Assembly (NCBI GenBank): GCA_021774575.1
Contig: JAJFIX010000045.1
Span: 1-64,000 of the forward strand
Direction: 5' to 3'
Length of the DNA: 64,000 bases
DNA from: Alphaproteobacteria bacterium
GTDB taxonomy: Bacteria > Pseudomonadota > Alphaproteobacteria > UBA6615
In this document: positions 1 to 64,000 of the stretch, one piece after another
Numbering within the stretch: the first letter of the stretch is position 1
Layout of the letters: each line of letters opens with the position of its first letter
Made by a program: the position numbers and the translations under genes
Notes under the pieces: generated by a model
Databases searched by the model: none
Told to the model about the DNA's origin: nothing
What the model saw: the letters and a program-made list of their open reading frames with translations, nothing else

Positions 1-775
1 GATCTTGGCCCGGCTTGCCATGACCGAAACTGGACTCGGGCAACCGACATTAACTCTCAGTCAGGAATTAGCCTTCGACGCGGCCGTACATCTTGGAACC
101 CTGGCGGCCATGATTGTCTATTTTAGAGCGGATATCGCCACCGCAATTGCCGGATTGTTCGATTTGGCGGCGCGCCGCCGGTCCGCGCGCGCGCAGCTCT
201 CCGTTAATTTGATCATTGCCAGCATACCCGTCGGCGTCGTCGGGTTCGTCGCCAAAGACTCAATCGAAATATTGCTGCGCGACCATGACCTTATATTGCC
301 GGTAATCGCCGCGACGACCTTTGGCTTTGGTGCTGTGCTTTATCTTGCCGACTTCATCGGGGCGCGTCGCCAAATTAAACGTGACGACGAAACGCCGTTA
401 TCGGCATGGGCGGCGCTCTTCGTCGGTTTGACCCAAACCCTGGCGCTCATTCCGGGGACCAGCCGGTCGGGCGTTACCATTTCGGCGGCACGCTTGCTCG
501 GGTTGCCCCGAACCGAGGCAACCCGGTTCTCCCTATTATTGTCGGGGCCGGCCATTTTCGGCGCCTTTTTGCTGCTAGGGCGCGATGTTCTCCAAGCACG
601 TGATTTCGCCTTCGGCGGCGACGCTCTGCTCGCCATGGTATTTGCATTTGTTGTAGCCTTGGCCGCCATTGCTATTTTAATGCGCTGGGTCGCCCGGGCT
701 TCGTTCACACCATTTGTGATCTATCGCCTCATCCTCGGCCTCGTACTTGGCGCGATTTATGTTCTTGGGTTTTGA
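1..775 (+). CDS. uppP: Undecaprenyl-diphosphatase UppP/BacA, 5' truncated by window edge
   Basis: Inner-membrane enzyme that dephosphorylates undecaprenyl diphosphate to recycle the lipid carrier of peptidoglycan and O-antigen synthesis. The reading frame is open from the first bases of the window, so the true start lies outside; the family's N-terminal glutamate-rich catalytic motif is missing here for that reason. Visible are the second catalytic motif PGTSRSG (about residues 150-156 of the fragment), the following ATRFSLLLSGP segment and several hydrophobic helices up to the C-terminus. About 256 residues remain of a usual 265 or so. It is the only gene cut on the left side; rnd follows after 73 bp on the same strand. 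Confidence 0.95.
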   Translation, partial: ILARLAMTETGLGQPTLTLSQELAFDAAVHLGTLAAMIVYFRADIATAIAGLFDLAARRRSARAQLSVNLIIASIPVGVVGFVAKDSIEILLRDHDLILPVIAATTFGFGAVLYLADFIGARRQIKRDDETPLSAWAALFVGLTQTLALIPGTSRSGVTISAARLLGLPRTEATRFSLLLSGPAIFGAFLLLGRDVLQARDFAFGGDALLAMVFAFVVALAAIAILMRWVARASFTPFVIYRLILGLVLGAIYVLGF

Positions 776-848
776 CATGCGGATTTTGACAAGCGACGCC
801 AGGTCAGATAACCGATAGGGCAAATCCCATCCAGCAAGGAGCATCCAC

Positions 849-1478
849 GTGAGCGGGCAAGGCCAGATCGATATTCAGTTACACCAGGAAGACTTGCCCG
901 CCGGGCTCGATTTCGGCGGGTCAGTCGCCGTCGATACCGAAACGATGGGGCTTAATATTCACCGAGACCGGTTATGCCTGGCCCAGCTTTCAGCCGGCGA
1001 CGGTACAGTCCATTTGGTGCAATTCCAAACCGGTGCCTACGAAGCGCCAAATTTGGTTGCGGTTCTAAACGACCCGAAAGTAACCAAAATTTTTCACTTC
1101 GCCCGGTTCGATATTGCCGTGCTGCGGCGCCATTTCGGCATCGATAGTATGCCGCTCTACTGCACAAAGACAGCATCTAAGCTGTGCCGCACCTCGACCG
1201 ACCGCCATGGCCTAAAAGACATATGCCGGGAGTTGCTCGGCGTCGATATCTCCAAACAACAGCAAACCTCGGACTGGGGCGCGGGCAAGCTCAGTAAAGA
1301 TCAGCTCCAATATGCGGCATCCGACGTCTTGTTCTTGCACGACCTGAAGACCAAATTGGACGGGCTTTTAGAACGCGAAGGCCGAACAGAATTAGCGGCC
1401 GCTATTTTCGCCAGCCTGCCGACCCGTGCTTGGGCCGACCTCGCCGGCTGGGACGATATCGATATATTTGCCCATTGA
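849..1478 (+). CDS. rnd: Ribonuclease D-type 3'-5' exonuclease (short form)
   Basis: DEDDy-superfamily 3'-5' exonuclease, expected to trim structured RNAs such as tRNA precursors. The DTE motif is at residues 29-31, an aspartate in FHFARFD at 88, and the final Y-x3-D pair (YAASD) at 155-159. At 209 residues it holds the exonuclease domain only, without the HRDC domains of E. coli RNase D; this short form is common in alphaproteobacteria. GTG is taken as start because AAGGAG lies a suitable distance upstream and no better codon precedes the domain. Function on tRNA rather than another RNA is inferred from family membership. Confidence 0.9.
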   Translation: MSGQGQIDIQLHQEDLPAGLDFGGSVAVDTETMGLNIHRDRLCLAQLSAGDGTVHLVQFQTGAYEAPNLVAVLNDPKVTKIFHFARFDIAVLRRHFGIDSMPLYCTKTASKLCRTSTDRHGLKDICRELLGVDISKQQQTSDWGAGKLSKDQLQYAASDVLFLHDLKTKLDGLLEREGRTELAAAIFASLPTRAWADLAGWDDIDIFAH

Positions 1479-1657
1479 AACAATCGTCACCACCCCCTTA
1501 GGTCCCAGAAATGTTGACGTTTTGACCAATCAACCCCATACTTATGGCCCCTGCCTGAGAACCGAAACTTGGCCTCCGAAAACCCCGTAAAAACACCGTA
1601 TATCGGTGACACAGGGTCAGCATGAGGGGTGGGCATACTGAAGATAATTGCATATTT

Positions 1658-1674
1658 ACCCGTCGCTGACGGGT
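1658..1674. other. Short hairpin upstream of kpsF
   Basis: Inverted repeat ACCCGTC-GCT-GACGGGT, 7-bp arms and 3-nt loop, between rnd and kpsF. It has no long T run, so a terminator is uncertain; it could also sit in the kpsF leader. It overlaps the first possible TTG start of kpsF (1648) and favours the later GTG (1696). Confidence 0.35.
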
Positions 1675-1695
1675 TTAACCTGGGATATATCAGGC

Positions 1696-2769
1696 GTGAC
1701 AACAGATAGGCCAACAGCCGAAACCGGTGAATTAATTCACGAGGCGGGCAATGGCGGCACCTCGGTGCCCGCTGAAACGACCGCTAATGGGCGCGACGAG
1801 CACAGCGGGCAACGCGACATCGACGCTGGCCGTCGTGTTTTAACCATAGAATCCAAGGCCCTTGAGCAATTGGCGGGCGCGCTGGACAGCACGTTCATTA
1901 CTGCCCTCGACATGCTCACTGGCGCCCAAGGCCGTATTATCGTCACCGGCATGGGTAAAAGTGGCCATGTCGGCAATAAAATTGCCGCAACTCTCTCCTC
2001 GACTGGAACGCCGGCCTATTTTGTCCATCCGGCAGAAGCGAGCCATGGCGATCTCGGAATGATCGTGCGCGGCGATGTTGTGCTGGCGATCAGCAATTCG
2101 GGTAACACCGCCGAACTCGGGGATATTCTGGGCTATTGCAAACGCCTAACCATCCCCATCATTGCCATCACCGGACAGTCGAAAAGCATTCTTGGTGAAA
2201 TGGCCGATTGCGCCCTGGTCCTGCCGCCAATGACCGAGGCCTGCCCGATGGGATTGGCACCGACAACCACGACCACGGCAATCCTCGCGCTCGGCGACGC
2301 GCTGGCGGTTGCGATGCTCGAACGGCGTAACTTCACATCCGACGATTTTCACGTCTTTCATCCTGGTGGATCGTTGGGGACAAAACTATTGCGAGTCTCG
2401 GACCTGATGCATTCCGGCGACGAAGTTCCGTTGGTCCGCGCCGAAACGACTATTGCCGATACGCTGCTCATAATGACATCCAGACGATTTGGCTGCGCCG
2501 GCATTGTCGACGACAAAGACCGGCTCACCGGTGTGATCACTGACGGCGATTTGCGCCGGAATATGGCCCCGGATTTATTGAAAAGATTGGCTGGGGAGGT
2601 CATGACCGGAGCGCCTTTAACGATCCGGCCCCAAGCCCTGGCCGCCGAAGCACTTGCCCTCATGAACGGACGGGATGGGCGGTCCATCACCGCTTTATTT
2701 GCGGTTGATGACGACCGAGTTGCCGGAATATTACATATCCACGACTGCTTGCGCGCCGGGCTGGAGTGA
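1696..2769 (+). CDS. kpsF: KpsF/GutQ (KdsD) arabinose-5-phosphate isomerase
   Basis: Cytoplasmic isomerase converting ribulose-5-phosphate to arabinose-5-phosphate, the first step toward Kdo for LPS. A SIS sugar-isomerase domain carries the GRIIVTGMGKSGHVG motif and the HPAEASHGDLG segment, followed by two CBS domains in the C-terminal third (around LMHSGDEVPLV and EVMTGAPLTI). The start is uncertain: a TTG at 1648 is possible, but GTG at 1696 avoids a hairpin. From GTG the protein is 357 residues, about 30 longer than usual because of a polar N-terminal tail. lptC starts 9 bp downstream, the normal alphaproteobacterial Kdo/Lpt operon order. Confidence 0.9.
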   Translation: MTTDRPTAETGELIHEAGNGGTSVPAETTANGRDEHSGQRDIDAGRRVLTIESKALEQLAGALDSTFITALDMLTGAQGRIIVTGMGKSGHVGNKIAATLSSTGTPAYFVHPAEASHGDLGMIVRGDVVLAISNSGNTAELGDILGYCKRLTIPIIAITGQSKSILGEMADCALVLPPMTEACPMGLAPTTTTTAILALGDALAVAMLERRNFTSDDFHVFHPGGSLGTKLLRVSDLMHSGDEVPLVRAETTIADTLLIMTSRRFGCAGIVDDKDRLTGVITDGDLRRNMAPDLLKRLAGEVMTGAPLTIRPQALAAEALALMNGRDGRSITALFAVDDDRVAGILHIHDCLRAGLE

Positions 2770-2778
2770 CCCACCGCC

Positions 2779-3537
2779 ATGGCCCGCCCCCCATCTTCAA
2801 CCAACATGCCACCGATAGCCGCCCCGCCGAATATGGCCTACGGTCCGGTCGGCTCGGGGTCGACAGGAAATGGGCCGGTCCCACAAAACCTTAGGCTGTC
2901 ACGCTTCCGACGCAGCCGGAAAGTGCTGGTTTTCAAATTCGCCCTTCCGCTGATCGCAGCCGGTCTTGTCGGGCTGGTTCTGGCTTGGCCAAAATTACAG
3001 TCGGGTGACGATCAATGGGCGCTGGAACGAAGCAGCTCAATTGTGTCGGATACAAGCAATAATGCCCGCCCACAGGTCCTTAACCCCCGCTTGAGCGGCG
3101 TCGACGAAGATGGGCAGCCATTTGAAATCACGGCAGATATAGGAACGGCAGCGATCGGCGAAACCGGCGATGAGATTTATTATTTGACCCAACCCCGGGC
3201 CGACTTGTCACTGAACGGCGGCTCCTGGGTCGCTCTCAACGCCGCCGACGGTATTTACGAGCCAGTGGCGGCGGTCTTATTACTGAAAGATGGGGTAAGC
3301 CTGTTTCATGATTCCGGCGTCGAATTTCAAACCGAAGAAGCGCGCATTTTAATGGGTGAACGCACCGCCGAAGGCGACTTGCCGGTCCACGGATTTGGAG
3401 ATTTCGGCGAAATTAACTCCGAAGGGTTTCGAATATTGGATCAGGGCGAGCGAGTGGTGTTTCTGGGTAAATCCAGTCTCCTGCTCAATACCAATGGATC
3501 GGCGCTGTTTACCCGCGGCCCGGAAGCGGCGAGATAG
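2779..3537 (+). CDS. lptC: LPS export periplasmic protein LptC
   Basis: Membrane-anchored component of the Lpt bridge that takes LPS from the LptBFG transporter and hands it to LptA. One transmembrane segment (about residues 49-70, VFKFALPLIAAGLVGLVLAW) follows a long proline-rich cytoplasmic N-terminus. The rest is a periplasmic beta-rich domain including GVDEDGQPFEITAD, typical of LptC. At 252 residues it is longer than E. coli LptC (191), mainly at the N-terminus. Its position between kpsF and lptA supports the call. Confidence 0.88.
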   Translation: MARPPSSTNMPPIAAPPNMAYGPVGSGSTGNGPVPQNLRLSRFRRSRKVLVFKFALPLIAAGLVGLVLAWPKLQSGDDQWALERSSSIVSDTSNNARPQVLNPRLSGVDEDGQPFEITADIGTAAIGETGDEIYYLTQPRADLSLNGGSWVALNAADGIYEPVAAVLLLKDGVSLFHDSGVEFQTEEARILMGERTAEGDLPVHGFGDFGEINSEGFRILDQGERVVFLGKSSLLLNTNGSALFTRGPEAAR

Positions 3538-3550
3538 GGGCGTGACCAGG

Positions 3551-4381
3551 ATGACCCTGCAAAAAGTTTGCTCCGAATTGGCCGACACCGCTGTATTGAC
3601 AGGGTCACTGATTGTCGCGGCATTCCTTCTTACCCTCACATCCCCAGCCATTTCCCAAACGCCGTCAAACGGCGCAGCTCAAGTTCGGATCGAAGCTGAT
3701 GACGGTATTGAATGGCGACGCCGGGATAAAGTTTACGAAGCCACCGGAAACGCCGTCGCAATACGCGGCGACCTCACCGTCAACGCAAGAGTTTTGAGGG
3801 CTTTCTACCGAGAATCGGAGCCTGGCAGCACCGACATTTTCATGATGGAGGCGGTCGGCTCGGTGGTCATCAATTCCGTGGATACTGTCGCCCGCGGTGA
3901 TCGCGCCATCTACGACGTGGACACGGGACGGATCGTCCTTTCGGGTGAAAATGTCGAGCTCGACACCCAAGACTTTAAAATTTTCGCCAACGGCAATATT
4001 GAGTTTTTTCGCAACCAAAATTATGCCGTTGCAAACGGTGGCGCCAAAGCAATCGTCGGTACCAGGCAAGTTCGCGCCGACACGCTCATTGCGTATTTCT
4101 TGCCCAATGACGATTTGGAGGTTGATCAACTTGTCGCTGACGGCAATATGCTCATCGTGACGGCGACCGAGACTGTGCAAGCCGATGGCGGTACATATGA
4201 TCCACAAACAGAGATTGCAACCGCCAGCGGGAATGTGCAGATTACCCGAGGTGACAGCCACCTCGTCGGTGAGGAAGCCAGGGTCGATATGGTGACCGGC
4301 ATCAGCACAATTACGGCAGGCCCGGCTGGCCAACGCGTACTCGGCGTATTTACCCCCGGAACTTTCGAGCCACAGAATTGA
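3551..4381 (+). CDS. lptA: LPS transport periplasmic protein LptA (OstA-like)
   Basis: Periplasmic protein forming the beta-jellyroll bridge that carries LPS from LptC to the outer-membrane LptDE. An uncleaved-looking N-terminus leads into a hydrophobic signal segment ending near PAISQT, about residue 36. An OstA repeat region follows, with strands such as [18 protein letters not shown] and [15 protein letters not shown]. The reading frame stays open far into lptC, but the ATG at 3551 (or GTG at 3542) gives a sensible signal peptide and a GGGG ribosome site. It lies directly between lptC and lptB. Confidence 0.88.
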
Positions 4382-4388
4382 AGCATCC

Positions 4389-5216
4389 ATGTCGCTAGAT
4401 GGCCAAGACCCTTATTCAAGAGACCCCCGTCCGGGGTCGAATACCGCAATTGGGCCAGTTGGTGGGCCAGATGGCCCTCAGCTCGTCCAAAACAATGACG
4501 GTCTGCGGATTTTTTCCCTCGGCAAAGCGTTCAAGAAACGCCCAGTGGTTCGCGACGTCTCGCTCTCGGTCCAGCGCGGTGAGGCGGTTGGTCTTCTTGG
4601 GCCCAACGGTGCCGGTAAGACGACAACATTTTACATGATCACCGGCCTCCTGGCCCCTGACGCCGGTACGATTTCGCTGGATTCCCATGACATTACCGAT
4701 CTGCCTATGTATCGCCGAGCTCGGCTCGGCATTGGGTATCTACCCCAAGAACCGTCAATTTTTCGCGGCCTGACCGTTGAACAGAACATCCGTGCAGTGC
4801 TCGAAGTTGTCCAGCGGGACCGGCGGCGCAGAGTACAGGCCCTGGATGATTTGCTGGCGGAATTTTCGATCACTCACCTTAGGCGCACACCCTCCGTCGC
4901 TTTATCGGGTGGTGAACGCCGCCGCGTGGAAATAGCGCGCGCCCTCGCCAGCTCCCCCCAGTTCATCTTGCTTGATGAACCGCTCGCCGGCATTGACCCG
5001 ATTGCCGTCGCCGATATTCGCGACCTGGTCAAACACCTCAAAGAGCGGGGTATTGGGGTTTTGATAACCGACCATAATGTGCGCGAGACCCTCGAAATTG
5101 TCGACCGCGCCTATATCATCCATGAAGGCGCCGTGCTCATGGGCGGCCGACCGGAAGAAATTGTCGATAATGACGATGTCCGACGTGTCTATCTGGGCGA
5201 TCGCTTCCGACTCTAG
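4389..5216 (+). CDS. lptB: LPS export ABC transporter ATPase LptB
   Basis: Cytoplasmic ATPase powering extraction of LPS from the inner membrane by LptBFGC. Walker [10 protein letters not shown] at residues 71-79, signature LSGGERRR at 172-179, Walker B ILLDEP at 193-198 and the switch histidine at 229 (ITDHN) are all intact. A polar N-terminal extension of about 38 residues precedes the usual start of the family. lptA ends 7 bp upstream and rpoN starts 20 bp downstream, the conserved lptB-rpoN neighbourhood. Confidence 0.96.
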
Positions 5217-5236
5217 TAAATATTTGCGGATTAATT

Positions 5237-6688
5237 ATGGCCCTCACCCAGCGCCTCGCAGTGAGGCAAACACAGTCTCCGGCAATGACGCCGCAATTGC
5301 AGCAGGCGATAAAATTGCTGCAATTCACCCAGTTGGAGCTGATCAACTATATTGAACACGAGATGGAGCAGAACCCTCTGCTCGAACTCGCTACAGACGG
5401 CGAAGACACCAAAGACGCCGATGCCGAGGCCACCGACACACAAAAACCCGAAACGCCGGCGACCATCCAAGGTTCCGAAAATATGTCGACCGAACCTGTA
5501 CCGGTCGACAAAGATCGCCCATTGGATGATTGGCCCGGTGGCGGGTCCGGCCCGGCGCCCGCTAACCAGCCTTCCCACGATTTCGGCGAAACAGTGGCCA
5601 GCGAGATAGGCCTGCGTGACCATTTATTCGGCCAAATCAATATAGATATTCCTGCCCCGACAGACCGGCTTATAGCTCGCCTTATGGTCGACCATTTAGA
5701 TGAAGCCGGATATCTTCGGAACGAAATTCCCGAGTTGGCCGATACACTAGGCTGCCCAGTTGATCAGGTTGGGACCCTGCTGGGAAAATTACAAAAATTC
5801 GACCCGCCGGGAATATTTGCCCGAAATTTACGTGAGTGCCTAACTTTGCAGCTTCAAGACTTAGGAAGATTTGACCCAGCAATGGAGGCCCTACTGGCAA
5901 ATTTAGACCGACTCGCCCGGCACGAAGATGACGCACTGCGGGTGATCTGCGGTGTCGACCAGGAAGATTTTACGGAAATGCTTGCCGAACTCAGGTCCCT
6001 TGACCCGAAACCGGCACAGGCCTTCGATCATGTTGTTACCCAAGCAATCAGGCCCGATGTATTCCTTCGCCGGGACCGTGATGGCGGTTGGCAGATTGAA
6101 CTCAACACCGACGCCTTGCCTCGGCCAATTGTCAACCGGAGCTACGCGGCGCGCATTCTAAAACATGAGACCAGCAAAACCGACCGAGCCTTTATCGTCG
6201 ACCAGTTAAGTGCCGCCAACTGGTTGGTCAAGGCGTTGCACCAACGGGCGACGACAATTCTCAAGGTCGCATCTGAAATCGTGAGTGTTCAATCGGCTTT
6301 TTTTGACAAGGGTGTCGAATTTCTAAAGCCGATGGTCATGCGGGAAATTGCCAAGGAGGTTGGCCTACACGAAAGTACAATTAGCCGGGTCACCGCAAAC
6401 AAATATATCGCCACCCCTCGTGGGATTTTTGAATTGAAGTATTTTTTCACCAATGCTATCGCGAGTACGACAGGTGAAGGCGCTCATTCGGCCGAAACTG
6501 TCCGCCATAAAATTCGAAACTTGGTCGACTCGGAAACGGCGAAAACCGTGCTGTCCGACGATAAAATAGTCGATTTGCTGCGCCAAGACGGGGTGGATAT
6601 TGCCCGGCGTACCGTGGCCAAATACCGCGACTCGATGCGCATTCCGTCGTCAGTGCAGCGACGCCGAAACAAAAAGGCGAGCCCATAA
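5237..6688 (+). CDS. rpoN: RNA polymerase sigma-54 factor RpoN
   Basis: Alternative sigma factor for -24/-12 promoters, dependent on AAA+ enhancer-binding activators. The glutamine-rich activator-contact region I is at the N-terminus (MTPQLQQAIKLLQFTQLEL). An acidic linker spans about residues 48-115, followed by the core-binding region. The DNA-binding helix-turn-helix contains HESTISRVTANKY, and the RpoN box ARRTVAKYR begins at residue 456. The length of 483 residues is normal. It continues the lptB operon and precedes hpf and ptsN, as in most proteobacteria. Confidence 0.97.
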   Translation: MALTQRLAVRQTQSPAMTPQLQQAIKLLQFTQLELINYIEHEMEQNPLLELATDGEDTKDADAEATDTQKPETPATIQGSENMSTEPVPVDKDRPLDDWPGGGSGPAPANQPSHDFGETVASEIGLRDHLFGQINIDIPAPTDRLIARLMVDHLDEAGYLRNEIPELADTLGCPVDQVGTLLGKLQKFDPPGIFARNLRECLTLQLQDLGRFDPAMEALLANLDRLARHEDDALRVICGVDQEDFTEMLAELRSLDPKPAQAFDHVVTQAIRPDVFLRRDRDGGWQIELNTDALPRPIVNRSYAARILKHETSKTDRAFIVDQLSAANWLVKALHQRATTILKVASEIVSVQSAFFDKGVEFLKPMVMREIAKEVGLHESTISRVTANKYIATPRGIFELKYFFTNAIASTTGEGAHSAETVRHKIRNLVDSETAKTVLSDDKIVDLLRQDGVDIARRTVAKYRDSMRIPSSVQRRRNKKASP

Positions 6689-6775
6689 ATTTGATCGCCA
6701 TTTTTTGTTTATTTGCAATGCGTTAAACAGCCTGTCATCGCCAGTTTTCTGCCACAGCCCAGCTAGTTACAATAC

Positions 6776-6804
6776 TTGACATACCCGGCTCGGCTGACTA
6801 GGTT
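6776..6804 (+). promoter_or_regulatory. Candidate sigma-70 type promoter upstream of hpf
   Basis: TTGACA and TAGGTT separated by 17 bp inside the 398-bp gap between rpoN and hpf. The -35 element is perfect and the -10 is acceptable for an alphaproteobacterium. It would give hpf-ptsN its own promoter with a leader of about 275 nt. Nothing else convincing was seen in the gap; a 30-codon reading frame at 6914 was rejected. Confidence 0.45.
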
Positions 6805-7086
6805 CCCGGCGATCCGATAAACCAACATCAGATGGCCATGATAATAACCGGCCACCTGGACTGATCGGTCGGGCATGTGCAAGAATGCACCTTAGAGGCG
6901 AGACGAATTTATTATGGCTTTTGAAGGCTGGTTCAGTTGCTGCGAGTTTGATGCTGAATCGACCTCATCATACGCCTGGGGCGCATTGAAAGCACACGCA
7001 TCGTAATCGATTTTGGGCCCGATCAGGTCCATCACGCGCATAGCTTTTATTTACCTGACGATTGGGACAAACGGCATGGGCTGTTC

Positions 7087-7671
7087 ATGAAAATTACTGT
7101 AACGGGCAAACAGCTTGATGTCGGCGACGCACTGCGCGGGCATATCGAAGATGCTCTTGCCGATATGATCGAAAAATATTTCGGCAACGCTTTGGATGCA
7201 GAAATCGTATTATCACGCGATGGACGGCAAATCCGGGCCGACATTTCCATTCATGTCGGACGAAGTATCTATGTCCGGGCTCATGACAATAATGAAGACC
7301 CTTATGCCGCCTTTGATCTTGCGGCAGTTCATATTGCCAAGCGGCTACGCCGCTATAAGCGGCGATTACGCGATCATCATGGTCAAGCCGATACCGTCAC
7401 CCAGCAGGCTCAACAATATGTTTTGGCCGACGACGGGGCACCAAAGAATGATGAAGCCTCTTCGTCAAGCAACGACGACGACGCTAGTCCGGTCATTATT
7501 GCCGAGACGGCGACCCATATAGAACAGCTATCGGTTTCGGAAGCTGTGATGCGGATGGATTTGGCGGATCAGCAAGCATTCATGTTTCGCAACGCCAAAA
7601 ATGACGAACTGAATGTTATTTACCGGCGTAGTGACGGAAATATTGGCTGGATCGATCCGCAACCTCAATAG
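7087..7671 (+). CDS. hpf: Ribosome hibernation promoting factor, long form
   Basis: Binds the 30S subunit and, in the long form, dimerises ribosomes in stationary phase or starvation. The N-terminal S30AE domain (residues 1-100) includes ITVTGKQLDVGDALRGHIED. A low-complexity acidic linker (DDDASPV region) follows, then the C-terminal dimerisation domain ending in MFRNAKNDELNVIYRRSDG. The length of 194 residues fits long HPF. It lies downstream of rpoN and upstream of ptsN, matching the sigma-54/PTS-Ntr cluster. Confidence 0.93.
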   Translation: MKITVTGKQLDVGDALRGHIEDALADMIEKYFGNALDAEIVLSRDGRQIRADISIHVGRSIYVRAHDNNEDPYAAFDLAAVHIAKRLRRYKRRLRDHHGQADTVTQQAQQYVLADDGAPKNDEASSSSNDDDASPVIIAETATHIEQLSVSEAVMRMDLADQQAFMFRNAKNDELNVIYRRSDGNIGWIDPQPQ

Positions 7672-7763
7672 GGCGCTGCCGCTGCTACTTCATAGACGGT
7701 AACGCGAAATCTGGCAAAGTCGGGCAAAAGCTATCAAGCCCGGACACGATATGAGGCGAAAGT

Positions 7764-8228
7764 ATGGAAATATCCGAACTTCTAAATTTGGATACGATTG
7801 TTCCTCACTTGAAGGTGAGCAGCAAAAAACAAGCTCTTCACGAATTGAGCGAACTTGCAGCCAACATCACCGGCGAGGCCAGCAAAAATATTTTCGCGCT
7901 ATTGCTTGATCGAGAGCAACTTGGGTCAACCGGGGTCGGGCACGGCGTGGCTATCCCCCATGCCAGGCTTCCAGGCCTAGATCGCCACTATGGTGTATTT
8001 GCCCGGCTCAGCGAAGGCGTTGATTTCGACTCTGTCGACGATGAGAAGGTGGATCTGGTTTTCCTGCTATTAGCGCCGGAAAATGCAGGTGCCGATCACC
8101 TGAAGGCCTTGGCCCTCATCTCACGACGGATGCGTGATCGGGAGTTCTGCAACAAGCTACGCGGCTCTAATAATGGAGAAGCCGTGTTTGCGCTGCTCAC
8201 GGCTACGACGTCAAGCCACGCCGCTTGA
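7764..8228 (+). CDS. ptsN: PTS IIA-like nitrogen regulatory protein PtsN (EIIA-Ntr)
   Basis: Terminal phosphate acceptor of the regulatory PTS-Ntr chain (PtsP-PtsO-PtsN), which tunes nitrogen, potassium and stress responses. The phosphorylated histidine is His66 in GVAIPHARL. The 154-residue length and the whole EIIA mannitol-type fold (STGVGHG, LVFLLLAPE) agree with the family. It ends the rpoN-hpf-ptsN cluster and converges on the DUF1150 gene 31 bp away. Confidence 0.95.
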   Translation: MEISELLNLDTIVPHLKVSSKKQALHELSELAANITGEASKNIFALLLDREQLGSTGVGHGVAIPHARLPGLDRHYGVFARLSEGVDFDSVDDEKVDLVFLLLAPENAGADHLKALALISRRMRDREFCNKLRGSNNGEAVFALLTATTSSHAA

Positions 8229-8259
8229 TACATCAAAAAAATTCTCATTTAGTTTGGGG

Positions 8260-8481
8260 TCAGTGGACCTGCACCAATTCCAGGTCGTTCTGAAGGATTG
8301 TCGCGATCGCCAAGTCTTGCGTCTCGACAACGGCAACCTCATTTCCATCTGCCGTATGAATGGCGAAAACAGTAACGTCGGCAACAAATTTCGGCGTGAC
8401 ATAGGCGATGTCGTTCAAGCCCAGCCCAGCAAGGTCATGTGACGTGATCTGGCGCAGAAGGTCTATATTTTGGGCTACCAT
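8260..8481 (-). CDS. DUF1150 family protein
   Basis: Small 73-residue cytoplasmic protein of unknown function, found almost only in alphaproteobacteria. Recognised by LAGLGLNDIAYVTP, followed by FAIHTADGNEVAVVETQDLA. It lies downstream of the Hsp20 gene on the same strand, and that pairing is conserved in the class, which suggests a shared heat or stress regulation. No function can be assigned beyond that. Confidence 0.85.
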   Translation of the reverse strand: MVAQNIDLLRQITSHDLAGLGLNDIAYVTPKFVADVTVFAIHTADGNEVAVVETQDLAIATILQNDLELVQVH

Positions 8482-8562
8482 CTCCGGCTCCTTTCGAAAT
8501 TCGTTAAATACTAAGCTTCAAAAACAGTGTCACATGAAATAAATGAACGCTTCATGAATTAG

Positions 8563-9048
8563 CTAATTTTCATTAATATTTATGTTTTGTGGCTTTTTTG
8601 CGCCCGCCCTTCCATCCGACGCCGATTTAATTTTAATCGTTCGCACGGTTTGACGCGGAATTGGCCTCATTAAATCGATATGTAACAGGCCGTTATCCAG
8701 CACAGCCCCTTCGATTTCTATACCTTCGGCGATCACGAAACTGCGCTGAAAGGCGCGCGCCGCAATGCCACGATGCAAAAAGACGCGCTCGGCACCGGAA
8801 TTTCCATTTTCAACTTCGTCGCCAATGCGACCGTGCACGGTCAGCTGATTTGCCTCAAGCCGAATTTCCAGCCGTTCCATAGGAATTCCAGCAACTGCCA
8901 GCGTTATTTGCAGCCGATCTTCGCCAATTCGTTCAATGTTATAAGGGGGATAGCCGTCGCTCGAGGTTTTCGCGACACGCTGCAAAGTTTGCTCAAACTG
9001 ATCAAACCCCAACATTAACGGGCTATTCAAAAGTGTCAATCGCGCCAT
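8563..9048 (-). CDS. Small heat shock protein Hsp20/IbpA family
   Basis: ATP-independent chaperone that holds unfolding proteins. The alpha-crystallin domain occupies about residues 35-130, from YPPYNIERIGEDRLQITLAV to the ERVFLHRGIAARAFQRSF strand. The conserved GVL-type motif appears as GAVLDNGLLHIDL, and a flexible tail ends the protein. The start was placed at the methionine of MARLTLLNSP because IbpA homologues begin there; the reading frame is open 12 codons further upstream. A heat-shock promoter or RNA thermometer was looked for upstream and not clearly seen. Confidence 0.92.
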   Translation of the reverse strand: MARLTLLNSPLMLGFDQFEQTLQRVAKTSSDGYPPYNIERIGEDRLQITLAVAGIPMERLEIRLEANQLTVHGRIGDEVENGNSGAERVFLHRGIAARAFQRSFVIAEGIEIEGAVLDNGLLHIDLMRPIPRQTVRTIKIKSASDGRAGAKKPQNININEN

Positions 9049-9195
9049 AACATGCACACCCCTATTCCTGTAGCGAGCGAGCAAACCTTTTGACAGAAGC
9101 GAAAAAAGGCTGCGGGGCCCAAACGGGCGCCCCTAACGAGTGGCCGAGTTTGCACCACTGCTCAATAGGGTAAGTGGGGGCAAAGACGCGCGCCG

Positions 9196-9933
9196 TCAAG
9201 ACTGTTCGGCATTTTCCAATTTGGCAGCCGCAAGTAACTCATCACTGGAGTCACTGATCAATTTTTCCAAGCATTTGATAAATTCACGCCTGTCCAAACC
9301 CGGCGATATCGGCTCCATAAAACGTAAGCTAATGGTTCCTGGGCGTTGGCCGAATAGTTTTCGGCGAGGCCAAAACAGTCCCGAATTGACAGCAACCGGA
9401 ACAACCGGCAGCGCCATTTTGGTATAAAGTGCTGCGATACCGGGCAAGAACGGGCGATTTTCTCCGGGGGCGACCCGAGTGCCTTCGGGAAATATGACTA
9501 TTCGTCGGCCCGCCTTTTTGGCCGCCATCGCTTCACGAACAAGGCGTTTAATGGCTTTTGCTCCGCCGCCACGATCAACGGTGATTGCGCCCGCACGGCG
9601 CACAAGCCACCCCCAAACCGGGATATAGGCGAGTTCGCGCTTCATGACCGGCGCCATATTATCGATAAGCAAACGGTAGATCATCGTGTCCCAGGCGGAC
9701 TGATGCTTGGCGGCGACAAGAAACGGCCCATCGGGCAAATTTTCGAGCCCCTCAACCCGGTGACTCAAGCCGACAATCCAGCGCAAACCGACATAACTCA
9801 TCTGGACCCACCAACGGCCGTAAATCATGATCCAGCCGGGCGGTGCAGCGAGAAGCGGCAGTGCGGCAATCGAAAATATCGCCGTTAGAACATAAAAATA
9901 GAAGCTGAAGAGAAACGCTCGGAAAAACCTCAT
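9196..9933 (-). CDS. plsC: 1-acyl-sn-glycerol-3-phosphate acyltransferase (PlsC family)
   Basis: Transfers an acyl chain to lysophosphatidic acid at the inner membrane, or acylates a related lysolipid. An N-terminal hydrophobic helix (residues 5-30) is followed by the HX4D catalytic motif HQSAWD at 77-82 and the FPEGTR glycerol-phosphate binding motif at 148-153. The chosen start (MRFFRAFLF) begins directly before the membrane helix; the frame extends 17 codons upstream into the preceding gene. It overlaps the DUF218 gene by 4 bp, so the two are translationally coupled. Confidence 0.92.
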   Translation of the reverse strand: MRFFRAFLFSFYFYVLTAIFSIAALPLLAAPPGWIMIYGRWWVQMSYVGLRWIVGLSHRVEGLENLPDGPFLVAAKHQSAWDTMIYRLLIDNMAPVMKRELAYIPVWGWLVRRAGAITVDRGGGAKAIKRLVREAMAAKKAGRRIVIFPEGTRVAPGENRPFLPGIAALYTKMALPVVPVAVNSGLFWPRRKLFGQRPGTISLRFMEPISPGLDRREFIKCLEKLISDSSDELLAAAKLENAEQS

Positions 9934-10610
9934 CGCCCAGTGCCCGCCGCCGGAATAAGTAGTTCGGGCTCCAAGCCAATCCAACTGGTCGCGTGGGCCA
10001 GCAAAAACTTACTGTACTCCCATCCTACAAGCTCGAAGGTGCCGAGGCTTCGCCACCAATTTTCAATCTGGTGGGTTTCGGGAATGACCGGGTGGGGAAC
10101 GATTTCAACGTCGGGAAGATAGAGGCCAAATTCAAACAACGCCCGAGGCATGTGATAATTCGAGGTCACCAAGCGAATTGACGAAACGCCGGTTCGCGCG
10201 GCCCAGTCGGCAGTCTCGATGGCGTTCCCGCGAGTGTCATTGGCCGCATAGCCCAGCTCAATGCAGCATGAGAGTTGGGGCAATTGAAGTTGGAATATTT
10301 CCAGCAATGTCCGAACGTCCACCTGCTCATAGACCCCCGAAACAAAGAGCGACCCTGCCCAACCACGACCGAGCAAATCGAGCCCTTCTTCTAGGCGTCG
10401 ACTACCACCAGTCAGAACAACGGCGGCGGCAATACCCGATTGCGGATGCGGCACCGCACGCGGTATCTGGCCGACAAACCAGGTAAAACCAGCCATCCAA
10501 CCAACGCCAATGGTCAAAAAAACAAGGGCGGTCCGAGCCACGAGCCGACGCCAAGGGCGGCGATGAGGCCCATGTAAATGGTGGGCTTTATGGCGGCGGC
10601 CAAAAATCAT
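9930..10610 (-). CDS. YdcF/DUF218 family membrane-associated protein
   Basis: DUF218 proteins (YdcF, SanA, ElyC) are linked to envelope integrity and undecaprenyl carrier metabolism, but their reaction is not settled. One N-terminal transmembrane segment (ALVFLTIGVGWMAGFTWFV) is visible, then the DUF218 fold with AAAVVLTGGSRRLEEGLDLL, ANDTRGNAIETADW and the characteristic LVTSNYHMPRAL. The length of 226 residues is normal. It sits between ftsX and plsC on the same strand and is coupled to plsC. Confidence 0.87.
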   Translation of the reverse strand: MIFGRRHKAHHLHGPHRRPWRRLVARTALVFLTIGVGWMAGFTWFVGQIPRAVPHPQSGIAAAVVLTGGSRRLEEGLDLLGRGWAGSLFVSGVYEQVDVRTLLEIFQLQLPQLSCCIELGYAANDTRGNAIETADWAARTGVSSIRLVTSNYHMPRALFEFGLYLPDVEIVPHPVIPETHQIENWWRSLGTFELVGWEYSKFLLAHATSWIGLEPELLIPAAGTGR

Positions 10611-10620
10611 GAGAGGATAA

Positions 10621-11517
10621 TCATGGCAAGCGCGCCAACACCCGCAAAACCGTCACCCGAGTTGTCACCAACGCTATAACAACCGTACCAACGGGAATGG
10701 CGGCCAAAGACAGAAATTGAACGCCGGACAAAGTGAGCGGCGGCAGTAAAGTCGCTTCGATATTGCGACCAACATAAAACATAGCGCCCAGGCTAAGGGC
10801 AGCCAGAACAGAGCCAATGACGCCACCACGGGCGCAAATACGCATGAAATGCTTTTGAAACTGCCGCGCAATATACCCGTCATACGCCCCCATATGGTGG
10901 AGCAGGTCAATAATTTGACGATGCACAGTGAGGCCGCTCCTGGTGGCGTAAATAACCGCCGCCGACGCACTCGCCGTTATCAGGAGCAATCCGGCGAGGG
11001 CCGAATTCATGATGATTTCAGCCAGCCCAATCAACCCATCAAGCCACACCCGATGGTCATCGACCAGCGCACCCGGCACAACATCCGCCAGCCTTTGGGA
11101 AAATATATCACCGTCTAGACCGGCATCCGCCGCCAGTTTCACTTCAATAATCGCCGGCACCGGAAGATCCGCTGCTGCGTCTCCAAGCCAAGGTTCGAGC
11201 AAGGCCCGTGCTGTATTGGCCTCCATTTCCACAGCCCGAACCACGCCGGGTGTCGCAGCGGCAAATGCAAGCGCCCTTGCAACACGATCTTCTTGCGCCG
11301 CGCTATCGCGCAGCGGTACCTGGATCGTCATACTGCCGCTTAACTGCGCATCCCAGCTCTCGACAACGCCGCCGACCATTTGCACCGCAGCCAGGGACAT
11401 GATGGCTAAAAACACCATCGGCGCAATTATCCAGGGCAGAAATCGCGTTGACTGATCCTGCTCGAAGGGTAGATCTCCACGACGTTTTTTTGTTTTCCGC
11501 TGCATTTGCCCAAACAT
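10621..11517 (-). CDS. ftsX: Cell division protein FtsX
   Basis: Polytopic partner of the FtsE ATPase; FtsEX activates peptidoglycan hydrolases at the septum through periplasmic partners. A cytoplasmic basic N-terminus is followed by one transmembrane segment (IIAPMVFLAIMSLAAVQMV). A periplasmic loop of about 130 residues comes next, then three further membrane helices, the FtsX/MacB topology. The length of 298 residues fits. It lies 24 bp downstream of ftsE on the same strand. Confidence 0.9.
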   Translation of the reverse strand: MFGQMQRKTKKRRGDLPFEQDQSTRFLPWIIAPMVFLAIMSLAAVQMVGGVVESWDAQLSGSMTIQVPLRDSAAQEDRVARALAFAAATPGVVRAVEMEANTARALLEPWLGDAAADLPVPAIIEVKLAADAGLDGDIFSQRLADVVPGALVDDHRVWLDGLIGLAEIIMNSALAGLLLITASASAAVIYATRSGLTVHRQIIDLLHHMGAYDGYIARQFQKHFMRICARGGVIGSVLAALSLGAMFYVGRNIEATLLPPLTLSGVQFLSLAAIPVGTVVIALVTTRVTVLRVLARLP

Positions 11518-11541
11518 TTGGCCCGACCTAGAAAAAATTTA

Positions 11542-12207
11542 TCATAGTTGTGGCTTGATCGTCATCTCGCCAGCATCCAGACGCATGACTGGAAACTTAA
11601 AATGGCGGATCAGGGCTTCGTTATGACTTGCAACCACGACGGTGGTTCCCATTTTATTGAGCTCAACAAATAAGCGCATCAGCCGCAAGCCCATCTCGTC
11701 ATCGACATTGCCGGTGGGCTCATCGGCCAACAATAATTGCGGTTTATTTATCACCGCCCGGGCGATCGCCACCCGCTGTTGTTGCCCCCCTGAAAGTGTC
11801 ATCGGCCGGGAATTCAGATGATCAGCCAGGCCTACCCAGCTCAAAATTTCTCGAACATGGCTATCTATTATTTCCGGATTTTCGCCTATGACCCGGAGCG
11901 GTAAAGCAACATTATCGACAATCGACATATGATCGATCAGTCGAAATTCTTGAAACACCACACCAATACGCCGCCTTAATTGCGCCAATTCCCGTCGCCG
12001 AGCCGCCGACATATCGCGATCAAACATATATATTAGTCCGCGGCTCGGACGTATAGCCAGATACATTAAACGCAACAGAGAGGATTTACCGGCCCCGCTT
12101 GGCCCGGTCAAAAAGTGAAAAGAACCCGGTGTCAGCGCGAATGAGACGTCTTTTAGGATTTCCGGGCCGCGACCGTACCGCATACCGACATTTTCAAATC
12201 TGAGCAA
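11542..12207 (-). CDS. ftsE: Cell division ATP-binding protein FtsE
   Basis: ATPase of the FtsEX complex. Walker [10 protein letters not shown] is at residues 35-43, the signature LSGGQQQR near 138, Walker [10 protein letters not shown] near 158, and the H-loop ASHNEALI follows. The length of 221 residues is normal. The frame contains no fusion. It is the first gene of the ftsE-ftsX-DUF218-plsC run and diverges from the zinc-ribbon gene across 239 bp. Confidence 0.95.
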
Positions 12208-12329
12208 AAATTGACCCGCCCTTACTCTTTGCTATAACCCAGCCCGGCTGGCCGTCGCTGATCGAAAATCGCATTTTGTCCTTGGCATTGTAAAGGTTCG
12301 CGGAGCATGGACAGCCGCCCCTAGGTTGC

Positions 12330-12357
12330 TTGACCTAACTTTCTACGCTTATATAGG
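12330..12357 (+). promoter_or_regulatory. Candidate promoter of the zinc-ribbon gene
   Basis: TTGACC and TATAGG separated by 16 bp in the ftsE/zinc-ribbon divergent gap. Transcription from it would give a leader of about 80 nt before the ATG at 12447. Sequence match only. Confidence 0.4.
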
Positions 12358-12446
12358 TGCGGCGCGGGTCTGATTACTATTTTTTCGGCCCGCATTTGGT
12401 TATTTGGACACGCAACGCCGACAGAAAAAGGACAGTCGACACTTTC

Positions 12447-13397
12447 ATGACCAGTTTAATTTTGACCTGTCCCTCTTGTCACTCGCGCTATGAAGTTGAT
12501 GCCGACGACGTCCTGCCCGCAGGACGCAAAGTCCAGTGCAGCCATTGCGCCCATGTCTGGCATGAGCCAGCACCAGATTTCGGACATCCCATTCCACCAA
12601 CTGTTACCGACCAAGCCCCGCCCCCAGTCCAACCGGCCCCAATCGCCGAACAGCCGCCGGTCCCTCCCGAACCCGAGCCGACTCCTGCACCACCTCAGCC
12701 AGCAGTACCGGCACCGCAACAGATACCCCAACAGACACCGCAACAGACACCATTGCCACCACCGCCGGCACAGACCCGGACCGCACCGCCAGTGACTGAG
12801 CCCGCACAACAGATCGCCGAGCAAGGGCGAACCCCGGCAGCGGCAGTGGCACCACCGCTGGGTAGTTCCGGACTTGGCGTCTATGGCGCAGGCTCGCAAG
12901 CCCGCCCTAATCCCCCGACGCAAACGGGAATGCCAGGGGTTCCGCGCGGCCGTCGCAATCGCAAAGGCACTGTTGCCTTTGCGCTCATCACTGCCCTAGT
13001 GATCATATTGGTAAATATTGCTTGGTTTGGGCGTGAAGGGATAATTTCTTCTTTTCCAGCGGCGGAGGGTATTTACGGGATGCTCGGCCTTGAGCCGACC
13101 CGCAATTTCGAGATCGTACAAACCGCGTCGCGTCTGACCGAAGGGGGCGTATCCTATCTCCAGATTACCGGCACGATCGTGAATACCGGTAGCCAGGCGA
13201 TGGATTTGCCAGGACTGATCGGACGATTGACCAATTCGGACGGTGAAACTGTTTATCAGTGGAATTTTGCAGCCGACAAGCCACGGCTCGAGGCCGATGA
13301 ATCCGTCGATTTTACCAGCCGTGTGGATAATCCACCCGAAGATACTGCCTGCCTGAACATCATGTTCTATGAGCCGCGTAAAAACCCCGGCTGCTGA
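12447..13397 (+). CDS. MJ0042-type zinc-ribbon and DUF3426 membrane protein
   Basis: Protein of unknown role with an N-terminal zinc ribbon (MJ0042 type), CPSC at residues 8-11 and CSHC at 32-35. A long proline/glutamine-rich linker follows (about residues 50-140, with repeated PQQTPQQTP). One transmembrane helix lies near residue 180 (VAFALITALVIILVNIAWF), and a C-terminal DUF3426 beta domain contains ITGTIVNTGSQAMDLPG. Start at the MTSLILTCPSC methionine because the zinc ribbon is always N-terminal. The linker is repetitive enough to make length variation likely. Alphaproteobacteria commonly carry it beside ftsE. Confidence 0.87.
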   Translation: MTSLILTCPSCHSRYEVDADDVLPAGRKVQCSHCAHVWHEPAPDFGHPIPPTVTDQAPPPVQPAPIAEQPPVPPEPEPTPAPPQPAVPAPQQIPQQTPQQTPLPPPPAQTRTAPPVTEPAQQIAEQGRTPAAAVAPPLGSSGLGVYGAGSQARPNPPTQTGMPGVPRGRRNRKGTVAFALITALVIILVNIAWFGREGIISSFPAAEGIYGMLGLEPTRNFEIVQTASRLTEGGVSYLQITGTIVNTGSQAMDLPGLIGRLTNSDGETVYQWNFAADKPRLEADESVDFTSRVDNPPEDTACLNIMFYEPRKNPGC

Positions 13398-13419
13398 CGC
13401 CCCAGAATAAAGTCACAGA

Positions 13420-16053
13420 CTAGAAGCGCCGGAGCAATCTCTCGATATAATCGAGTTCATCTTGGGTGCGCCCGCGATCTCCGGCGCGCTCACGCAATTC
13501 TTCAAGAATTTCCCGGGCTCGCTGGATATCGCCTTCATCGGGCACATCAACATCGTCCCGGGAAAACCCGCGATTACCGTCGAGCTCGCGGCCGAAGGGA
13601 TCCGTACCCGGCTGACGGGACCCTCTTTGCCCCGGCGGCTGACCGAAGCCAAACACCAAGCCTTGACCCTGGCCCTGGCCTTGATTCTGTCCCTGTTCGG
13701 CTAAGGCTTGTGCCGCCGCCTGCCCGCCTTGGCGCAGCAATTCAAGGGCATTTTCCTGGGGGCCGATAGATTGGCCCGGACGGCCTTGGGCAAATTCTTC
13801 TGTCGACCGGCGCATCGCACCTTCGGCCTCACCTAGCTCACCGGGCAATTCGCCTAGCGCGTCACCCAATTCACGCATGAACTCACCAAGACGACCACGC
13901 AGATCCTCCTGCCGCCCCGCGCCTTCACGATCGGCTTGATCCTCGCCTTCTTGCTCTCGCTTGCCGTCTTGATTTCGTTGAAACGTCTCATCGAGCAGCT
14001 CTTGCTGGTCGCCAATAATACCCTGCAAGTCCTGCATCAATTGCTGCGCCTGACTTTCACCCTGTTGCTGTTGCAAGTTACCAAGCTGCGTTCCCGCACG
14101 CATTCCATCGAGCATTTGTTGCAGCTGGCTTAAGAGGTCGGCGGCGGCTTCGTCGGCGCCCATTTCCGCCAACTGGCGGGCTCGATCGATCATGTCCTGC
14201 AAATCTTGCTGGCCGAGAGCCAGATTGTCCGGGTTCAGTTGCGGCAGTTCTCCGTTTTCCAGCGCTTGGCGCAACTGTTCAGCGGCGGCTTCGAATAAAC
14301 GATCCAGCGCCTCGCTCAATTGATCCATCAATTCAGCGACCCGTTCGTCGCTAGCGCCGTCTTCCAGCGCCTCTTGAATCTGGCGCTGCAGGTCCGCCAA
14401 TTCGCGCTGGGCTGTAGACATGCCGCCATCCTCGACCCGCAAGGCTGTTTCCCACAAGAGATCCATAACCTCAATAATAACCGGCTCGCCAATGGCGGAA
14501 TCCTGGTTGACCAGGCTGTAGCTGCGCCACGGAACCATTGGCGGTGGGTTCCGGGTTAACCGGGTTCCTGCTGCGGTCAGGGCGAGAAAAACCGCCACGT
14601 CATTGCCATAGCTTTCGCGTCGGTCAGCCAGTCGGCCAAGGGCGTGCGCAATGTCTAACCTTTGCGCCGGGTCGCGGATCAAAATTTTTCTGCTGGCGGC
14701 GATGACCCGAGCGACGGGGTGCAAGAAAACCCGCTCCGGCAGCAATATCGCCATATATTGCGTGGTTCCGAGCTGCCCCAGCGCGTCACGCGCTTCGAGC
14801 TTCACGTCAACCGGCAAGCCGGCCCATGGGTGAGCGGTCAAATCCTGCGAGACGGAAATCGGCAGGCCATTGCTGCCACGCGGCATCGGCAAAGTCAGAT
14901 CAAAACCCCTGCCCGGCTGATCGATACGCCAAATTCGCGCGACCAGCTCGGTAACGCCAAAATCATCGGTCGCCGCATATCTGACGGAAAATGCCTTCCC
15001 GCGCGCCCCTTCACTCTCCTCTTCCTCGGCGGCCACAAACTCAATCTCGGGCGCTAGGTCTGCAATATAGGCCGCCGGCCACCGGCCGATCTGACGGCCG
15101 TCTTGCTTCAATATTATCTCGGTTTCCAGCGGGAGATCGCCAACACCCTCCAAGAACACATCGAACTCAATCGCCCAACTCCGGTCGTCCAAGGCCTCAA
15201 GTACCCAATTGTGCCCGCCGAAGCTCAATTCAGGTGCACCTCCCGCGTCATGCACTTGTGCGACGATTTTCGATCCGGCAGGAACGAGGATTATATCCTC
15301 GCTTTTTTCGGGCCCGGCCCGGCCGCCGGAAATAAAAATCGGTGCCAAACCAGTATAATCGGGTGGGGTCACCCATAATTCGAGGCCCGCCGTCGCCCCG
15401 TCGGCACCCAGCGAAATATCCGGCACCGCCGACCGCGCAAAGCGATCCGAAAGATCCCGATAGCCGATCACCGCACCGACAAAAAGCAATAATAAAACCG
15501 CATATCTCAAAGCGACCGGGTCCCGTCGGGCCAATCCCGGTTTCGGTGCCCCGACCCGCAACCGCCCCAGGGAGCCAAGAGTTTGATCGACATGGGCCTG
15601 CCAGAGATATTCACTGCCAGCCTCACCCTGTCCGGCCGCCAAATTATCTTCGAGCATGGTCAGAGGCCGGTGGTCGAGATGATTGTCGCGCTCCAAACGC
15701 CGACGCGCTTGGGTTTGGGTCGGCAATTCGAGCGTCCGAACGCCTCTAATCGCTGCGATGGTGAAGGCGGCAATCAGCGCCAAAAGGACAGCCAAATGCG
15801 CCCAACCACCGAGCAACGGTAGGGCATCAAGCAGGGTCAAAGCCGCAAATAGGCCGCCAATGGCGACCGGCTGCCAAAAAGCGCGCCAGAGCACCTCCCA
15901 CAACAAGATAAGCTGCGCGCCCCGTTGGCGTAAGCCAAGCCGTGCCGACATCAGGGATTGAGGTTTGGTTTGCGGTCGCCAATCGCCGCGACGTGCCGTC
16001 CTTACTGAAGAATTCTTAACGTCCACCATTCGCCTACCGGGTCCCAGGGACAC
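13420..16053 (-). CDS. TIGR02302/DUF4175 family large membrane protein
   Basis: 877-residue protein of unknown function conserved in alphaproteobacteria. Two or three membrane segments lie near the N-terminus (residues about 50-105) and another near 190. A large periplasmic region follows, then a glutamine/glycine-rich, helix-prone C-terminal third (runs of DLQGIIGDQQELLDETFQRN and QNQGQGQGQG). GTG start overlaps the lysA stop by one base (TAG/GTG), so the gene is translated with lysA; the methionine at 16029 is an alternative. It converges on the zinc-ribbon gene with only 22 bp between stops. Confidence 0.88.
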   Translation of the reverse strand: MSLGPGRRMVDVKNSSVRTARRGDWRPQTKPQSLMSARLGLRQRGAQLILLWEVLWRAFWQPVAIGGLFAALTLLDALPLLGGWAHLAVLLALIAAFTIAAIRGVRTLELPTQTQARRRLERDNHLDHRPLTMLEDNLAAGQGEAGSEYLWQAHVDQTLGSLGRLRVGAPKPGLARRDPVALRYAVLLLLFVGAVIGYRDLSDRFARSAVPDISLGADGATAGLELWVTPPDYTGLAPIFISGGRAGPEKSEDIILVPAGSKIVAQVHDAGGAPELSFGGHNWVLEALDDRSWAIEFDVFLEGVGDLPLETEIILKQDGRQIGRWPAAYIADLAPEIEFVAAEEEESEGARGKAFSVRYAATDDFGVTELVARIWRIDQPGRGFDLTLPMPRGSNGLPISVSQDLTAHPWAGLPVDVKLEARDALGQLGTTQYMAILLPERVFLHPVARVIAASRKILIRDPAQRLDIAHALGRLADRRESYGNDVAVFLALTAAGTRLTRNPPPMVPWRSYSLVNQDSAIGEPVIIEVMDLLWETALRVEDGGMSTAQRELADLQRQIQEALEDGASDERVAELMDQLSEALDRLFEAAAEQLRQALENGELPQLNPDNLALGQQDLQDMIDRARQLAEMGADEAAADLLSQLQQMLDGMRAGTQLGNLQQQQGESQAQQLMQDLQGIIGDQQELLDETFQRNQDGKREQEGEDQADREGAGRQEDLRGRLGEFMRELGDALGELPGELGEAEGAMRRSTEEFAQGRPGQSIGPQENALELLRQGGQAAAQALAEQGQNQGQGQGQGLVFGFGQPPGQRGSRQPGTDPFGRELDGNRGFSRDDVDVPDEGDIQRAREILEELRERAGDRGRTQDELDYIERLLRRF

Positions 16054-17312
16054 TACAGCCAGGCGGGAATATCATCCTGGGCGAGCATCTCATCATATGT
16101 CTGCCGACGCCGCACGACAGACCATTTGTCGTCACGCACCAGCACTTCCGGCACGATCGGACGGCTATTATAATTCGACGCCATCACCGCGCCATATGCC
16201 CCAGCACTGTCGAAGGCTAGCAGATCCTTTGGCCCGAGAACAGGCAGTTCGCGATCCAATGCAAACGTATCTCCGGTCTCGCAAATCGGCCCAACGACAT
16301 CAAATACGGCGTGGGTGCCGCCGCTTGCTGCCTCGTTGACCGGCCTAATCGCGTGAAAGGCTTCATAGAGCGAAGGCCGGATAAGATCGTTCATGCCGGC
16401 ATCAACCACCAGCCATTTTCGGGTGTCGCTTTCTTTCCGATATATGACCGAGGACAGCAGAATACCACCCCGCCCGACAATGGCGCGACCCGGCTCAAAT
16501 GTGAGTTTGCAACCAAGATTGCCAACACTCTCTCTGACCACTGCCGCATAGGACGCCATGTCGGGCGCTTCTTCGGCTCGATAAACGATGCCCAAACCGC
16601 CGCCGAGATCGAGATGATCGATCTCAATTCCGGCTGCCCGAAGGCGCTGGACGAGGCCCGCCACCGCAGTAAAAGCCGCGGCAAATGGGTCAAGGGAGAT
16701 CAATTGCGACCCAATGTGAACCGCAATCGAGCGCACTTGTAAGCCAGGCAGCAAAGCGGCCCGCGCAAAAACATCTTCGGCCGAACTGATATCGATACCG
16801 AACTTATTTTCCCGACGGCCGGTGGAAATTTTCTTGTGGGTCAGGGCATCCACATCCGGATTGACCCGGATCGCAATATTCGCCGTCTGTCCTTTATTCG
16901 TCGCAATTGCCGATAAGATATCCAATTCCGGGTCAGATTCGACGTTGAATTGGCCGATTCCCACATCAAGAGCAAATGCCATTTCCGTCTCGGTCTTGCC
17001 GACACCGGAAAATACGATCTTTTCGGCCGGAATACCGGCCGCCAGGGCGCGTCGCAATTCGCCTTCCGAAACGACATCGGCGCCAGCGCCCAGTTCGGCC
17101 AACAAGCGGATCACCGCCAGATTGGAGTTTGCCTTCAGCGCATAGCATATGCTTGCCTGCATATCGCTAAGCGCATCGGCGAACCGGCGATAATTTGCTT
17201 CGATCGCCGCGGCTGAATAGACATAGACCGGCGTACCGACCTCGCGGGCAATATCGGCCAAAGCGACGGATTCGGCATGCAAGTGCCCATTCCGATAAGA
17301 AAATTCGTTCAT
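16053..17312 (-). CDS. lysA: Diaminopimelate decarboxylase LysA
   Basis: PLP enzyme of the last step in lysine synthesis, meso-diaminopimelate to lysine and CO2. The PLP lysine is Lys60 in CYALKANSN. The HIGSQ motif, the GGGLGI phosphate-binding loop and the CETGD motif near residue 343 are in place. At 419 residues it has normal length. It follows the LptM lipoprotein and argH, an order seen widely in proteobacteria, and is coupled to the DUF4175 gene. Confidence 0.96.
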   Translation of the reverse strand: MNEFSYRNGHLHAESVALADIAREVGTPVYVYSAAAIEANYRRFADALSDMQASICYALKANSNLAVIRLLAELGAGADVVSEGELRRALAAGIPAEKIVFSGVGKTETEMAFALDVGIGQFNVESDPELDILSAIATNKGQTANIAIRVNPDVDALTHKKISTGRRENKFGIDISSAEDVFARAALLPGLQVRSIAVHIGSQLISLDPFAAAFTAVAGLVQRLRAAGIEIDHLDLGGGLGIVYRAEEAPDMASYAAVVRESVGNLGCKLTFEPGRAIVGRGGILLSSVIYRKESDTRKWLVVDAGMNDLIRPSLYEAFHAIRPVNEAASGGTHAVFDVVGPICETGDTFALDRELPVLGPKDLLAFDSAGAYGAVMASNYNSRPIVPEVLVRDDKWSVVRRRQTYDEMLAQDDIPAWL

Positions 17313-17360
17313 TGATGCCGCTCCACAGCGCCGCCGCAGGTCAAAAAATATCGGTATTGA

Positions 17361-17546
17361 TCAACGCATAGGATAGGTGCGCGGGAACTGGCTGGTCTCA
17401 TCGGGCGGCTCCGGTGACCCTTTCTTGCCGCAGGCGGCAACCGGGCCGGCAATCAAGGCCAAAGCACAAAGGATGGCCAGCAGGCGGCCGCGTTTCATTT
17501 TTTTCATCGACGATCCATCCATCATTCCGCTCCTGCCTTTCATCAT
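17361..17546 (-). CDS. lptM: LptM-like small lipoprotein (YifL family)
   Basis: Small outer-membrane lipoprotein; in E. coli LptM assists LptD assembly, and that role here is inferred from family and position. A lysine-rich N-terminus and hydrophobic segment ([17 protein letters not shown]) end at the lipobox cysteine of VAACGKKG, followed by a proline-rich short tail. The first ATG overlaps the argH stop (ATGA); an internal methionine at 17507 gives a more typical 48-residue precursor. Its place between argH and lysA is the usual one. Confidence 0.8.
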
Positions 17547-18970
17547 ATGCCGAACCGCTTTTTTGCCAGCGAAATCGCTTGGCGCACATTTTCCGGCGCC
17601 GTGCCGCCTTCGCTCACCCGGCTGGCCACGGAGGCCTCGACGCTGAGCACGTCGAATACGTCCTGGTTAATTCTTGCCTCAACTGTTTGCATGTCGGCAA
17701 TGTTGAGGTCGTGCAGCTGAACGCCTTTGCTTTCAGCCAATGAAACAATACGCCCGGTAACATGATGCGCATCCCGAAAAGCCAGACCAAGCGCGCGAAC
17801 CAGCCAATCGGCCAAGTCGGTTGCGGTCGAATACCCGGTCCCAGCCTGGGCCGCCATCGCGGTTGGCACCGCCTCCATATCCTTTATCATGCCGCTCAGC
17901 GCCGCCAATATTAACTCGGCTGTATCGGCGGCATCAAATAGCGGCTCCTTATCTTCTTGCATATCCTTGGCATAGGTTAGGGGCAAGCCCTTCATGACCA
18001 GGATCAAATTGTTGAGCGCACCGGCGACCCGACCGACTTTGCCGCGAATAAGTTCAGCCGCATCGGGATTGCGCTTTTGCGGCATAATCGACGAGCCGGT
18101 GGAATAGGCATCCGACAAGCGAACAAAACCAAATCCAGGGGTGCACCAGATGACGATTTCCTCGCACAAGCGAGACGCATGTAAAGCCATCACGGTACAA
18201 GCGGCGAGAAATTCCAGGGCAAAATCTCGGTCCGAAACCGCATCCATGGAATTGGCCATCGGCCGGTCAAACCCAAGCGCGGTCGCCGTCATCTTCCGGT
18301 CAATGCCAAATGACGTGCCCGCCAGCGCCGCAGCGCCAAGGGGAGATTCGTTAGCCCGGGCTCTGGCATCGGCAAACCGGCCCCGGTCGCGCCCAAACAT
18401 CTCGACATAGGCCATCATGTGGTGGCCGAATGTTACCGGCTGAGCGGTCTGTAAATGGGTGAAACCGGGCATGACTGTGCCAGCATGACGCTCAGCTTGG
18501 GCGATCAGCGCGGCCTGCAGATCACGCAGCCCCGCCTCGATCCGGTCATTGGCATCGCGTACCCAGAGTCGGAAATCCGTCGCCACCTGGTCATTGCGCG
18601 AGCGGGCTGTGTGCAGCCGCCCAGCGGCATCGCCGATCAAGGATTTCAGGCGTGCCTCAATATTCATATGAATATCTTCGAGCGCCGGGTCGAAAACAAA
18701 TTCTCCCGCCTCGATTTCTCGCGAAATTGTGTTTAGACCGTGTTCGATTTCCGCCCCATCTTCAGCACTTAGGATGCCCTGCTGCACCAGCATTTTGGCA
18801 TGTGCTAGACTACCGCCAATGTCTTGGGCATAGAGGCGGCGATCGAAATCGATGGAGGCGTTAATCCGCTCCATAATTTCATCGGGTCCATGGTCAAAGC
18901 GCCCGCCCCATTGCTGGTTTGCGCCCTTATGCTGGTTTGCACCCTTAGAACCTGTTTTTTTCGAACTCAT
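17543..18970 (-). CDS. argH: Argininosuccinate lyase ArgH
   Basis: Cleaves argininosuccinate to arginine and fumarate, last step of arginine synthesis. The fumarase-superfamily signature [12 protein letters not shown] is intact, with the [12 protein letters not shown] and HTAR active-site segments. The length of 475 residues is slightly above the usual 460 because the N-terminus carries a duplicated KGANQ stretch (residues about 8-19, an 18-bp tandem repeat in DNA) before WGGRF. The start lies only 15 bp from the divergent tlpA start. Confidence 0.96.
18912..18947. repeat. 18-bp tandem duplication in argH 5' end
   Basis: Two adjacent 18-bp copies (18912-18929 and 18930-18947) differing at one base. 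They encode KGANQH and KGANQQ on the minus strand at the start of ArgH, ahead of the conserved domain. Confidence 0.85.
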
Positions 18971-18985
18971 ATCGGAACTGTCATC

Positions 18986-19585
18986 ATGAAGAAATTCGCC
19001 GTACTCGCCATTGTTGTCATCGCCCTTGCCGGAGGCGGATATTTAGCCTTCGGTGACCGTATCTTAGGGTCCGGAGAGAGCGGATCCGTCAGCCAGGGAC
19101 CGGTACCCATATCCGGGTCGGTGCAGAACTTTACAGCTTTCGACGAGCCGGTGCCAGCTCCGCTGATCACTTTTGAAACCGAGAGCGGCGACGTCAAAAG
19201 TTTCGCCAACTTTCAGGGCGAATTGGTGCTGGTTAATTTCTGGGCGACCTTCTGCGGCCCCTGCATTCGCGAATTGCCGTCGATCGAAACTCTGGCCAAT
19301 GAATATAGCGACAAAGGGCTGACCGTTGCGTTGATGAGCCAAGACCATACCGGCTGGGAACAAATCAATGTTTTCCTTGACCGCTTGCATATTGCAACGC
19401 CGGGCAGTTTTCTCGACGTCGGCAAAAAGCTCGCCAATGAGCTTGGGGTCTCCAGCCTGCCCACCACCGCCCTCATCGACGCTCAAGGCAATATTCTCGG
19501 CGCCGTCTTCGGCCCCGCCGAGTGGGACACGCCGGAAGCCTATGAGCTTATCGACTATTATTTAGCAAAACCGGCTGCTGGTTAG
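18986..19585 (+). CDS. TlpA-family membrane-anchored thioredoxin-like protein
   Basis: Periplasmic thiol-disulfide reductase of the TlpA/ResA type, used for cytochrome c or copper-centre maturation in relatives. An N-terminal signal anchor (residues 4-22) is followed by the thioredoxin fold with the CxxC motif CGPC at residues 90-93 and the cis-proline region [13 protein letters not shown]. 199 residues. The start at MKKFAVLA gives the signal anchor; the frame is open upstream inside argH, but those codons overlap argH on the other strand. No clear ribosome site is visible in the 15-bp gap. TlpA beside argH is common in alphaproteobacteria. Confidence 0.9.
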
Positions 19586-19612
19586 CTACTGGGGGCTAAG
19601 TATGGAGAGCCG

Positions 19613-20497
19613 CTATCGCGTCGGCGTCGGCGGCTCGACACTATAATCATAAAATCCTCGGCCCGACTTGCGGCCGAGCCAGCCAGCCTCAACATATTTG
19701 ACCAGCAGCGGACACGGACGATATTTCGGGTCGGACAACCCGTCATAGAGCACCTGCATGATCGAAAGGCAGGTGTCGAGCCCGATGAAATCGGCCAGGG
19801 CCAAGGGCCCCATCGGATGGTTTGCGCCGAGTTTTATGGCCGTATCGATGGCTTCGACGGTACCGATCCCCTCATACAAGGCATAGACCGCTTCATTGAC
19901 CATCGGCAACAGAATACGATTAACGATGAAGGCGGGGAAATCTTCCGAAACAGCGGCTTGCTTTCCCATTTTGTCGACAATAGCCGAAATGGCTTCAAAG
20001 GTATCGTCATCGGTCGCGAGGCCGCGAATAAGCTCGACGAGCTTCATCAGCGGCACCGGGTTCATAAAATGCATGCCGATGAATTTTTCCGGCCGGTCGG
20101 TCACCGAGGCCAGACGGGTGATCGATATCGACGATGTATTAGACGCAATCAGGGCGTCCTTTTTCAGCCCAACACACAGCGCCTTAAATATTTCGATTTT
20201 TACGTCGGGGTTTTCCGTCGCCGCCTCAATGACAAGATCGCAGTCATTCAAACCGGCCATTTCCGCCGCCGTTGTCACCCGGGCCAGGGCCTGCGCCTTC
20301 ACATCATCCGATATTTTTTCCCGCTTCACCTGGCGATCAAGATTGCTTTCTATGACGGCCATGCCTTTTTTCAGCTGCTCGGTGGAGGCATCCATCAGCA
20401 CAATGTCAAACCCGGATAGAGCGGCAACATGGGCAATGCCATTACCCATTTGACCGGCGCCAATAACGCCGATGGTCTTGATCTTTTCGGTACTCAT
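19613..20497 (-). CDS. 3-hydroxybutyryl-CoA dehydrogenase
   Basis: NAD(P)-dependent 3-hydroxyacyl-CoA dehydrogenase, interconverting acetoacetyl-CoA and 3-hydroxybutyryl-CoA in fatty-acid or butanoate and PHB metabolism. Rossmann motif GAGQMG at 13-18, the SNTSSISIT segment and the HFMNPVPLMKLVE catalytic histidine region are present. The C-terminal domain has FIVNRILLPMVNEA and KLGANHPMGPLALADFIG. Start at MSTEKIKTIG with AGGAT upstream. It lies 4 bp downstream of etfA, so it probably shares an operon with the electron-transfer flavoprotein. Confidence 0.94.
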   Translation of the reverse strand: MSTEKIKTIGVIGAGQMGNGIAHVAALSGFDIVLMDASTEQLKKGMAVIESNLDRQVKREKISDDVKAQALARVTTAAEMAGLNDCDLVIEAATENPDVKIEIFKALCVGLKKDALIASNTSSISITRLASVTDRPEKFIGMHFMNPVPLMKLVELIRGLATDDDTFEAISAIVDKMGKQAAVSEDFPAFIVNRILLPMVNEAVYALYEGIGTVEAIDTAIKLGANHPMGPLALADFIGLDTCLSIMQVLYDGLSDPKYRPCPLLVKYVEAGWLGRKSGRGFYDYSVEPPTPTR

Positions 20498-20501
20498 AAG
20501 T

Positions 20502-21461
20502 TTATCCTGCTTCTTCCAGTGCCGCCGCCAACTCCGGCAGCGCATCAAATAAATCAGCCACCAGGCCGTAATCGGCGACCGTGAAGATCGGTGCCTCCTC
20601 GTCCTTATTGATAGCCACAATAACTTTGCTGTCCTTCATCCCAGCCAAATGCTGGATGGCGCCGGAAATTCCAACGGCGATATAAAGGTCCGGCGCAACG
20701 ATTTTTCCTGTTTGACCAACTTGCCAGTCATTGGGCACGAACCCGGCGTCAACCGCGGCCCGGGAGGCTCCCATCGCCGCCCCGAGGCAGTCAGCAATCG
20801 GCTCAATCAGGTTGAAGTTTTCAGCCGATCCCATACCCCGACCGCCGGAAATTACAATCGACGCCGATGTCAGATCCGGGCGCTCGCTTGCCGAAATCTT
20901 GGCTTCAATGAATTGCGTCAGGCCCGCACCCGGCCCTGGCGTATAAGATAGAGTTTCGATGGAGGCCTGGGACGCCGCCTCCCCAACCCCATCAAAGGCG
21001 GTTGTGCGCACAGTCATCACTTTAATCGGGTCGGCGGTCTCAACAGTTGCCAATGCATTGCCGGCATATATCGGACGCACAAACTGATTGGAGGCAAGAA
21101 CATCAACAATTTCCGAGATTTGCTGCATATCGGCCAGCGCGGCGATGCGGGGTGCTACGTTTTTGCCCGACGTCGTGGCAGGCGCCATCACATACTCATA
21201 ATCCTGGATCAGCCCCATAACGAGGTCGGCAAGCGGTTCGGCCAACCCATGCTCCAATGCCGCATCATCGACGAGCAAGACCTTGGCAACGCCGTCCAGG
21301 CTAGCAGCCTCCTGGGCCACACCATCACAGCCATGTCCAGCGACAAGCATTGTTATATCACCGCCACCATGACCCGAAATCGCTGCTGCAGCCGCCACTG
21401 TACTGGCGCTGGCGGGCTTCAAATTATGATTGTCATGTTCGGCGAGAACGAGGATGCTCAC
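20502..21461 (-). CDS. etfA: Electron transfer flavoprotein alpha subunit
   Basis: FAD-binding subunit of ETF, which carries electrons from acyl-CoA dehydrogenases to ETF-ubiquinone oxidoreductase. The C-terminal FAD domain carries [35 protein letters not shown] and the ending [12 protein letters not shown]. The length of 319 residues is normal. It follows etfB after 12 bp and precedes the dehydrogenase. Confidence 0.96.
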
Positions 21462-21473
21462 TGCCCTAACCCC

Positions 21474-22223
21474 CTATATCACTTTGGCTTCATTGCGCAA
21501 TTTGTCGACTAAGTCCGCCACTGTTTCGACAATGACCCCCGCTTGGCGCTGCGGCGGTTCGCTAACCCCAAGCACCGTCAGCCTCGGCGCAGCGTCAACA
21601 CCCAGTTCCGCCGGGGTCAAGACATCGATCTGTTTTCTCTTCGCCTTCATGATATTGGGCAGAGAAGCATAGCGCGGTTCATTAAGGCGCAAATCCACGG
21701 TAATCACGCAAGGCTTGCCAAGTTGCAGGACTTCAAGCCCCTCATCAACTTCGCGGGTGACCTTGATCCCATCGTCGACAAATTCAATGGCCGAAACAAA
21801 AGTCGCTTGGGCCCAGCCGAGCAGGGCCGACACCATTTGACCGGTCTGAACCGCATCGTCATCAATGGCCTGTTTGCCGAGCAGCACCAGTCCAGGCCGC
21901 TCGCGGTCGCACACCGCCTTTAAAAGTTTGGCCACGGCCAGTGGCTCGGGCGCCACATCCATTTCAATATGGATCCCCCGGTCGGCGCCCATGGCCAGGG
22001 CCGTACGGATGGTCTCTTGGGACTGTTTAGGGCCGATCGATACAGCAATGAGTTCTTCGGCCGTTCCAGCCTCGCGCAGGCGCACAGCTTCTTCGACGGC
22101 AATTTCATCGAACGGGTTCATCGACATTTTAACATTGTCGGTCTCGACACCCGTCCCGTCGGCCTTCACGCGAACATTCACATTGGCGTCGATAACCCGT
22201 TTGACCGGAACCAGAATTTTCAT
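21474..22223 (-). CDS. etfB: Electron transfer flavoprotein beta subunit
   Basis: AMP-binding beta subunit pairing with EtfA. Starts [19 protein letters not shown] and holds the [16 protein letters not shown] segment, the recognition-loop region [21 protein letters not shown] split by conserved residues, and [16 protein letters not shown]. 249 residues, normal. First gene of the etfB-etfA-dehydrogenase operon. Confidence 0.97.
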
Positions 22224-22344
22224 GGACCCACCGCCACTAACCTATTGAAATTATGCATAAAGCACCGCACTGCCCCTTTATGCTGCAGCGCATCATATGC
22301 CTCATCGGAACGGTCTGAGTCAAATATTCGATTGCGCCCGTCTT

Positions 22345-22941
22345 TCAGCTCTCGCCACGATTTTTTCCAGGCACCCATAAGACGTCGCCAGGCCCTTGGG
22401 CGACAGACGGGTCATTGGCCCAGCGAGCCGCTACAAAGAGATAATCCGACAGGCGATTGAGGTAGTGGATAATCGTTTGGTTTACGTCTTCTCGGGCCGC
22501 CAGGGCGACGACCAGCCGTTCGGCCCGGCGCACCTGGGTGCGCGCCAAATGCAGATAGGCGCTAGCCGGACTGCCGCCGGGCAACACAAAGGAGGTCAAC
22601 GGCGCCAGGTCGCCATTGAGCCGGTCAATCTCGTGTTCCAATCTAGTGACCTGCTCGCCGGTCACACTCAGCCTGTTTTTGCCGTCATTGCCGACTGGCG
22701 TCGCCAAATCGCCGCCAAGATCGAACAGGTCGTTTTGAATATCTGCAAGTCGACCATCGAGATCGGTCAACACCATCTCGACACTTGTATGCAGGCGGAC
22801 CAGCGCAATGGTGCTATTGGCCTCATCGACAGCGCCAAAGGCATCCACCCGCAAGTCGGATTTCGCCACCCGCGTCCCATCGGCCAACGACGTCTCGCCT
22901 CCATCGCCGCCACGGGTGTAGATGCGCGTCAGAGAAACCAT
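22345..22941 (-). CDS. PduO-type cob(I)alamin adenosyltransferase
   Basis: Transfers the adenosyl group of ATP to corrinoid to make adenosylcobalamin. The N-terminal ATP-binding motif YTRGGDGGETSLADG is conserved, with VDEANS, the RAERLVVAL helix and NRLSDYLFVAARW near the C-terminus. Start at MVSLTRIYTRGG; the frame is open 17 codons further upstream but overlaps the small membrane gene. 198 residues, the normal size. It is coupled to the membrane protein, a pairing common in alphaproteobacteria. Confidence 0.93.
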   Translation of the reverse strand: MVSLTRIYTRGGDGGETSLADGTRVAKSDLRVDAFGAVDEANSTIALVRLHTSVEMVLTDLDGRLADIQNDLFDLGGDLATPVGNDGKNRLSVTGEQVTRLEHEIDRLNGDLAPLTSFVLPGGSPASAYLHLARTQVRRAERLVVALAAREDVNQTIIHYLNRLSDYLFVAARWANDPSVAQGPGDVLWVPGKNRGES

Positions 22942-22942
22942 G

Positions 22943-23149
22943 TTAGGCCGCTCGGGAAAGCGCAGTTGCGACCAGCAGCACAACGGCGGCAAGCTGCAAA
23001 CCGATCCGAATACGCATCAGCCTATGGCCCTGCCGACGGTTAAAATCACCGCCCCGCCCCATCGAGAAAATGCCAATTAATAAAGTAAGTACAATCCCGG
23101 CAATCGCAGCGAAGGCGCCAAATAGGAAAATATTGCTCAAGAGTTCCAT
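22943..23149 (-). CDS. Twin-transmembrane protein, HIG1-like
   Basis: 68-residue protein with two membrane helices, IFLFGAFAAIAGIVLTLLIG and IGLQLAAVVLLVATAL, joined by a basic loop (GGDFNRRQGHRLMRIR). This is the HIG1-domain layout, linked to respiratory complex assembly in eukaryotes and of unclear role in bacteria. The start methionine of MELLSN begins directly before the first helix. The stop lies 1 bp from the adenosyltransferase start. Confidence 0.82.
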   Translation of the reverse strand: MELLSNIFLFGAFAAIAGIVLTLLIGIFSMGRGGDFNRRQGHRLMRIRIGLQLAAVVLLVATALSRAA

Positions 23150-23195
23150 GGATCGATTAAAACACGAAATCGGCGGCAAAGGCGAGCCACTAGCT

Positions 23196-24098
23196 TCAAA
23201 TAGGCGCCGCGTCAGCCGCCAACTCCGCGACTGTTTCGCGGACCCATCCAGGGCTTTTACCCCCCTCGCGCAAATCTGCAAGACTTACGGAGGACAGGCG
23301 TTTTGCCAACCGGTTCCCATCCTGGTCGCGCAAAATCGGGTGGTGATGCCAGTCGGGAACGGGCAGATCGAGCAAGGCTTGCAACAGCCGGTGAATATGG
23401 CTCGCTGGCAATAAGTCGGCGCCCCGCGTCACCAGGCTCACCCCTTGCGCGGCATCATCGATTGTCACTGCCAGGTGATAGCTCACCGGAACATCTTTTC
23501 GCGCGATGACAATGTCGCCGAATATATCGGCGCGCATAGCCTGCGGGCCTTCACGACGATCCCGCCAACTGATCTCGCCGGCCATCGACATGGCCTGTGA
23601 AATAGCCCGGGCCATATTCAAGCGAAGGGCAAAGGGATCCCCGGCGGCGATGCGCGACGCTCTGGCCTCCTTGCCCAACTCGCGGCAGGTACCGGGATAA
23701 ATGGGTCCGTCGGGGCCGCTCACGGATAAATGCGGCGCCTGCCCGATCGCCGCAATTTCGGCACGGATCATTTTGCGGGTACAAAAACATGGGTAGAGCA
23801 GACCGGCAGCGTCCAATCGGTCGAGTGCCGCACGATAATGAGGCAGGCGCGCCGATTGCCGCCAGACCGGCTGCTCCCAACTCAGTCCGAGCCAAGCCAG
23901 GTCTTCACATATGGCCGCCTCATGTTCGGGGCGGCTCCGACCGGTATCGATATCTTCTATTCGCAGCAAGAAACGCCCACCGCTTTTTCGGGCCAATCGC
24001 TCGGCAAAAAGCGCTGAATAAGCGTGACCGAGATGCAGGCGGCCGGTCGGGCTCGGTGCAAACCGTGTCGTCTCGGGTTTCATTTCGCTTTCAGTCAT
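23196..24098 (-). CDS. gluQ: Glutamyl-Q tRNA(Asp) synthetase
   Basis: Attaches glutamate to the queuosine at position 34 of tRNA-Asp. It is a class I synthetase catalytic core without an anticodon-binding domain, matching the length of 300 residues. ATP-binding motif RFAPSPTGRLHLGHAYSAL includes HLGH at 22-25. A zinc site is visible as CFC followed by YPGTC, and a KLSSVS-like loop appears as RLAKRLSSVSL. Start at MTESEMKPET; a methionine five residues later is equally possible. Confidence 0.93.
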   Translation of the reverse strand: MTESEMKPETTRFAPSPTGRLHLGHAYSALFAERLARKSGGRFLLRIEDIDTGRSRPEHEAAICEDLAWLGLSWEQPVWRQSARLPHYRAALDRLDAAGLLYPCFCTRKMIRAEIAAIGQAPHLSVSGPDGPIYPGTCRELGKEARASRIAAGDPFALRLNMARAISQAMSMAGEISWRDRREGPQAMRADIFGDIVIARKDVPVSYHLAVTIDDAAQGVSLVTRGADLLPASHIHRLLQALLDLPVPDWHHHPILRDQDGNRLAKRLSSVSLADLREGGKSPGWVRETVAELAADAAPI

Positions 24099-24163
24099 GC
24101 TGGCGCATAAAATATGGCACACTCCAACCTCACTTTCTCGATGAAAAGGTATAATTGGCTGCC

Positions 24164-24787
24164 ATGACCACGATCAAGACCCGCGCGGCACTTGAATCCA
24201 GTCTCGACGCATTGGGGCGGATCGATCCCGCCATGAAAAAACTGTGGCGCAAGACCGGAACGCCTAATTTGCGCCGCCGAAAACCCGGTTTTGAAACGCT
24301 CATGCGGGTCATTGTCGGCCAACAAATATCGGTTAAGGCGGCGGCGTCTATCTGGCTGCGATTGACCGAGACGTGCCAACCATTTAACGAAGCAACCGTA
24401 CTCGCTGCGGGCGACGAAAAATTGCGCGCCGCTGGCCTCAGCCGGGCCAAAACGGCCTATGCGCAATCACTTGCCGAAGCGCTTACTGAACGTCGTGTCG
24501 TACTGAGGCGCGTTCACCGAATGCCCGACGATGAGGCAATCGACACCCTCGTCGACTTAAAAGGGATCGGGCGTTGGAGCGCAGAATGTTATCTGCTGTT
24601 TGCCCTTGGACGCACCGACTTGTTTCCCGCCGCCGACCTCGCCCTTGCCAACGCTTATCAGCTCTGGCAAGGACATGACGCACGATTGAAGGAACCCGCG
24701 CTGCGTACTATAGCAGAGACTTGGCAACCCCAGCGCAGTGCGGCGGCACGATTGCTCTGGCACGCATATGGATTAGATGTTTTTTAG
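24164..24787 (+). CDS. DNA-3-methyladenine glycosylase, AlkA/HhH-GPD family
   Basis: Base-excision repair enzyme removing alkylated purines. The HhH-GPD core has VGQQISVKAAASIW (50-63), the helix-hairpin-helix LKGIGRWSA (132-140) and a catalytic aspartate in PAADLAL (about 158). At 207 residues it lacks the N-terminal domain of E. coli AlkA, as in many alphaproteobacterial homologues. ATG at 24164 chosen; a TTG three codons earlier has a better spaced purine stretch. It starts a plus-strand run glycosylase-esterase-HNH, diverging from gluQ. Confidence 0.9.
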   Translation: MTTIKTRAALESSLDALGRIDPAMKKLWRKTGTPNLRRRKPGFETLMRVIVGQQISVKAAASIWLRLTETCQPFNEATVLAAGDEKLRAAGLSRAKTAYAQSLAEALTERRVVLRRVHRMPDDEAIDTLVDLKGIGRWSAECYLLFALGRTDLFPAADLALANAYQLWQGHDARLKEPALRTIAETWQPQRSAAARLLWHAYGLDVF

Positions 24788-24796
24788 GATAACATT

Positions 24797-25459
24797 ATGA
24801 CCTTAATTTCCGGGCCGCAGCGCCCACCGGAAAACGGCGCCGCCCCCGCAAAACTCGTCGTATTTTTGCACGGGCTGGGGGCCGACGGTAATGATTTGAT
24901 CGATATTTCCGCCTATTGGACCAGTCTTTTGCCAGACACGCTCTTTGCCTCACCCGACGCCCCTCAACCTTGCGATATGGCACCGATGGGGCGCCAATGG
25001 TTCAGTCTGATCGACCGATCAACCGCCGCCATGTCCCAAGGGGCGGACGCAGCGCTGCCGATACTCAACCAATTCCTCGATGATTTGCTCAGCCAACATG
25101 ACCTCAAAGACGAGGCAATGGCCCTTGTCGGGTTTTCCCAAGGTGGCATGATGGCTTTGCATGCAGGACTGAGGCGTCCGACGGCTTGCGCCGGGATTGC
25201 CTGCTTTTCGGGGCTTCTTATCGATGCGGTGCGACTGAAGGACGAAGCCCGCGCCCGCCCACCCGTTCTGCTGGTGCATGGTGACGCCGACGAGGTCGTG
25301 CCGGCAGCGTCCATGCCCGTTTCAGAGCAGGCCTTGATCGCGGCTGGAATTCCCGTCGATAGCCACCTTTGCCCCGGTCTGGGGCACGGTATCGACGGGG
25401 TCGGCATCGAACTGGGAGGCGCTTTCTTGCAAAGGGTATTGCGCAGAGCGACAGCCTGA
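24797..25459 (+). CDS. Phospholipase/carboxylesterase family alpha/beta hydrolase
   Basis: Cytosolic serine hydrolase of the acyl-protein thioesterase/carboxylesterase type. The oxyanion region is FLHGLGADGND. Ser114 lies in GFSQGG, the likely acid is Asp165 in HGDADEVVP, and His197 lies in GLGHGID, a complete catalytic triad. 220 residues, family length. Substrate not predictable. It begins 9 bp after the glycosylase gene. Confidence 0.92.
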   Translation: MTLISGPQRPPENGAAPAKLVVFLHGLGADGNDLIDISAYWTSLLPDTLFASPDAPQPCDMAPMGRQWFSLIDRSTAAMSQGADAALPILNQFLDDLLSQHDLKDEAMALVGFSQGGMMALHAGLRRPTACAGIACFSGLLIDAVRLKDEARARPPVLLVHGDADEVVPAASMPVSEQALIAAGIPVDSHLCPGLGHGIDGVGIELGGAFLQRVLRRATA

Positions 25460-25564
25460 CCGGCACAATTTTTTTGCGTCTCAACCGAAACCACCCTAAC
25501 ATGCCCAGCGTTTGAGACCGTTATCGCGTATTCACTCCAGGTATTGAGTTCAGGAGTTGAGTTA

Positions 25565-26128
25565 ATGCAAGCGAGCCTTGAAAGTTGCCCGGCCCTGGTG
25601 CTCAATGCCGACTTCCGGCCATTGAGCTATTTTCCCTTGTCCATTTGGCCGTGGTACGAGGCGGTCAAGGGCGCGCTTTCGGGGCGGGTAAATACGGTTG
25701 AAACCTATGATCGTACGGTGCACAGCCCAAGCATTGAACTGCAATTGCCCAGTGTCATATCCCTACGAGAATATGTCCGCCCGGCGCCTCGGCTGGCTTT
25801 CACTCGGTTTAACGTGTTCCTGCGTGATCGGTTTAGCTGCCAATATTGCAATATCCGCTTCCCGGTCGCCGAGCTAACCTTCGACCACGTGGTCCCGCGT
25901 AGCCGTGGCGGGGGAACCAATTGGGAAAATGTTGTTGCTGCCTGTGGCCAGCACAATCTGCAAAAAGGTAGCAAGACCCCCGAGGAGGCTGGATTGCACC
26001 TGACCCGGATCCCACGCAGACCGAGTAGTTGGGAATTGCAGCAGAACGGCCGCGCCTTCCCACCCAACTATCTGCATGAAAGCTGGGGCGATTATCTATA
26101 TTGGGATAGCGAGCTTGAGGCCTGCTAA
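25565..26128 (+). CDS. HNH endonuclease
   Basis: HNH nuclease of the kind conserved as a single copy in alphaproteobacteria; cellular role unknown, so it should not be taken for a homing enzyme. The N-terminal part includes LNADFRPLSYFPLS, and the zinc-supported HNH core carries CQYC (92-95), TFDHVVPRSRGG with His108, NWENVVAACGQHN with Cys127, His130 and Asn131. The start ATG at 25565 fits the conserved N-terminus and lies near a GGAG stretch. 4 bp overlap with coq7 on the opposite strand at the stops. Confidence 0.9.
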   Translation: MQASLESCPALVLNADFRPLSYFPLSIWPWYEAVKGALSGRVNTVETYDRTVHSPSIELQLPSVISLREYVRPAPRLAFTRFNVFLRDRFSCQYCNIRFPVAELTFDHVVPRSRGGGTNWENVVAACGQHNLQKGSKTPEEAGLHLTRIPRRPSSWELQQNGRAFPPNYLHESWGDYLYWDSELEAC

Positions 26129-26727
26129 AATCGGGTTGAGAGCCAGATGGCAGCCCGTGACCCCGCCTTAACAAAATTGGTCAGCGCATCATGGGCCGGG
26201 GCTTGCGCCGCCCCACCGGCAATGCCGGTGTCGCGATGCTCAAGTTCCTCCAGCCGGAATTCCTCGATTGTTTGCTTGAGCTCTACTTCGGTCTCATCGA
26301 GCCGTTCATTTTGATCACGGTAATGCTCGTCGATCACTTCTTCGACGGCGACGGTGCACGCCATCGCCGCCTTTTCGCCAAGCAGCGCCGTAGCAGCCCC
26401 GAGGGCGAAGCCGGCAACATGCCAGACCGGCGATAAAATCGTCGGCCGCACGCCGCGTTCAACAATCAAATCCTCAAACCGCGCCAAATGCCGTTGTTCA
26501 GCCTCGGCCATCTCACGTATTTTTGCCCCCACGGGACGATCACCGAGGACAGCTAGCTGGCCCTGGTAAATTCGCACGGCGCCATATTCACCCGCATGGT
26601 CGACGCGAACAATCTCGTCAATGAGGCGTTCGCGATCCGGGTCCCCTGGCAAGGGTCGGGGCCGCTGGGAGGAGCTGCGGCTAGAACTGGGGTGACGAGA
26701 CGCGCTCGCTGGCTTTTCATCAGTCAT
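26125..26727 (-). CDS. coq7: 5-demethoxyubiquinone hydroxylase Coq7 (first copy)
   Basis: Di-iron hydroxylase of ubiquinone synthesis, membrane-associated. Iron ligands are visible as the Glu of DHAGEYGAVRIY, Glu and His of AEAEQRH, Glu of VAVEEVIDEHY, and Glu and His of LEELEHRD. The length of 200 residues is normal. The N-terminus is serine- and proline-rich. A second paralogue lies at 36656-37213 on the other side of the mobile element. Confidence 0.95.
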   Translation of the reverse strand: MTDEKPASASRHPSSSRSSSQRPRPLPGDPDRERLIDEIVRVDHAGEYGAVRIYQGQLAVLGDRPVGAKIREMAEAEQRHLARFEDLIVERGVRPTILSPVWHVAGFALGAATALLGEKAAMACTVAVEEVIDEHYRDQNERLDETEVELKQTIEEFRLEELEHRDTGIAGGAAQAPAHDALTNFVKAGSRAAIWLSTRF

Positions 26728-26736
26728 GAAATGATC

Positions 26737-27318
26737 TTACAGCACAAACCCAACAAGAACGAACCCACCAATAAGCGCAATACAAAAAAGCAACGTCACC
26801 AAACCTAACCGCCGCTCAATAAAATGGCGGATTGGCGGTCCAAAATACCATAGCAGCGCCGCAACCAGAAAAAAGCGGACCGCCCGTGAGCCAAGGGAGG
26901 CCAAACCGAAAACCCAAGGATTAAGCTCCGTTGCGCCGCTGGTAATGGTGATGACTTTGTAAGGAAATGGCGTTACCCCAAAAAAGGCAACGATCCAGGC
27001 GCCGCTTTCATTATAGGCTGCGGCAAATTCGTCGAATTGATGCCCGTATCCATAAAGTTCGAGCACCGGGCGCCCCACCGTTTCAAAAAACCCATAACCG
27101 ATCCCATAACCAGCAAAGCCACCGGCGACAGAGGCTAGTGTACAGACCATCGCCAATCGCCACGCCCTAGCGCGCACCGCCAAGATCATCGGTATCAACA
27201 TGACATCCGGCGGAATTGGAAAAAGCGAGCTCTCGACAAAAGCGACCAGCGCCAACGCCCAAATAGCGTGGCGCGACGCGGCCATTTTTAACGTCCAATC
27301 ATAAAGTCGCCGCAGCAC
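26737..27318 (-). CDS. YqaA/DedA-like (SNARE-associated) membrane protein
   Basis: Inner-membrane protein of the VTT/DedA superfamily, relatives of which move polyprenyl phosphates or phospholipids. Helices include HAIWALALVAFVESSLFPIP with the ESSLFPIPPDVMLIPM reentrant motif, a glycine-rich GGFAGYGIGYGFFETVGRP segment and PFPYKVITITSG. GTG at 27318 gives a 193-residue protein, normal for YqaA; the frame is open 20 codons upstream. 9 bp separate it from coq7. Confidence 0.87.
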   Translation of the reverse strand: MLRRLYDWTLKMAASRHAIWALALVAFVESSLFPIPPDVMLIPMILAVRARAWRLAMVCTLASVAGGFAGYGIGYGFFETVGRPVLELYGYGHQFDEFAAAYNESGAWIVAFFGVTPFPYKVITITSGATELNPWVFGLASLGSRAVRFFLVAALLWYFGPPIRHFIERRLGLVTLLFCIALIGGFVLVGFVL

Positions 27319-27426
27319 TTCCAACCTCCAAAAACATCGAACAGGCCCGGAAATACAGGGCTTAAAAACGAACCGCAAGAGACACTAGCACTTTTCGAAC
27401 TTATGACTATATTGTGCGGCGAAAGT

Positions 27427-27513
27427 GCGGGTGTGGCGGAACTGGTAGACGCGCCAGACTCAAAATCTGGTTCTCGCAAGGGAGTGGGGGTTCGATTCCC
27501 TCCACCCGCACCA
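27427..27513 (+). tRNA. tRNA-Leu (anticodon CAA)
   Basis: 87-nt cloverleaf. Acceptor stem GCGGGTG pairs with CACCCGC; the anticodon stem CCAGA/TCTGG encloses the loop CTCAAAA with anticodon CAA. A long class II variable arm is present, the T arm contains GGTTCGATTCC, and CCA is encoded at 27511-27513. Its 3' half is overlapped by the antisense end of a serine recombinase gene, marking it as the attachment site of the adjacent element. Confidence 0.97.
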
Positions 27514-29100
27514 TTCCTGTGCAAAAGTGGGCACCACTGGTTCCGCCGTATTTTTCTGCTGTTGCGCGGCGGCCATTAGCGCCAGGTCCGATCCCGATAT
27601 TCTAATCTCGTCTTCGCCGACGTCTATGCGGTCGATGAAGAGACGGAGATAGGCTTTGCGGAAGGGAGTGGAGCCGCCGGTGATCTGGGCGCGCATGGCC
27701 TTTGAGAAGGCATCCAGGCTGCTTTGGGCTATCGGCTTTATCGGTTGGTCTAGTTGGCGTTCATTCAACGCGATGAGGCGGATCAGCTGGTCTCTGTCTT
27801 GCTCGTGCTTGGCCTGCCTTTTCCTAAAACTCGGCGTCAGCTCAATGTAGCCGTCTTCAACACCCTCGAATAGCCGGTTGATTTTTTCATCAGCCTTGCG
27901 CTTCTCGCCCTTTAGGCGCTTTGATTCTTGCAGCAATCGCTCTTTGGCCGACGATGAGCGGCTGACCAGGGCGGCGGTCACTTTCCTCAGGCGTTCCGGT
28001 TCCAACACCTTGTCACAAAGTTGCTCGGCAACAAGGTCGTCCAGCAGTCCCATTGGCACCGTTCGGCCCTTGCAAGCCGTCGCACCAAGATCCGCCTTCT
28101 TGCCGCAGGTATAGTACCGGTACTTGCCGCTCTTGCCGGTTCTAAGGCGCATCGGTCCTCCGCAATCGCCGCAATGGGCGAGGCCGGTCAGTAACACCGG
28201 GCTGTTCACACTGCGCGGCGGTGTCGTCTTGGGATGGTTGCGGGCCAATCGGTTTTGAACCGCGATAAATGCCTCTTCGTCGATAATCACGGGGCTCGGC
28301 ATTTCCACCCATTCGTCGCGCGGTTTGAGGCGGCGCGTGCGGCTATCGAGCTTATTGAAGAAGTGCGTGCCCATGTAGGTCGTGCGCCGGAGCATTTGTT
28401 GGACGACCTGCACGCTAAAACCACCGCCGGTGCGATGGCGCAAACCCTTGCCATTGAGATAATTCACGATAGCCTTGATCCCCATCGGGCCGCTGCGGCC
28501 ATCGCCGTGCAGATAGAGCTTGAACGCTAGCTTGACGATTTTGGCTTCGTGATCCTCGATTGCCAATTTCCGCTTGCTCTTGTCGGCCCGGCGCTCGGCT
28601 TCGTAAGTCTTGTAGCCATAGGGGGGACGCGAGCCGTTCCAGAAGCCATTGCGAGCGTTTTCCATCATCGCCCGCAATGTGTGTTTGGCATTCTCAGCAC
28701 TTTGATGCTGATCAACGGCAGCGATGATCTGTTTCATCATCGTGCCATTGGGGTCGTCGGCGAAGGCTTGAGTTACCGACAACAACTTGACGCCATTCTT
28801 TTCGAGCTTGCGTTCATAGATACCGGCGTCAATGGCATCGCGGGCAAAACGTGACAGGCTATGCACGATAACCGCGTCTAACGGCCTATCGCTTCTACAA
28901 GCAAACGCAATCATGTCCTGGAAAATGGGGCGCTTGTCGGTCGTCGCACTGGCGCCGGGCTCGATAAATTCCCGAACCACCTCGAACCCATGGTCCGCGC
29001 AATAGCGCTGCGCCTGGGCACGCTGATCCGGGATGGATAGGTCGTGCTCGGCCTGGCGGGTCGTCGAAACACGGGCGTAAATAGCGGCCCTCTTGGCCAT
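27460..29100 (-). CDS. Large serine recombinase (integrase/excisionase)
   Basis: Site-specific recombinase cutting and rejoining DNA via a serine. The N-terminal resolvase domain has the catalytic serine at residue 12 (YARVSTTRQ) and a VHSLSRFARD segment. The middle recombinase domain (about 170-300) contains GGFSVQVVQQMLRRTTYMG. A zinc ribbon (CGDCGG and YYTCGKK, about 314-338) and a coiled coil (about 360-440) follow. The last 18 codons or so (WRESNPHSLARTRF) are antisense to tRNA-Leu, so the gene end is created by the attachment site. It is the last gene of the four-gene minus-strand operon. Confidence 0.93.
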   Translation of the reverse strand: MAKRAAIYARVSTTRQAEHDLSIPDQRAQAQRYCADHGFEVVREFIEPGASATTDKRPIFQDMIAFACRSDRPLDAVIVHSLSRFARDAIDAGIYERKLEKNGVKLLSVTQAFADDPNGTMMKQIIAAVDQHQSAENAKHTLRAMMENARNGFWNGSRPPYGYKTYEAERRADKSKRKLAIEDHEAKIVKLAFKLYLHGDGRSGPMGIKAIVNYLNGKGLRHRTGGGFSVQVVQQMLRRTTYMGTHFFNKLDSRTRRLKPRDEWVEMPSPVIIDEEAFIAVQNRLARNHPKTTPPRSVNSPVLLTGLAHCGDCGGPMRLRTGKSGKYRYYTCGKKADLGATACKGRTVPMGLLDDLVAEQLCDKVLEPERLRKVTAALVSRSSSAKERLLQESKRLKGEKRKADEKINRLFEGVEDGYIELTPSFRKRQAKHEQDRDQLIRLIALNERQLDQPIKPIAQSSLDAFSKAMRAQITGGSTPFRKAYLRLFIDRIDVGEDEIRISGSDLALMAAAQQQKNTAEPVVPTFAQEWCGWRESNPHSLARTRF

Positions 29101-29114
29101 GGTTCAATCTCTCC

Positions 29115-29393
29115 CTATGGCTTGTTGTTATCGTTAGCGGCGATGAGCGCAGCAACAATGTCCATTAGGTAAGTGTCCAGGATTTCGATCTCGCCCGCAA
29201 CAATATCTAACGCGGCTGGAAAATTGTCGCTGACGCGTGGCAGATTATCGTTCGCGGCGCACAGGAACTTGACGGGCTCCGCACTGGTACCTGTCTTTTC
29301 TGGTTCGGTTCCTGTCTCAGTACCGACACCGGTACCTATGGCCCTTTTACTGGTTCCAGTTACCTCCGGCAGGTCTTTTGGATCATCTGTCAT
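29115..29393 (-). CDS. Hypothetical small protein of the recombinase operon
   Basis: 92 residues, not a family I can name. The N-terminal third is a threonine/glutamate-rich low-complexity tract (GTGVGTETGTEPEKTGT); the C-terminal part is predicted helical (LDIVAGEIEILDTYLMDIVA) and ends in AANDNNKP. An AANDN motif occurs twice (residues about 46 and 86). It starts 12 bp after the replication gene and stops 14 bp before the recombinase, so it belongs to the same transcript and may be a recombination directionality factor, but that is a guess from position. Confidence 0.65.
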   Translation of the reverse strand: MTDDPKDLPEVTGTSKRAIGTGVGTETGTEPEKTGTSAEPVKFLCAANDNLPRVSDNFPAALDIVAGEIEILDTYLMDIVAALIAANDNNKP

Positions 29394-29405
29394 GATGGAG
29401 CCAGT

Positions 29406-30500
29406 TCACCACTGACCGAGCGCGTGTGCCGTAACGCGCGTGGCTATGTCTTGGCGCCATTTCGTCGGGTTGTGATGTTCGTCCAGGAGGCCATCCAGAC
29501 GTTCAATAATATCTTCGAGCTCAAGGGGGACGTTGGCATCGGTTATTATTTGCATCAGCGCGCCAATACCTTTGAACGAGCCGTATAGAGATTTCGCCTG
29601 CTCATAGAGCCGATAGTTCAGTTCGTTTTTGGGATCATAGGCTTTGATAAGCCCGGTTTGCGGCAGCGCATCGATTGCGCGTAGGAGGGAGGTCCACAGA
29701 GGATGCAATGGCCAGCGCGACCGATTTCTGTCCAAACTCGGCGTCAACAATTTGGTGTGCTTGTCCGCGAGTTCGCGCAGCAAGTCACCGCGAAAACATT
29801 CCAGGTCCAGCAACGACTTTATGCCGCCCGCTGCCAATCGCTTGGAGCGAACCTGGAATTCAACTCGCCACACGGCGTCATCGCATCCCCATAGATCATG
29901 AAACCAAACTTTCTGACTCTGCTCCCTGATCTCGGCTATTTTATCGTAAACCCGCACGACAATATCGCCGGTCCCAAATTGAAAGGTCTGGACTCTTTGA
30001 TGCTTGCGCCACTTTGTGTCTTTTGCCGCGCGCGATAGGAAATTACCCTCATCAAAATCAACCTCCGGCACATGGAAATCGAAGGCAAAATCGGCCCGCG
30101 CCACGACTTCGGGCCTCAGCACCGTCATGCCCATTGACCGGTACCACGCCCCCACCCGGTCCAGGAGGGCCTGACAGCCCTTCAGCCACAGGCCCTTACT
30201 CGCAAAACGCACATGGCAGGTCGGCTGCATTGTTTCAGTCAGGCGGATCTCAAAATCTTCATTTCCGAGAACATATTTATAGGGCTTTGCACCGTACGAT
30301 TTTAGGGCGAAGGTCTCCGTCCCGAGTGTGATCTCGCAAAATCGCTCGCCGTCTTGCTTCAGCTTTTCCCGCGCATAAGCCAGTTCGTCGAAGTCGAGAC
30401 GGCTGGTCGTCATTTCTAGGAAATACGACACGTAGAGACTGTCTAGGCCCTGTAGCAGTAACTTTGGTCCACTTTCGCTCGCCTGTAGTTCGCTCATCAT
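29406..30500 (-). CDS. Replication initiation factor-like protein (Rep_trans type)
   Basis: 364 residues resembling rolling-circle replication initiators of the Rep_trans/RstA group. The supporting segments are RADFAFDFHVPEVDF (about 130-144), then VRVYDKIAEIRE with the conserved tyrosine-aspartate-lysine, then VWRVEFQVRSKRL, in the usual order. The C-terminal half is helical. Nicking tyrosine assignment is not certain. In the operon it precedes the small protein and recombinase, suggesting the excised element replicates autonomously. Confidence 0.7.
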   Translation of the reverse strand: MMSELQASESGPKLLLQGLDSLYVSYFLEMTTSRLDFDELAYAREKLKQDGERFCEITLGTETFALKSYGAKPYKYVLGNEDFEIRLTETMQPTCHVRFASKGLWLKGCQALLDRVGAWYRSMGMTVLRPEVVARADFAFDFHVPEVDFDEGNFLSRAAKDTKWRKHQRVQTFQFGTGDIVVRVYDKIAEIREQSQKVWFHDLWGCDDAVWRVEFQVRSKRLAAGGIKSLLDLECFRGDLLRELADKHTKLLTPSLDRNRSRWPLHPLWTSLLRAIDALPQTGLIKAYDPKNELNYRLYEQAKSLYGSFKGIGALMQIITDANVPLELEDIIERLDGLLDEHHNPTKWRQDIATRVTAHALGQW

Positions 30501-30545
30501 ACGCTCCTTAAGCGCAAGTTATGTGTTTATGAGAACAAAAAAAAG

Positions 30546-31040
30546 TCAGAAATTAATCTGCCGAAAAATTTGTGTAAGATCCATCACGATGGCACTCGTT
30601 TTAATCGACATGAGGCTGTTTTTTCTCCTCGACTTCGCCGAGCTTGCCCCTGCCAAATCATCGACGATCTGGAAATCGATCACATCATCGTCCCATCCAA
30701 AAAATAAATATATCGTCCCGTCGCCATTTATCGCGCGGTCCCAAAGCACCTGGTTCAATTCGGTCTGTTGGTGCATAACGATGGCAAATGTTTCCAGCGT
30801 CGGCACAGGTACACGATAGCGGCCAAGTTCATAGAAAATAGCGGCGCGACGGACCTCATCAACATCGTATCTCCGGTGCCTGCCGGTGCCACTATACTTC
30901 CCCTCTTGGGGGTGCAGCAGATCGCTGGTCGTCCAGTGCTGAATTTGACGCATCAACCGGTTGATATCACTGGCTTTGCCAGAGCGACTGATCGTGTCGG
31001 CCATTTCGTGAAGGGTGTAGGTTCTGAGAGCCATAAACAT
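30546..31040 (-). CDS. MerR-family-like HTH regulator
   Basis: 164 residues with an N-terminal winged helix of the MerR type: TLHEMADTISRS, then TTSDLLHPQEGKYSGTGRHRRYDVDEVRRA, where the GTGRHRRYD wing is typical. The C-terminal part (residues 80-164) matches no effector domain I recognise. It is the first gene of the mobility operon and faces the SIR2 operon, so it is the likely controller of one or both through palindromes in the shared gap. It could equally act as an excisionase-type architectural protein. Confidence 0.75.
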   Translation of the reverse strand: MFMALRTYTLHEMADTISRSGKASDINRLMRQIQHWTTSDLLHPQEGKYSGTGRHRRYDVDEVRRAAIFYELGRYRVPVPTLETFAIVMHQQTELNQVLWDRAINGDGTIYLFFGWDDDVIDFQIVDDLAGASSAKSRRKNSLMSIKTSAIVMDLTQIFRQINF

Positions 31041-31153
31041 CTTTTGTTCTTATTACACCCGAGTCGTCAAGTATCGATCAAATCCCAAGCCGTGAAAGTT
31101 GAGGCAGAACGCCTTTTGACGGTCTTGAATGTAACGTAACATTAGCAATGTGC

Positions 31154-31175
31154 CACGTTACGTATACGTAACGTG
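31154..31175. promoter_or_regulatory. 22-bp perfect palindrome in the divergent control region
   Basis: Perfect two-fold palindrome, each half CACGTTACGTA or its complement, about 115 bp upstream of the MerR-like gene. The related half-site GTAACGTAAC occurs 14 bp to the left (31131-31140). Suggests a dimeric regulator operator or an origin-associated site of the element. Confidence 0.7.
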
Positions 31176-31392
31176 CGGCCGAAGGACATGCGTCACGACG
31201 GAAAGGCGCGGTTATAAGCCCTGGAAATGAAGGCTAAATACAGCATCACCTTACTTCGAAGGTATAGATGAAGCGGCGCGAGTACAGGCCCTGCCGCGCC
31301 TAGCTCGGCGACGTACCAGGCCCCGACACGTCTCTTAAGGGCCTCCGCAAAAATTGCACATAACCGTAGCTGCCAAAATAAACCGAATCAGG

Positions 31393-31408
31393 CTATTCTA
31401 TAGAATAG
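31393..31408. promoter_or_regulatory. 16-bp perfect palindrome
   Basis: CTATTCTATAGAATAG, a perfect palindrome in the MerR/SIR2 gap, 124 bp before the SIR2 start. The sequence is A/T rich and could be an operator over the SIR2 promoter. Confidence 0.55.
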
Positions 31409-31433
31409 TTGAATTGGTTCATGTATTTTCAAC

Positions 31434-31457
31434 CCCCCGTGTTACTAAACACGGGGG
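31434..31457. other. Strong 10-bp hairpin in SIR2 operon leader
   Basis: Arms CCCCCGTGTT and AACACGGGGG with a 4-nt loop ACTA, perfect pairing, 75 bp before the SIR2 ATG. No T run follows on either strand, so it is not a classic intrinsic terminator. Possible roles are attenuation of the defence operon, transcript protection or a DNA hairpin of the element's replication origin. Confidence 0.6.
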
Positions 31458-31531
31458 ACTTATTTGCCTATAAAATGGTCTAGCATAACGCTGGCCATAG
31501 TGATGCTCCAATAATCGCAGGTGGTGCCAGC

Positions 31532-32848
31532 ATGAGCGAGACAGAGGTTGAAGGAAAAGCTGTTACGGATGCCGATCAAATTGAAGGGCTAGCTAAGGAG
31601 GTTAGTCCTGTTACACCCCCCCCTATAAACAATCCTTCACACGATCCTTATCGTCGTACAACAGACCTGTTGCAACGATTAGCTCCTAGTAAAATGCGCA
31701 TTAGTTTTTTGATTGGCGCCGGCTGCCCACTAGCAATCCAGGTGCCAAAAAATGGCAAGATAACACCACTAATCCCGGAGATTATTGGCCTCACTACGCA
31801 AGTGAAAGCTGCGCTGGATATAGATTCTGATCTCAAAAATATTGCCAGCGAGATTTGGGATCGCGTCATTGGCCGAGGAATTCCGACGCCGACGATTGAA
31901 GACGTTCTCAGCCATATCCGGACGCTTAAATCACTCTCCGGAACCGGTGGTATTGACGGGTTTTCCGATGATCTTCTCGGAATGCTTGATCGTGCAATTT
32001 GCGAATGCGTCAGGGAGATAGTAAATGTGCCGCTACCGACGAGTGATACGCCCTATCACGTTTTAGCAAGTTGGATAAAAACTATTGCCCGCGAAAAGCC
32101 TGTTGAGATTTTTACTACAAATTATGATTTGCTCTTAGAGCAAGCTTTAGAAGAGCGGCAAGTTCCTTATTTTGATGGGTTTATTGGAGGTGACAGCTCA
32201 TTTCTTGATCTCGAATCTATGGCCGAGGACGATTTGCCTGCCCGTTGGGCACGCCTTTGGAAGGTCCACGGATCGATTAACTGGTGGATGACCGAGAAAG
32301 AGAAAATTCGGCGGAGTCGCGACAAGATAGATGGCGAACAGCTTCTAATCTATCCGTCACATTTAAAATACAATCAGAGCCGCCAAATGCCTTATTACGC
32401 CATGCTGGATAGGTTGCGCGTATTTCTGAGAACCGACCAGTGTGTGCTTTTGACTTGCGGCTACTCATTCGCCGACGAGCACATTAATGCTTATATCAGT
32501 CAGGGTCTTTCCGGTAATCCCAACGCTTCATGCATTGCGATGATTTATGGGGACCGAGCGGGTGTTCCGAACGCTATTGAACTAGCGGAGCAACACGCAA
32601 ACTTATCCATTTTAGCGGCGGATGGCGGTATTATTGGTACTGTTAATCGCAATTGGCATAGCGACGAGAAAGATGGGACTAATCCGGCGAACCCACTTAC
32701 CGTCGGAACAGATCTTCCTGGTTCACGGAGCAGTGCACCTGCAGAACAATGCAAATGGCTATTGGGAGATTTTGCAGCTCTAGGACGTTTTCTTGCCTTT
32801 CAGCTTTCTAATAGGGATTTAGAAGAGGGACGTCACGATGCGTCCTGA
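31532..32848 (+). CDS. SIR2-family NADase of a SIR2-HerA defence pair
   Basis: 438 residues. The SIR2_2 fold has the nucleotide-binding GAG motif at 62-64 (FLIGAGCPL), TTNYD at 195-199 with the catalytic asparagine, and the catalytic His246 in KVHGS. A late GYSFADEHIN segment at 310-319 closes the fold. Known SIR2-HerA systems use this type of protein to degrade NAD+ (and nucleic acid) on phage infection; activity here is inferred. The N-terminal 45 residues are acidic and unmatched. The last 11 bases overlap HerA. Confidence 0.92.
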   Translation: MSETEVEGKAVTDADQIEGLAKEVSPVTPPPINNPSHDPYRRTTDLLQRLAPSKMRISFLIGAGCPLAIQVPKNGKITPLIPEIIGLTTQVKAALDIDSDLKNIASEIWDRVIGRGIPTPTIEDVLSHIRTLKSLSGTGGIDGFSDDLLGMLDRAICECVREIVNVPLPTSDTPYHVLASWIKTIAREKPVEIFTTNYDLLLEQALEERQVPYFDGFIGGDSSFLDLESMAEDDLPARWARLWKVHGSINWWMTEKEKIRRSRDKIDGEQLLIYPSHLKYNQSRQMPYYAMLDRLRVFLRTDQCVLLTCGYSFADEHINAYISQGLSGNPNASCIAMIYGDRAGVPNAIELAEQHANLSILAADGGIIGTVNRNWHSDEKDGTNPANPLTVGTDLPGSRSSAPAEQCKWLLGDFAALGRFLAFQLSNRDLEEGRHDAS

Positions 32849-34760
32849 TCCCACTCGAATAGGCTCGGTACAGGATGTGGCGGGCACGACTATCAGCGTC
32901 TCGCTAGTGAACGAAACTGTCACAGGTCTCAGCGTCTTCAAGGGAGAATCATACAGGGTAGGCCAAGTCGGGAGCTTTGTTCGCATTCCATTAGGTTATA
33001 CTTCATTGTTCGGTATCGTATCCCAAGTTGGGGCCGGTGCAGCACCAAAAACGGATGGCGATATGCATCCTTGGGGCAGTCAATGGTTGAAAGTCCAACT
33101 TGTAGGTGAAAGAAGCCCGGAAGGGCGGTTCGAACGGGGAGTCTCTCAGCACCCAACAATAAATGACCCTGTTCACATAGTAACAGAGGATAATCTTCGC
33201 GAGATATACGGCCCGGGTGACCCCACCGATTTTGTTTCAGTCGGGCACCTTGCTAGTGCTGAGTCAATTCCCGCGCTCATCAACATCAACAAATTGATTA
33301 CGCGCCATTCGGCAGTTGTCGGAACCACTGGTGCAGGAAAGTCAACGACCGTAGCCGGTCTGCTTGCATCTCTCTCCAATCCCGACCGCTACCCTTCCGC
33401 CCGAATCGTGGTTTTAGATATTCACGGCGAATATGCTAAAGCTTTGGAAGATCGTGCCAGCGTTTTCCGGATTGCACCAGATATTGAGAAAGGTGAACGG
33501 TCGCTTCATATCCCATTCTGGGCACTAAGCTTTGATGAACTGACCAAACTTGCCTTTGGCAAATTAGAAGGAAAACCTCGTGCTGCTATTGAGGATGCAG
33601 TGATTGCTCTGAAGCGCGAGTCCTTGAGGAAGCAACCACGGGAGGGAGTAAGCCCTGAGCGGCTTACAATCGACACGCCTGTACCGTTTTGCCTGCATAA
33701 GCTTTGGTTGGACTTCCATGAGCGTGAACATCGAACAGTGGTCCCAAAACCGGGGGCCGCTGCTGAAGAGGTTGAGTCAGCGTTCGTACTCGACGATAAC
33801 GACCAACCTATACAAGTTGGCGACGCTATGGCTGTCGTGCCTCCCCAGTATCGTACCGTTAAGACAACTGGCACTGCAGATGAGCGAGTTCAATTGGGGC
33901 CAGATCCTCTTAATTTGGGCCAACAATTGGCGGTCCTAGCGTCAAAATTGCGTAGCCCGCAGTTCTCTTTTCTTTTCAATCCAGGTGATTATAGCCCCTC
34001 CATTGACGGTACTGTAGACAAAGACCTCAACATACTCCTCGAAGATTGGATCGGCGGGCCGTCGCCTATCACAATTCTAGATCTGTCGGGAATTCCTTCG
34101 ACAGTTCTAAATGACCTAATTGGCGCGTTGTTGCGTATACTCTATGACGCCCTATTTTGGGGGCAGAAATTGCCTGAGGGTGGGCGTTTGCGCCCTCTCT
34201 TGTTAGTTCTCGAAGAGGCGCACGCGTATCTGGGTAAGGAGCACTCCGGCTCAGCGGCAGCGGCAGTCCGGCGGATTGCAAAGGAAGGACGAAAATATGG
34301 CGTCGGTGCCATGATTGTGAGCCAACGGCCTTCCGAGATTGACCCAACCATTTTATCTCAATGCGGTACAATTTTTGCGATGCGATTGGCCAACGAATTA
34401 GATCGTGGCCAGATCGCAGGGGCCGCTTCCGATAATCTCAAAGGATTGTTCGACATGCTGCCTGTCCTGCGCACTGGCGAAGCTATTATTGTTGGAGAAG
34501 CTGTGAGCCTGCCGATAAGAACCCTGATTGATCCACCAGACATGAATCGAACACCGGATAGCGATGATCCACGTGTCGTTGTACGTGGTGACCCGAATGT
34601 TGACGGGTTTGAGAGCGAGGGTGGCTGGGCGGTGCCGCGATACAAGGATGACTATACAATTATTATGAGGCAGTGGCGCCAGCAGACCCCTCACTACGAA
34701 CATAAGAAGGTGGAAGCGGCGGAACCAGAAACGGACGGTAAAAAAGGGGACAAATCATGA
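32838..34760 (+). CDS. HerA/DUF87 hexameric ATPase of the defence pair
   Basis: 640 residues. An N-terminal HAS-barrel (about 1-95) is followed by a RecA-like ATPase. Walker A is GTTGAGKST (162-170), then VVLDIHGEYA (191-200), Walker B LLLVLEEAH (454-462) and VSQRPSEIDPTILSQCGT (494-511), the sensor/arginine-finger region. HerA forms hexameric rings that assemble with SIR2 dodecamers in the known systems. Start ATG lies within the SIR2 gene with GAGGG upstream, giving translational coupling; its stop overlaps the KTSC start (ATGA). Confidence 0.94.
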   Translation: MRPDPTRIGSVQDVAGTTISVSLVNETVTGLSVFKGESYRVGQVGSFVRIPLGYTSLFGIVSQVGAGAAPKTDGDMHPWGSQWLKVQLVGERSPEGRFERGVSQHPTINDPVHIVTEDNLREIYGPGDPTDFVSVGHLASAESIPALININKLITRHSAVVGTTGAGKSTTVAGLLASLSNPDRYPSARIVVLDIHGEYAKALEDRASVFRIAPDIEKGERSLHIPFWALSFDELTKLAFGKLEGKPRAAIEDAVIALKRESLRKQPREGVSPERLTIDTPVPFCLHKLWLDFHEREHRTVVPKPGAAAEEVESAFVLDDNDQPIQVGDAMAVVPPQYRTVKTTGTADERVQLGPDPLNLGQQLAVLASKLRSPQFSFLFNPGDYSPSIDGTVDKDLNILLEDWIGGPSPITILDLSGIPSTVLNDLIGALLRILYDALFWGQKLPEGGRLRPLLLVLEEAHAYLGKEHSGSAAAAVRRIAKEGRKYGVGAMIVSQRPSEIDPTILSQCGTIFAMRLANELDRGQIAGAASDNLKGLFDMLPVLRTGEAIIVGEAVSLPIRTLIDPPDMNRTPDSDDPRVVVRGDPNVDGFESEGGWAVPRYKDDYTIIMRQWRQQTPHYEHKKVEAAEPETDGKKGDKS

Positions 34761-34969
34761 GCTGGATTAATACGCCCGAGTCTTCAAACATAGCTAGGTT
34801 CAAGTACGACAATGAAAATATGGTGTTGACCGTAGAGTTCAATAAAGGGGGTCAGTATAACTATTTTGATGTGCCGGAGAGCACCTTCGCGAGCATGAGA
34901 ATTGCCTCTTCAAAGGGGCAATATCTTGCCCGAAATATTAAAGGCCGATACAGGTACGCTAGGGTGTGA
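34757..34969 (+). CDS. KTSC-domain small protein coupled to HerA
   Basis: 70 residues, a single KTSC domain: SSNIARFKYDNENMVLTVEF, then QYNYFDVPESTF and the conserved basic end SKGQYLARNIKGRY. The domain is known from the end of some lysyl-tRNA synthetases and from many small phage and plasmid proteins; its function is unknown. Start ATG overlaps the HerA stop by 4 bp, so its dose is tied to HerA. Placement makes it a probable third component or regulator of the SIR2-HerA system. Confidence 0.9.
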   Translation: MSWINTPESSNIARFKYDNENMVLTVEFNKGGQYNYFDVPESTFASMRIASSKGQYLARNIKGRYRYARV

Positions 34970-35072
34970 CATCACAGGCAGCCTAAGTATTTTGGCGTTA
35001 TTTTAAAGCAATTTTTTTGTAAACCGATGCTGAATGAATGATCTTGATTCCGGTTTATAGGAGGTAAAAGCG

Positions 35073-36374
35073 GTGGATTTTCTGGGTCTAAGCATTGGAA
35101 TACCGATTGGAGCAGCGGTAGTCGGTCTGATTGTTACCTCAATTCTAAAATCAAAATTGGATGTCCAAAATAGGTCTATTTTAGAAAAAAGTGAGCGGCT
35201 TGAAAAATTGGAAACTGAGCTCCAGGTCAAATCAGATGATCAAATATCGAAGGTGAAATTGATTGCTGGTCTTGAAGAGGAACTGAAGCAGGAGCGCAAG
35301 CAATTTGATGAAAAGCTAACTCTTCTTGACGACGCCAAAAACACGATGGCGATCCAGTTCAAAAATCTAGCCAACGATATTTTTGAAGAAAAAGGAAAAA
35401 AATTTACAGAAAAAAATAAGGAGACTCTGGAGATTATTCTAGGCCCGCTGAAGGAAAATCTTGATGGATTTAGGAAAAAAATCGAGGAGACATATATAAG
35501 TGAAACGAAGGAACGGGTTGTCTTAAAAGAAGAATTAAAGAGGCTCGCACAATTGAACGAACGCCTTGGGGATGAGGCAGAAAGCCTCACCAATGCCCTT
35601 GTGGGGCAAAGTCAAACTCAGGGTGCTTGGGGTGAAATGATCCTTGAAACGTTGCTGGAACAATCAGGGTTAGTAAATGGTGTTCAGTACCATAGCCAAC
35701 ATTCAGGGACAAACGAGGAAGGTCAACGACTGAGACCTGACGTCATCATACGCCTACCCGAAGGTAAGGACATTATAGTCGACTCAAAAGTGTCTCTTAC
35801 AGCCTATCGACAGTTTTGTGCAGCCACCGATAAGGACGCCTCAGCCAAGTATTTAAGTGATCATGTGAAATCACTTCGTACACATGTTAAGGAACTCGCG
35901 GACAAAAATTATTATGATCTGACCAATGTCAACTCTCTCGACTACGTATTGATGTTTGTTCCAATTGAAGGGGCTTTCAGCATAGCTGTTCACAGCAATC
36001 ATGAATTGGTAACGGAGGCCTTGGCGAGCAATGTTGTTATAGTTACGCCCACCACCCTTCTGTTGGCACTAAGAACCATCGAAAATATTTGGCGCTATGA
36101 GGCGCAAACGCAGAATGCTCAACAAATTGCGACTAAAGCCGGCCAGTTATACGATAAATTCGTGGGATTTGTTGGTGACGTTGAGGATGTGGGAAAGCTA
36201 ATTGGGAAGGCCAGTACAGCACAAGAAAATGCAATAAAAAAATTGTCAGAGGGGAAGGGAAATCTCGTCAATAGAACTGAAGAATTAAAGAAACTGGGCG
36301 CCAAAGCAAATAAATCTCTGCCAACGATATTACTTGAAGAAATAGAACCAGATCAGACAGACGATTTATCCTAA
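35073..36374 (+). CDS. rmuC: DNA recombination protein RmuC
   Basis: 433 residues. An N-terminal membrane helix (about 4-26) is followed by a long coiled coil (27-170). The RmuC nuclease-like domain includes QGAWGEMILETLLEQSGLV, DVIIRLPEGKDIIVDSKV and LDYVLMFVPIEGAFS, as in E. coli RmuC, which limits recombination at inverted repeats. GTG start with a GGAGG site 8 bp upstream. It is A/T rich and 103 bp from KTSC on the same strand, possibly in the same operon. It could be the host's sole copy displaced by the element, but its base composition matches the cargo. Confidence 0.9.
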   Translation: MDFLGLSIGIPIGAAVVGLIVTSILKSKLDVQNRSILEKSERLEKLETELQVKSDDQISKVKLIAGLEEELKQERKQFDEKLTLLDDAKNTMAIQFKNLANDIFEEKGKKFTEKNKETLEIILGPLKENLDGFRKKIEETYISETKERVVLKEELKRLAQLNERLGDEAESLTNALVGQSQTQGAWGEMILETLLEQSGLVNGVQYHSQHSGTNEEGQRLRPDVIIRLPEGKDIIVDSKVSLTAYRQFCAATDKDASAKYLSDHVKSLRTHVKELADKNYYDLTNVNSLDYVLMFVPIEGAFSIAVHSNHELVTEALASNVVIVTPTTLLLALRTIENIWRYEAQTQNAQQIATKAGQLYDKFVGFVGDVEDVGKLIGKASTAQENAIKKLSEGKGNLVNRTEELKKLGAKANKSLPTILLEEIEPDQTDDLS

Positions 36375-36655
36375 ATTCTAGTCGATGCGGCCTTAGCTAT
36401 AAGCGGAATTCAAAATGACCGTTGCTAAAAATCTGCTCTTTGGTCAATAACGGACATTGAAGGAGGGTAGAGGCACTAGTAAATCCGGTCCCATCTTTGT
36501 CTTGATCGGCCCACTGGCCTGGCCTCGAACTACCTTTCGGCTGTTCTACCTGCTGGCAGGCTCATTACAATCACCCAGTTCTCATTTTCATCGCCCCTGG
36601 CGCACCAAGCACAAACTGTGCTGAACCATATGGGCGTACGTACGAGGCATTTCCA

Positions 36656-37213
36656 TTGCCTGATCCGACTGGGCGAACCATAGCGCGCATCGCAAAGGTC
36701 AATCACGCCGGCGAGTATGGCGCGATCCGCATTTATCGGGCCCAGATTTTTGTCGCCCAGTTGTTGTATCCCGACATCGTGCCAATTCTGCAGAATATGC
36801 TCTCGGACGAGATCGATCACTGCGACCGTTTTCGCCATGCCATGCGCGACCTATCCGCCAGGCCATGCCGGATCATGGGCCTATGGGGACAAGGCGGTTT
36901 TGTCCTTGGCGCTATGACGGCTCTGCTTGGACGCCAGGGCATTTGGATTTGTACCGCCGCTATCGAACGAACTGTTCATCAGCATTTGGAAGGCCAGATC
37001 AAATTCCTGACTGATTGCGACTCGCAGCTCGTCGATTTGATCAAGGACATTCAGATCGACGAACTGTCGCATCTGCGCAATGCGGTGGATCGCATCCGGG
37101 TACAACATACCGGTGCGCGTCTTTTAGACTGCGGCATCGTGATCGCCACCAACATAGCGATATGGCTATCCACCTGGGGCGATTCTCAACGCATGGCGCG
37201 CAAGATTGCCTAG
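36656..37213 (+). CDS. Coq7-like di-iron hydroxylase, second paralogue
   Basis: 185 residues of the Coq7 family. Ligands are all present: Glu in NHAGEYGAIRIY, Glu and His in LSDEIDHCDRF, Glu in AIERTVHQH, Glu and His in DELSHLRNAV. It differs strongly from the copy at 26125, so it is an old paralogue rather than a recent duplicate. The start is a TTG with no good ribosome site and the frame stays open upstream without ATG, so the real start is uncertain. Possible roles are another quinone hydroxylation step or hydroxylation under different oxygen supply. Confidence 0.8.
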   Translation: MPDPTGRTIARIAKVNHAGEYGAIRIYRAQIFVAQLLYPDIVPILQNMLSDEIDHCDRFRHAMRDLSARPCRIMGLWGQGGFVLGAMTALLGRQGIWICTAAIERTVHQHLEGQIKFLTDCDSQLVDLIKDIQIDELSHLRNAVDRIRVQHTGARLLDCGIVIATNIAIWLSTWGDSQRMARKIA

Positions 37214-37306
37214 GATATACTGAGCTAGGCGACGCACCCCCGTCGGAGGCGGCCCTAGTTTCCCCGCCAGTGCGGACACCGCAGACGCTGCAACTAGGGC
37301 CTCAAT

Positions 37307-37972
37307 CTATCCGGCCGACAAGTGCCCGGTCTTTATGTAGGCAGTCGCACCTACCTGGCTCGCCAGGTGGAATTGCTCAACAGCCGACACTCTAAGCCAC
37401 GTTCCCTTCTCGTATCGTTCTCCGTCAACATCGATTTCGCCATTCAGAACGAATAGCTCAAAACCTCGGGGAGCTTTAATTTCGAGGCCTGCAATGTCTG
37501 GCTGCCAGCGATAGAGGGCAATTTCTTCGCCGCCGTATTGGTGCAACGGCAGGACAGACACGCCCTGTGCCGACGTCGGACCCCATGCCAATCCTCGTGT
37601 GTCTCGGCGGACATAAAGTTGGTCATCTCTTGCCATTTGCGACAATTTAACGAAAATCGTGCATCCGTCGTCGCTGTGTGGCCGGTGCTTGGATCCGACC
37701 GGGTTGCGGACATAGCTCCCCGGGCCAAAATCTCCGAACTCGTCGGAGAATACACCATCGAGAACAAGAAATTCTTCCCCCCCAGAATGCTCATGTGACG
37801 AAAAATAACTTTTCGGTGCGTATCTGACGATTGACGTTGCGCGTCCAGTTTCTGCTCCTTCGCGCTCGAGCATTCTGCGGTGTACACCGGCGAGCGGACT
37901 ATCGACCCAGGCCAACTTGTTGGTGTCGATGACGGCGCGTTCGCCAAAATCCATGTTGATGTTCGCATGCAT
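37307..37972 (-). CDS. ChrR-like bicupin protein
   Basis: 221 residues with two cupin folds resembling the C-terminal half of ChrR anti-sigma proteins, but without the zinc anti-sigma domain. The first cupin has the metal-binding pattern SSHEHSGGEEFLVLDG and KHRPHSD; the second (FELFVLNGEIDVDG) lacks histidines. A metal-dependent dioxygenase or a regulatory cupin are both possible. It lies 42 bp downstream of the GST gene on the same strand and likely shares its TetR control. Confidence 0.82.
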   Translation of the reverse strand: MHANINMDFGERAVIDTNKLAWVDSPLAGVHRRMLEREGAETGRATSIVRYAPKSYFSSHEHSGGEEFLVLDGVFSDEFGDFGPGSYVRNPVGSKHRPHSDDGCTIFVKLSQMARDDQLYVRRDTRGLAWGPTSAQGVSVLPLHQYGGEEIALYRWQPDIAGLEIKAPRGFELFVLNGEIDVDGERYEKGTWLRVSAVEQFHLASQVGATAYIKTGHLSAG

Positions 37973-38013
37973 AGCAGTAACTCCTGCTTTAGTGGTTCTG
38001 GTTTGGGTGGCAG

Positions 38014-38628
38014 TTAGGCACTGGCGCTGGGTCGATTTGACATCCCCTCGTACCAGCGCGCCAGATTGTTAAGGTTTTCAGGAATTGATATATCGACAAA
38101 GCCACCAAAATCGATCGCACATAGAGCTGTTATGTCGGCAATCGAATAGGCTGCGCCGCCGATAAACGAAAAATTTGCCAGCCGAGCATCCAGACGGACC
38201 ATTTCATTTTGGAAGAATCTTAGGTTTGCTTCTCCCCATTCGATATTCTGATATCGCTCTAGTGGCCCCAATCCAGGGGTCGCATGATGGAAATAGGTGG
38301 CAATTGGGTCAAACAGCGCATGCTCGGCGCGGCGCTGCCACATTTCGATTTCAGCCTTGGACCGTGCATCGTCGCCGAACAACGATGGTGTCGGGTGCAC
38401 CTCTTCGAAGTACCGACAAATAGCGACCGTCTCACTGATGTATGAGCCATCCTCCAATTCCAGAGTTGGCACTGTCCCGTAGGGATTCTTTTCCAAAAAA
38501 GACTGCTCCCGGTGCGCTCCGTTCGGAACGTCAATTTGGCTGAAATCGATCCCACTGATCCCCTTTTCAGCAAGAAAGATCCGCAACCTGCGGGGATTTG
38601 GGAAACCTGCAAACTCGTAGATTTTCAT
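38014..38628 (-). CDS. Glutathione S-transferase family protein
   Basis: 204 residues. The N-terminal thioredoxin-fold domain has FPNPRRLRIFLAEKG, the cis-proline GTVPTLELEDG and the glutathione-binding SETVAICRYFEE (about 65-76). The helical C-terminal domain has the N-capping SIADITALCAIDFGG. Likely used for conjugation or reduction of electrophiles. First gene of the GST-cupin pair under a divergent TetR gene; the promoter region contains nested inverted repeats. Confidence 0.92.
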   Translation of the reverse strand: MKIYEFAGFPNPRRLRIFLAEKGISGIDFSQIDVPNGAHREQSFLEKNPYGTVPTLELEDGSYISETVAICRYFEEVHPTPSLFGDDARSKAEIEMWQRRAEHALFDPIATYFHHATPGLGPLERYQNIEWGEANLRFFQNEMVRLDARLANFSFIGGAAYSIADITALCAIDFGGFVDISIPENLNNLARWYEGMSNRPSASA

Positions 38629-38661
38629 TTTTACACCTTCATTATTAATTCTACCTAGTAC

Positions 38662-38691
38662 TAGATAGCTTGACTATCTACCGATAGATAG
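38662..38691. promoter_or_regulatory. Nested inverted repeats, probable TetR operator
   Basis: TAGATAG (38662-38668), CTATCTA (38674-38680) and TAGATAG (38685-38691) alternate, forming two overlapping inverted repeats with spacers of 5 and 4 bp. They lie midway between the divergent GST and TetR genes, the usual position for a TetR operator controlling both. Confidence 0.75.
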
Positions 38692-38740
38692 GCAAAATTC
38701 ATCCGCGAGTCAATAGACGGTTCGGCTGGGCATTTTTCGT

Positions 38741-39367
38741 TTGGAAAATCGATCAATCGAAAACCCATTTAGAGGTAATGAGGAGCTCCGACTTTTGGAA
38801 AATATTCGGGATCGACTAATCGATACAGCTGAAGCGCTAATACAGCATCACGGATATAATGGTTTCAGCTATCGCGATATTGCCGACGAGGTCGGCATAC
38901 GTTCCGCCAGCATTCACTACCACTTTCCTGCCAAGGTCGATCTTGGGGTAGCCGTCGCGTCTCGATACCGAGAGCGTTTCATGGAGCGGTTGCGCCAAAC
39001 CGAAATTTTGACGACAGATGTCACTGAGCTGCTCGAGACTTATGTCGGCCTGTTTAGGGAAACGTTTGGGCGAGACCGGCGGATGTGTCTGTGTGGCATG
39101 CTAGCGGCCGAAATTGAAGCGCTGCCCGAGGCGGTAGCAACAGAGGCACAAATCTTTTTCGAAGCCAATTTAAATTGGCTCACCCGCCTAACACCAGCAA
39201 AAAACCCCGAAGGCAAGGCCCGAAAAGCAAGGGCGCGCCGCGCCATATCCGGAACTTTTCTTGCGTCCCTGGAAGGCGCAATGATCGTGTCTAAGGCGAT
39301 GAATGAACCCAATTTGTTCGACCAGATTGCGGCCAATGCTGTCGCCTGCATGACCCAGCACACCTGA
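38741..39367 (+). CDS. TetR/AcrR family transcriptional regulator
   Basis: 208 residues. The N-terminal helix-turn-helix (about residues 25-72) contains LIDTAEALIQHHGYNGFSY, RDIADEVGIRSASIHYHFPAK, and ends near DLGVAVASRYRE. The C-terminal ligand domain includes MCLCGMLAAEIEALPEAV. The start is TTG or a nearby upstream codon; no ATG is available before the HTH. Divergent from GST with an operator between, so it probably represses itself and the GST-cupin pair. Confidence 0.9.
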   Translation: MENRSIENPFRGNEELRLLENIRDRLIDTAEALIQHHGYNGFSYRDIADEVGIRSASIHYHFPAKVDLGVAVASRYRERFMERLRQTEILTTDVTELLETYVGLFRETFGRDRRMCLCGMLAAEIEALPEAVATEAQIFFEANLNWLTRLTPAKNPEGKARKARARRAISGTFLASLEGAMIVSKAMNEPNLFDQIAANAVACMTQHT

Positions 39368-39538
39368 CCCATGCGGGCCCTAGGAAGTCGCGCCTAAGCC
39401 GGTGCAATTAGGGGTGTACAGAGCCATGTGCAGGTTCCAGTTGACACCAAAAACATGCGTGGAACCGCGCGCCAAGTACGAAAGTTGATGTCAATATTTT
39501 GCCAACAAATGATAGAAGTTCCCCTTCTGGGACCTCCG

Positions 39539-39721
39539 CTAACTTTTTGTGATGCCAAGTTCCTTTAACTCTCTTTTCAACGCTTCAATTTCTTTTCTAG
39601 CGATAATCGCAAATGACAAACCAGCCATTCCGAAAACGAACCCCATCACTCCCATTGCTTCCAACTTATCGTCCTTTCTGACATTTCGTATTTTCAACAC
39701 TAACTGACAATGCTCACGCAT
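39539..39721 (-). CDS. Small single-pass membrane protein, hypothetical
   Basis: 60 residues: a hydrophobic stretch MGVMGFVFGMAGLSFAII followed by a charged helical tail (ARKEIEALKRELKEL). The likely start is internal, at the MEAMGVMG region, after a basic segment. Membrane helix plus short coiled coil is a common layout of small envelope proteins. No function can be given; coding status is moderately likely. Confidence 0.5.
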   Translation of the reverse strand: MREHCQLVLKIRNVRKDDKLEAMGVMGFVFGMAGLSFAIIARKEIEALKRELKELGITKS

Positions 39722-39820
39722 CCTGAAAATTTTTTCGAGAACTTAGCCACAAAAAAGAAGGTCGATTGAGAAAAATCACAACGTACCTTCTGTCAAGGCG
39801 TAGGGGCGATACCTGCAGTC

Positions 39821-41212
39821 CTACAAGACCAATGGCAATTTCACTCGGACGGTCGTTCCGGTACCGTCGGCGCCATCACCAACGGTCACGTGTCCACCGT
39901 GCTGAGTGGCAATTTCCTTAACGATGGCCAGGCCAAGGCCACAACCTTGCTCTCCAGAACCGGCCACCCGATAGAAACGCTCAAACACGTTCTGGCGTTC
40001 CTCGGGCGCAATGCCAGGTCCGTCGTCTCTGATATCAAGGATCGCAGTTCCGGCGCCATTGGCCCGTACCGAAACGTCGATCATCGCTTCCGGGGGGCAG
40101 TATTGGGCGGCATTTTCGAGTAGATTGCTCAGCAACTCCTCAAGCAACAATGCGTCGCCATGGACTTTAATCACCTCATCGCCTTCGAAGCTTATCTCCT
40201 GATCGGGTTTCAAGCCGTTTGGCACAAACTCCCGGGTCACATCCGAGGCAAGTTTGGTCAGGTTGACGCCACTATGTGTGTCTCGGCCCGCCTCGCTTCT
40301 CGAAATTCGCGACAAACTCAAAAGTTGATCCGCCAACCGGCTGGTACGCTTAGTTGATTTGGCAAGAGCTGCCAAAGTCTCGGCCACCTCATCGCTATCT
40401 TGTTGGTCGAGCGCCAATTCCGCCTGACCTCGGATGGTCGCAAGGGGCGTGCGCAATTGGTGTGCCGCATCGGAAATAAATCGCTGCACGCTCTCTATAT
40501 TGGTTTCCAATCTGGCCATCAACGTATTGATCGCTCGTACCAGTGCCGCAACCTCTTGTGGGACATCATGCTGGATCGGTCGCAACTCAGCCGGGGAGCG
40601 GCGGGCGACGGCTTCTTGTAGGCGCGTGAGCGGTGCCAGCCCTTTGGCCACACCAAACCAGGTGATAACCCCAGCAAGTAGAATAAGTATACCGGCTCTG
40701 GTTGCGGCGCGAAGAAGGATTTCCTGCATTAAAAGAACCCGCTCACCTTTTGTCTGAGCGACCTCAACGCGATAATATTCGGTTCTGTCGCTAAACACGA
40801 ACGCCCTGTTCAACGCCGCAACACGAACATCGGTGTCTTTATAAACGGCATTAAAGAATACCGGTTCACCGGCTAGCAGATCGACATCGTCGGGTAATTC
40901 TGGCAAATCGGCATACCCTGTGACGACAGTTTCGTTTGGTCCGACAACCCGATAAAACACGCGATCTTGCGCCGCCGACGACAGCATATCGAGGGCCACA
41001 TAAGGCAGGTCAACGACCAATTCTCCGCGCTCGACAACGACGCGCTCTGAGATCGCCAGGACCGAGGCCATCAACAATCGGTCATATGCCGTATCGGCGG
41101 CGTTCCTGGCCGCATAAAACCCTTCCACCATCATCACCCCGGCAACAGCAATCATGGGCAGCAACAGCCAAACCATTAGCCGCCGGCGAATGGACCACCC
41201 CGCCTGTTTCAC
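39821..41212 (-). CDS. tctE: Sensor histidine kinase, TctE type
   Basis: 463 residues. A membrane helix (15-33) is followed by a periplasmic 2CSK_N-type sensor (about 35-165), a second membrane helix (170-190) and a HAMP segment. Next come HisKA with the phosphorylated His251 in SDAAHQLRTPLA, and the HATPase domain with ENAAQYCPPE, DIRDDGPGIAPEE and GCGLGLAIV. Probably senses tricarboxylates or related acids and phosphorylates the adjacent TctD. Its start overlaps the regulator stop by 4 bp (ATGA). Confidence 0.93.
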   Translation of the reverse strand: MKQAGWSIRRRLMVWLLLPMIAVAGVMMVEGFYAARNAADTAYDRLLMASVLAISERVVVERGELVVDLPYVALDMLSSAAQDRVFYRVVGPNETVVTGYADLPELPDDVDLLAGEPVFFNAVYKDTDVRVAALNRAFVFSDRTEYYRVEVAQTKGERVLLMQEILLRAATRAGILILLAGVITWFGVAKGLAPLTRLQEAVARRSPAELRPIQHDVPQEVAALVRAINTLMARLETNIESVQRFISDAAHQLRTPLATIRGQAELALDQQDSDEVAETLAALAKSTKRTSRLADQLLSLSRISRSEAGRDTHSGVNLTKLASDVTREFVPNGLKPDQEISFEGDEVIKVHGDALLLEELLSNLLENAAQYCPPEAMIDVSVRANGAGTAILDIRDDGPGIAPEERQNVFERFYRVAGSGEQGCGLGLAIVKEIATQHGGHVTVGDGADGTGTTVRVKLPLVL

Positions 41213-41874
41213 GGTTCGTCAATCATGTAGCCGAGGCCGCGATAGGTTTTGATCGATATGTTGGCCATGCTAAGGCGCTTTCTCAATCTGTGAATATAGA
41301 TTTCAATCGCATTGACGCCGACCTCATCGTCAAGACCGAACACATGTTCGTGCAAACGTTCCTTGCTAACAACTTTTCCCGCCTCGATCATCAAAAGTTC
41401 GAGGACACCAAGTTCGCGGCGCGGCAAATTCAACTTATTGCCACAGATATCGACGCGCCTGCCTTCCAGATTAAGCGAGACGTCGCCAAGCGTGAGAGTG
41501 TTCTCGCCCGCAGCTGTGTTTCGCCGCAAGAGTGCGCGGACCCGAGCCTCGAGTTCCTCAAGTGCGAAAGGTTTGGCGAGATAATCGTCCGCACCACGAT
41601 CAAGACCGGCGACGCGATCAGCAATACTGGCACGCGCGGTCATGATCAACACCGGTGTTTGTCGATCTCGGTCGCGGATCCGACGTAAGACTTCCAGCCC
41701 ATCAATTTTCGGCAGAGATAGATCGAGTATAACGAGGCTATAATTTTCAGAAAAATGCGCCGCATCGGCGGTTTCGCCATCGTGCACCATATCGATAACG
41801 TGCCCGCGAAGCCGCAGGCTAGCGCTGATCACGTCCGCCAGTTCGACATCGTCCTCAACGCAAAGTATACGCAT
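41209..41874 (-). CDS. tctD: OmpR-family response regulator, TctD type
   Basis: Receiver domain with phosphoacceptor Asp51 (LVILDLSLPKIDG), acidic pair in CVEDD and Lys in YLAKPF; winged-helix DNA-binding C-terminus with RRELGVLELL and EIYIHRLRKRL. 221 residues from the MRILCVEDD methionine, the family's usual start; the frame is open 11 codons upstream. It faces the transporter genes across a gap with repeated TTTCACC elements, its probable binding sites. Confidence 0.94.
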   Translation of the reverse strand: MRILCVEDDVELADVISASLRLRGHVIDMVHDGETADAAHFSENYSLVILDLSLPKIDGLEVLRRIRDRDRQTPVLIMTARASIADRVAGLDRGADDYLAKPFALEELEARVRALLRRNTAAGENTLTLGDVSLNLEGRRVDICGNKLNLPRRELGVLELLMIEAGKVVSKERLHEHVFGLDDEVGVNAIEIYIHRLRKRLSMANISIKTYRGLGYMIDEP

Positions 41875-41896
41875 TGTTCTGCGAGCCCATTCCATG

Positions 41897-42022
41897 GACG
41901 GTTTCACCGTCTAGACTATAGTGGGACGGTTTCACCGTCGAGACTATAGAGCGTCTCTGCTGGCGAAACGAGTCACTCGTGTCGCAAGGCTATAATTGCG
42001 ACAGGTTGGTGAAAGTTTCACC
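41897..42022. promoter_or_regulatory. Repeated TTTCACC operator-like elements between tctD and the transporter genes
   Basis: GACGGTTTCACCGTC occurs twice (41897-41911 and 41925-41939) with a 28-bp period and near-identical flanks ending in GACTATAG. A third related palindrome, GGTGAAA-G-TTTCACC, lies at 42008-42022. The whole set is upstream of the divergent substrate-binding gene and fits direct-repeat binding by an OmpR-type regulator. Confidence 0.75.
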
Positions 42023-42072
42023 CGTTAGGGTCGAGCCGTCGCCTTCGCAGGATCAACAAGCACGAGGTCGTT

Positions 42073-43179
42073 ATGCGACCATTAACATTCACCCTAGTTC
42101 TACTAGCGCTGCCTTGGGCGGCATTTGCACAATCGAATGAAGTCGTATATCCGCCATTTGGGACGGAAACGGGACCTGAAATCGATTCCGATCAACTGGT
42201 CATATATTCGACGCTCGATATCGGTGCCGCCGAGCCGATTGTGCTTAGCTTCCAAGCTCTTTTTCCATCTGTTGAGGTGACTTATCACGACCTCAATTCG
42301 ATCGACCTGTACGTCCGCGCGCTGGAGGAAAGCGACGTCCAAAACCGGACCGCCGATATCCTGTTAAGTTCGGCGATGGATTTGCAGATCAAGTTCGCCA
42401 ACGATGGTTATGCCCATCGATACCAGCCGGCAAATTTCGGCGAGCTCCCAGATTGGGCGAATTGGCGTAACGAGGCCTTTGGGTTTACCTTCGAGCCAGC
42501 GGTAATTGTTTATAATCGGAACCTGATCGCCGAAGATGAAATCCCCCATACTCGTTTCGACTTGGCACAGCTTATCACCAGTGATCAGGATCGTTTTTTC
42601 GACGCCATTGCGACATATAACCCGGAGCGCAGTGGCTTAGGCTATCTGTTCGCCACACATGATTCGCGTGTTTCGGATGTCATTTGGGATTTGGCATCGG
42701 CGATGGGATCAAGCGGCGTCAAGCTATATTCGAGTACGTCAGCAATGCTCGACCACGTTCAATCGGGCCGTTTTGCCATCGGCTATAATTTGCTCGGTTC
42801 CTATGCGATCACCCGCGCCCGAGATTCCGAAAATTTGGGCATCATCTTGCCCGAGGATTATACCCTCGTCATGTCCCGCATCGCGATCATACCCCGGGCC
42901 GCCGAAAACATCGTCTGGGCGGAGCGCTTTGTTGATTTCATTCTATCGTTCGAAGGACAGACGGTCCTGGCCAATGAAGCCGGACTTTTTTCGATACATC
43001 CGAGGGTAAGTGGCGGAACCACGGAACAGCAATTGCGCGCACAAATTCCCAATTCGCTCATTCCGATTAATGTCGGTCCCGGTCTAATGGTCGATTTGGA
43101 CCAAGCACGGCGCAGCAGATTCCTGCGCCGCTGGGAAAATGCGTTGATAGGTCAAGGAGAAGTAGGGTCCAGCAAATAA
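42073..43179 (+). CDS. Periplasmic substrate-binding protein (ABC type, AfuA/Fe3+-like fold)
   Basis: 368 residues. Signal peptide MRPLTFTLVLLALPWAAFA. Class II periplasmic binding fold with LVIYSTLD near the N-terminus, ADILLSSAMDLQ, and AVIVYNRNLI in the middle. Proteins of this type are often placed between TctDE and TctCBA, where they may act as an extra sensor ligand-binding partner rather than transport iron. No permease of its own lies next to it. Ligand unknown. Confidence 0.83.
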   Translation: MRPLTFTLVLLALPWAAFAQSNEVVYPPFGTETGPEIDSDQLVIYSTLDIGAAEPIVLSFQALFPSVEVTYHDLNSIDLYVRALEESDVQNRTADILLSSAMDLQIKFANDGYAHRYQPANFGELPDWANWRNEAFGFTFEPAVIVYNRNLIAEDEIPHTRFDLAQLITSDQDRFFDAIATYNPERSGLGYLFATHDSRVSDVIWDLASAMGSSGVKLYSSTSAMLDHVQSGRFAIGYNLLGSYAITRARDSENLGIILPEDYTLVMSRIAIIPRAAENIVWAERFVDFILSFEGQTVLANEAGLFSIHPRVSGGTTEQQLRAQIPNSLIPINVGPGLMVDLDQARRSRFLRRWENALIGQGEVGSSK

Positions 43180-43242
43180 TTGTTTTGCCAGGCCCCATTG
43201 AAGACCCAGAAGGGTCAAAACAAGGGAAGGGAGAAAACGAAA

Positions 43243-44241
43243 ATGTTATTAAATTTATCACGCCAGATGGTTATTGGTGGGGTTGTAGGCATTGCAGCAA
43301 TTGCCACGGCTTCAACGGCGTCCGCACAATTTCGCCCAAGCGCTACCGAATGTATCGCGCCAGCCGGCGTTGGCGGCGGTTGGGATTTCACCTGCCGGTC
43401 TGTCGGCAAGGCCCTCAGCGATCTTGACTTGGTCCCCGGACAAGTCGCGGTGACCAATTTGTCAGGCGGCGGCGGTGGCGTTGCGTTTGCCAGTGTCGTT
43501 TCAGGACGCGGCGACGATAACGACCTGTTGGTTGCGGCATCAACCGCAACAGTAACGCGACTGGCCCAGGGCCTCTATGCCGACGCCACGGCCGATCAAG
43601 TGCGTTGGGTCGGTTCCTTGGGTGCAGATTTCGGCATTATCGGCGTTGCCGTAGATTCTGAAATCCAGTCCCTTTCTGAATTGATGGACATGGTCATTGC
43701 CGACCCGTCATCTGTCGCCTTCGCCGGAGGTAGCGCCGCGGGTGGTTTTGATCATCTGAAAATCCTGCAGGTTGCTGTTGCCGCCGGTATGGACGACGTC
43801 ACCCAGGTCAAATACGTCGCCTTCGACGGCGGTGGTGAAGCAGTAACGCAGCTTGTCGGCGGTTTCGTCCAAGCCTTCTCAGGTGATATCAGTGAGGCGA
43901 CCGGCTTTATCCGGTCCGGCGACATGCGCGTGATTGCAGTTCTGTCGGAAGTACGTCTCCCCGGTGAATTCGACAATATCGCGACGGCTCGCGAACAGGG
44001 CCTAGACGTCGTATCACCGAATTGGCGTGGTTTTTATACGCCGGTTGGCGCCTCGCAAGCCTCTTTCGACTATTGGTCGGAAGCATTGAAGACCATCGCG
44101 GCCTCCAGTGAATGGCAAGAGGTGATGACCAATAATGGTCTGATGCCATTCGCCAAATCCGGTGCCGATTTCCAATCTTTTATCGACCAACAATTGGTTG
44201 ATATCGAGACCCTGTCTCGCGACATTGGAATAATTGACTAA
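43243..44241 (+). CDS. tctC: Tripartite tricarboxylate transporter substrate-binding protein TctC
   Basis: Periplasmic receptor of the TTT system. Signal peptide (MLLNLSRQMVIGGVVGIAAI to ASA), then the Bug-family fold: CIAPAGVGGGWDFTCRSVGKAL with the conserved glycine-rich ligand loop, and FAGGSAAGGFDH. Start at the ATG with a GGGAGA site; the frame is open 21 codons upstream without ATG. 332 residues, normal. Its TAA overlaps the tctB start. Confidence 0.94.
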   Translation: MLLNLSRQMVIGGVVGIAAIATASTASAQFRPSATECIAPAGVGGGWDFTCRSVGKALSDLDLVPGQVAVTNLSGGGGGVAFASVVSGRGDDNDLLVAASTATVTRLAQGLYADATADQVRWVGSLGADFGIIGVAVDSEIQSLSELMDMVIADPSSVAFAGGSAAGGFDHLKILQVAVAAGMDDVTQVKYVAFDGGGEAVTQLVGGFVQAFSGDISEATGFIRSGDMRVIAVLSEVRLPGEFDNIATAREQGLDVVSPNWRGFYTPVGASQASFDYWSEALKTIAASSEWQEVMTNNGLMPFAKSGADFQSFIDQQLVDIETLSRDIGIID

Positions 44242-44672
44242 TGTCTGATCGCGTCTTCGGCGCGGTCTTTCTAGTGCTGGCGCTCGCATTCATTGCGGGC
44301 GCCAGCCAATTTGACGTGCCTCGGTTCGTCGACCCGATGGGACCGAAGGGGTTTCCACGAATGGCTGGCGCGGCGGTTGCATTAAGCAGTCTTTATATGC
44401 TGCTGAGGCCCGACCCAAATCCGTCCTGGCCCGATCGCCGGCGGCTTTTCGAGATCGCTTTTGTCGTATTAGTGTTTATTGGCTACGTCTATGCAATGAA
44501 ACCGATTGGCTTTGTCGCGGCGACCGCCATCACGGCATCATTTATCAGTTGGCGACTGGGCTCACGTCCAGCCATTGCGCCAGTGACCGGTATCATCATT
44601 GGCTTTAGCATCTATGCCGTCTTTCATCTCGCCCTTGGCTTGTCGCTCGCCAAAGGCCCGTGGGGGTTTTAA
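44241..44672 (+). CDS. tctB: TTT transporter small membrane subunit TctB
   Basis: 143 residues with four predicted membrane helices, including VFGAVFLVLALAFIAGAS and IAFVVLVFIGYVYAM, and the conserved DPMGPKGFPRM motif. Start overlaps the tctC stop by one base (TAATG). It is the usual partner of TctA. Confidence 0.92.
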   Translation: MSDRVFGAVFLVLALAFIAGASQFDVPRFVDPMGPKGFPRMAGAAVALSSLYMLLRPDPNPSWPDRRRLFEIAFVVLVFIGYVYAMKPIGFVAATAITASFISWRLGSRPAIAPVTGIIIGFSIYAVFHLALGLSLAKGPWGF

Positions 44673-44675
44673 GCG

Positions 44676-46178
44676 ATGGAGACAATAACGCTCCTCATGG
44701 GCGGTTTTGAGCAGGCGCTGACACCGACAAATATTGCCCTAGCGGTATTTGGCAGCATCCTGGGGACGATAATTGGTGCGTTGCCAGGGCTTGGACCGTC
44801 TAACGGTGTGGCAATCCTGATCCCACTTGCTTTCGCCTTCGGCTTGGAGCCGACCGCAGCCCTGATTTTGATGACCAGCGTATATTATGGCGCAATGTAT
44901 GGCGGTCGGATTTCTTCAATATTGCTCAACATGCCCGGCGATGAACCGGCGCTCATGACCACCCTCGATGGCTACCCCATGGCCAAACAAGGCAAAGCCG
45001 GAGAGGCGTTGGCGCTCTCTGGGCTCGCGTCTTTCTTCGGTGCGTTTCTGGCCACGATCGGCCTTGTCATAGCCGGTCCATTGTTAGCCGAAGTCGCCTT
45101 CTTATTCGGCCCGGCCGAAAACTTTGCCCTCTATGCAATGGCCTTTGCAACGCTTGGCGGGTTAGCCAGCCGCAATCAAGGCAAAGCGATATTTGCCGCC
45201 GGTTTAGGCTTGTCGTTGGCGATGATCGGGCTCGACGGACCTACCGGTTCGACGCGCTACACCGGTGGTCATCTGCATCTGATGGAAGGTGTCGATTTTC
45301 TGGTGGCAATTGTCGGTCTGTTCGCCATAACCGAGGTGCTGATGTTTATCGAGCATCAGGGTAAGGAGTCGGCAATTGGCATCAAGGTTGGCCGCATCAC
45401 AGCGCCGATAAAGACTGTCTGGCACTGCACGGGGACCATGATACGAGGCACCGCCATTGGTTTTATCGCTGGCGTTTTACCTGGGGCAGGAGCGTCACTC
45501 GGCAGTTTCCTCGCTTATAGCGTCGAAAAACGTATTTCCAATAAAGAGAATACGTTCGGCAAAGGTGATCCGCGCGGCGTTGCCGCTCCAGAAGCCGGAA
45601 ATAACGCGGCTGCCGGTGGCGCGCTCATCCCGATGCTGACACTCGGCATTCCGGGCAGTGGCACCACGGCGGTAATGCTCGCATTGTTGATGACAATGAA
45701 TATTACGCCCGGCCCGCTCCTATTTGCTGAAAAACCGGATCTCGTCTGGGGGCTAATCGCGGCCTTGTTCATTGCCAATATCGTATTGTTAATTCTGAAT
45801 ATTCCGATGGTTGGCATCTTCGTCCGCCTACTCATGGTGCCATCGCGTATCCTGATGCCATTGGTGGCCATGGTCGCCTTCGCAGGTATCTATTCAATAT
45901 CTGGATCACTATTTGATATCGGCCTGATGGTCGCTTTCGGGGTACTCGGTTATATCTTGCGCAAGCTCGGCATCCCTGCCGTGCCAATTATTCTCGGCAT
46001 TCTGCTCGGCAACCAAATGGAAAAGCATTTACGCCGAGCGCTAACCATATCCGACGGAGAATTGGCCATTCTGTGGTCGAGCCCGATCTCGATTTCTCTT
46101 TGGGCGATTGCTATCACCGGCCTTATTGCTCCGCTCCTGTTGCGCCGTTATTTGCGGCCGCGCAATCAAAAATCGTAG
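44676..46178 (+). CDS. tctA: TTT transporter large permease TctA
   Basis: 500 residues, about 11-12 membrane helices. The family motif GALPGLGPSNGVAILIPL is near the N-terminus, with the second symmetric motif GVLPGAGASLGSFLAYSVEK in the middle, followed by APEAGNNAAAGGALIPMLTLG. Imports a di- or tricarboxylate with cation. Directly follows tctB. Confidence 0.96.
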   Translation: METITLLMGGFEQALTPTNIALAVFGSILGTIIGALPGLGPSNGVAILIPLAFAFGLEPTAALILMTSVYYGAMYGGRISSILLNMPGDEPALMTTLDGYPMAKQGKAGEALALSGLASFFGAFLATIGLVIAGPLLAEVAFLFGPAENFALYAMAFATLGGLASRNQGKAIFAAGLGLSLAMIGLDGPTGSTRYTGGHLHLMEGVDFLVAIVGLFAITEVLMFIEHQGKESAIGIKVGRITAPIKTVWHCTGTMIRGTAIGFIAGVLPGAGASLGSFLAYSVEKRISNKENTFGKGDPRGVAAPEAGNNAAAGGALIPMLTLGIPGSGTTAVMLALLMTMNITPGPLLFAEKPDLVWGLIAALFIANIVLLILNIPMVGIFVRLLMVPSRILMPLVAMVAFAGIYSISGSLFDIGLMVAFGVLGYILRKLGIPAVPIILGILLGNQMEKHLRRALTISDGELAILWSSPISISLWAIAITGLIAPLLLRRYLRPRNQKS

Positions 46179-46443
46179 GGTCGAACTTCGAGCTAAGGTC
46201 GGCATCGACGATGAATTCGCCCAGATTGCTTTGCACGTGACCAGTTTATTTCGATACTGAGGGTCACCAAAAGGGCCAAAGAGCCGACCGATTTAGCCGA
46301 CGACGAATAAGAACCAGGTGACCGAGCAAGTCCCAACCCTTCACATTCAAGTGACGGCGTGGTTTACCCACATGACATATGGGCGTAGGACACATATATG
46401 TCTGCCCCAGATTATGTATCCGACAATCGAAAGAACCCTTGAT

Positions 46444-47664
46444 ATGAGCCCCCTATCGCGCATTATTTCCGTTGCCATTGGTGCCGGACTTCTGGCCACT
46501 GCCGCACTCTCCACCAATGCCATGGCCCAGACCTGGGACGAAACCCTCTCTGCCGCCCGCGGACAGACTGTGTTCTTTAATGCATGGGGCGGCTCGCCGA
46601 AAATTAACGACTATATTGCCTGGGCGGCTGATCGGGTCGAAGAAGAATTCGGCATTGAATTGCGCCATGTAAAAGTTGACGATACCGCCGCCATCGTTGC
46701 CCGGGTTTTGGCGGAAAAAACCGCTGGTCGCGACGAAAACGGAACTGTCGACCTTATCTGGATCAATGGAGAAAATTTTGCCACGATGAAGAGCGGCAAT
46801 TTGCTCGCCGCGCCATTTGCCCAATCATTACCCAACTTCGCGCTCGTCGACGTTGAGGCAACGCCGACAGCAATCAGCGATTTCACGGTTCCGACCGACG
46901 GTCAGGAATCACCTTGGGGGATGGCACAGCTGGTCTTTATGTATGACACGGCCCGCGTCGCTTCGCCGCCGCGCTCGGCGGCAGACCTCCTTGCCTGGGC
47001 CCAGGCCAATCCGGGGCGGCTCACATACCCGCAACCGCCGAACTTCACCGGTACCACATTTTTAAAACAAATTATGCTCGATCTCGCTGGCAGCGACCCA
47101 GCCCTGCAGGAACCGGCAACAGATGCCTCCTTTGATGCGGTCACCGGCCCATTGTGGCAGTGGTTGGAGGAGATCACTCCCTCCCTTTGGCGCCAGGGCA
47201 AGGCCTACCCGGCCAATGGAACGGTCCTGCAGCAGCTCATCGACGATGGGGAGATCAATATCGCGATGACCTTCGAGCCGGCTGGGGCCTCATCGGCAAT
47301 TGAACAAGGTTTGCTACCCGAAACAGTGCGAACCTTTATTTTCGACGGCGGCACCATCGGTAACTCGCATTTTGTCGCCATTCCTTATAATAGCTCGGCC
47401 AGAGCCTCGGCGATGGTTGTGGCCAATTTCCTGCTGTCGCCCGAAGCCCAAGCGCGCAAGCAGGACCCGGCTGTGTGGGGTGATTTTACTGTCCTGGCGG
47501 CTGATCGCCTGTCGCCAGCGGACGCCAATATATTTGATGCCATTCCGCGCGGCGTCGCGACCTTGTCGCCGACGGAGCTGTCGCCGACCCTGGCAGAACC
47601 CCACCCATCGTGGGTAGGCCGTCTGGAGGCGGAGTGGCAGCGGCGCATTATCGGTTCAAATTGA
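46444..47664 (+). CDS. ynjB: ABC transporter substrate-binding protein, YnjB family
   Basis: 406 residues from the MSPLSRIIS methionine, which begins a signal peptide ending at NAMAQ. Periplasmic binding fold with FFNAWGGSPKINDYI at the mature N-terminus, DLIWINGENFATMK, and WGMAQLVFMYD. The frame is open 42 codons upstream but those codons lack a signal sequence. Ligand of the YnjBCD group is not settled; relatives cluster with thiamine- and sulfur-related genes. It starts the ynjBCD run. Confidence 0.9.
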   Translation: MSPLSRIISVAIGAGLLATAALSTNAMAQTWDETLSAARGQTVFFNAWGGSPKINDYIAWAADRVEEEFGIELRHVKVDDTAAIVARVLAEKTAGRDENGTVDLIWINGENFATMKSGNLLAAPFAQSLPNFALVDVEATPTAISDFTVPTDGQESPWGMAQLVFMYDTARVASPPRSAADLLAWAQANPGRLTYPQPPNFTGTTFLKQIMLDLAGSDPALQEPATDASFDAVTGPLWQWLEEITPSLWRQGKAYPANGTVLQQLIDDGEINIAMTFEPAGASSAIEQGLLPETVRTFIFDGGTIGNSHFVAIPYNSSARASAMVVANFLLSPEAQARKQDPAVWGDFTVLAADRLSPADANIFDAIPRGVATLSPTELSPTLAEPHPSWVGRLEAEWQRRIIGSN

Positions 47665-47690
47665 CCGATCGATGATGATAGGGGACGGCT

Positions 47691-49376
47691 TTGCTACGCG
47701 CCTTTCCCACTGCTGCGGTTTTCGTTTTTCTCGTGCCTGTTTTGACCGGCTTAACGGCGACCGTTTTTCCCGCATTCGGATTGCAGCCGGGTCTGGACGA
47801 CTGGTCATTTGACTTCGGCGCGTGGCGTGACCTCGCCGCCACGCCGGGTATCGGTCGGTCGATCAGATTGTCATTGACCACCGGTATTGGCGCGACGATG
47901 ATTTCGCTGCTGCTGGTTTTTTCTTTTATCGCCTCGTCCTATGATCGCCCGGGTTTCGCCCGCGCCCGAAAATTCTTGTCCCCGGTCCTGGCAATACCCC
48001 ATGCGGCGATGGCCATTGGTCTTGCCTTTTTGGTGGCACCGTCGGGTTGGATCGCTCGGGCCATTTCGCCTTGGGCAACCGGCTGGACCCAACCGCCCGA
48101 CGCAATGCTGGTCCAAGACAGCGCCGGTCTTGCCCTGATCATAGGCTTGGTGGTCAAAGAAACACCTTTTCTGTTCCTAATCACCCTCTCGGCCCTGAGT
48201 CAGGCCAACATGGATCGGCGCATGAGCGTTGCCCGCAGTCTTGGTTATGGGCCGATAATTGGCTGGGTAAAGTGTATATTACCGGTGATATATGGGCCGC
48301 TTCGGTTACCAATATATGCCGTTCTTGCTTTTTCTCTATCCGTGGTTGATATGGCGCTCATCCTCGCGCCGACAACGCCCCCGCCACTCGCTGTCCAAGT
48401 ATTTGCTTGGGCTCGGGATCCCGATCTCGCAATGAAATTCCAGGCGGCAGCAGGCGCGATATTACAACTCGGCCTCGTCGCAAGCGCCATAGCATTATGG
48501 TCTTGCGCAGCCCGCATGGTTGCCTGGGGATGTCGGCCATTTCTCTCGAACGGGCGGCGCGGGGGCAGTGGGCGCCTCGCGGCCATAATTCCAGGCAGCG
48601 GATTTGTCCTGCTATTCACCGCCGCCGCCGCCGGCATCGCCTCGATGGCGGTATGGGCCGTTACCTGGCGCTGGCGCTATCCAGATGTCTTGCCCTCGAC
48701 ATGGAGTATCACCAATATCCAGCGCCACGGGCCCGACCTTTTCGCGCCTGCCGGGGTGAGCATTTTGGTCGCCTTGCTTGCGGCGGGCATCGCACTTGCA
48801 CTGGTGCTAGGATCGTTGGAACATGAACGCCGTCGCAGTCTTACACTTGGCAGATGGGTCATGTGGCTACTCTATACACCGATGCTGGTCCCCCAAATCG
48901 GCTTTCTGTTCGGCTTTCAAATATTGCTCATCCGTACCGATCTTGACGGCACGCTTAGCGCCATTGTCTGGACCCATTTGCTCTTCGTTTTGCCTTACGT
49001 GTTCTTAGCGCTGGGCGATAATTACCGGGCATTCGACGAGCGGCTGGCGGTCACCGCGCAGACATTGGGCGTCGGACCAAATCGGATATTTTGGACCATC
49101 CGCCTGCCGATATTGATGCGACCGATATTAATCGCTTTTGCCATCGCCTTTGCCGTTTCGGTTGCTCAGTACCTGCCAACGGTTTTTGCCGGGGCGGGGC
49201 GCTGGGAAACGCTGACCACCGAAGCCGTCACCCTGGCCTCGGGCGGCGACCGGCGGATCACGGGTTTATTTGCCCTGATCCAAGCGCTCCTACCTCTTGT
49301 TGTATTTGCCGCCGCCGCCGGCTTACCGGCCTGGCTTTACCGCAATCGGCGTGCCATGCAGGTTGCCCATGGATAA
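47691..49376 (+). CDS. ynjC: ABC transporter fused permease, YnjC family
   Basis: 561 residues with about 12 membrane helices in two homologous halves, each with an EAA-type loop (ARSLGYGPIIGWVKCILPVI in the first; AQTLGVGPNRIFWTIRLPIL in the second). This fused, ThiP-like layout matches YnjC. TTG start with AGGGGAC upstream, 26 bp after ynjB. Its stop overlaps the ynjD start (ATGGATAA). Confidence 0.92.
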   Translation: MLRAFPTAAVFVFLVPVLTGLTATVFPAFGLQPGLDDWSFDFGAWRDLAATPGIGRSIRLSLTTGIGATMISLLLVFSFIASSYDRPGFARARKFLSPVLAIPHAAMAIGLAFLVAPSGWIARAISPWATGWTQPPDAMLVQDSAGLALIIGLVVKETPFLFLITLSALSQANMDRRMSVARSLGYGPIIGWVKCILPVIYGPLRLPIYAVLAFSLSVVDMALILAPTTPPPLAVQVFAWARDPDLAMKFQAAAGAILQLGLVASAIALWSCAARMVAWGCRPFLSNGRRGGSGRLAAIIPGSGFVLLFTAAAAGIASMAVWAVTWRWRYPDVLPSTWSITNIQRHGPDLFAPAGVSILVALLAAGIALALVLGSLEHERRRSLTLGRWVMWLLYTPMLVPQIGFLFGFQILLIRTDLDGTLSAIVWTHLLFVLPYVFLALGDNYRAFDERLAVTAQTLGVGPNRIFWTIRLPILMRPILIAFAIAFAVSVAQYLPTVFAGAGRWETLTTEAVTLASGGDRRITGLFALIQALLPLVVFAAAAGLPAWLYRNRRAMQVAHG

Positions 49377-50019
49377 ACTTGGAACCCTCAAGCTAATAAA
49401 TGTCGGTTTAACGCTGGCTGGCGCGCCATTGTTTGCCCCCCTCACCATAGACGTTTCCGCCGATACGGTCACGACCATCATGGGCCCGAGCGGCTGCGGG
49501 AAATCCTCACTGCTGGCGCATATTTGCGGCACCCTGCCCCCCATTTTCGCCACCTCTGGGCGGGTCGAATTAAACGGCGTTGATTTGGCCGGCGTCGCAC
49601 CGGAACGACGGCGGACCGGCATACTTTTTCAAGACGCGCTTCTATTCCCCCACATGTCGGTGGGCGAAAACCTAGCCTTCGGCCTGCCAGCAGCACGCGA
49701 TGGACGCAAGGCCCGTCATGCCAGGGTCGAGACCGCATTAGCCGAGGCAGGCCTTGACGGCATGGCAAACCGCGACCCCGCTACCCTATCGGGTGGCCAG
49801 CAGGCACGGGTGGCCGTCATGCGCACATTGTTGTCAAACCCGGCCGCCCTGCTTTTAGACGAGCCCTTTTCCAAACTGGATGCCGAATTGCGCGCGCGCT
49901 TTCGCCGCTTTGTGTTCGACCACGCAAAGGCACGAGGCGTTCCAACACTCCTCGTAACCCATGACCCCAACGATGCCGAAGCAGCTGGCGGCCCGATCAT
50001 CGAATTAACACTGGGCTAA
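49369..50019 (+). CDS. ynjD: ABC transporter ATP-binding protein, YnjD family
   Basis: 216 residues. Walker A GPSGCGKSS, signature LSGGQQARV, Walker B LLLDEPFSKLDAELR, and H-loop TLLVTHDPNDAE. The chosen ATG overlaps the permease stop by 8 bp; the frame is open further upstream inside ynjC. The last codons run into a three-copy 11-bp repeat that supplies the stop codon. Confidence 0.94.
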   Translation: MDKLGTLKLINVGLTLAGAPLFAPLTIDVSADTVTTIMGPSGCGKSSLLAHICGTLPPIFATSGRVELNGVDLAGVAPERRRTGILFQDALLFPHMSVGENLAFGLPAARDGRKARHARVETALAEAGLDGMANRDPATLSGGQQARVAVMRTLLSNPAALLLDEPFSKLDAELRARFRRFVFDHAKARGVPTLLVTHDPNDAEAAGGPIIELTLG

Positions 50020-50038
50020 CACTGGGCTAACACTGGGC
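50006..50038. repeat. Three tandem copies of an 11-bp repeat at the ynjD stop
   Basis: TAACACTGGGC three times in a row. The unit length is not a multiple of three, so TAA occurs in each of the three frames. The first copy encodes the end of YnjD and the second provides its stop. The third and following bases are noncoding. Confidence 0.95.
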
Positions 50039-50135
50039 TAGCATTCGACAAACAATGTCGTAAACCTACGCATGACCCTTGCGTCGGCGGTCCGGCTCAG
50101 CTAAATCCCTGTATCAACGCAGATATTCCATCGCC

Positions 50136-50226
50136 GGAGGGGTGGCCGAGTGGCTGAAGGCGCACGCTTGGAAAGCGTGTATGCGTTAATAGCGTATCGT
50201 GGGTTCGAATCCCACTCCCTCCGCCA
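50136..50226 (+). tRNA. tRNA-Ser (anticodon GGA)
   Basis: 91-nt class II tRNA. Acceptor GGAGGGG pairs with TCCCTCC (one G-T pair); anticodon stem CACGC/GCGTG with loop TTGGAAA, anticodon GGA. A long variable arm (TATGCGTTAATAGCGTA) and T arm GTGGGTTCGAATCCCAC are present; CCA is encoded. An IS481 remnant begins 6 bp beyond its 3' end. Confidence 0.97.
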
Positions 50227-50232
50227 GATTTT

Positions 50233-50579
50233 TCAGTGTCCGACCCGGGCACATCGTTTGCGTTTTGTACCGGAGACATGGTTTACAGTTTCACCGGCGT
50301 GAACGGATTGGGGGGCGGGTTCCACTCGCCCTTCGTGATTATCGAAGAGCCCTAAATTATACTTGAGGAACGAGACAGCCAAATTTGGTCGTCGCCCTGC
50401 CTGAGGCCGGTGATCTGGCCTGCAAATACGGTGCTGAGGTTGATTTTTCGTTCGCCGATGCAGATCCGGCCACAACGCGTAACCCGAACGATGCGATCAT
50501 GGAACGGGTAGTCGGGCTCCGATGGCGGCTCGTAGACACGGGCCGAGGGTGTATAGAGTTCCCCCGGATAGTGAGGTAA
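50233..50579 (-). pseudogene. IS481-family transposase C-terminal remnant, frameshifted
   Basis: On the minus strand the sequence reads ELYTPSARVYEPPSEPDYPF, then IGERKINLSTVFAGQ and DDQIWL, the characteristic C-terminal part of IS481 transposases. After that codon near 50376 one base is missing, and the protein continues in another frame (VSFLKYNLGLFDNHEG) to a stop at 50233. The N-terminal and DDE catalytic parts are absent, so it is not functional. Confidence 0.85.
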
Positions 50580-50584
50580 CCCTC

Positions 50585-50776
50585 ATGCTACAGAGTAACG
50601 AAAGAATCATCCGACATAAAGTCGGCCTGCTGAATTTGGCCGAAGAATTGGGCAACGTATCGAAAGCCTGCCAGATGATGGGCTTGTCGCGCGATACGTT
50701 TTACCGTTACCGGGACGCGGTAGAAGATGGCGGTGTCGAGGCACTGCTGGAAAAGACCCGCCGGGTTCCGAACTGA
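50585..50776 (+). pseudogene. IS481-family transposase N-terminal remnant
   Basis: 63 residues on the plus strand: HKVGLLNLAEELGNVSKACQ followed by MGLSRDTFYRYRDAVEDGG, the helix-turn-helix of IS481 transposases. A stop follows where the DDE domain should begin. It lies back-to-back with the C-terminal remnant on the other strand, 5 bp apart, so the two ends are in inverted order. Confidence 0.85.
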
Positions 50777-50798
50777 ACGAACATAATTTTTGCTACGG

Positions 50799-51389
50799 CT
50801 ACGGAAGTTTTGACGGCATTCCCCAATTGACCCGACAGCTATCGAACTCCGCCTCGATCTCGGTTTGCCGCTGAAAGAAACCTTCCATCAGACTCTGGTA
50901 TTGGGTTTGTTCGGCAAATTGAGTATTAACCGTCTCGCGCAACCGGGGCCAATCCGGGTGTCCATTGTTTCGAATTTTCAGATTCTCAATGCGCTGCTTC
51001 AGTTCCTCATGGTCGGGCTCTGCGGAAAGAAGGGCCATCTCATCCGCGTCCGCCCAATCAAAATTTCTGAGGGTCGATATCCCTGAAACGGAATCTATTC
51101 GTGCGCGGTCATACGATAACAAAAATTCAGAATGTATGGCTCTTGCTTCGGCCAGCGCGGTCTGCAAATTCATATTGAGGTCCGCCAGTTCAATAAAATC
51201 CGGTTTCGCATCGACAATAAAGTTCCGTAGGTTGGTCTGAAATTCCGTTTTTAAGGTTAGACCGGCCGCAATCGCGTTGCGGAAGCAGCTATCGAGATCA
51301 CTAGGAACGCGAGCCGTTTCATCCGGCGCATCGCAGCTGCAAAGTAAAAGCGCTAGAGATCCAATTTGAAGCAGAGATTTAGTCAACAT
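50799..51389 (-). CDS. Hypothetical lipoprotein
   Basis: 196 residues. Signal with a likely lipobox in SLALLLCSCD, though the cysteine pair makes the exact cleavage uncertain. The mature part is helix-rich and polar (DFIELADLNMNLQTALAEA, HEELKQRIENLKIRN), with cysteines at both ends (DLDSCFRN and FDSCRVNW) that may pair. No family recognised. It lies downstream of the acyltransferase with 196 bp between, and stops close to the IS481 remnant. Confidence 0.7.
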   Translation of the reverse strand: MLTKSLLQIGSLALLLCSCDAPDETARVPSDLDSCFRNAIAAGLTLKTEFQTNLRNFIVDAKPDFIELADLNMNLQTALAEARAIHSEFLLSYDRARIDSVSGISTLRNFDWADADEMALLSAEPDHEELKQRIENLKIRNNGHPDWPRLRETVNTQFAEQTQYQSLMEGFFQRQTEIEAEFDSCRVNWGMPSKLP

Positions 51390-51449
51390 GCTGTTCCCTT
51401 GTACAAATGAACGGACCTGCCCTCGCTAGCGTCCCTCAATTCCAACGCA

Positions 51450-51484
51450 AAATAGCGTTTGCTATTTCCAGGATCATGATCCTG
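51450..51484. other. Hairpin and palindrome upstream of the lipoprotein gene
   Basis: AAATAGC-GTTT-GCTATTT (51450-51467), followed directly by the perfect palindrome CAGGATCATGATCCTG (51469-51484). They occupy the 196-bp gap between the acyltransferase stop and the lipoprotein start; operator or terminator function is open. Confidence 0.5.
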
Positions 51485-51585
51485 CTGCCGAAAACCGGTT
51501 CCTAATAACAAGCAAAGGATCAAACAAAAAAATTCGAACAGCGGCGCTTGCATTTTTTACGACGAACAGACCCGGGGCTGAATGC

Positions 51586-53484
51586 TTATTCGTCGTGCTC
51601 TTCTTTGAACCAGCCGAGCGCATCTATCCGTTCGGCTACGAACCGCGCGCCGGTTTCAGTTAAGTGTTCAGTGTCATAAATGAACGGCACCCCGTTTTCG
51701 CCGAACAGCTGACATGTCTCGGCTTCAAGGTCACAGAATATCTCCGTTCGATCATAGAAACGTACACCTGGCATTTGCATTATCAGGTTCCTTAAATCGA
51801 TTGAATTGCGCCGCCAATCCCAACGAAGATTACTGTAGAAATAGGAGCCAGCCAGGTTAGGCGTGATACCTCGTTCCGCCAGTTCGAGAGACATCGATGT
51901 CATCTCGTTGAAATTTGTTGCGCCCACGACCATCACATCCTTGCCTTGGGCCCGCAGACTTTCCACCAATACGGTGACGTCTCTAATGAAGGGCGCCTGC
52001 CAGGCGACGGCCAAAACGACGATTTCGGAATATGCTAACAATTCACTGTTGGATATATTGGCGATCGACCTATTGCAACGTAGCGACGGTTGCGACGCGC
52101 TCTCCCAAAATTGTGTAAGCTCGGCCATGCATTTATCATCCATCTCGATTACTCGTAGATCGATATTTTGATGGAGTTTGGGTTGTTCGATGGTCATAGC
52201 AACATAGAGGTCGGTGCCGACCGAATCGCCCATGATCAATACGCGTTTGCCGGTGCCAATTGTATCAAACGGGACCTCCGCCCGCTCATTCAAAGTATCC
52301 CAGATGGGGCCTCGAATTTCTGCTTGATGATCTCGGTTGATCACAAATTCCCTGGTATGGGCTGGTAATCTCGCCAGTTTGTATGCCTGCCAGCCTATCG
52401 ACTTATGTCCCCAATAACCGACGCCAACGAGCAATGAGGCAGACAGGCCGAAGATGATCACAACCAAAGGCCCTGGAATTAAATTCCGGCGGAACGGGCG
52501 TTCGACATATCGCCAACTTGCCACACTGAGAATGCCTGTAGTCAGAAGACATAGGGCCACTGTCAGTGATGATAGCTCGCCTTGGGTCATGATGCGGGCG
52601 AACGCCAGGAGCGGCTGATGCCAGAGGTAAGCGCTGTAACTGACGAGGCCAATACCGACAAACATCGGAAGAGACAATAGTCGCCCAACTAGCGTCGTGC
52701 GCTCTGCATACAGAATGATGAGGACAGTCCCAAAAACTGGCACCACCGCGATGATGGACGGAAAAGGCGTGTCTTCATCAATCAAAAAGAACGCAAGCAG
52801 CACTAGAATGAGGCCGATTGTTGCCAAGAGGTCACTTTTATCGCGACTGGTCGAGTGCAGATAGAGTGTACACGAAACCCCGGCGAGCAATTCCCAGGCG
52901 CGTGTTGGGGTCAAATAGAAGTTGGCCACCGGATCAGTCCGCCAGGCCCATTCGCTTAACCCGAGACTCAGTAAGAGCAAGATTGCGGTTGCCCAAACCA
53001 AGGTATTTCTACTCAATCGCAGCATCAAGAGCGCAAATAGAGGAAAGACAATGTAAAATTGTTCCTCGATGGCGAGACTCCAAGTGTGGAGCAGAGGGCT
53101 TGTATCGGCGAACGGGTGAAAATAGTCAGTTTCAATATAAAAGAATAAATTGGATAAAAAGACCGTTGCCGCGGCGACACTCTGGGAAAGATCCTTGGCT
53201 TGATGGGGCGCCATCAAGAACCAACTGACCGGGAGGCACACCAGCATAACAAGATAAAGCGCAGGTAGAATGCGGCGGGCCCGTCGAAAGTAGAATCGCC
53301 GCATTGAAAACTGATTGGCGGCGATATCCCCGAGTATGATCGAAGAAATCAGATATCCGCTTATCACGAAAAATACGTCCACTCCGACAAATCCGCCGCT
53401 GAACTGCTCGATGCCGGAATGAAAAAAAATAACGGGAATAACAGCAATCGCGCGGAGCCCATCGATTTCTCTTCTGTACTGCAT
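51586..53484 (-). CDS. OafA/YrhL-type O-acyltransferase with SGNH domain
   Basis: Membrane acyltransferase acetylating surface polysaccharide sugars. The acyltransferase 3 domain begins REIDGLRAIAVIPVIFFHSG with the conserved Arg and His, followed by GFVGVDVFFVISGYLIS and about ten helices. A C-terminal SGNH hydrolase-like domain contains RVLIMGDSVGTDLY (about residue 400) and ends with DTEHLTETGARFVAERID, carrying the catalytic-type histidine. The start at MQYRREIDG matches the family; the frame is open 19 codons upstream. Part of the surface-glycan cluster, likely modifying its product. Confidence 0.9.
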   Translation of the reverse strand: MQYRREIDGLRAIAVIPVIFFHSGIEQFSGGFVGVDVFFVISGYLISSIILGDIAANQFSMRRFYFRRARRILPALYLVMLVCLPVSWFLMAPHQAKDLSQSVAAATVFLSNLFFYIETDYFHPFADTSPLLHTWSLAIEEQFYIVFPLFALLMLRLSRNTLVWATAILLLLSLGLSEWAWRTDPVANFYLTPTRAWELLAGVSCTLYLHSTSRDKSDLLATIGLILVLLAFFLIDEDTPFPSIIAVVPVFGTVLIILYAERTTLVGRLLSLPMFVGIGLVSYSAYLWHQPLLAFARIMTQGELSSLTVALCLLTTGILSVASWRYVERPFRRNLIPGPLVVIIFGLSASLLVGVGYWGHKSIGWQAYKLARLPAHTREFVINRDHQAEIRGPIWDTLNERAEVPFDTIGTGKRVLIMGDSVGTDLYVAMTIEQPKLHQNIDLRVIEMDDKCMAELTQFWESASQPSLRCNRSIANISNSELLAYSEIVVLAVAWQAPFIRDVTVLVESLRAQGKDVMVVGATNFNEMTSMSLELAERGITPNLAGSYFYSNLRWDWRRNSIDLRNLIMQMPGVRFYDRTEIFCDLEAETCQLFGENGVPFIYDTEHLTETGARFVAERIDALGWFKEEHDE

Positions 53485-53905
53485 CGACTTCGCCTTAACA
53501 TTCGTGAGTAGTCGCAAAAACCAAGCCGCACACCCTTTCAAACCGTAACTGTTCAGTCAAGGGAACTGACCGACCGGTGGTGCGTCAGTTTGAAATTCCT
53601 TTTATATACGAGGCGGACCGACCCCGCTTTTGAGTTCCTGAATCAACCGGTCCAGCTATCTCGTCCGTATCGCGTACGGTGTCAGCCATTGTAGAGTCCC
53701 TTTTTCATGGGCAGTTTATAAGAGAGTTTCGGGGGACGATAGCGACACGACAGGCTTCGTATGAACCTTGTTTAATTGGTTCGATGCTCATCTCGAAATC
53801 CTTGATTTGAACACCGGTGCGGCGAAAATCATATGGTTTACATCTTGTCGAACCATATCACTCGCCAAAACGATTGTTCCTCATTATAAATGCTGGCATC
53901 AACGG
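53485..53905. other. Intergenic stretch of 421 bp
   Basis: No gene recognised on either strand; the short reading frames here (for example from 53768) match no family and have no good start. It must hold the promoter of the acyltransferase gene and the 3' end of the methyltransferase operon. A weak inverted CAGT/ACTG pair near 53550 is the only structure seen. Confidence 0.5.
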
Positions 53906-55105
53906 CTATTGGGAAATCAAGGGCCGCGAGCTTGCGCGAAAAATCGACCTAAATTCTCCACCGACAGCGGTGAAGGCGCCTTGCCGTCCAATCACGCCAT
54001 CTTCATTGTTAATCGACAGGGCGAGCAAGCAGAGCTTGATGCCGCGACCGACAAGGTCCGCCGATGGCAAGATCGGCAAGCGTGAGCCCGGTAGAAATTT
54101 ACCTTGCTTATGCGGGGAATCGTCCGCAACGAATTCGATGAGATCGGACACGCCAAAGTAATTCACGAAGGCGCAAGCAAGATGGCCAGCGCCAAAAAGA
54201 GCAATCGGCCCCTGTTCGGAGCGCACACGCTCAAGGGTTGTGCGTACTTCGCGGCGCGTTGGCTGAAATTTACGGGCATAACTATCGAGCAGTCCTACTT
54301 GGTTTTTCGCCGCCGAACTTATGCGCAGTTTTCCCGGCGCACCGGTCTTTCGGGCTAGATGAACAAGCGAGTTCTCGAACGGCCGTCGATATATGTCGGT
54401 GCGGATCGTCTCGAACCCCCCTATCGTCACTAGAGGTTCGAGCGTCTCAGGCGTCAGATAAAGAGAATGCTCTTCCCAGATCATGCAGTATTCGGCCAGG
54501 CGCAGGCTGTCAGTGCAGTCGGGCACCTCGATCATAACGATCCCGCCGGGCTTCACCAGCGCGCCAATGCCGCCGATGAACGCTTGCATATCTTCCACAT
54601 GTTCCGTGATATGTCGGGCAATGAAAATATCGGCTGCCCCGCGCCGTGCAGCAATGACCGCCATCCGCTCCGGATCGGTAAGTTTTTGCACGGTTTCAAT
54701 CCCGGCTGCCGGGTCGGTTACCCCAAGATCTTCGTCTAGCTTCACGCGCCAAGTATTCTCAAAACCGTTGCGCACAAACCTATCAACAGTCGTATCGTCC
54801 TTTTCCGTTAGGGCGCCGATAACGCTGTCCGGGCCCAGGCCTGGCATCGCGATAATTTGCTCGACAACCTCGTCAAGATGTTCTTCGGGCTCGCGGGCAA
54901 AAATCCAATCAAACGGCGGCACTAAGGATTCATGCCGAACCGGCTCCATAGCCTGGATTGTTCCACACTCGTTGCACTGGCCGAGCGCAAGCGTGAAGTT
55001 ACGTTCCGGATCACCCTTGTTCTTAAGGTAGAATGACGAAACAGGGTGGGAGCCAACATTTAGCCGTTCGACCAAAGAATCAGAGTGACAAACGAGACAA
55101 ACCAT
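53906..55105 (-). CDS. SAM methyltransferase-like protein with zinc-binding N-terminus
   Basis: 399 residues, related to sugar C-methyltransferases of the TylC3/NovU group. An N-terminal four-cysteine zinc site (CLVCHS and CNECGT) is followed by a methyltransferase-like fold with FIARHITEHVEDMQAF and LVKPGGIVMIEVPD. A C-terminal Methyltransf_14-like Rossmann part has PIALFGAGHLACAFVNYFG. The usual glycine-rich SAM motif I is replaced by VIGALTEKDDTTVDR, so methyl transfer is doubtful or uses a variant site. Last gene of the glycan operon proper. Confidence 0.8.
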   Translation of the reverse strand: MVCLVCHSDSLVERLNVGSHPVSSFYLKNKGDPERNFTLALGQCNECGTIQAMEPVRHESLVPPFDWIFAREPEEHLDEVVEQIIAMPGLGPDSVIGALTEKDDTTVDRFVRNGFENTWRVKLDEDLGVTDPAAGIETVQKLTDPERMAVIAARRGAADIFIARHITEHVEDMQAFIGGIGALVKPGGIVMIEVPDCTDSLRLAEYCMIWEEHSLYLTPETLEPLVTIGGFETIRTDIYRRPFENSLVHLARKTGAPGKLRISSAAKNQVGLLDSYARKFQPTRREVRTTLERVRSEQGPIALFGAGHLACAFVNYFGVSDLIEFVADDSPHKQGKFLPGSRLPILPSADLVGRGIKLCLLALSINNEDGVIGRQGAFTAVGGEFRSIFRASSRPLISQ

Positions 55106-55156
55106 TTTCTACTCATGGATGAAATTTTTAGGCGCTTTATTTTGCGTCCGTCAATA

Positions 55157-55684
55157 TTATCGGGTGAGCTCGAGATTTGAAAGATATATATGGCCAGCTT
55201 CCGTCTCGGTCTCGGGCGGCGCCCAGTCGGCCGCCTCGGACCTTTCCGGATCAAAAGGCCCTATTGTCGTTTCGACAAAGGCCAGCCATTCCGAGCGGAA
55301 TATCAAGGTATGAAAAACACCTTCTGGCATGCGATAGAAAAAACATCCGCCATTGCCCGCAGGAGACATCGCAATGACATCCGTGACGACGCCATTCGGA
55401 TCAAAAAGAACCGCATCGCACATGCCTTCGATCACCGATAGCGTCTCCACCTTGCCGAAATGGCGATGCGGCCGGACATATGAGGTGTTGTTAATCACGA
55501 TAAGCATTTCCTGCTGCCCCGCCTCGGCATCAGAATGAAAGCACAGACGGCACCGTCGGCGAGGTGCAACCGAAGCTCTATCGCGAAGCATCGAGACCAT
55601 TTCATCGTCGACCGCAAGGAAGTCTCCATCGGAATAGACAACTTCCGGCGAGACGAATTTTAGACGATTCTCCAGACTGGGCAT
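55157..55684 (-). CDS. WbuC-family cupin-fold metalloprotein
   Basis: 175 residues from the MPSLENRLKF methionine; the frame is open 31 codons upstream with a hydrophobic stretch. WbuC signature RRRCRLCFHSDAEAGQQEML, then YVRPHRHFGKVETLSVIEG with metal-binding histidines and glutamate. WbuC proteins occur in O-antigen and capsule clusters but have no established reaction. It lies between two methyltransferases on the same strand. Confidence 0.85.
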   Translation of the reverse strand: MPSLENRLKFVSPEVVYSDGDFLAVDDEMVSMLRDRASVAPRRRCRLCFHSDAEAGQQEMLIVINNTSYVRPHRHFGKVETLSVIEGMCDAVLFDPNGVVTDVIAMSPAGNGGCFFYRMPEGVFHTLIFRSEWLAFVETTIGPFDPERSEAADWAPPETETEAGHIYLSNLELTR

Positions 55685-55927
55685 AAGAAGTGCACCGAAT
55701 GTCAGCGCATGACTGAATAAGGTTGAAAAAACACCCGCAATCGATAGTGCGAGCGGCGAAAAGGATATTGCCGACATTGTCGAGAAGCAACTGAATGAGC
55801 CAATCTAAATATCATCACAATCTTACGTTCGTCAAAACGGAATGTGGTGGGAGACTTTGACGCCGAATTCGCAGGGCTTCGCGATCTTGCTCATAACCGA
55901 TATTCTATTTCGAATCGTTTACTCAAA

Positions 55928-56611
55928 TTATTCAACGCGCTTGCCAGCTCCGATAGCGAATACGTAGTTGGCCATTTTGTGAAAGCCAGTATGCACGACT
56001 TCGTCGTTCATGCTGAAAATAAGCACATTGTGAAAATACGCCAGCATGGTTTTCTTCAATTCCGGTGCGGTCTTGCAGTTCACATGCCCGATTTTCGATT
56101 GCGGCGATGCGTAGATTTGGCTCTCCAGAGATGGCAAGCCAATAATGGCGACGCCGTGCGGCCCAAGTGGCGCGAATGCATTTTTTAGGAAGACGTGTTC
56201 ACTCGAAGGATCAATATGCTCCAGAACGTCAAGGGCATAGACTGCGTCGAAGGATCCAGGAATAGGACCGTCGAGCAAATCGTGTACAAAGACGTCGAAC
56301 TGCCAGCGCGGCAACATGCGCGCCTTGACGTCTTCAAGGAACACCGCGTCGAAATCGGTCGCAGATAGCTTGCCAACTTCCGCCTGTACGATCCGAGTGC
56401 CAAAAGCGTCGCCGCATCCAATTTCGAGGACATGTTCATAATCGGTCAGCATCTTTGCAACGAACTTATAGCGCGATAACCGGAAGACAAGATGCTTTGG
56501 ATCCTCGTGCCAGCTCTCGCTACTCCGCAGGCCCAGTCGCTCGAAGCCCCGCGTAGAAGCGGCTTCAACGCAGACTTGATATTGTACTTCCTTGGTCTTC
56601 GATGTGCTCAT
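55928..56611 (-). CDS. Class I SAM-dependent methyltransferase
   Basis: 227 residues from the MSTSKTKEVQ methionine, 38 bp after the preceding gene. Motif I HVLEIGCGDAFGTRIV, acidic post-I residue ATDFDA, motif for the active face FDAVYALDVLEHID and NAFAPLGPHGVAIIGLP. Related to ubiquinone/sugar methyltransferases; substrate unknown. Position in the glycan cluster suggests sugar or acyl-group methylation. Confidence 0.88.
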   Translation of the reverse strand: MSTSKTKEVQYQVCVEAASTRGFERLGLRSSESWHEDPKHLVFRLSRYKFVAKMLTDYEHVLEIGCGDAFGTRIVQAEVGKLSATDFDAVFLEDVKARMLPRWQFDVFVHDLLDGPIPGSFDAVYALDVLEHIDPSSEHVFLKNAFAPLGPHGVAIIGLPSLESQIYASPQSKIGHVNCKTAPELKKTMLAYFHNVLIFSMNDEVVHTGFHKMANYVFAIGAGKRVE

Positions 56612-56649
56612 TTTATAATGTCCTGCCCAATACCCATTTCGTCGCCCGT

Positions 56650-57915
56650 CTAAATTGGTTTGTTGCCGTCCTTGCCGATCACTCGTGATTCGGGGCATAG
56701 AACAATAAACTGCCCACCCTTATCCAGGTATTCCTGACAGCTTTCTATGATTTTTTGCGAGTGTACCCAGGCCAGAATCACTGTGTAGTCGGGTTGTCGG
56801 GCGCAGAGTTCGGACGTTGCAATAACCGGAATGCCATCGCCTGATTCGAATTTGCCGATTTTTTGCGGATGATCGTCCAGGATGTAATCGATAACACCGG
56901 CGAGTCCGAACTGCGCGATCAAAGTTGGGCCGCTTCGCGCAGCACCGTAGCCGGCAATAGTTGCGCCCTCGTTTTTCAGTTTCTTCACGAATTCAGTCGT
57001 TCGCTGCCGCAGCCGCTGCACCTTCGCGTCGAACGCGCGCAATGTTTCCAACTCGCCCAAATTGCGCTCATCTTCAAGTTTCAACAGGTTTTCGAGCGAA
57101 TTCTCGACCGGCCGCTTGCCGCCTTTGAGCTGTACCATGCCGATTAGCGAGCCGTGCTGGATGGGCGCACGGTCCGCCGCGATCAACTCGAGGCCGTGGC
57201 GATCAAGGAACTTGACCATCGGTGCGGCAGAATGATGACTCATATGTTCGTGGAAGATCGTAGCGATGAGCATGCCGTCTATAATGTCCATGAGATACTG
57301 CGCCTCGAAGAAGAATAACCCGTCGGGCGCAAGCATTGTTCGTACGCATTCGGCGATTTCACCAAGATCATCGGCGTGGGCGAACACGTTGAAGGCACAT
57401 ATTATTTGTGCTGGCCCATGCTCTTCACGAATACTCCGCGCGAGATCAAGCGACATCAAGGATGGGATTGTCGGGATGCCCGACTTGTTCGCCTGCGCCG
57501 CGACCTCGGAAGCCGGATCGATGCCGAGGACTCGGCATCCACCCTGCTTGAACAGTTTCAATAACGAGCCGTCGTTGCTGCCAATGTCGATGACGAGCGA
57601 ATTTTCCGGCGGTCGGCTTTTCCTTGTGATCTTGTCTGCCATCTGCTGGAAGTGCTCTGGCATGCCCTTCGCGTTGCCCGAAAAATACGTGTACGATTCC
57701 CAAAGACTTTTCGAATCGATGACATCGAGCTGTTGCACATGGCCGCAATCGCTGCACATATAGACATCAACGGGATAGCGGGGGGCGTTCATTACCGCCG
57801 TCCGGTCGACTGAGTAATTCTCGGACAGCGGGATCGGCTGGAGTTCCACGACACGTTCGATACTGCTGGAGTCGCAGAGACGACATGTTTGCCGGCGGAT
57901 GACGGTAACGTTCAT
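56650..57915 (-). CDS. NDP-sugar 3-C-methyltransferase family protein (TylC3/NovU type)
   Basis: 421 residues. An N-terminal zinc domain (CRLC at 11-14 and CSDC at 54-57) is followed by the SAM domain with LVIDIGSNDGSLLKLFKQGG, and the HEHMSHHSAAP catalytic-type histidine segment. The C-terminal Methyltransf_14 Rossmann-like domain has ATIAGYGAARSGPTLIAQFG. Such enzymes put a methyl branch on NDP-deoxyketosugars, so the cluster probably makes a C-methylated sugar. Its start overlaps the SDR stop (TAATG). Confidence 0.9.
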   Translation of the reverse strand: MNVTVIRRQTCRLCDSSSIERVVELQPIPLSENYSVDRTAVMNAPRYPVDVYMCSDCGHVQQLDVIDSKSLWESYTYFSGNAKGMPEHFQQMADKITRKSRPPENSLVIDIGSNDGSLLKLFKQGGCRVLGIDPASEVAAQANKSGIPTIPSLMSLDLARSIREEHGPAQIICAFNVFAHADDLGEIAECVRTMLAPDGLFFFEAQYLMDIIDGMLIATIFHEHMSHHSAAPMVKFLDRHGLELIAADRAPIQHGSLIGMVQLKGGKRPVENSLENLLKLEDERNLGELETLRAFDAKVQRLRQRTTEFVKKLKNEGATIAGYGAARSGPTLIAQFGLAGVIDYILDDHPQKIGKFESGDGIPVIATSELCARQPDYTVILAWVHSQKIIESCQEYLDKGGQFIVLCPESRVIGKDGNKPI

Positions 57916-58826
57916 TAACTAATTCCTTCGCTTCTCGCTTTTTGATCGGCGATCAAATCGCCCGCGAGTTGATCGACCCCGAGCGGTTTAATACCTGTCA
58001 GCTGCGTTGTCCTGGCCATTCCCAATCCACTATAACGCGGCTTGAAGGCGATGTTTATTCCTTTCGCAACGGACGTCGTCGGCTTGATCAGACCCGGGTC
58101 GATACCGAGACGGCGCGCCAGCGCATGCGCGAAGTCGACATAACTAATATTCTCCGCGTTGGACAAATGCATGTTGCCCGGAATGCGTTTTTCGGCGATC
58201 GTTGCAAGCGCATGGCCCGCGAACGCCACGGTGAGAGGTGCGAAGATCAAGTCTTCGAATGGTTCGATCGGGTCGCCGCCTTGCCAGGACGCAAACCATG
58301 CGGGAAGCGGCGAGACGCCAGCGTTCATAATCTTGGTCAATCGAACGATGTTCAAACGGTCAGTTGCGTTCAGTCGCCCCACGATATCCCGAATTGCCGC
58401 CTCGCCTTCGGATTTTTGGCGGGCATAGGCAATGTCTGGAAAATGCGGATCGTCCTCCTTCGGCCACGGTCGTTCGCCGCCAAACACCGAATTAGTCGAA
58501 ATGAATGTGACGAACAGGCCCTGCTCAATTAGTGAACCCACCAATTTCGGGATCAGTTCTACATTGATAACCCGTGCAAGCGGATCCGTTTCGCATCGAT
58601 CATAGTCCGTCGCCGCCGCGACAACCATGGCATATTCGATCCCGTTTGGCACACGGTAGGTCTCACCGTTTTCGAAGTCGAGAAACACCCGCCCCGGGTC
58701 CAGCGTGTCCTTTCGGCGAGTGCTCGCCAACACATTATGCCCACGCCCTTTAAGAGCCGCTATCACACTGGCGCCGACAAGGCTGTCACCGCCAATGATC
58801 AGAATTTTCGGTTTGTCGGCCGTCAC
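57915..58826 (-). CDS. RmlD/SDR-type NAD(P)-dependent sugar reductase
   Basis: 303 residues from the GTG of VTADKPKILIIGG; the frame is open 41 codons upstream. Rossmann motif IGGDSLVGASV, catalytic YxxxK as AYARQKSEGE, upstream TFISTNSVFGGERPW with the serine/threonine, and a C-terminal substrate part with NMHLSNAENISYVDFA. RmlD relatives reduce dTDP-4-keto-sugars. With the adjacent C-methyltransferase this makes a plausible late step of a branched deoxysugar. Confidence 0.85.
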   Translation of the reverse strand: MTADKPKILIIGGDSLVGASVIAALKGRGHNVLASTRRKDTLDPGRVFLDFENGETYRVPNGIEYAMVVAAATDYDRCETDPLARVINVELIPKLVGSLIEQGLFVTFISTNSVFGGERPWPKEDDPHFPDIAYARQKSEGEAAIRDIVGRLNATDRLNIVRLTKIMNAGVSPLPAWFASWQGGDPIEPFEDLIFAPLTVAFAGHALATIAEKRIPGNMHLSNAENISYVDFAHALARRLGIDPGLIKPTTSVAKGINIAFKPRYSGLGMARTTQLTGIKPLGVDQLAGDLIADQKARSEGIS

Positions 58827-58964
58827 AATACAAATCCCATCATCTCTAAAAACATGGATTGAAACGGACAAAACACGATATTGGTCTCGTCGTAGCAGCG
58901 GCCCAGTTCCGAATGCGGCAATTAGTAAAATGGCAGCGGAACCGTTCACCTGCCTGATGTCCGA

Positions 58965-60923
58965 CTACCCCGAATTTCGTGTTAATGGTTCGGCGTCCGT
59001 CTCGCTGAGCGAACGTCGGCGCATCGAGACGAGTGTACTGCTGCAGATGTTCGGGCAGGTCGAAATTCCGTTTCGCAGCCGAAAATTGTTCAACGCCGTT
59101 AACATTACGGCGATCGGCCAAAATACGGCGCCGGCAGAAAATTGCGGTAGCCCCCTCAGATTAGTCAGCCACAGCTTTCTAAACAAATAGCGCTCGGTCC
59201 GATGCAAACACCATTTGAGGATACCGCCAGCATAGGCAGACGTTACCTCGTAAGCCAGCCAATTTTCAGGAAAAAACGTATCAGCGCTCCCCGTCAATTC
59301 GATCCCGTCAATTATGGAATATTCGCCATTTTTGCGACCTTCGATGAAAATCGCGACTGTTCCACCCGGCTTTAGGCAGCGTTGGGCATTTTCAAAAATA
59401 TTCGAAATCGCACTGTCTTCCCAGGAATAAATGTGCAAGAAAATATTGTCGTACAACGTCGCATCGCCCACGTCGTTCGCGCACGGCAAGGGCCTGGCTG
59501 TCGCAATGAATTTGTCCACATCCAGCAAAACGTCGAACGGAGCAAAATTGTGGAGCGTATTGGCCATCGGGCTACGGTCGTCACAAACAAGGAGGTTGCG
59601 CCGATGTGGCCTTTTCTTCATTTCCTCTATCCATTTCAGAACAATACGTGAATCCAGCCAGAGATGGTGCCAGATAGAAATGTTGGGCATCACTCCGGCC
59701 ATCTTGCGGAGGTAGCCGAAGAAATCTACATAGAATTGAGCAACGCCAACACGCTTAGAAACGTTAAAAGTGTGCGCAAACTTTTTCTGCGATACGACAA
59801 GTTCAGGGGGCACAACCGGCGTGAGGTGAGGCTTGTCGGTATTTTTTAACACCGCCCAGTTATTGACACCGCGACTCCAATAGTAATGATCGATATGATT
59901 TATCGGCCGCGCATGCATGTGCGATTGGATTTGCTGCAGGAAATTGGCCAGCTGTTTTCTTGCTTCAGGAAGTTTTTCGGATGCCTCGCCGGTCCGAAAT
60001 AGGACATCCACATTTGCGTATTGGCGGTGCTCGCGCGTAGTCCAGCTAGACAGCTCTTTCGCAATTTGCTTCGGCTTCAAGGCCCCGTTAGCCAAGAACG
60101 ACTTTTCTCGAGAGTTTGGTTGCAGCTCAAGCATGAAAAATTCATCGGAATCGTCAAGAATGGTGAAGTTTCCCGATGGCACCATTTCTGGAACAAAACC
60201 ATAATCGCAATATGAATTGACAGGGCCAATCGGCACTTCCGGCTTAATGGCAAGCATAAAAATGAGGTGATAACGGGCGAGCAGGGTATTGTCGTCTACC
60301 TGCCAGTAAATTTGATTATGTGTCGTACATCCAACAAAATTTTGCGTAACGGTCTTGGCGATAGTGGTCGGGTGAAGGTTGCGGAACGCTAGGTCAACTA
60401 AGTCACGGGACGGAATTGATAAGATTCCCGTCTCCTTATCAACGGCTTCAACCAAGTGAGGCAAAATAGTTTCGGTGTTGCTCCGCAAGCTCGGTGCCAA
60501 TATGCACCGGTGTCCCTCGCGCAATTTATCGACCGCCGTGCGTAGAGAATTTTCGGACAGAATAAAATCCGAGTTCATAAAGAAAAAACAGGTCTCGGTT
60601 TGCTGGTCACCGCTATCGCGAATTCCTCGGGCATAGGCGAGCGTCAGCGTCACACCGTAAGCCTCAGTCGTGATCAAATCGTCGATGAGAATTAATCGAA
60701 CCGGGCAGAGAGATTTCAAGATTGTAAAGTTCGGATGCTCATCAAAATTCGGCTGGCTCTCCTCCGAAGTAAGAATCAAAATTTCAACGTCGAACGCTTC
60801 TGCAAGCGCCGGCAAATTTCCCGAAGATAGGTAGGACGGCAATGATACGAGGCAAAACTCTTCGATGTATCGAGCACCCCAGATCGCCGTCAGAAATTTG
60901 ACCTTCATTTTTTCAGTCTTCAT
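58965..60923 (-). CDS. Two-domain glycosyltransferase-like and methyltransferase-like fusion
   Basis: 652 residues. The N-terminal half (KVKFLTAIWGARYIEEFC onward) is a glycosyltransferase-like fold with a FFFMNSDFILS segment (about 113-123), in which NSD probably replaces the usual DxD metal site. The second half resembles a methyltransferase, with LLVCDDRSPM, DVLLDVDKFIATARPLP, DNIFLHIYSWEDSAIS and QRCLKPGGTVAIFIEGR (around 530-550). A hydrophobic region and basic tail follow. I cannot name the family. Possible substrate is a lipid-linked sugar; start at MKTEKMKVKF or five residues later. Confidence 0.7.
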   Translation of the reverse strand: MKTEKMKVKFLTAIWGARYIEEFCLVSLPSYLSSGNLPALAEAFDVEILILTSEESQPNFDEHPNFTILKSLCPVRLILIDDLITTEAYGVTLTLAYARGIRDSGDQQTETCFFFMNSDFILSENSLRTAVDKLREGHRCILAPSLRSNTETILPHLVEAVDKETGILSIPSRDLVDLAFRNLHPTTIAKTVTQNFVGCTTHNQIYWQVDDNTLLARYHLIFMLAIKPEVPIGPVNSYCDYGFVPEMVPSGNFTILDDSDEFFMLELQPNSREKSFLANGALKPKQIAKELSSWTTREHRQYANVDVLFRTGEASEKLPEARKQLANFLQQIQSHMHARPINHIDHYYWSRGVNNWAVLKNTDKPHLTPVVPPELVVSQKKFAHTFNVSKRVGVAQFYVDFFGYLRKMAGVMPNISIWHHLWLDSRIVLKWIEEMKKRPHRRNLLVCDDRSPMANTLHNFAPFDVLLDVDKFIATARPLPCANDVGDATLYDNIFLHIYSWEDSAISNIFENAQRCLKPGGTVAIFIEGRKNGEYSIIDGIELTGSADTFFPENWLAYEVTSAYAGGILKWCLHRTERYLFRKLWLTNLRGLPQFSAGAVFWPIAVMLTALNNFRLRNGISTCPNICSSTLVSMRRRSLSETDAEPLTRNSG

Positions 60924-60946
60924 TGCACATACCGATCACGCGTAGT

Positions 60947-61609
60947 TTATTCGAAATAGATAAATTCATGATCACCGGTATAGCCAGATTGTTCAAAAAT
61001 CCATTTCCATTCCTGCGGTGTGTGGAAGGCCCGGCAGGTGAGCTGCCAGTACATCAGGTTCATTTTTTCCCGCTCGTTGCGATACCCCTCGACACAGAGA
61101 TATTTACTTTCCTTGGCGACCCGCTCCATTTCCCCGAGGGCTGAAAATAGCTCGTCGACATAAAGGTTGTGCAAGGTGGTAATCGAGATCACCAGGTCAA
61201 AATGATTGTCGGGCCAGGGCAGAGATGTCGCAGATCCGACCTGGCAATGGGGTTTTACCGTCTCCATCGTATGCTGGATGCCATATGACGAGATATCAAT
61301 GCCAGCAACCTCGACGCCAGGGCAGGCTTCAGTAAAATCGTGCAGCAGGAAGCCTTTACCCGAACCGATGTCTAGAATGCGCATGCCAGGTTTAATATTA
61401 TAGGCCTCGACCATCGCGTCGGCGACTTTGCGCCAGCGCCCGTCGTATTTGTAGCCACCATAGCCAGAGATACGGTCTCCGTCCCAATAGTCGTAGCCCC
61501 ACTGGATGGCTTTTTCGGATGCTTCGGCCTTATCGACTTCATTGACTCGCGCTAGGTAGTCGCGCTGTGTCGACTTATGGATCAGGCCAACGAATTCTCG
61601 GTTTGCCAT
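60947..61609 (-). CDS. Class I SAM-dependent methyltransferase
   Basis: 220 residues from MANREFVG, which has a ribosome site (GAAAG) in the 29-bp gap behind the kinase gene. Motif I MRILDIGSGKGFLLHDF, motif II VEVAGIDISSYGIQH, DLVISITTLHNL and a SLPWPDNHFDL post-motif. UbiE-like fold; the tail with MYWQLTCRAFHTPQEWKWIF may bind the substrate. 23 bp before the fusion gene. Confidence 0.9.
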   Translation of the reverse strand: MANREFVGLIHKSTQRDYLARVNEVDKAEASEKAIQWGYDYWDGDRISGYGGYKYDGRWRKVADAMVEAYNIKPGMRILDIGSGKGFLLHDFTEACPGVEVAGIDISSYGIQHTMETVKPHCQVGSATSLPWPDNHFDLVISITTLHNLYVDELFSALGEMERVAKESKYLCVEGYRNEREKMNLMYWQLTCRAFHTPQEWKWIFEQSGYTGDHEFIYFE

Positions 61610-61638
61610 AGGTTTTTCTTTCCAAATCCAGTTAATTA

Positions 61639-62670
61639 TTAGGTCGTCCGGATATTGCCAAGCGCTGCAAAGGCGCGGCTCGCCTTGGCCAATTGACGGG
61701 CGCAACGTTCGGCACGGGGGGCTTGGTCGGCGTGTGTACGCCTGCGTTCGCCGCCAGGCAAAAAATCGTTCAGCATGATGCACATCCATTTGATACGATA
61801 GACATCGAGCAGCAGTGTCGCCCGTTGCCCATGCCTAGGCGGCAAACCCAGACCTGTCAATACGCCGACGATAAAACGGTCGTGATGAAATGCCGGGATC
61901 GGAATTTCCGGCTGACAGAGAAAATCGCAGATCAGTTTCGCCGGGTCGTCGAGGCCGGCATATTCAAAATCGATGAAGATCGTTTGCGCGCGTCTGCGCA
62001 ACACATTGTGAAACCCAAAATCCGAGGGGGATATACATCTTTCGTCCATAGGCAGTTCGGTATCGGGCAGCAAACCGAGACTCTCAGCCGCATCGAAGGC
62101 CGCCGCTTTTACCGCCAACCAGCGCGGTTCCAATAAATCTGTGACGAATGTCTCGGTCTCGGCGCGCGAGGGCGCTTCCGGGTCGAGCGCGGTCAATTGA
62201 TCGACGCGCCCCTGAACCGCCTCTATATGTGCGGCCAAGGAGAAATGGGCTTCGGATGCGAGTTCGATGGCGTCAGTATCGCGGGGCGCAGCGTTTATCG
62301 ACGCAATGAAATCCAACGCCGCTTGGATCGCGGTTGCGTCGACATCTTTGGCGGTCATTCGGCGACCGTCGATGAAACCGATCAGCGATGCATTTTCCTG
62401 CGCGTCGAAAGTGATGGGCTCGGGAATCGCCCGCACACCGTGCCGCCATGCATATTCGAGGAAACGCCATTCGGCGCCGAGCCGGTCCCGCGTGTCCAGC
62501 GGATCTTTGTGGTAAATTTTTAGGACGACGAACCGGTCATCCCCTAGATGAACCTTGAAAACTCGATTGTTGCGGCCTCCCACAAGCTGCTCCACAGCGC
62601 TAGGTTTCGGCAAGCCCGCCTTGTCGGTGAGCCGCGCGGCTAGATCGGCCGGTGTAGGATTACCGCCCAT
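61639..62670 (-). CDS. APH/choline kinase-fold phosphotransferase
   Basis: 343 residues from MGGNPTPADL, whose ATG follows the HAD stop by 1 bp (TGA-A-ATG). The N-lobe has VGGRNNRVFKVHL and the ATP lysine in VLKIYH (51). The catalytic loop SDFGFHN (216-222) keeps Asp217 and Asn222 but lacks the usual histidine, and FIDFEYAGLDDP (233-244) supplies the metal-binding aspartate. It may phosphorylate a sugar, choline or a related alcohol. The partner HAD and dehydrogenase suggest a small-molecule pathway. Confidence 0.85.
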   Translation of the reverse strand: MGGNPTPADLAARLTDKAGLPKPSAVEQLVGGRNNRVFKVHLGDDRFVVLKIYHKDPLDTRDRLGAEWRFLEYAWRHGVRAIPEPITFDAQENASLIGFIDGRRMTAKDVDATAIQAALDFIASINAAPRDTDAIELASEAHFSLAAHIEAVQGRVDQLTALDPEAPSRAETETFVTDLLEPRWLAVKAAAFDAAESLGLLPDTELPMDERCISPSDFGFHNVLRRRAQTIFIDFEYAGLDDPAKLICDFLCQPEIPIPAFHHDRFIVGVLTGLGLPPRHGQRATLLLDVYRIKWMCIMLNDFLPGGERRRTHADQAPRAERCARQLAKASRAFAALGNIRTT

Positions 62671-62671
62671 T

Positions 62672-63319
62672 TCAGAAGTCGGGCTCGAGAAACGCGGCGG
62701 CGATATCCGCCCAGCTTGCGAAATATTCGAAAACCTTGTCGTTCCATTCTCCACCCGGATAATGGCCATCAGGCGCGAAAAGAATTGGTCGCGTGGTGCT
62801 CGGGAAGCCTTCCTTGCCGAGACATTCGGGTAAATCATCAAAAAAGACGGTGCAACCCAGCGCGCCGATGCGAGACAGTTTCTCATCCATGGTTAGCTCG
62901 AAAAACACCAGACTATCGGAGAGCTGGTCCGGTCCGGATCCCATAATGCCTTGATCAAACAGAAAATCGCGCGCAGCCCGGTGCAGGTCGTATTCGGGGC
63001 CCATGAACGGTGTACGGGTCTTGTGGCTGACGACGAAGACCTCATGGTTGGCACCAACGGCGCGAGCGACAAAGTCTTTTACGCCGGGATAGCATGAAAC
63101 AAGGTCCATGCCGGCGCCATAGATATAGCCTTGCAGCTTGGTCCAGTCGTCCTCGCGGCCAGTTTGGCGGAGAAAATCGCGCACGCTGGTCTTGTCGGTA
63201 CCAATATTCTCGGGAATCAGGCCGCGCTCGCGTGCTGCGGCGTGAAAAACGCCGTCGTAACAAGCAATCGTGTTGTCAAAATCTATGCCGATCCGCATTT
63301 GTTGCTGCATCGCGGTCAA
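62672..63319 (-). CDS. HAD-superfamily phosphatase
   Basis: 215 residues. Motif I IGIDFDNTIACYDG with Asp13 and Asp15, motif II VVSHKT, and VFFDDLPECLG as motif IV. Cap insertion is of C0/C1 size. Start at the ATG overlapping the dehydrogenase stop by 4 bp (ATGA); a methionine at residue 8 is possible. Coupled on both sides, so dephosphorylation and phosphorylation are produced together, perhaps for one sugar phosphate. Confidence 0.88.
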   Translation of the reverse strand: MTAMQQQMRIGIDFDNTIACYDGVFHAAARERGLIPENIGTDKTSVRDFLRQTGREDDWTKLQGYIYGAGMDLVSCYPGVKDFVARAVGANHEVFVVSHKTRTPFMGPEYDLHRAARDFLFDQGIMGSGPDQLSDSLVFFELTMDEKLSRIGALGCTVFFDDLPECLGKEGFPSTTRPILFAPDGHYPGGEWNDKVFEYFASWADIAAAFLEPDF

Positions 63320-64000
63320 AAAATACTCATATCGATCAATGGACGGCCGATGCGACCGGCGGCAAGATCGTCGAGCGCCATGTTAATGTCGGTGAGGGCG
63401 TAAGGGTCCGACATGAGGTCGCGCACTGGAAATCGGCCATTTGTAAGCAGACGACCATATTTCTCGTAGTCGCGGTCAGGTACGCTGTCGCCGCCCCATG
63501 TTCCCATAATGCTTTTTCCCTGATTGAACAAAGATGGGTCCAGGGTGAGGGTCGAGCCCAGTTTCGCATTACCAATAACCACGGCACGCCCACCTTGGGC
63601 ACGCGTCGCGTGAACTGCTTGGTCCATGACCGCAGGGATGCCTGTTGCCTCGACTGCGAGATCGACACCGCCGGGCGCGATTTCTGCGATCTGGGCAACT
63701 ACGTTTTCCGCGTTGGGATCGATAGCATGGGTCGCGCCGAATGTCAGCGCAAGAGCACGCCTGTTTTCGCGCACATCGACACCGATTATCGTTGAAGCGC
63801 CTGCAAGTGCTGCGGCCATGCAGGCATTGAGCCCGATGCCGCCGGTGCCGAACACGGCAACATGATCGCCGGGCTTTGCACCCAAGACATTGAATACTGC
63901 GCCCATGCCGGTAGGTGCCGCGCAACCGAGCAGCACGGCGACGTCCATCGGCAGGTCGTCAGGCAATTTGGTAAGTCGGTTTTCGCTTATCACGCTGTGG
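63316..64000 (-). CDS. Zinc-type alcohol dehydrogenase-like protein, 5' truncated by window edge
   Basis: C-terminal two thirds of an MDR dehydrogenase: LLGCAAPTGMGAVFNVLG, NAD-binding VAVFGTGGIGLNACMAA, IIGVDVRENRRALA and SIMGTWGGDSVPDRDY, then an end in GRIGRPLIDM. The frame continues to the window edge with HS-V-SENRLTKL in the usual position, so the N-terminal catalytic domain and zinc ligands lie outside. Its exact substrate cannot be judged. First visible gene of the glycan operon. Confidence 0.93.
   Translation of the reverse strand, partial: HSVISENRLTKLPDDLPMDVAVLLGCAAPTGMGAVFNVLGAKPGDHVAVFGTGGIGLNACMAAALAGASTIIGVDVRENRRALALTFGATHAIDPNAENVVAQIAEIAPGGVDLAVEATGIPAVMDQAVHATRAQGGRAVVIGNAKLGSTLTLDPSLFNQGKSIMGTWGGDSVPDRDYEKYGRLLTNGRFPVRDLMSDPYALTDINMALDDLAAGRIGRPLIDMSIF

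Follow-up and report, generated by a model that had tools for sequence, protein, structure and literature searches.

The closest described relative of the locus studied here is the SIR2-HerA complex of the PDB group 8WIV, 8WOC and 8W9L, probably the one of Zhen et al. 2024 (PMC11514289). Because the 696-residue HerA chain of 8WIV ends in a KTSC domain, KTSC is already part of a solved SIR2-HerA system. A two-gene form of SIR2-HerA is found with other HerA clades (PDB 8J4U group and loci of the L094 type); it likewise has SIR2 directly ahead of HerA on one strand, but it has no HerA-adjacent KTSC, and its HerA is only about 30% identical to the one described below. HerA coupled with KTSC has also been noted, as an unpublished observation, in systems in which an endoDNase replaces SIR2, and SIR2 and DNases were proposed to be mutually exclusive in HerA systems (Iyer et al. 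2022, PMC9503650). As for RmuC, the Shield protein ShdA combines an RmuC domain with an N-terminal membrane anchor in phage defence; it acts alone and has been reported only in Pseudomonas (PMC10270631). A further RmuC, associated with DRT and a reverse transcriptase beside it, is represented in PADLOC by the model RTasRmuC.

The window analysed here (the whole stretch of 64,000 nucleotides) contains genes for SIR2, HerA, a KTSC-domain protein and RmuC in a row. Table 1 shows their positions and those of the neighbouring features. The ORF calls bore out the four-gene order on a single strand as described in the first-pass annotation, including the overlaps of 11 bp between SIR2 and HerA and of 4 bp (ATGA) between HerA and KTSC, and the gap of 103 bp between KTSC and RmuC. 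The catalytic motifs are intact in SIR2 (GAG62, TTNYD195 with N197, and VHGS245 with H246), in HerA (Walker A GTTGAGKST162 and Walker B LLVLEEAH455) and in RmuC (GAWGE184, RPDV221 and VDSK236). The locus has the sequence features of a SIR2-HerA system, a SIR2-family gene and an adjacent HerA gene on the same strand with intact motifs in both. The rmuC gene has its own ribosome-binding site (AGGAGGT), and the gap that separates it from KTSC showed no terminator-like stem. The GC contents of SIR2, HerA and RmuC are below those of most flanking genes, with RmuC the lowest (0.421 vs 0.518 for HerA). PADLOC models match SIR2, HerA and RmuC, and KTSC has no PADLOC model.

Table 1. Features of the operon and its surroundings in the window, and loci of the 345-aa family elsewhere.
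Feature	Location	Strand	Length	Evidence or remark
tRNA-Leu (CAA), probable attachment site of the carrier element	27427..27513	+		ARAGORN
Large serine recombinase (Resolvase, Recombinase, zinc ribbon)	27460..29100	-		Pfam 1.5e-29 / 6.6e-17 / 2e-15
Rep_trans-like replication initiation protein (weak, below gathering score)	29406..30500	-		PF02486 E=0.00067
MerR-like helix-turn-helix protein (weak)	30546..31040	-		PF13411 E=0.00095
SIR2, predicted NADase effector	31532..32848	+	438 aa	PF13289 (SIR2_2) 5.7e-19; PADLOC SIR2 PDLC04094 413 bits; PDB 8w9l_A E=1e-89
HerA-type hexameric ATPase/DNA translocase	32838..34760	+	640 aa	PF01935 (DUF87/HerA) 4.6e-36; PADLOC HerA PDLC04105 517 bits; PDB 8wiv_A E=1e-198
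KTSC-domain protein, conserved third component of its HerA clade	34757..34969	+	70 aa	PF13619 1e-21; matches residues 634-696 of 8wiv_A; 59/59 checkable clade loci
RmuC-family nuclease, likely N-terminal membrane helix, accessory gene and second rmuC copy of the genome	35073..36374	+	433 aa, GTG start	PF02646 1.2e-102
345-aa family	L117:10547-11581; L028:8108-9142; L241; L243; L053; L061		345 aa	directly behind KTSC

Both the window SIR2 and the window HerA find their best PDB match in one solved complex (8w9l/8wiv group, with 8wld, 8woc, 8wod and 8wof shared). The window HerA aligns to residues 11-587 of the 8WIV chain, and the window KTSC aligns to the domain at its C-terminus (Table 1). The difference is that KTSC is fused to HerA in 8WIV, whereas it is a separate gene overlapping HerA here. 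Compared with the HerA-KTSC-endoDNase systems of PMC9503650, the window locus shares the coupling of HerA with KTSC but has SIR2.

To place the HerA of the window among its relatives, HerA proteins were gathered with a HerA alignment from genome and viral contigs, plasmids, and 397 evenly drawn Pseudomonadota genomes. Their scores fall into two sharply separate groups, one above 650 bits and the other below about 420 bits. The 60 distinct loci above 650 bits form the clade of the window HerA; one of them (L126) ends at HerA and another (L062) starts at HerA. Wherever the sequence extends, all clade loci have SIR2 upstream and KTSC downstream of HerA, and KTSC lies directly after HerA or is fused to it in all 59 of the distinct loci where a check was possible. 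In the evenly drawn sample of 397 genomes, taken independently, KTSC followed the clade HerA in 10 of 10 cases. Among more than 100 HerA loci below about 420 bits, many of which have SIR2, an adjacent KTSC was found in none. Because any KTSC gene at all is present in only 54 of the 397 genomes, the linkage of KTSC with HerA is not background. The 25 carrier genomes hold 28 KTSC genes, and the HerA-adjacent copy is the sole KTSC in 22 of the 25. We use the name SIR2-HerA-KTSC subtype for loci with KTSC directly after HerA, as in the window, or fused to it.

By the test that the first-pass annotation set, co-occurrence in other genomes, KTSC holds up completely within one HerA clade. The statement of that annotation that KTSC is not part of the described core holds for PADLOC, which lacks a KTSC model, and fails for the structural record, where the solved HerA carries KTSC at its end, and for PMC9503650, which notes the HerA-KTSC coupling. 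A literature search found no paper naming SIR2-HerA together with KTSC, and KTSC as a constant third gene marking a whole HerA clade appeared in none of the papers and libraries searched. The subtype is partly known, being documented by structure and absent from PADLOC.

Could KTSC be a separate small gene, such as an antitoxin-like or phage-derived domain, that is merely transferred along with HerA? Free KTSC genes do exist elsewhere, some beside prophage-like genes, and a check for a hidden HerA beside them found none. However, the unbroken linkage in the clade argues against mere co-transfer, as does the start/stop coupling of the two genes: in 53 clade loci the start of KTSC is placed -20 to +42 bp relative to the end of HerA. 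Mapped on a tree built from 109 HerA sequences, the KTSC state changes once if both contig-end loci are omitted, or twice if L126 is scored as lacking KTSC; the single change also opposes co-transfer. Furthermore, natural HerA-KTSC fusions occur in two loci (L123:1128-3239 and L049:359-2572) and resemble the solved 8WIV chain. We regard co-transfer as very improbable.

We consider it likely that the locus is a SIR2-HerA anti-phage system of the KTSC subtype, borne on a mobile element and NADase-based, with KTSC as an accessory of HerA. The defence mode is probably NADase-based abortive infection. By analogy with published SIR2-HerA work, SIR2 would assemble into a complex with HerA, a hexameric ATPase that translocates DNA. 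A change in the HerA assembly, brought about by phage DNA or by a replication structure, would switch on the SIR2 NADase, and active SIR2 would drain NAD+ so that infection stops. KTSC, which is fused to the HerA C-terminus in some relatives, would here be made by translational coupling just after HerA; most likely it would bind to the hexamer and help HerA by contacting nucleic acid or by gating. The domain has been described as DNA-binding (PMC9503650) and elsewhere as RNA-binding (PMC7824862), which counts against a firm assignment of its role. The subtype is a clean division of a widely studied defence system, defined by a third component missing from PADLOC. Since that component is tied to a domain that can be seen in HerA structures already solved, the role of KTSC is directly testable by deletion.

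RmuC behaves differently from KTSC. Every clade locus scored for RmuC had at least 700 bp of downstream sequence, and RmuC was found behind KTSC in 1 of 59, the window itself. This rules out RmuC as a fixed fourth gene of the operon; by the co-occurrence test of the first-pass annotation, RmuC is a rare neighbour in the clade. The N-terminus of the window RmuC, FLGLSIGIPIGAAVVGLIV, is hydrophobic at residues 3-21 (mean Kyte-Doolittle 2.34) and is likely a membrane anchor. An RmuC domain with such a helix is also found in Shield, and the likeness seen here is that of the domain and its helix; ShdA acts alone and has been reported only in Pseudomonas. The PADLOC RTasRmuC model gave the window RmuC 393 bits, but no reverse transcriptase domain was found among the neighbouring ORFs scanned around the operon, and the model also matches housekeeping RmuC. 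Indeed, the closest relative of the window RmuC, with 54% identity, is a chromosomal rmuC in the def-fmt-truA-dapE neighbourhood, and it scores 448 bits. Because this housekeeping RmuC outscores the window copy, the RTasRmuC match is not defence-specific, and we discarded it as a defence signal.

The genomic distribution of RmuC was also informative. While 25 of the 28 carrier genomes have one RmuC, the genome of the window has two, the other being the housekeeping copy (G000:C45) in the usual dapE-truA-fmt-def neighbourhood. The window RmuC is about 50% identical to the housekeeping RmuC of other lineages. Since its nearest relatives are housekeeping rmuC genes, it gives the impression of a housekeeping gene that has been captured. 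The RmuC records inspected in the plasmid and phage collections were mostly chromosome-like housekeeping loci, and the search of viral contigs returned one fragment. On the other hand, three further loci, all distant from the clade, have RmuC immediately downstream of HerA. In L094 (5268-13780), from a Dehalococcoidia genome with three RmuC copies, the genes after SIR2-HerA-RmuC encode a DNA methylase resembling type III mod and a helicase-like protein (res), which we read as type III restriction-modification. L116 (1-4659, Akkermansia) has a HerA truncated at the contig end, then RmuC and then an OLD-like ATPase, and L065 has a HerA of a different type next to the only RmuC of that genome. 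No RmuC was found at other positions in the neighbourhoods of the 209 HerA loci. Over all of these loci about 0.01 HerA-RmuC adjacencies would be expected by chance (density 2.9e-7 RmuC per base), a figure that assumes uniform placement and ignores the clustering of accessory genes in islands. Given the three loci, the HerA-RmuC pairing is not clearly random; it recurs, yet it is rare.

In six other clade loci the position behind KTSC is taken by a 345-aa protein that starts -3 to +6 bp after KTSC and has the motif GDIV...IECKFDK (Table 1). The six loci come from Alphaproteobacteria (a Paracoccus plasmid among them), from a viral contig and from a member of the Chitinophagaceae. Every copy found lies in a SIR2-HerA-KTSC locus (plasmids 1/1, viral contigs 1/1, and genomes 2/2 among 398 genomes), which makes the family a candidate dedicated fourth gene of SIR2-HerA-KTSC. 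No match to the family was found in Pfam or PADLOC. The predicted order of strands and helices fits a PD-(D/E)XK core. Foldseek with a low-confidence AlphaFold model (pLDDT 52.6) gave EcoT38I as the best match, followed by many EcoRV chains; with all E values above 0.1 these matches are not significant and no more than suggestive of a restriction-enzyme-like fold. The six loci combine SIR2 with a nuclease-like gene, and the window combines SIR2 with RmuC, in contrast to the proposed exclusion of SIR2 and DNases (PMC9503650). This unnamed family bears on that published idea, and it is the most original lead of the analysis, lying outside the window. In other loci the slot behind KTSC holds DUF2130, Shedu, Cas4-like or RNase-H-like genes. 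Whether RmuC is distantly related to the 345-aa family or to DUF2130 was examined with hhalign; this was rejected because no significant similarity resulted and the alignment was restricted to a short D...(D/E)xK stretch. Coiled-coil genes of the DUF2130 type recur beside SIR2-HerA-KTSC loci (L038:709-2001, L247:1-978 and L026:9661-10962). On a Klebsiella plasmid (L354:1-9755), SIR2-HerA lies inside a DUF499/DUF1156/SNF2 gene set.

Is RmuC then a passenger, that is, a captured housekeeping-type rmuC that landed by chance behind the defence genes? We lean towards this explanation. The chromosomal location of its closest relative, the higher RTasRmuC score of that relative and the difference in GC from HerA all point this way, and so does the nearest relative of the locus, L038, whose HerA is 68% identical and which has no RmuC. 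At odds with a passenger are the intact catalytic residues of the gene, the lack of any other RmuC around the HerA genes of the clade, and the recurrence of HerA-RmuC adjacency in the three distant loci. That recurrence can in part be explained by island clustering, which the uniform-placement null leaves out of account.

The same recurrence, set against its low chance expectation, is also among the arguments for RmuC as a true fourth module in an interchangeable nuclease slot behind KTSC, with NAD+ depletion and DNA degradation acting together. The tight placement of the 345-aa family behind KTSC and its confinement to these loci fit such a slot, as do the DUF2130, Shedu, Cas4-like and RNase-H-like genes that fill it elsewhere. 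However, RmuC occupies the slot in a single clade locus, its separate ribosome-binding site, 103-bp gap and GC content set it apart from the other three genes, and its profile has no significant relation to the 345-aa family or DUF2130. In addition, other neighbours are transposases, siderophore genes and restriction systems, which is the ordinary variety of an island. We therefore think it unlikely that RmuC is a functional module. In a broader form, SIR2-HerA-KTSC would work as a machine of three subunits, behind which one nuclease module can be exchanged for another (RmuC here, the 345-aa family elsewhere), a proposal we hold to be doubtful; if it is true, NAD+ depletion and DNA cleavage would be paired as effectors under one HerA sensor. 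Regardless, we propose that RmuC is an optional nuclease, gained separately, or a passenger. If it takes part, it may serve as a second weapon that breaks down DNA near the membrane.

The operon appears to have arrived on an integrated element. To its left, on the opposite strand, are the genes for the MerR-like protein, the Rep_trans-like protein, a 92-aa ORF and the serine recombinase, and the 3' end of the recombinase reading frame runs inside the tRNA-Leu gene. This junction is likely the left end of the element. The same tRNA adjoins a VTT gene in four relatives, and a synteny comparison found nothing in common with these relatives in the gene order to the right of the tRNA. A repeat search within the window found no second copy of the tRNA end and no right end of the element to match the left one. 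Further right of the operon are ordinary metabolic and regulatory genes. Plasmid copies of SIR2-HerA-KTSC loci sit among mobile genes. Two COQ7 genes, 33% identical to each other, flank the element region (26125-26727 and 36656-37213). The right-hand COQ7 is divergent and probably an acquired gene, since a search of the relatives found no equivalent of it.

What the first reader, a model, noticed from the sequence alone, without database searches (positions are those of the whole stretch)
58965..60923. Unusual glycosyltransferase-methyltransferase fusion
A single 652-aa chain couples a glycosyltransferase-like half with NSDF in place of DxD to a methyltransferase-like half with an LKPGG motif. 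I recognise no named family. Fusion could mean that the added sugar is methylated in place, or that methylation caps chain growth.
Basis: partly seen in the sequence, partly recalled or inferred. Interest (0 to 1): 0.65.

Follow-up and report, generated by a model that had tools for sequence, protein, structure and literature searches.

The report
Glycosyltransferase with dead methyltransferase-like tail
This bacterial protein joins a probable sugar-transferring enzyme, from a family missing from the protein-family libraries, to a tail with a methyltransferase's shape but no methyl-donor site; the tail has been kept for a long time across many bacteria, so it probably does some non-catalytic job.

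Summary
The ORF is real: minus strand, 652 aa, inside a glycan gene cluster, with no Pfam, NCBIfam or PDB sequence match. The N-half (about 1-345) is confidently predicted as a GT-A glycosyltransferase fold (pLDDT 95.6; listed VIA matches are all GT-A enzymes). It belongs to an uncatalogued family found in 24 of 386 sampled alphaproteobacteria and in betaproteobacteria. The "NSDF" reading holds: only the last Asp of the DxD position is kept, D119, invariant in 51/51 relatives. The C-half (about 401-645) has a class I methyltransferase fold (Z 11.9), but strand 3 and its helices are missing, none of 20 homologues has the SAM-binding glycine motif, and no polar column is conserved in 80% of homologues, against 32 in the N-half. 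Ordinary methyltransferases in the same loci keep the motif. The fusion group is one branch (22 rows, support 100/100). Best reading: an active glycosyltransferase carrying a pseudo-methyltransferase module with a hydrophobic helix, which docks the enzyme to the membrane, a lipid-linked acceptor or a partner. The docking role is inferred.

The parts
58965..60923 (-). P0001, 652-aa GT-A / pseudo-methyltransferase fusion gene
59889..60923 (-). N-domain (aa 1-345): GT-A glycosyltransferase fold, uncatalogued family
   Evidence: AlphaFold2 pLDDT 95.6, pTM 0.93 for aa 1-380; listed VIA matches all GT-A, Foldseek in agreement; homologues
60564..60575 (-). NSDF (aa 117-120) at the DxD position; D119 invariant in 51/51 relatives
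59724..59888 (-). variable linker (aa 346-400)
58989..59723 (-). C-domain (aa 401-645): class I methyltransferase fold lacking the SAM site
59568..59597 (-). place of SAM motif I (aa 443-452, NLLVCDDRSP): no glycines
59361..59375 (-). LKPGG (aa 517-521), between helix D and strand 5 of the fold; does not by itself bind SAM
59076..59150 (-). hydrophobic helix (aa 592-616) between strands 6 and 7
60947..61789 (-). neighbour: intact class I methyltransferase (MTa, motif LDIGSGKG); true start probably further in
55928..56698 (-). neighbour: intact class I methyltransferase (MTb), the most conserved companion of P0001 homologues
57915..58949 (-). neighbour: RmlD-like reductase (true start probably further in)
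56650..57915 (-). neighbour: sugar C-methyltransferase with intact motif (CMT1)

Best explanation
P0001 is a metal-dependent GT-A glycosyltransferase that adds a nucleotide-activated sugar, probably one made by the neighbouring heptose-type and C-methylation genes, to a growing membrane-linked glycan. Its C-terminal part is a pseudo-methyltransferase: a class I methyltransferase fold that lost the SAM-binding strand-helix elements before the clade diversified. It is kept as a docking module that holds the enzyme at the membrane, at a lipid-linked acceptor or on a partner, through its hydrophobic helix. Shown by computation: both folds, loss of the SAM signature, one branch for the whole fusion group, conserved gene neighbourhood. 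Inferred: glycosyltransferase activity (from fold and invariant residues), metal dependence, the donor sugar, the docking role.
For: N-half: pLDDT 95.6, pTM 0.93; every listed VIA match is a GT-A glycosyltransferase, best K4 chondroitin polymerase, Z 12.4, rmsd 4.1, 229 residues; 7 of 51 members weakly match Pfam Glycos_transf_2, best E 9e-4; D119 invariant in 51/51, D240 in all but the fasciclin-fused group. C-half: pLDDT 79, pTM 0.79, no strand 3; best VIA match CmoM, Z 11.9, rmsd 4.2, 185 residues; 0/20 carry [DE]xGx[GN] while neighbours MTa, MTb and CMT1 do; columns conserved in 80% of the same 20 proteins: 73 of 345 (32 polar) in the N-half, 3 of 240 (0 polar) in the C-half. The fused group is one side of a branch, 100/100. 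The C-domain was found only fused to this GT. Hydrophobic stretch between strands 6 and 7 in most homologues. Conserved companions: HldE-like, MTb, nucleotidyltransferase, transketolase genes.
Against: No biochemistry. Donor, acceptor and docking role are untested. The C-half alignment is shallow (20 rows) and the model only moderately confident, so an unusual SAM site or another ligand cannot be fully excluded. P0001's own hydrophobic helix (mean hydropathy 1.35) is too weak to be a clear transmembrane segment. Strict DxD is not met.
Confidence: 0.62

Rival explanations
1. Bifunctional enzyme: the N-half adds a sugar and the C-half methylates it, or caps the chain, with SAM.
For: C-half has a class I methyltransferase fold and LKPGG; the locus is rich in methyltransferases.
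Against: No SAM glycine motif in P0001 or any of 20 homologues, strand 3 missing, no conserved polar residue in the C-half; intact methyltransferases are already encoded next door.
Confidence: 0.06
2. Pseudoenzyme partner: the dead methyltransferase domain pairs with the intact neighbouring methyltransferase MTb (or another one) and activates or positions it, so that glycosylation and methylation are coupled in a complex rather than in one chain.
For: MTb homologues (52-73% identity) are encoded near 7 of 18 fused homologues studied besides the window's own. Pairs of one dead and one active methyltransferase are known elsewhere (own knowledge).
Against: MTb was not seen in the fetched stretch of other fused homologues (some of them short contigs); no contact was predicted or tested here.
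Confidence: 0.15
3. The C-domain binds another small ligand (a nucleotide, a sugar nucleotide or a prenyl phosphate) and acts as a sensor or substrate holder.
For: Some of the best Foldseek matches are prenyl-pyrophosphate methyltransferases, but many unrelated methyltransferases score nearly as well.
Against: No conserved polar residues that could form a pocket.
Confidence: 0.1
4. The N-half is a GT-A fold without glycosyltransferase activity (dead, or a nucleotidyltransferase).
For: Only one acidic residue is kept at the DxD position; a few nucleotidyltransferases appear among Foldseek matches.
Against: Strong conservation of D81, D82, R99, D119, H184, D240, D258 to D260 across the fused clade; best structural matches are glycosyltransferases.
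Confidence: 0.06

Closest known systems
GT-A fold, GT2-like inverting glycosyltransferases (K4 chondroitin polymerase, heparosan synthase 2, TarP/TarS, SpsA)
   Same: Predicted fold over about 170-230 residues (Z 10.6-12.4); invariant Asp at the last position of DxD; a second conserved Asp (D240) about 120 residues later, a candidate base.
   Different: 6-17% identity; first Asp of DxD replaced; P0001 reaches no Pfam or NCBIfam model.
Class I SAM-dependent methyltransferases (CmoM, UbiG, phosphoethanolamine methyltransferases)
   Same: C-half fold, Z up to 11.9; LKPGG-type turn before strand 5.
   Different: No E/DxGxGxG, no strand 3, no conserved acid after strand 2.
Dre2/anamorsin N-terminal domain
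   Same: A methyltransferase fold lacking two helices and a strand, and the glycine-rich SAM loop (PMC3440578); anamorsin 4m7r is among the matches (Z 8.7).
   Different: Unrelated eukaryotic iron-sulfur protein; here the domain is fused to a glycosyltransferase and carries a hydrophobic helix.
Methyltransferase chain terminators such as WbdD
   Same: A methyltransferase-type domain in a polysaccharide locus.
   Different: From own knowledge WbdD pairs an active methyltransferase with a kinase; P0001 shows no kinase domain and no SAM motif.

Membership tests
Class I SAM-dependent methyltransferase (active) | Rossmann-like sheet in order 3214576 (definition as in PMC3440578) | tested here: inconclusive
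   Fold match to class I methyltransferases, Z 11.9, but the model shows no strand 3 or its helices
[quoted passage not shown]
   P0001 reads NLLVCDDRSP; 0 of 20 homologues match [DE]xGx[GN]
Class I SAM-dependent methyltransferase (active) | Acidic residue at the end of strand 2 | tested here: inconclusive
   P0001 has D468 and D470 there, but no acid is conserved at that place in the homologues
Class I SAM-dependent methyltransferase (active) | Pfam Methyltransf_11 or _25 gathering score | tested here: not met
   14.8 bits against 21.2 and 13.1 against 27 for the C-domain alone
Class I SAM-dependent methyltransferase (active) | SAM binding or methyl transfer | not testable with these tools
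   needs protein
GT-A glycosyltransferase | GT-A fold | tested here: met
GT-A glycosyltransferase | Strict DxD metal motif | tested here: not met
   xxD: N-S-D in P0001; last Asp invariant in 51/51. Variants of DxD are known among GT-A enzymes (own knowledge)
GT-A glycosyltransferase | Nucleotide-sugar dependent transfer | not testable with these tools
   needs protein
Pfam Glycos_transf_2 (PF00535) | Gathering score | tested here: not met
   P0001 has no match; 7 of 51 relatives have weak matches, best E 9e-4
WbdD-type methyltransferase-kinase terminator | Active methyltransferase plus kinase in one chain | tested here: not met
   No kinase domain by Pfam in P0001; SAM motif absent

The most novel reading that the evidence does not exclude
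An undescribed glycosyltransferase family has recruited different C-terminal modules in different lineages (dead methyltransferase, fasciclin) as non-catalytic docking units, and the dead methyltransferase couples glycosylation to an intact neighbouring methyltransferase as a pseudoenzyme partner.
Probability: 0.2. Interest if true: 0.6.

Novelty: new variant of a known kind. Interest (0 to 1): 0.38.

Why it matters
It defines a glycosyltransferase family that the standard libraries miss, with several lineage-specific module fusions, and gives a bacterial example of a long-retained dead methyltransferase domain. Anyone annotating such genes from the fold or from LKPGG alone would wrongly call a bifunctional methylating glycosyltransferase.

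Tried and rejected
Searching genome contigs with the single protein found no relatives; the broad N-domain alignment was too variable for that tool, and a narrower one worked. Phages: no match; plasmids: one distant match, Solidesulfovibrio. PDB sequence searches gave nothing significant for the N-half and, for the C-half, weak methyltransferase matches mostly confined to the strand 4-5 part. Profile comparison of the C-half with the MTb family was negative, so its descent from methyltransferases rests mainly on fold. A link to bradyrhizose was considered because of the Bradyrhizobium homologues; the paper on that O-antigen (PMC4743980) does not mention strain STM 3843 and calls the bradyrhizose genes unknown, so it was not pursued. 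No paper on a glycosyltransferase / pseudo-methyltransferase fusion was found, in an incomplete library.

Full report
Observation. The ORF at 58965-60923 reads on the minus strand as 652 aa without a stop. NSDF is aa 117-120 and LKPGG aa 517-521. Neither Pfam nor NCBIfam gives a match above cut-off, and the PDB sequences give none at all. The gene starts 23 bases after the end of an upstream methyltransferase gene; the start may be M1 or M6, as the Bradyrhizobium homologue begins at the position of M6.

Setting. The genome is an alphaproteobacterium: one 'same class' genome (G110) has two contigs with the same lengths and matches as public records titled Alphaproteobacteria. The genes that I could identify from about 51.6 to 74.7 kb of the contig all run on the minus strand. 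By Pfam and NCBIfam or by my reading of the translations they are: an ABC transporter, a family 2 glycosyltransferase, an HldE-like kinase/nucleotidyltransferase, a nucleotidyltransferase, two SDRs, a GmhA-like isomerase, a split transketolase, a zinc alcohol dehydrogenase, a HAD-like protein, an APH-type kinase, methyltransferase MTa, P0001, an RmlD-like reductase, C-methyltransferase CMT1, methyltransferase MTb, a WbuC cupin, the CMT1-like CMT2 and an acyltransferase. This looks like a surface-glycan locus for a modified, probably heptose-derived sugar (inference).

N-half. Homologues of aa 6-350 were found in 7 of 95 genomes, the window's own included, and, with a profile, in 24 of 386 genomes of the class. 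A scan of named genomes added Bradyrhizobium sp. STM 3843, a Sideroxydans, other betaproteobacteria, Xanthobacteraceae and a Parvibaculum (names as in the records; one MAG is labelled Bordetella parapertussis, a label I did not check). The structure model of aa 1-380 from 51 sequences is very confident, pLDDT 95.6, pTM 0.93. All 50 VIA rows are GT-A glycosyltransferases, the best being K4 chondroitin polymerase at Z 12.4, rmsd 4.1, 229 residues; Foldseek agrees, with a few nucleotidyltransferases. Seven of 51 members weakly match Pfam Glycos_transf_2. At the DxD position the family has xxD: D119 is invariant in 51/51, together with W15, G16 and N36. D240 is kept in all groups but the fasciclin-fused one, and D81, D82, R99, H184, S259, D260 and E266 are invariant in the fused clade. 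I propose D119 as a metal ligand and D240 as a candidate base; this is inference.

Architectures. The same N-domain occurs alone, in tandem genes, repeated within proteins of about 1000 aa, with N-terminal TPR repeats, with a C-terminal fasciclin domain (once also with a HAD domain), and with the methyltransferase-like C-domain. A maximum-likelihood tree of 51 N-domains puts the 22 methyltransferase-fused rows on one side of a branch with support 100/100, and the 9 fasciclin rows likewise. Pfam supports fasciclin only in L019 and, just below cut-off, L056; the other fasciclin labels, and some TPR labels and truncated fused rows, rest on my reading of sequence similarity.

C-half. The model of aa 383-652 from 20 sequences has pLDDT 79 and pTM 0.79. 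The matches are class I methyltransferase folds, best CmoM of E. coli, Z 11.9, rmsd 4.2, 185 residues. But the element order is strand 1, a four-residue helix, strand 2, a short helix, about 16 residues of coil, then strand 4: strand 3 and its helices are missing. Where SAM enzymes carry E/DxGxGxG (definition in PMC3440578), P0001 has NLLVCDDRSP, and none of 20 homologues matches [DE]xGx[GN]. As an internal control, the window's MTa, MTb and CMT1 and most of their relatives in the same loci do match it at the right place; in a few relatives the simple pattern missed it or hit another place first, and L093's MTb, for instance, reads VLEVGCADAFG. Among the same 20 proteins, 73 of 345 N-half columns are conserved in at least 80% of rows, 32 of them polar, against 3 of 240 and none polar in the C-half. 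The C-domain was found only fused to this N-domain; weaker matches are partial. Between strands 6 and 7 lies a pair of helices, the second hydrophobic: best 19-residue mean hydropathy 1.0-2.8 across homologues, 1.35 in P0001. That suggests membrane contact rather than a clear transmembrane span.

Neighbourhood of homologues. Of 18 loci with fused homologues, six have an HldE-like gene at 50% identity or more within the fetched stretch, and seven have an MTb homologue at 52-74% (two of these seen). Sideroxydans L083 carries almost the whole set in one run: transketolase, APH, alcohol dehydrogenase, CMT2-like, WbuC, RmlD-like, CMT1, MTb, P0001, HldE, nucleotidyltransferase. One Bradyrhizobium contig has two fused copies and a stand-alone copy in one glycan region. 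I did not compute a chance expectation; the stretches searched are about 20 kb in genomes of millions of bases.

Interpretation. The two-domain anatomy is confirmed, the catalytic coupling is not. The long retention of a catalytically unconserved but foldable domain argues for a structural role; I favour docking at the membrane, the lipid-linked acceptor or a partner. Dre2/anamorsin is a known parallel of an eroded methyltransferase fold (PMC3440578).

Limits. No full-length model, no ligand modelling, shallow C-domain alignment, open-access papers only.

Noticed in passing
window 53906-55105 (-), and homologues L092:7869-9077, L091:2964-4217, L083:5129-6349: CMT2, a Methyltransf_13/14-type protein, also lacks the SAM motif I that its neighbour CMT1 keeps; its family has its own conserved motif there (KDD[TS]T...RF), unlike the unpatterned loss in P0001. 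It may bind something other than SAM.
   Followed up: partly
window 62672-63319 (-): Protein with a HAD-like DxDxT start but no Pfam match at E 1; 60% identical in Bradyrhizobium sp. STM 3843.
   Followed up: no
L066:920-4156 and L066:4233-7265: Two adjacent proteins of about 1000 aa, each with two copies of the new glycosyltransferase domain (one copy degenerate), in one alphaproteobacterial genome.
   Followed up: no
L019:7478-9490 (-): One chain with the new glycosyltransferase domain, a fasciclin domain and a HAD phosphatase domain.
   Followed up: no
L022:4393-6152 (contig of the window, 64393-66152): Split transketolase (N and C genes) inside the glycan locus, conserved beside several P0001 homologues; may supply a carbon-branched or long-chain sugar.
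   Followed up: no
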